A stretch of DNA of 13,742 nucleotides from Ruminococcus flavefaciens (lineage in GTDB: Bacteria > Bacillota > Clostridia > Oscillospirales > Ruminococcaceae). Below the pieces are notes generated by a model. The model searched no databases, had not been told where the DNA came from, and saw only the letters and a program-made list of their open reading frames with translations. The number at the start of each line of letters is the position of its first letter. Within the stretch, counting starts at the first letter, position 1. Positions 1 to 13,742 of this stretch are shown here, piece by piece. The stretch is from assembly GCA_902796705.1 (NCBI GenBank), contig CADBQF010000121.1, positions 1 to 13,742 on the forward strand, read 5' to 3'. The position numbers and the translations under genes are program-made.

Positions 1-2138
1 ATGCCCATATTGGCTGTGAACTGCCTGAGAAAATACTTGTTGTCGATATATCCGCATTTTTCGGAAACGTCGGTCATATTGAGCGTCGTTGTGGAAAGGT
101 AGTATTTTGCTTTCTGTATCCTTGCAGCGATGCAGTCCTGATGAAAACTTATACCGAAGCATTTCTTGTAAATGGAACGGAAGCTGTTGAGATTGCCTGA
201 CTTTATCTTTCCGAGGTCGTCCTGATCGAAAGTCTTTTCCGGGTAAGTGTAGATATATGTCCTGATATCAGCCATATCGCTGTAATGGAGACTTGTACGG
301 CGTTCGTTTATTACGGCGACTTTTTCGTCGTTTGAGTCGGTGCATATCTTCACAAGATTGCTGAACGGCTCGCCGTCGCATCTCACAGCGGAGCAAACGA
401 AAGAATCGACACCGAACACATCGATATACTTTTTCTGGCGGATAAGCATTGCTTCGAGCGTGCCGGAAAGGATCTCCGGATCGGCATCGCTGCGGACGAG
501 GCAGGCGAATTCATTTTCCGAGATATGAGCGGCTGCATCGTGAGTACCGCAGAAAAGTTCCAGTGCATGAGCGGCAGCGAGTACAGCTTCGATCCGTTTT
601 TCTGCGGCAGAATCGATGATCGCACCGTCTGAAAGGCTCGTCCTTAAAAGAATGAAGCAGAGCTTGTTGTTATCTTCTGACTTGGAGGAATACACTCTTT
701 CGATGCCTTTATAATTGTACATACCGGTGAGCGTATCACGGTATTCTGAAAGATTCTGGCAGCTTGTGAGGTACTGGATATCATTTTTCATTCTGAGGAA
801 TTCCAGACCGTTTGTGACGGATTTGAGCCAATGGCGGAAAACGTCATCATATCCGTCGGGAGTGTCATATTTAAGTACGATATGACCGAGTTTGCGTTCG
901 CTGACGAACATCGGCGTGAAATAGTACACCGACGGTGTATTGCTGCTGCTGAAAAGTGTTTCGAGATCGAAACGGTTTATCTCGAACGGCGATGTATCGA
1001 GCCACGGAAGTATAGTTCTGCATGACATCGTTTCGGAAGTTTCCTGACTTACATCATACCAGTTTGAGTAAAGGCACAGAAAAACATTCTGGACATATCG
1101 TATGAGCCATTGATGATCTCCGATTATGCCGATGAATTCTTCGAGACTGCGGCTGTTAGTGAGTCTCTGCTCCATAGTGCTGTAAAGATTCCAGTGTTCG
1201 TAATCTTTCATTTCGGCAGTTTTCTTTATCTCGTACCGGTGGAACTTCTCGTCATGTCCGCATGGGCATGAATCTCCGAGAATGAGTTTGCCGGCAGGCG
1301 GTTCGTACTCTTTCAGAGGCTTGCCTTCGATAAGGCACTGTAGCTGCTGGAACGAGAGATTGCCTATGCCACGCCTGTTACGCTTGAAAGTAGTCAGCAG
1401 CGGAGCATACATAAGTCTTCTGTCGGAGTATTCGTACCCGACAACAGCGACTTTTTCCGGTATTTTGATATCGACATCAGCGAGCGAATCTATAAGCGTG
1501 TAAGCCATACAGTCATTGGCACACACGATAGCTTCCGGCAGGGGATACATACCGCTTATGTACTTGGCGGCAGTCTCACGTCCGGAAGTCAGCCAGAAAT
1601 CACCGTAATGCACTTTGTTCATATCAGGTTCGATGCCGTGAGCTTCGAGAGCGTCGAGATAGCCTTTTACACGTTCCTGTGAGATTTCGTTGTCCTCAAA
1701 TCCGGCGAGCATATCGATGTTGGTGTATCCGTGCTTTTCGATGAGATGAGAAGTGAGGACTTTCATATCATAACGGTCACTTGAATTCACGCTGATATAG
1801 TCCTGATCCTCAAATTCTTCAGTGACACAGCCTGCAATGACGACGGGAACAGAGAGCTTCTTCACGAGATCGGCAGCATATTTTCTCTGACCGATATTAA
1901 CGAAAGATTCAGCCATTATGATAAGTCCTTTCAACTGATCAGACATGGCAAGGTCGAATATATGTCTCTCGCTGTCGAGGTTATTATCATCATACAGGTA
2001 ATTATAAACATTTGAAAAAACGGCAGTATCATATCCGGCAGCCATAGCTGATTCAGCAACACCGCAGATAACTTGTTTCTGATCGTAGTTATTGGCGACG
2101 GCAGTAATGATACCTATGATCGGCCTGCGATCGTTCAT
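1..2138 (-). CDS. LacI-type sensor / degenerate GGDEF / AraC-family transcriptional regulator (3' end cut off)
   Basis: The frame is open from an ATG at 2138 down to base 1, about 712 residues, so the gene leaves the window. The chosen ATG lies about 7 nt after an AAAGGGGG ribosome binding site; an in-frame ATG at 2144 is too close to it. Residues about 5-300 read as a LacI/periplasmic-binding-like ligand domain (starting RRPIIGIITAV), but there is no LacI headpiece in front. Residues about 310-460 look GAF-like. LTGMYNYKG near residue 471 starts a GGDEF-like domain whose signature is SENEF instead of GGDEF, so it is probably not a cyclase. The last ~90 residues resemble an AraC/XylS DNA-binding domain (second helix-turn-helix VSEKCGYIDNKYFLRQF); only some 10-20 residues seem to be missing. 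It is probably a cytoplasmic sugar-responsive regulator. The divergent dockerin-esterase is a plausible target, by inference from position. Confidence 0.85.
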   Translation of the reverse strand, partial: MNDRRPIIGIITAVANNYDQKQVICGVAESAMAAGYDTAVFSNVYNYLYDDNNLDSERHIFDLAMSDQLKGLIIMAESFVNIGQRKYAADLVKKLSVPVVIAGCVTEEFEDQDYISVNSSDRYDMKVLTSHLIEKHGYTNIDMLAGFEDNEISQERVKGYLDALEAHGIEPDMNKVHYGDFWLTSGRETAAKYISGMYPLPEAIVCANDCMAYTLIDSLADVDIKIPEKVAVVGYEYSDRRLMYAPLLTTFKRNRRGIGNLSFQQLQCLIEGKPLKEYEPPAGKLILGDSCPCGHDEKFHRYEIKKTAEMKDYEHWNLYSTMEQRLTNSRSLEEFIGIIGDHQWLIRYVQNVFLCLYSNWYDVSQETSETMSCRTILPWLDTSPFEINRFDLETLFSSSNTPSVYYFTPMFVSERKLGHIVLKYDTPDGYDDVFRHWLKSVTNGLEFLRMKNDIQYLTSCQNLSEYRDTLTGMYNYKGIERVYSSKSEDNNKLCFILLRTSLSDGAIIDSAAEKRIEAVLAAAHALELFCGTHDAAAHISENEFACLVRSDADPEILSGTLEAMLIRQKKYIDVFGVDSFVCSAVRCDGEPFSNLVKICTDSNDEKVAVINERRTSLHYSDMADIRTYIYTYPEKTFDQDDLGKIKSGNLNSFRSIYKKCFGISFHQDCIAARIQKAKYYLSTTTLNMTDVSEKCGYIDNKYFLRQFTANMG

Positions 2139-2176
2139 TACCATTCCCCCTTTAATTGTTAATATCCCTTATAAAT

Positions 2177-2205
2177 AGTATAAACCAAAATTTGTTATTA
2201 GTCAA
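2177..2205 (-). promoter_or_regulatory. sigma-A-type promoter of the AraC/LacI-type regulator
   Basis: On the minus strand, TTGACT (2205-2200) and TATACT (2182-2177) are separated by exactly 17 bp. Transcription would start near 2170, leaving a leader of about 30 nt before the ATG at 2138. Confidence 0.7.
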
Positions 2206-2244
2206 TGAAAAAATAGTATTTTGTCCACGTTTTTTTCAGAAAAT

Positions 2245-2297
2245 GCACTTTGTGAAATTATGAGGTGTGAATTAGCTAAAACAAATTCACAAAATGC
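2245..2297. repeat. imperfect inverted repeat, candidate operator
   Basis: GCACTTTGTGAA (2245-2256) and TTCACAAAATGC (2286-2297) are reverse complements over 12 positions with one mismatch, 29 bp apart. The spacer carries another TGTGAATT half-site (2266-2273). The arms lie 40-90 bp upstream of the regulator's minus-strand promoter. Arms this far apart suit a dimeric or looping regulator better than a terminator, since no T-run follows. Related GCATTTT motifs occur at 2409, 2429 and 2714. The function is inferred. Confidence 0.4.
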
Positions 2298-2408
2298 CTT
2301 ACTGAAAGTAAAATAATAATCGACCGCAGTTACATGGGAAAATCTCCTCAAAAAATATGGTAATCTGATAAAACAAATTATTTTCGTGTTATTAATTAGA
2401 TTTTTTCT

Positions 2409-2442
2409 GCATTTTATCCACTCAAAATACATTTTATGAGTT
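2409..2442 (+). repeat. direct copies of the GCATTTTAT motif upstream of the RNA promoter
   Basis: GCATTTTATCCACT (2409-2422) and ACATTTTATGAGTT (2429-2442) are close copies 20 bp apart, about two helical turns. They sit directly upstream of, and touch, the -35 box at 2441. A third copy, GCATTTTATTCACT, is at 2714-2727. The position suits activator sites; the cognate regulator is unknown, though the adjacent AraC-type protein is the natural candidate. Confidence 0.35.
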
Positions 2443-2469
2443 GAAATTGAACAATATGTATTGTATAAT
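2441..2469 (+). promoter_or_regulatory. strong sigma-A-type promoter of the putative non-coding RNA
   Basis: TTGAAA (2441-2446) and TATAAT (2464-2469) are separated by exactly 17 bp. The start should fall near 2476-2479, just before a hairpin-rich stretch that ends in a strong terminator at 2631-2675. Confidence 0.7.
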
Positions 2470-2475
2470 ATATTT

Positions 2476-2675
2476 GTAATAAAAACCTCTCAGTTTTTAT
2501 GATCCCGGCATCGTAGAGATATGGTGCTGAGTATCACCCTCTCCGGGTAACAATACAGCAGTTCGCTGCATCTGCACAATAGCAGTGGCCGCTGTAGCAT
2601 TCCGAAATGTCATTGTAAGGGACAAATCAGAAACGAAGCAGCCGTATCAAATGATACGGCTGTTTCGTTTTATAC
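2476..2675 (+). ncRNA. putative structured non-coding RNA or regulatory leader, family not recognised
   Basis: About 200 nt bracketed by its own promoter and a strong terminator, with no credible reading frame. Visible hairpins: 2479-2486 with 2493-2500 (8 bp, 6-nt loop); a bulged stem pairing CCCGG 2504-2508 with CCGGG 2543-2547, AGAG 2515-2518 with CTCT 2539-2542 and GGTG 2523-2526 with CACC 2535-2538; GCAG-TTCG-CTGC at 2558-2569; and 2582-2586 with 2591-2595 around a GGCC loop. An alternative fold pairs TACAGC 2554-2559 with GCTGTA 2591-2596 around CTGC 2566-2569 / GCAG 2582-2585, excluding the last two hairpins. This would suit a small regulatory RNA, or a leader read into the esterase gene 170 bp downstream when termination fails. 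I could not match it to 6S RNA, SRP RNA, T-box or a known riboswitch. The transcription unit is well supported; its identity is not. Confidence 0.55.
2631..2675 (+). terminator. strong intrinsic terminator of the putative RNA
   Basis: An 18-bp stem (2631-2648 with 2653-2670, one G-U pair) closes a four-base AAAT loop and runs into a GTTTTAT tail. The A-rich 5' side means it could also terminate transcription from the other strand. Confidence 0.85.
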
Positions 2676-2835
2676 AGGAGAAAAGATTCGTATGCAAAAA
2701 ATCCACTGAATCTGCATTTTATTCACTGACATTCTGCACAAATATTTATATAATTTAAATAGTGGATATTATGATTGGAGAAGCTGCATAGGTTTTATAG
2801 TAAACATATTATAATGTAACACAGATTTATGGAGG
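2676..2835 (+). promoter_or_regulatory. esterase upstream region with a weak candidate promoter
   Basis: This AT-rich stretch lies between the RNA terminator and the esterase. It contains the third GCATTTTAT copy (2714-2727) and a TATAAT at 2810-2815. No good -35 box lies 17 bp upstream (CATAGG at 2787-2792), so a promoter here would probably need an activator. The leader from this -10 would be only about 20-25 nt. Confidence 0.4.
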
Positions 2836-2844
2836 GTGAAAAAT

Positions 2845-4104
2845 ATGGATCTGAAGAAACCTGTAGCTATTCTCGCAGCGGCATTGTGCTGTCCTCTGAT
2901 AGCACTGTCTAACAACAACTGTATGACATCTGATGCAATGGGATTTCCGGGCGGCTGGAACCCGTGGGGAAACGATCCTTTCCCGTTTCAGGAACAGCCT
3001 GCGGCAGTAGTCCTCGGCGATCTCAACAGTGACGGAAGTGTAGATGTATTTGACACGATCCTCGCAAGAAAGGCATCGATAGACGTTTTTCAGGGAGTTG
3101 CCTTTTCCGATCAGAATGTTTTCAAAGCGGCTGACGTGAATGAGGACGGACAGTACAACGTTGCTGATCTCGTGCAGATATGTGAATTCGTTCAGGGAAA
3201 GAGAACTTCCTTCACGAAGAGCAGCGGCGGCAATAATGATGAACCAAATAATGACGATCCCACAGGAGGCTACATGGACAAGGTACGCAGCACTCTTACT
3301 GCTGATGTTCCGGCTGATGTCACTTCTAAGCAGGGAAATGTCGATTACGGCAGAGTGGAATCAAAGACTTACTATTCTGATTTTGCAGGCAAGACAAAGA
3401 GTGTGAATGTCCTGCTCCCGGCAGGATATGACGGCACGAAGCAGTACCCGGTACTTTATATACTGCACGGTATATTCGGCAATGAGAACTCTATGCTCGA
3501 CCAGAGCATGGCTGTTCAGGCTATTGCCGGAAATCTCGCTGCAAAGGGCGAGGCCGAGCAGATGATAATAGTCTTCCCGTCGATGTTTACCAGCAAGACT
3601 AAAAACGGCTGTGACGGATTCTCGCCTGACAATATGGAAGCATATGATAATTTCCTTTATGATATCGCAGACAGCCTTATGCCGTTCATCGAATCGAACT
3701 ACTCTGTAAAGAAAGGCAGAGAGAACACAGCAATAACAGGATTTTCAATGGGAGGCAGAGAAGCTCTCTATATCGGACTGATGAGGTCTGACCTTTTCGG
3801 TTATATAGGTTCAGCCTGTGCAGCTCCCGGAATAGTTGCGACAGTTGATAACTTCGCAACACACGTAGGCTGTCTCCAGGAGAGCGAAGTTAAATTCAAG
3901 GACGGAAATCCGCTCCCTGAACTCTTCCTCATCTCAGCAGCAAGGTTTGACGGAACAGTCGGAGAATATCCGTTGAGCTACCATAATATGCTCACTGCCA
4001 ACGGAGTCGAGCATTTGTGGCAGGTCATCGAAAACGGTGACCACGGCGGCAATACCGTAAGACCTCATCTGTACAATTTCCTGAAGAACATCTTCAAGAA
4101 TTAA
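2845..4104 (+). CDS. secreted dockerin-containing esterase (CE1/esterase-D-like), cellulosomal
   Basis: The chosen ATG (2845) follows GGAGG at 2831-2835 by 9 nt; an in-frame GTG at 2836 overlaps the binding site and is unlikely. The product is about 419 residues. Residues 1-22 form a short signal peptide (lysines, then a hydrophobic run ending LIALS). Residues about 57-120 are a type I dockerin with two calcium-loop repeats, starting GDLNSDGS (58) and ADVNEDGQ (96), which would dock the enzyme to a cohesin on a scaffoldin. A Gly/Asn/Asp linker leads to an alpha/beta-hydrolase domain of the putative-esterase family. Its elements are an oxyanion-type YILHGIFG, the nucleophile Ser301 in GFSMGG, probable Asp369 and His400 in NGDHGG. 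Relatives include feruloyl and acetyl-xylan esterases of plant cell wall breakdown; the exact ester cleaved cannot be read from sequence. The dockerin is N-terminal, between signal peptide and catalytic domain. Confidence 0.9.
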   Translation: MDLKKPVAILAAALCCPLIALSNNNCMTSDAMGFPGGWNPWGNDPFPFQEQPAAVVLGDLNSDGSVDVFDTILARKASIDVFQGVAFSDQNVFKAADVNEDGQYNVADLVQICEFVQGKRTSFTKSSGGNNDEPNNDDPTGGYMDKVRSTLTADVPADVTSKQGNVDYGRVESKTYYSDFAGKTKSVNVLLPAGYDGTKQYPVLYILHGIFGNENSMLDQSMAVQAIAGNLAAKGEAEQMIIVFPSMFTSKTKNGCDGFSPDNMEAYDNFLYDIADSLMPFIESNYSVKKGRENTAITGFSMGGREALYIGLMRSDLFGYIGSACAAPGIVATVDNFATHVGCLQESEVKFKDGNPLPELFLISAARFDGTVGEYPLSYHNMLTANGVEHLWQVIENGDHGGNTVRPHLYNFLKNIFKN

Positions 4105-4150
4105 AGTTCGCATTTATTCTCATAAACAACCGCTATTGATCTGATCTTAC

Positions 4151-4190
4151 ACCGCAGATCCTCGTTTACAGGGGATCCTGCGGTTTTTTT
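4151..4190 (+). terminator. intrinsic terminator of the esterase gene
   Basis: ACCGCAG pairs with CTGCGGT, extended by ATCC/GGAT across one bulged C, followed by seven T. It closes the esterase unit and immediately precedes the next promoter. Confidence 0.9.
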
Positions 4191-4191
4191 G

Positions 4192-4220
4192 TTGACAATG
4201 GCCCGTTTCGGCTGTATAAT
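4192..4220 (+). promoter_or_regulatory. exact-consensus sigma-A promoter
   Basis: TTGACA (4192-4197) and TATAAT (4215-4220) are spaced by exactly 17 bp. It directly follows the esterase terminator and drives the small cysteine-motif gene and the lipoprotein gene, with a leader of about 25 nt. Confidence 0.9.
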
Positions 4221-4250
4221 AATATCAGTACTTTTAAAAGAGGTGAACTT

Positions 4251-4598
4251 ATGCACTTTTTATGCAAGTGCGGATTCCGGCTGCACGACAGTTCTGATAA
4301 GATCTATTACAAAGGCAGAGTTATCGCAGATCAGGACTGGAACAAGTTCTGGGAGTATATAGAAAAGCTTGAAAAACCGCATGGCGGCAATACACGAGAG
4401 ATATATAACAGTATCTATGATCTGTTCGGCATGAATATGTATCAATGCCCCTCATGCGGAAGGCTTTTTATAGAAGATCCGGAAAACAGATCATCGCTTA
4501 TCAGGTTCACTCCTTGTCTGGAAGGAGAACCGGAACCGGATATAAACAAAAGACTGCTTTCGTCTTATCATAAAGATAAGACGGACGGCAATGAATAA
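4251..4598 (+). CDS. small hypothetical protein with paired cysteine (zinc-ribbon-like) motifs
   Basis: 115 residues, with AGAGGTG about 6 nt before the ATG. I do not recognise the family. Two cysteine knuckles are visible: CKCG at residues 5-8 and CPSCG at 66-70. Together they could form a zinc ribbon bringing the two ends of the domain together. The middle is rich in aromatic and charged residues (DWNKFWEYIEKLEK), and the C-terminal tail is polar. There is no signal peptide or membrane segment, so it should be cytoplasmic. It is the first gene of a two-gene unit; the lipoprotein start follows 32 bp later. A similar CxCG...CPxCG arrangement is common in short Firmicute proteins of unknown role. 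Confidence 0.75.
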   Translation: MHFLCKCGFRLHDSSDKIYYKGRVIADQDWNKFWEYIEKLEKPHGGNTREIYNSIYDLFGMNMYQCPSCGRLFIEDPENRSSLIRFTPCLEGEPEPDINKRLLSSYHKDKTDGNE

Positions 4599-4630
4599 TA
4601 AAATACGTATTATAATAAGGAGATCATAAT

Positions 4631-5488
4631 ATGAAAAAATTCAGGTTATTATCCGCCGCTGCCGCTGTGCTTACTGCTGTCTGCCTGACCTCGTGCGGAC
4701 ATGATGATGAGGGCAGCGAAGCATTGCTCTCTTCTTCGGCAGAAGAACAGCAGACATCAACACAGACAGAGGAAACTTCTGCTGATACGACAGAAGCAGA
4801 GACAGCTTCTCTTCCGGAATCTACAGAGGAAATTCAGGAAGAAACTGAAACAGAAACAACTTCCGAAGAAAAAGGTCAGGGCGTAAACGGCAGCTATGAA
4901 GATGTCCATACGATAGCCCCCGGACTCTGGCTGGCAACAAGCGATTTTTACATTGACGGTATAAATCTTCGTCAGCAGTTCTTCTATGAGGTAAATGCCG
5001 ACGGCACCGGTGTCATGGCTGTCCAGAGTACAGGTGAAAGGGAAGAAGTCACATACACGTTCACAGATACAGAGGCAACAGTCGAGGTCGTTGCCCCTAT
5101 GTACGGTGATGAAAAAGCAGGCTTTTCCGGAACGCCGAATTATATCAATGCTGATACGGCAGAGGTAGTGTATTCCGACGGCAGTTCAACTCTGTGGCGG
5201 TATTTCAGCGACCAGAAGCTTGATGACATACATTTTTTCAGCAATTCAGAACTTTCTGATCTTGCTGAAAGTTTCTACAATTCCACAGACGGCAGGGAAT
5301 GTCAGAGCATCAGGGTATATATCGGAGAAGATGACATGATAATCCTTGAATTGTTTGAAGCACCTGAACCCGGTGAAGTCGGGGACGAGAATTACCTCGA
5401 TACGTACAGGATCGACCGATTCACAGGAAAGGGAACTGACAAGAACGGCGAAGAAGTCGATCTTGTCGCTTCTATGAGCCAGTGGTGA
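4631..5488 (+). CDS. putative lipoprotein with acidic Thr/Glu-rich linker, function unknown
   Basis: 285 residues, starting 8 nt after an AAGGAG site. The N-terminus is a lipoprotein signal: KK, a hydrophobic Ala/Leu stretch, then the lipobox LTSC with Cys22 as the likely lipidated residue, so the protein should be anchored to the outer face of the membrane. Residues about 30-85 form a low-complexity Ser/Thr/Glu/Gln-rich spacer, probably crossing the cell wall. Residues about 90-285 form one folded, beta-rich-looking domain (LWLATSDFYIDG, YTFTDTEATVEVV) rich in Asp/Glu and lacking visible catalytic motifs. I do not recognise the family. It shares an exact-consensus promoter with the small cysteine-motif gene and ends at a terminator. 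Confidence 0.8.
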   Translation: MKKFRLLSAAAAVLTAVCLTSCGHDDEGSEALLSSSAEEQQTSTQTEETSADTTEAETASLPESTEEIQEETETETTSEEKGQGVNGSYEDVHTIAPGLWLATSDFYIDGINLRQQFFYEVNADGTGVMAVQSTGEREEVTYTFTDTEATVEVVAPMYGDEKAGFSGTPNYINADTAEVVYSDGSSTLWRYFSDQKLDDIHFFSNSELSDLAESFYNSTDGRECQSIRVYIGEDDMIILELFEAPEPGEVGDENYLDTYRIDRFTGKGTDKNGEEVDLVASMSQW

Positions 5489-5503
5489 TATATGGGAAAT
5501 TCG

Positions 5504-5553
5504 CTCCGTGGATATGAAGCCGGTACTCGCTTTGTGTTCACGGAGTTCTTTTT
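5504..5553 (+). terminator. intrinsic terminator after the lipoprotein gene
   Basis: CTCCGTG (5504-5510) pairs with CACGGAG (5539-5545), followed by TTCTTTTT. The long loop contains an inner AAGC/GCTT pairing, giving a branched stem. Confidence 0.7.
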
Positions 5554-5564
5554 GATATGACCTA

Positions 5565-5593
5565 TGGACAAATTATCATGATTGTGGTAAAAT
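5565..5593 (+). promoter_or_regulatory. promoter of the two-component / GTPase-nuclease operon
   Basis: TGGACA (5565-5570) and TAAAAT (5588-5593) each match the sigma-A consensus in five of six positions, with a 17-bp spacer. The leader to the kinase start is about 30 nt. Confidence 0.6.
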
Positions 5594-5631
5594 TAATAAT
5601 ACGATAACTATGTTTAACCGGAAGGCCTTAT

Positions 5632-6714
5632 ATGAAAAAAGCAATTGATAAACTGATGATAATAGCAGCCGGAATAATGATGTCGTTCGGGGAGAAGGAA
5701 AGTCTTGTCATTGTGACGGCATTTCTGATGGCTGTTATAATATTTACATTCTCAGGGGGAAAAATATTCAGCAGGCTGAAATATCTGTATCTTGTGCCGT
5801 GCATATTTTTTGATCCGTTCATGTGCTTCCTTCCGCTGATCTTTTACGAATCGGTCAGTGAGAAAGTCTATACAGCATCGGCAGCATCGGCTGTTCTGTG
5901 CATCGGCAATACACTCAGCCGGTTTGATGATACATCAACGATGAATGCAGTCATATCAGTTTTAGCTGTGATACTTGCATTCAGAACTTCTTCTCTTCTT
6001 GAACTGGAGGATAAATTCAGGATAATGAGAGATTCATCAGCCGAGCTGAATATCCATATGAAAGAGAAAAACGAGCGGATAATGCTCGAACAGGATCATC
6101 AGATACACCTTGCAAAGCTTATGGAGCGAAACCGCATCGCCCGTGAGATACACGACAATGTCGGCCATATGCTTTCGAGGTCGATACTCCAGACAGCGGC
6201 TTTACAGGTGATATGTACTGATGAAAATATAAAGGATTCGCTCTCCAGCCTGAATGAGACTCTCAATACCGCCATGACTGATATCCGCAGGAGCGTCCAC
6301 GATCTTCACGATGAATCTATTGATCTGCGTGAGGCTCTGAAAGCCGCAGCAGCACCTCTCAGGGAAAAAGGCATCGATGTGACCGAAGAACTCAACTTCG
6401 GTAACGATATCCCGAATAAAGTCAAGATATCTTTTATCGGTATTGTCAAGGAGGGCGTGTCGAATATACTCCGCCACAGCAATGCAGACAAGGTGTGGCT
6501 CACGCTCAACGATTATCCGGCGTTTTATCAGCTTATCCTGAGAGATAATGGAAAATGCGGTGAGATCATGTCGTCCGGCATAGGACTGGAAAATATAAAG
6601 AGTCGTGTTCAGTCGCTCGGCGGTATCCTGAAGATAGACAGCACCGAGAAAGGTTTCAGGATATTCGTAACAGTCAGAAAGGAGATCCCTGATGAAGATA
6701 ATAGTAACAGATGA
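5632..6714 (+). CDS. membrane sensor histidine kinase, NarL/DesK class (HisKA_3)
   Basis: 360 residues; GGAAGG precedes the ATG by about 8 nt. Residues about 8-120 hold four or five hydrophobic segments with little extracellular sequence, like small intramembrane-sensing kinases. A short coiled coil (about 125-165) leads to the HisKA_3 dimerisation box RNRIAREIHDNVGHMLSR, where His174 is the predicted phosphorylation site. The C-terminal HATPase_c domain has its N box (KEGVSNILRHSNA, Asn278), G1 box (DNGKCGE, Asp305) and G2 box (GIGLEN, Gly316), so it should be active. The last 23 nt overlap the response regulator gene, which indicates translational coupling. The stimulus is unknown; kinases of this shape often sense membrane or antibiotic stress. 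Confidence 0.92.
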   Translation: MKKAIDKLMIIAAGIMMSFGEKESLVIVTAFLMAVIIFTFSGGKIFSRLKYLYLVPCIFFDPFMCFLPLIFYESVSEKVYTASAASAVLCIGNTLSRFDDTSTMNAVISVLAVILAFRTSSLLELEDKFRIMRDSSAELNIHMKEKNERIMLEQDHQIHLAKLMERNRIAREIHDNVGHMLSRSILQTAALQVICTDENIKDSLSSLNETLNTAMTDIRRSVHDLHDESIDLREALKAAAAPLREKGIDVTEELNFGNDIPNKVKISFIGIVKEGVSNILRHSNADKVWLTLNDYPAFYQLILRDNGKCGEIMSSGIGLENIKSRVQSLGGILKIDSTEKGFRIFVTVRKEIPDEDNSNR

Positions 6715-7315
6715 CGACAGGATAGTCGCAATGTCCCTTAAAACAATAATAAGTGCCGATAAGGACGCTGAGGTCATCGCTGAATGTCACAGCGGAGAGG
6801 AAGCTGTTGAGATGTATGATAAATACCTGCCGGATATCCTCCTTATGGATATACGTATGCAGGGAATGACAGGCCTTGAAGCAGGTGAGATGATACTGAA
6901 AAAGCATCCCGATGCAAAGATACTCTACCTCACGACTTTCGCAGATGATGAATATATCCTGAAAGCTGTCCGTACAGGTGCTAAGGGATATATCCTCAAA
7001 CAGGATTTTCAGGGGATAATCCCGGCACTTCAGGCGGTGATGAACGGTCAGACCGTCTACGGAGAGAAGATCATGGGCAGACTTCCCGATATAATGTACA
7101 GCAGGAATGGATTCAGCTATGACGGAGCCGATATATCCGAACGTGAGCAGGAGATCATCGAACTCGTTGCACAGGGACTCAGCAACAAGGAGATCTCCGC
7201 ACAGCTCTATCTCAGCGAGGGAACAGTGAGGAACTATATCAGTACGATACTCGAAAAGCTCAGCCTTCGTGACAGGACTCAGCTTGCAGTTTTTTACTAT
7301 AAAAATATAAAATGA
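6692..7315 (+). CDS. LuxR/NarL-family response regulator
   Basis: 207 residues, with AAAGGAG 8-10 nt before the ATG, inside the kinase gene. The receiver domain (about 1-120) has the acidic pocket Asp7-Asp9, the phospho-acceptor Asp53 in LLMDIRM, Thr81/Thr82 and Lys103 in GYILK. Residues about 140-207 are a GerE/LuxR helix-turn-helix with the usual ISEREQEIIELVAQGLSNKEI start and the recognition helix around EGTVRNYIS. It is the evident partner of the kinase. Its stop codon overlaps an in-frame ATG of the next reading frame (ATGA at 7312-7315), and no terminator intervenes, so it is co-transcribed with the GTPase-nuclease gene. Its targets are unknown; autoregulation of this operon is likely for the family. 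Confidence 0.95.
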   Translation: MKIIVTDDDRIVAMSLKTIISADKDAEVIAECHSGEEAVEMYDKYLPDILLMDIRMQGMTGLEAGEMILKKHPDAKILYLTTFADDEYILKAVRTGAKGYILKQDFQGIIPALQAVMNGQTVYGEKIMGRLPDIMYSRNGFSYDGADISEREQEIIELVAQGLSNKEISAQLYLSEGTVRNYISTILEKLSLRDRTQLAVFYYKNIK

Positions 7316-7326
7316 ACGGAGCAGCC

Positions 7327-9885
7327 ATGAAAAAGATAACTGTAGGTATAACCGCACACGTCGATTCCGGAAAGACCACGCTCTCGGAATCCGTACTTTT
7401 CCGGACAGGTGCAGTCAGAAAAGCCGGACGTGTCGATGACGGAAGTTCCGCTCTTGATACTGATACAATAGAACGCAGCAGGGGCATAACCATATTTTCG
7501 CATCAGGCAGAATTCACATCGGGAGATACACACGTTTATCTTCTCGATACTCCCGGCCATGCCGATTTTGCAGCAGAGACAGAGCGGACGATGCGTGTGC
7601 TTGACTATGCCGTACTTGTCATAAGTGCAACAGACGGCGTGCAGAGCCACACTTCCACGCTCTGGAAGCTCCTGCGGAAGTACAGCATACCGGTATTCAT
7701 CTTTGTGAATAAAATGGATCTCACCGGAGCTGACCGTGAAGCCGTTCTCGACAATATAAAAAAGCATCTTTCACCGAACTGTACTGACTTTACTGATATA
7801 TCGGCTATTTCCGAAGAAGCCGCACTGTGCAGCGACGAACTTATGGAAAAGTATCTTTCTGACGGAGAGATATCTGACGGAGAGATCGCTGACTGTATCG
7901 CACGCAGGCAGATATTTCCGTGCTGTTTCGGTTCGGCACTTAAAATGAAAGGCGTTGATGAGTTCATAGATGTGCTGTGCCGTTTTACAAAAGAGCGTGA
8001 CTATCAGGAGATGTTCGGGGCAAAAGTATACAAGATAACATACGACCAGAAAGGCAGCCGTCTTACACATCTGAAAATACTCGGCGGAACGCTCCGTATG
8101 CGTGATGAACTGAAATACACCGACGCTTCCGGCGAGGAAGTCACCGGAAAGATAAGCTCGATACGTTTTTATACAGGCGACCGCTTCCGCTCTGCCGAGA
8201 CAGCCGGAGCAGGTGATGTTGCGGCTGTGACAGGTCTTGCCGGAACTTATCCCGGACAAGGCATAGGCAGCATAAGGAATTCCGGCAGAGCAGTCCTTGA
8301 ACCGGTGCTGACATATCAGGTTGGACTTCCGCCGGAAGTGAACGCTTTTGATGTGCTTAAAGATATGCGTCGCCTTGAGGACGAAGATCCTCAGCTACAT
8401 ATTATATGGAACGAGCAGCTAAAGGAGATACATTTGCAGCTTATGGGAGCTATCCAGCTCGAAGTCCTCACAGAACGCATAAAAACGAGATTCGGCTATG
8501 AAGTTTCGTTCGGAACGGGAGCTGTTGCGTATAAGGAAACTATCGCTGCACCTGTGGAGGGAGTCGGACACTACGAACCGCTCCGGCATTATGCAGAAGT
8601 TCATCTTATACTTGAACCGCTTGAACGTGGCAGCGGACTTGTTTTTGACACATCTGTCCGTGAAGATGACCTTGATAAGAACTGGCAGCGGCTCATACTG
8701 ACTCATCTTGCGGAGAAACAGCATATCGGCGTACTCACAGGCTCTCCGCTCACTGATATGAAGATAACTCTTGCCGCCGGAAAAGCACACCTCAAACACA
8801 CAGAGGGCGGAGATTTCCGTCAGGCGACATACCGTGCAGTCCGTCAGGGACTTATGAATGCCGAGAGCGTACTCCTTGAGCCTTTTTATGATTATGAGCT
8901 TGAGATACCGCAGGAGCATACGGGACGTGCTATTGCAGATCTGCAGCATATGTCAGCCGAATTCAATGCTCCGGAAAGCATAGGCGAAATGTCCGTCATC
9001 ACAGGAAGCTGTCCTGTTTCAGAGATGTGCAGCTATCAGTCGGAAGTCATCGCCTACACCCGTGGAAAGGGAAAACTCATCTGTACGGCAGGCGGTTTCC
9101 GTGAATGTCACGATCCGGAGAAAGTCATTGAGTCGATAGGCTACAACTGCGAAGCCGATGTCGAGAACAGTGCGGATTCTGTATTCTGTTCTCACGGAGC
9201 AGGATATCTTGTCAAGTGGAACGAAGTTCCGGAGCATATGCACCTTCCGTCATGCCTTTCTCCGGAACATGATGAAGAAGAACCTCCGGCTGCTGAAAAA
9301 CCTCGTTCATACAGAACAGATGCTTCCGAAGAGGAACTCATGGCTATCTTCGAGCGGACTTACGGAAAAGTTGACCGTGATCCGAGAAGAGCATTCAAGA
9401 AAACGAAAGCCGTCAGCCTTACCGACAACAAAGTCCGTCTTCCCGAATATACAGGCCCGGATTATCTGCTCGTTGACGGATATAACATAATATTCGCATG
9501 GGACGACCTGCGGAAGATATCGACTGAAAACCTTGATGCAGCAAGGGCAGAGCTTATCAATATGATGTGCAGCTACAAAGGCTATACCGGCTGTGAGCTT
9601 ATGATAGTATTCGACGCTTACAAAGTCAGCGGAAAACACCGTGAGATAGAAGATCACAGCGGAGTTAAAGTCGTCTACACCAAGGAAGCTGAAACGGCGG
9701 ATTCATACATCGAACGTGTCAGCCATGACCTTTCAAAGAAACATCGTGTCAGTGTGGCAACGTCTGACGGACTTGAACAGGTCATCATACTCGGAAACGG
9801 TGCGATGAGGATCTCGGCAGCAGGATTCCGCCGCCAGTACGACAATGCGATGCGTGAACTCCGTGAACGCATAGAGAATATGTGA
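7327..9885 (+). CDS. Tet(M)/EF-G-like ribosomal GTPase fused to a YacP/Rae1-type NYN ribonuclease
   Basis: About 852 residues. I chose the ATG at 7327 (GGAG 5 nt upstream, and MKKITVGITAHVDSGKTT aligns with the Tet(M) N-terminus); an in-frame ATG at 7312 overlaps the previous stop. The GTPase domain is intact: G1 AHVDSGKTT (10-18), RGIT (52-55), DTPGH (74-78, catalytic His78), NKMD (128-131). Domains II-V follow to about residue 645 in Tet(M) order. After a charged linker, residues about 712-850 form a YacP-type NYN domain with its acidic residues present: Asp717 (LLVDGYN), Asp763 (VFDAY), Asp792 (TADSYIE) and Asp814 (TSDG). Tet(M)-type proteins bind the ribosomal A site; Rae1/YacP cuts mRNA there. 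I infer a GTPase that delivers a nuclease to stalled ribosomes. The loop matching the drug-displacing Tet(M) loop III (489-496, LKHTEGGD) lacks the SPV tip, so tetracycline resistance is doubtful. Similar fusions are often labelled Tet proteins by homology. Confidence 0.93.
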   Translation: MKKITVGITAHVDSGKTTLSESVLFRTGAVRKAGRVDDGSSALDTDTIERSRGITIFSHQAEFTSGDTHVYLLDTPGHADFAAETERTMRVLDYAVLVISATDGVQSHTSTLWKLLRKYSIPVFIFVNKMDLTGADREAVLDNIKKHLSPNCTDFTDISAISEEAALCSDELMEKYLSDGEISDGEIADCIARRQIFPCCFGSALKMKGVDEFIDVLCRFTKERDYQEMFGAKVYKITYDQKGSRLTHLKILGGTLRMRDELKYTDASGEEVTGKISSIRFYTGDRFRSAETAGAGDVAAVTGLAGTYPGQGIGSIRNSGRAVLEPVLTYQVGLPPEVNAFDVLKDMRRLEDEDPQLHIIWNEQLKEIHLQLMGAIQLEVLTERIKTRFGYEVSFGTGAVAYKETIAAPVEGVGHYEPLRHYAEVHLILEPLERGSGLVFDTSVREDDLDKNWQRLILTHLAEKQHIGVLTGSPLTDMKITLAAGKAHLKHTEGGDFRQATYRAVRQGLMNAESVLLEPFYDYELEIPQEHTGRAIADLQHMSAEFNAPESIGEMSVITGSCPVSEMCSYQSEVIAYTRGKGKLICTAGGFRECHDPEKVIESIGYNCEADVENSADSVFCSHGAGYLVKWNEVPEHMHLPSCLSPEHDEEEPPAAEKPRSYRTDASEEELMAIFERTYGKVDRDPRRAFKKTKAVSLTDNKVRLPEYTGPDYLLVDGYNIIFAWDDLRKISTENLDAARAELINMMCSYKGYTGCELMIVFDAYKVSGKHREIEDHSGVKVVYTKEAETADSYIERVSHDLSKKHRVSVATSDGLEQVIILGNGAMRISAAGFRRQYDNAMRELRERIENM

Positions 9886-9898
9886 CGGAGGTGCTTTT

Positions 9899-10798
9899 AT
9901 GGAAGATATTTATTCTTCATGCACGCTCTGTCCGAGAAGATGCCGTGCTGACCGGTATTCAGGAACAGGCTTCTGCGGGACGGGAGCGGCTGTCATAGCT
10001 GCAAAAGCTTATCTCCACCAATGGGAAGAACCGTGTATCTCCTACAGGAACGGAGCAGGGACGGTATTCTTTTCAGGCTGTTCGCTGCATTGCTGTTACT
10101 GCCAGAACAACGAGATAAGCAACCTCCTGAAAGGGAAAATGCTCACTCCCCGTCAGCTTGCAGATGTGTTCCTTTCACTGAGAGACAAGGGAGCTGACAA
10201 TATAGAGCTTGTAACGCCGACACATTTTGTGCCTGATATCATAAAAGCTCTTGATATGGTAAAGCATAAGCTTGGCATACCGGTAATTTACAATACAGGC
10301 GGCTATGAACTTGCCGAAACGATAGATATGCTCAAAGGCTATATCGATATCTATATGCCGGATATAAAATATTTCTCGCCGGAAGTCTCTGCGAGGTATT
10401 CCTATGCGGCTGATTATTTTGAATATGCTTCGCAGGCGGTGAAAGCAATGACGGAGCAGGCCGGAGAACTTGAGTACAACAGTGAAGGCGGACTTATCTC
10501 CGGTACGGTGATACGTCATCTGGTGCTTCCGGGGCAGAGACATGATTCTATGAAGATAATCGGGTGGATAGCAGAGAATATCCCCCGTGAGAAAGCTCTT
10601 GTGAGCATCATGGGACAGTATACGCCGTTTGAGTTCGTGCGTGAAAAATATCCGGAGCTTTCAAGACGCATAACAAAAATGGAATATAATTCCGTCCTGC
10701 GTCGTGCTGAGGAGCTTGGCATCGAGGGATTTTCACAGGAACGCCGTTCTGCGTCAGAGAAGTATGTGCCTGATTTTGATATGTCAGGATTATTTTAA
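9899..10798 (+). CDS. PflX-like radical SAM protein (COG1313 type)
   Basis: 299 residues; GGAGG lies 7 nt before the ATG and the gene starts 13 bp after the GTPase-nuclease stop, so it is in the same operon. Cys61, Cys65 and Cys68 in GCSLHCCYCQN form the CxxxCxxC motif that holds the radical-SAM [4Fe-4S] cluster. The N-terminus carries a second set, Cys8, Cys11, Cys15 and Cys26 (CTLCPRRC...GFCG), typical of this family and probably another metal site. The rest fits a TIM-barrel core (TPTHFVPDI, IYNTGGYE, YMPDIKYF). Relatives resemble pyruvate formate-lyase activating enzyme, but their substrate is unknown. No glycyl-radical enzyme gene is visible nearby, which argues against a simple activase role here. 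Operon position suggests a link to the translation factor, by inference only. Confidence 0.88.
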   Translation: MEDIYSSCTLCPRRCRADRYSGTGFCGTGAAVIAAKAYLHQWEEPCISYRNGAGTVFFSGCSLHCCYCQNNEISNLLKGKMLTPRQLADVFLSLRDKGADNIELVTPTHFVPDIIKALDMVKHKLGIPVIYNTGGYELAETIDMLKGYIDIYMPDIKYFSPEVSARYSYAADYFEYASQAVKAMTEQAGELEYNSEGGLISGTVIRHLVLPGQRHDSMKIIGWIAENIPREKALVSIMGQYTPFEFVREKYPELSRRITKMEYNSVLRRAEELGIEGFSQERRSASEKYVPDFDMSGLF

Positions 10799-10823
10799 AA
10801 TATTAATATATTGCTCCACCCCC

Positions 10824-10852
10824 TTGACTTTTTTGCGGAATAGGTATATAAT
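10824..10852 (+). promoter_or_regulatory. sigma-A-type promoter of the Nudix gene
   Basis: TTGACT (10824-10829) and TATAAT (10847-10852) have a 17-bp spacer. The leader to the chosen start is about 60 nt. Confidence 0.8.
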
Positions 10853-10920
10853 TACAACGCTATATTACGGACCGTTCTCCGGAAAATGACGGCAGCACCG
10901 GCGTGTGTATGGAGGAAATG

Positions 10921-11712
10921 ATGGACATCGCTGAAATTTTTCTTAACAGGCTCTCAGATGATAACGAGATCTGGGCAGAGGTATCCGAAAAACTCGGAGC
11001 TGAGAAGATCGGCTGCAATGACGAATTGACAGACGTTCTTATGGGTATCTCTGATAAAATGCAATTCAGGATATATATTTCTGACGAAGATATCCCGAAC
11101 GAACTTATCGACAGCATACGGGCAGTTTTTATAAATGCAGCCGAGTGCAGCAGCAGTATAAGTGTAGAGTTCTTTACTGACGAATTTGTGAATATCATCG
11201 ATGAAAATGACAGGATAACTTCAAGGAGCAAGCCGAGGACGCTCGTTCACAGGGACGGCGACCTTCATCCGACAGTTCATGTGTGGATGATAAAGAGGAA
11301 GGATATGGGCATATATGTCCTTCTCCAGAAACGTTCGCATGAAAAGGCGATCTACCCAGACTGCTACGACGTTTCGGCTGCCGGACACGTCACCCAGAGC
11401 GGAGAGTTCGGAAAGACGGCTGTAAGAGAGATCAAGGAGGAACTTGGTCTTGATATCCCCAGAATGAAGCTCGAATTCATAGGTTTCCGCAAGAACCATA
11501 CGAAGTATGATGACATCTGCGACAACGAACTGAGTGCGGTATATCTTTGCCGTGAGCCTATATATGAAGATCAGCTCGTTCTCCAGCTCTCGGAAGTTTC
11601 CGAGGTCTGCTGGGCAGAGATAGACGAGATACTCTCCATAATGGAAGACGGAACTTTCCCGAACTGCATATCGGCAGATGAACTTAAAATGATAAAGAAG
11701 GCTGTTTTCTGA
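10921..11712 (+). CDS. Nudix hydrolase with N-terminal extension
   Basis: 263 residues from the ATG at 10921, chosen because GGAGG (10911-10915) is 5 nt upstream; in-frame GTG 10903, ATG 10909 and ATG 10918 are too early or overlap it. The first 75 residues or so form an acidic alpha/beta segment that I do not recognise. From about residue 85 the protein resembles Nudix enzymes close to isopentenyl-diphosphate isomerase-like and YfcD-like members (HPTVHVWMI, LLQKRS, YDVSAAGHV). The metal-binding core REIKEELGL is intact, but the Nudix box position usually held by its first Glu (GX5E) is Gly, with Glu one residue later. Members hydrolyse nucleoside-diphosphate-linked or isoprenoid substrates; the substrate here cannot be assigned. 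The gene stands alone between its own promoter and terminator. Confidence 0.88.
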   Translation: MDIAEIFLNRLSDDNEIWAEVSEKLGAEKIGCNDELTDVLMGISDKMQFRIYISDEDIPNELIDSIRAVFINAAECSSSISVEFFTDEFVNIIDENDRITSRSKPRTLVHRDGDLHPTVHVWMIKRKDMGIYVLLQKRSHEKAIYPDCYDVSAAGHVTQSGEFGKTAVREIKEELGLDIPRMKLEFIGFRKNHTKYDDICDNELSAVYLCREPIYEDQLVLQLSEVSEVCWAEIDEILSIMEDGTFPNCISADELKMIKKAVF

Positions 11713-11733
11713 GCATTGCCGGGAACAGCTCCG

Positions 11734-11768
11734 AGCCTGCGAGCCGTATGAGCGGTTGGCAGGCTTTT
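11734..11768 (+). terminator. intrinsic terminator after the Nudix gene
   Basis: AGCCTGC pairs with GCAGGCT and the stem continues inward (AGCCG with CGGTT, one G-G mismatch) to a six-base loop, then TTTT. Confidence 0.85.
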
Positions 11769-11819
11769 GTCATAATTTATAAAAAAACAGGTTTTTTTGC
11801 TGTGAATTGAGTTTATTTG

Positions 11820-11848
11820 TTGACATATTACCGGATTATTGGTATAAT
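11820..11848 (+). promoter_or_regulatory. exact-consensus sigma-A promoter of the dynamin-like genes
   Basis: TTGACA (11820-11825) and TATAAT (11843-11848) are spaced by exactly 17 bp. The promoter lies inside the upstream-extended reading frame, which shows that the real start is further downstream, at 11891. Confidence 0.9.
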
Positions 11849-11890
11849 AGAAGATACAATAACTATAGTCATGATAATGGAGGAATCATT

Positions 11891-13534
11891 ATGAAAGCTG
11901 AAACAATGGAAGCTGTAAAACTTATAGGCGGCCTTACAGAAAAATATGAACTCAGAACTCTCTCTCAGAAAACAGAAACACTGAAAAAAGAAATGAACGA
12001 TTTCCGCATGAAGTTTTTGTTCGTCGGCGGATTCAGTGCCGGTAAAAGTGCCCTCGTAAATGCTTTTATAGGTACGGAACTCCTCGAAGAAGGCCAGAGA
12101 CCAGAAACAGCTATCCCGAGTGAGATAGTATACAGCGAGGAAGAATACGTCGAAGCGGTTGCAGGCGATATGGTACGCCGCCTCACGATAGACGATGCAA
12201 TGGATCTCGATACAGAAGGCTATGATTACCTTGTATGGCATATAGATTCCGCACCGCTGAAAGAACTCGGAGAATGCACTATCGTTGATATGCCCGGCTT
12301 CAATTCAGGCATAGAGAACCACAATAAAGCTATTTTCCGCTACGCCGGCACAGGCAATGCCTATATACTCGTCATAGACTGCGAGGAAGGTTCTATCAAG
12401 AAAAATATAGGCGATTTCATCAACGAGATAAAGAATTACGACAATAATATCACTATCGCTGTATCAAAGTGCGATCTGCGTACAGAAGAAGATGCAGAGA
12501 CAGTAAAGAAGAATATCCTCAATACAGCCGCCCTTCTCTTTGGAAAGGAAGTCCCGGTAACTGCTACGTCTAAATTCGATGAAAAGGTCCAGGAGAAGAT
12601 CACTTCCCTTATAGGAAAGATCGACCGTGACGAAGTATTCTGCTCGATGTTCAACAGAAAAGTCTATGAGACAGGCTATAGCTGCTATGATGCACTTGAA
12701 ACTTACAGAGACAGCCTTGAACTCGATGTTTCCGAATACGATGAACAGATCAGGGCTCACGAAGAAGCCAAAGCCTCCCTTACGGAAGAACTCAGCAGGA
12801 AAAAGGCACGTCTTGACAGCGAGTTCAGCGGAAAAGTAGTTCCGGCTATCATGGGCGACGTTTCAAATGTTCTCCACCAGAATGCTGATGCTCTCGTTGC
12901 AAGCCTCAGAACAGGCGAGAAGAATTTCACCATGACAGTAAATAACATAATCCGTCCTGTTCTCATGTCAGCTACAAAGGAATACGTTGAGGAGAGCTTC
13001 GATGAATTCATAGGTTCTATAAGTATAGGCGAAGGCGAATTCAGCAAGGGCAGCGAAAATGCTGCCGGCAATGCTCTCCAGAGGATAGTTGAGATAAATA
13101 ACAAACTCAGCATACTCACGAAGAACAACGAGAATTATGACAAAGTATACAAGACAGTCACGACTTCTCTTGCCGTCCTGACAGGATATATCGCACCGTG
13201 GCTCGAAATAGTGGTAATCTTCTTGCCTGACCTGCTTAAACTTATCGGTTCTGTAAATCAGAAGAATGCGATGAAGGACAAGGTGACACAGGAGATAATC
13301 CCGGCTATCATCAACAAGCTCGAACCGGAAGTAGAAGCCTCTGTTATGAAGATGAAGGACGACATGGTGAACGAAACGGAAGTTCAGCTCCATGCTCTTA
13401 TCGACAATGAAATGGAATCGCTCGAAAATATCAGGGCTGCAAAAGAAAATGCCGAATCTGCATCAGCGAGCAGAAAAGAAGATGTTGACAAAGATATCGC
13501 AGCTCTTATCGAGTGTATCAATAAACTTATATGA
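11891..13534 (+). CDS. dynamin-family GTPase, first of a pair
   Basis: 547 residues from the ATG at 11891, 7 nt after GGAGG (11879-11883). The GTPase domain has a P-loop GGFSAGKS (46-53), a switch-I-like PETAIPSE (71-78), DMPGF (133-137) and a G4 motif SKCD (192-195, in place of T/NKxD). Downstream is a long helical region (about 290-420, many Glu/Lys/Arg heptads) and then a hydrophobic segment at about 423-455 (TSLAVLTGYIAPWLEIVVIFLPDLL) able to insert in or paddle the membrane, followed by another helical stretch to the C-terminus. This is the stalk-paddle layout of bacterial dynamin-like proteins, which tubulate, fuse or stabilise membranes. The second GTPase gene starts 20 bp later; such tandem pairs usually act together. 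The precise role is unknown. Confidence 0.88.
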   Translation: MKAETMEAVKLIGGLTEKYELRTLSQKTETLKKEMNDFRMKFLFVGGFSAGKSALVNAFIGTELLEEGQRPETAIPSEIVYSEEEYVEAVAGDMVRRLTIDDAMDLDTEGYDYLVWHIDSAPLKELGECTIVDMPGFNSGIENHNKAIFRYAGTGNAYILVIDCEEGSIKKNIGDFINEIKNYDNNITIAVSKCDLRTEEDAETVKKNILNTAALLFGKEVPVTATSKFDEKVQEKITSLIGKIDRDEVFCSMFNRKVYETGYSCYDALETYRDSLELDVSEYDEQIRAHEEAKASLTEELSRKKARLDSEFSGKVVPAIMGDVSNVLHQNADALVASLRTGEKNFTMTVNNIIRPVLMSATKEYVEESFDEFIGSISIGEGEFSKGSENAAGNALQRIVEINNKLSILTKNNENYDKVYKTVTTSLAVLTGYIAPWLEIVVIFLPDLLKLIGSVNQKNAMKDKVTQEIIPAIINKLEPEVEASVMKMKDDMVNETEVQLHALIDNEMESLENIRAAKENAESASASRKEDVDKDIAALIECINKLI

Positions 13535-13554
13535 TCGTGACCGGAGAATGATAT

Positions 13555-13742
13555 ATGGAAAAGATCACAGATTTACTGAAAAAGATAAGTCTTCAGCTTG
13601 ATGACGGAAAATCGCTGATAAATGATGATAAGATCATAGCTTTCCAGACATCTGCCGCAGAGCTTGAAGAAAAACTCGATTCGATAAAAGAAGAGGGAAG
13701 AGATCTCCGCCTCGGCATCGTCGGTGAGGTCAAAGCCGGAAA
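13555..13742 (+). CDS. second dynamin-like GTPase (5' part only)
   Basis: Only the first 62 codons are in the window; the frame is open to the end. GGAG (13543-13546) is 8 nt before the ATG. The N-terminal 50 residues are helical and charged. They lead into LRLGIVGEVKAG at residues 51-62, which begins a P-loop (GEVKAGK, the Lys codon cut by the window end). A helical preface and a P-loop at this depth match the upstream dynamin-like protein, whose P-loop begins at residue 46. The 20-bp gap after it and the absence of a terminator put the two in one operon. Calling it a dynamin-family member rests on context and the short P-loop segment. Confidence 0.75.
   Translation, partial: MEKITDLLKKISLQLDDGKSLINDDKIIAFQTSAAELEEKLDSIKEEGRDLRLGIVGEVKAG

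Follow-up and report, generated by a model that had tools for sequence, protein, structure and literature searches.

How the nuclease Rae1 is recruited to particular ribosomes is, to our knowledge, not settled. A gene of Ruminococcus flavefaciens in which a Rae1-type NYN domain follows a translational GTPase in one reading frame raises the question of what such a GTPase does for such a nuclease, and the fusion, with the GTPase in place of the tail of Rae1, makes the question of ribosome recruitment testable in a single protein and its point mutants. The window analysed is the whole stretch of 13,742 nt (assembly GCA_902796705.1, contig CADBQF010000121.1, positions 1–13,742, forward strand), in which the gene and its parts are located as follows.

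7327..9885, + strand: fusion gene, 852 aa plus stop, open throughout, with GGAG at 7318–7321 upstream of the ATG at 7327
7336..7986, + strand: G domain, residues 4–220 (Pfam GTP_EFTU, E 2.5e-51; G-motif residues invariant)
8020..8244, + strand: domain II, residues 232–306 (Pfam EF-G_D2)
8302..8514, + strand: domain III, residues 326–396 (Pfam EFG_III)
8518..8862, + strand: domain IV, residues 398–512 (Pfam EFG_IV, E 3.2e-18)
8779..8820, + strand: tip loop III of domain IV, residues 485–498, with KHTEGGDFR replacing the SPVST loop of Tet proteins (alignments)
8869..9114, + strand: domain V, residues 515–596 (Pfam EFG_C, E 1.7e-16)
9085..9249, + strand: C-terminal extension of the GTPase, approximately residues 587–641 (CH..SVFCSHGAG..W..MHL; alignments)
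9250..9459, + strand: linker, residues 642–711, mostly disordered in the model (pLDDT <50 at 646–667 and 687–705)
9328..9363, + strand: conserved linker helix, residues 668–679 (ELMAIFERTY; conservation in 63 fusions and model)
9466..9879, + strand: NYN_YacP (Rae1) nuclease domain, residues 714–851, without the basic tail of free Rae1 (Pfam, structure match)
9475..9477, + strand: codon of Asp717, aligned with Asp7 of B. subtilis Rae1
9613..9615, + strand: codon of Asp763, aligned with Rae1 and invariant in fusions
9700..9702, + strand: codon of Asp792, aligned with Rae1 and invariant in fusions
9766..9768, + strand: codon of Asp814, aligned with Rae1 and invariant in fusions

The initial annotation had described the gene as a GTPase with domains I–V followed, in the same frame, by a complete NYN domain with four acidic residues, and this description is borne out. 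The profile search that it proposed placed all five EF-G-type domains and NYN_YacP above cut-off; the presence of domains G, II, III, IV and V together with the G motifs makes the window protein a member of the EF-G type, and its NYN_YacP score is 159.9 bits against a cut-off of 24.6 (E 7e-47). The closest solved structure for the NYN part is that of B. subtilis YacP/Rae1 (5mq8/5mq9, E 1.4e-26). In all 63 aligned fusions, a set picked for intact, full-length ORFs, the G-motif residues G15 K16 T18, D74 T75 P76 G77 H78, N128 K129 D131 and S203 A204 are invariant, as are Asp717, Asp763, Asp792 and Asp814, each of which aligns with an Asp in Rae1 and which we take to be catalytic. A frameshift artefact joining two genes can be excluded: at least 583 stretches of genome contigs encode a relative, and in the best 80 of them the match starts at residue 1–10 and reaches residue 830 or beyond, with at least one of these 80 loci (L036) split into two ORFs. 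When proteins were scored against the C-terminal part, all of the 120 listed among the 7994 scored (the candidates sharing most words; some of the 120 are shorter pieces) carried both EF-G-type and NYN_YacP Pfam domains. In one single-contig genome (G221, locus L149), the fusion is represented by same-frame ORFs of 288 and 618 aa with a single stop codon between them, which may reflect a pseudogene, recoding or a sequence error.

The GTPase had been called Tet(M)/EF-G-like, and the likeness to Tet(M) fared less well. The fusion resembles Tet(M), Tet(S) and Tet(36) in its EF-G-like domain order and fold, with 29% identity to Tet(M), and structure comparison finds its GTPase part similar to ribosome-bound EF-G and TetM (matches within residues 1–637). 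According to the accessible text of PMC8161019 and PMC4342817, Tet proteins bind the A site and displace tetracycline by the tip loops of domain IV, and Pro509 of Tet(M) sits in the tetracycline site (PMC8161019). In contrast, the domain IV tip of the window protein reads KHTEGGDF at the place of SPVST in Tet proteins, and the position of Pro509 is occupied by Lys490, a Lys being present there in at least 90% of fusions. The consensus built from 99 fused loci lacks SPVST, as do all 44 fused and unfused members compared; variation of the tip among the members compared consists of Q, D, S or C for Glu and of single instances of QHTQGGDF, RHTEGGDF and KHTEPPDF, while two fusions of family f6 have long branches and altered tips. 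A Cys/His-containing C-terminal extension is common to the fused and unfused GTPases and absent in Tet(M), Tet(S) and Tet(36). In a tree of 48 proteins, fused and unfused members group together (95/94), apart from these three Tet proteins (100/100), although the root, drawn at the midpoint, is unsure because EF-G forms a single very long branch. The NCBIfam tet_protect model gives the window protein 431 bits, below its equivalog cut-off of 775, whereas a Tet(M) control scores 878; three other members, one fused and two unfused, obtain 422–456 bits. With the EF-G model NCBIfam TIGR00484 the window protein likewise stays below the mark (314.8 versus 659.4 bits), and its own genome encodes a separate, single-copy EF-G, which shares fold and G motifs with the fusion, is 26% identical to it and differs in tip loop and C-terminus. 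Judged by these comparisons, the GTPase is EF-G/Tet-like in build and does not look like a drug-displacing protein of the Tet(M) type; on account of its tip, its extension, its group in the tree and its tet_protect score below cut-off, we do not file it as a Tet protein.

These observations bear on the possibility that the fusion is a ribosomal protection protein conferring tetracycline resistance to which an RNase has been added, so that the GTPase would dislodge the drug while the NYN domain would act on rRNA or mRNA. Such a role was suggested in print by Atkinson 2015 (PMC4342817, as far as its accessible text goes), and both the Tet(M)-like fold and the level of identity to Tet(M) would agree with it. 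Database names point the same way in part: as the initial annotation had anticipated, some relatives do appear under tetracycline labels. Of the 120 proteins listed among 7994 scored, 11 bear a name, and 4 of these are called TetM/TetW/TetO/TetS family protein. Besides the missing SPVST tip and the low tet_protect score, the genomic setting argues otherwise, since of the 1291 plasmid records with a match only 2 reach a coverage of at least 80% of the query, one of them a 518 kb Monoglobus replicon. The fusion thus has the appearance of a chromosomal gene, in contrast to the mobile tet genes found in plasmids. Taken together, a resistance function appears very improbable. The sequence comparisons suggest that the relatives named as tetracycline-resistance proteins are probably not resistance genes; surveys of resistance in the gut and the rumen would have to take such mislabelling into account. 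A mobile or phage origin was rejected on the basis of the same two plasmid records and of the viral contigs, where none of the 29 matching loci covers the NYN domain: two, at 46% identity, cover residues 1–645 only and begin at a contig end, 24 end by residue 592 at 27–31% identity, and three cover at most 188 residues.

The nuclease half shares with Rae1/YacP (NYN_YacP, PF05991) the NYN domain, the four Asp and the occurrence of nearly always one copy per genome; it differs by sitting behind a translational GTPase and by the absence of the basic motif that contains Arg166. In the class sample described below, free Rae1 continues for approximately 54 residues beyond the position of Gly825 and ends in a motif like LEKLEKIRR. 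Using a pattern formulated after inspection of the sequences, this C-terminal basic motif was recognized in 37 of 38 free Rae1 proteins (35 of 36 by pattern, two more read directly), the sole exception ending in VMKELRKGNVED, and in 0 of 102 fused proteins. The fused ends past the Gly825 position have a median length of 28 residues, with 18 of 102 reaching at least 45, and the mean charge past the first 28 of these residues is −0.67 in the 21 longest fused ends versus +1.83 in free Rae1, individual fused tails, such as that of L121, being basic. Rae1 of B. subtilis ends likewise, with EKLRR up to residue 166. According to the accessible part of PMC6613710, Rae1 R166P was among the suppressors classed as loss of function in a B. 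subtilis screen, an effect that may possibly reflect just a destabilized Rae1. From the absence of the tail in fusions and the classification of the Arg166 change, we infer that the tail is required by the free enzyme and rendered dispensable by the GTPase.

The survey of genomes proposed in the initial annotation shows that the fused and the free enzyme nearly exclude each other. Among 391 genomes of the class Clostridia, the window's own included, NYN_YacP was above cut-off in 248: it is fused in 140 (126 of these have a full-length ORF; in 13 the ORFs are broken by contig ends, frameshifts or a stop, and the assignment was made by hand; the last is G330) and free in 108 others (counting the undetermined assembly G224), so that a stand-alone NYN almost never occurs alongside the fusion, both forms being present in a single genome, G330, of the 248. 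Were the two forms independent, and ancestry ignored, they would be expected together in 39 genomes. The near-exclusion is partly due to shared ancestry; in families f25, f26, f30 and f31 some genomes have the fused form and others the free one, and f57 includes both through G330. The genome of the window, 88.7% complete, contains a single NYN_YacP, the fused one. A free NYN is accompanied by an unfused sister GTPase in 15 of 391 genomes and occurs without it in 93; the co-occurrence in the 15 was not used as evidence, as 11 of them belong to one family (f44). Neither NYN nor GTPase was detected in 133 of 391 genomes, which makes the system dispensable; one further genome has a weak NYN match and another a partial GTPase (G237 is an undetermined assembly, and G248 has a sub-threshold match). 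Of 299 genomes sampled across the phylum, 20 have the GTPase, two of them with ORFs of unfused length. Two individual cases may be mentioned here. G059 (L148) shares its genus with several fused genomes, yet its sole Rae1 is free and 168 aa long, and the sister GTPase has no match there; as this NYN clusters with those of other free enzymes, one form seems to have been exchanged for the other within the genus. On a contig titled Alistipes (L024) there is a fusion of Ruminococcus-like type, at 67% identity, probably owing to a binning error.

Eight of the 391 genomes, counting G131, where the gene lies at a contig edge, encode the GTPase without any NYN match, and the proteins of the five compared (L155–L158 and L166) have the same tip loop and extension. 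The GTPase may thus have a job of its own. This would suit a stress or rescue factor of translocase type that remodels stalled ribosomes, in the manner of EF-G2 or EF4, the NYN domain being secondary and perhaps directed at rRNA or tRNA. Such an arrangement would not readily explain why the nuclease is nearest to Rae1 and why the fused form nearly excludes the free one, and we regard it as unlikely.

The phylogenies lend weak support to the fusion having arisen once. The fused GTPases form one group in the 48-protein tree, with weak support (63/62), while the NYN tree needs two changes and places the free NYN of G262 and G243 beside a fused group; because both keep the tail, these would be proteins that were never fused rather than products of fission. 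Gene neighbourhood was rejected as a source of evidence in the absence of any widely conserved context. None of the eight neighbours in the window was found beside the fusion in 80 named and 23 diverse loci (E 1e-8, half of the query covered, ORFs of at least 100 aa), and when the 1010 ORFs that neighbour the fusion in 103 loci, the window among them, were clustered, no cluster extended beyond 20 loci. Two clusters attained this number, one of them, an opposite-strand ORF adjacent to the fusion in 17, in named loci only; the window is absent from all 25 neighbour clusters listed.

The linker bears on whether the two halves work together or are merely held together. In an AlphaFold2 model of the fusion (mean pLDDT 82.5, pTM 0.61), the GTPase is ordered and the NYN domain mostly well modelled, apart from a short loop at 817–820 with pLDDT <50; residues 646–667 and 687–705 are disordered, with a helix at 668–679 between them. 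As the linker is predicted to be disordered, the model does not fix the placement of the NYN domain relative to the GTPase. The distance from the end of the GTPase extension to the DGYN motif ranges from 68 to 103 residues across fusions. A linker so long, variable and disordered, together with an operon that is not widely conserved, is what one would expect if the domains acted apart and the fusion served only to equalize their amounts or to localize Rae1 near ribosomes, without control by GTP. Yet the linker helix is conserved (among 63 fusions, T678 is invariant and E670, I674 and Y679 are each kept in at least 90%) and the Rae1 tail motif is consistently absent, both of which suggest integration and make mere tethering quite improbable.

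We lean towards the view that the fusion is a Rae1-type, ribosome-dependent mRNA endonuclease whose tail has been replaced by an EF-G-like translational GTPase acting as a docking module, a view that rests on comparative sequence data. The described target of Rae1 is mRNA in the A site of the ribosome (accessible text of PMC12320835, PMC6613710 and PMC10100781), a site that Rae1 has been proposed to enter (PMC10100781). The initial annotation had combined an A-site GTPase with an A-site nuclease. A nuclease for mRNA linked to the ribosome indeed remains the best explanation, whereas simultaneous action in the A site is impossible: both modules cannot fill one A site together, and their action would have to be sequential or off-site. 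The order of events that we favour is constructed to fit this conflict. On a paused ribosome whose A site is free, the GTP-bound fusion would enter the factor site, its KHTEGGDF tip probing the decoding region; GTP hydrolysis would then withdraw domain IV, and the NYN domain, on its linker of ~70 residues, would cut the mRNA thus exposed, either in the A site now vacated or where the mRNA enters its channel. The cut would leave the ribosome for tmRNA-type rescue, or simply begin decay. Docking on the ribosome, the GTP-gated order, the position of cleavage and the biological trigger are all parts that we infer, and the stricter version, in which hydrolysis on the paused ribosome times the cut, is tentative and rather doubtful. 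If the GTP-gated reading were true, the free and the fused form of Rae1 would perform one task in two ways, and where free Rae1 and an unfused KHTEGGDF GTPase are encoded separately in the same genome, as in 15 of 391, the two would be partners. We know of no other bacterial translational GTPase and mRNA nuclease combined in one protein. The fusion, carried by many Clostridia, gut and rumen species included, suggests a built-in route of the nuclease to the ribosome.

The fusion itself is not new. Although the initial annotation knew of no functional description, the protein has been in print since 2015: the accessible text of Atkinson 2015 (PMC4342817) reports it from ten Clostridiales as a possible resistance variant, and the Tet-NYN proteins of that paper, going by its description, have the same architecture. 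The annotation holds as regards experiments, none on the fused protein having been recognized among the papers listed from openly licensed literature; subscription papers may mention the fusion. What is added here is the distribution, the grouping of the GTPase and the difference in the tail: where Atkinson 2015, in its accessible text, treats Tet proteins of ten species, a wide and separate subfamily is seen that mostly replaces free Rae1.

The surroundings of the gene in the window deserve brief comment. Neither RNA families nor tRNAs were found within the window. Immediately upstream of the fusion lies a two-component pair (5632–7315; HisKA_3 kinase and LuxR-type regulator) not found beside the fusions of relatives; the stop codon of the regulator overlaps an alternative ATG of the fusion (7312), and a promoter and terminator scan hints that the fusion is transcribed locally together with this pair. 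An esterase with a dockerin domain (2836–4104) points to a cellulosome-forming, Ruminococcus-like host. Finally, a dynamin-family GTPase is encoded at 11807–13534 with TTG as its listed start; as a perfect promoter-like match at 11820–11848 lies after this TTG, the actual start is probably a later ATG.
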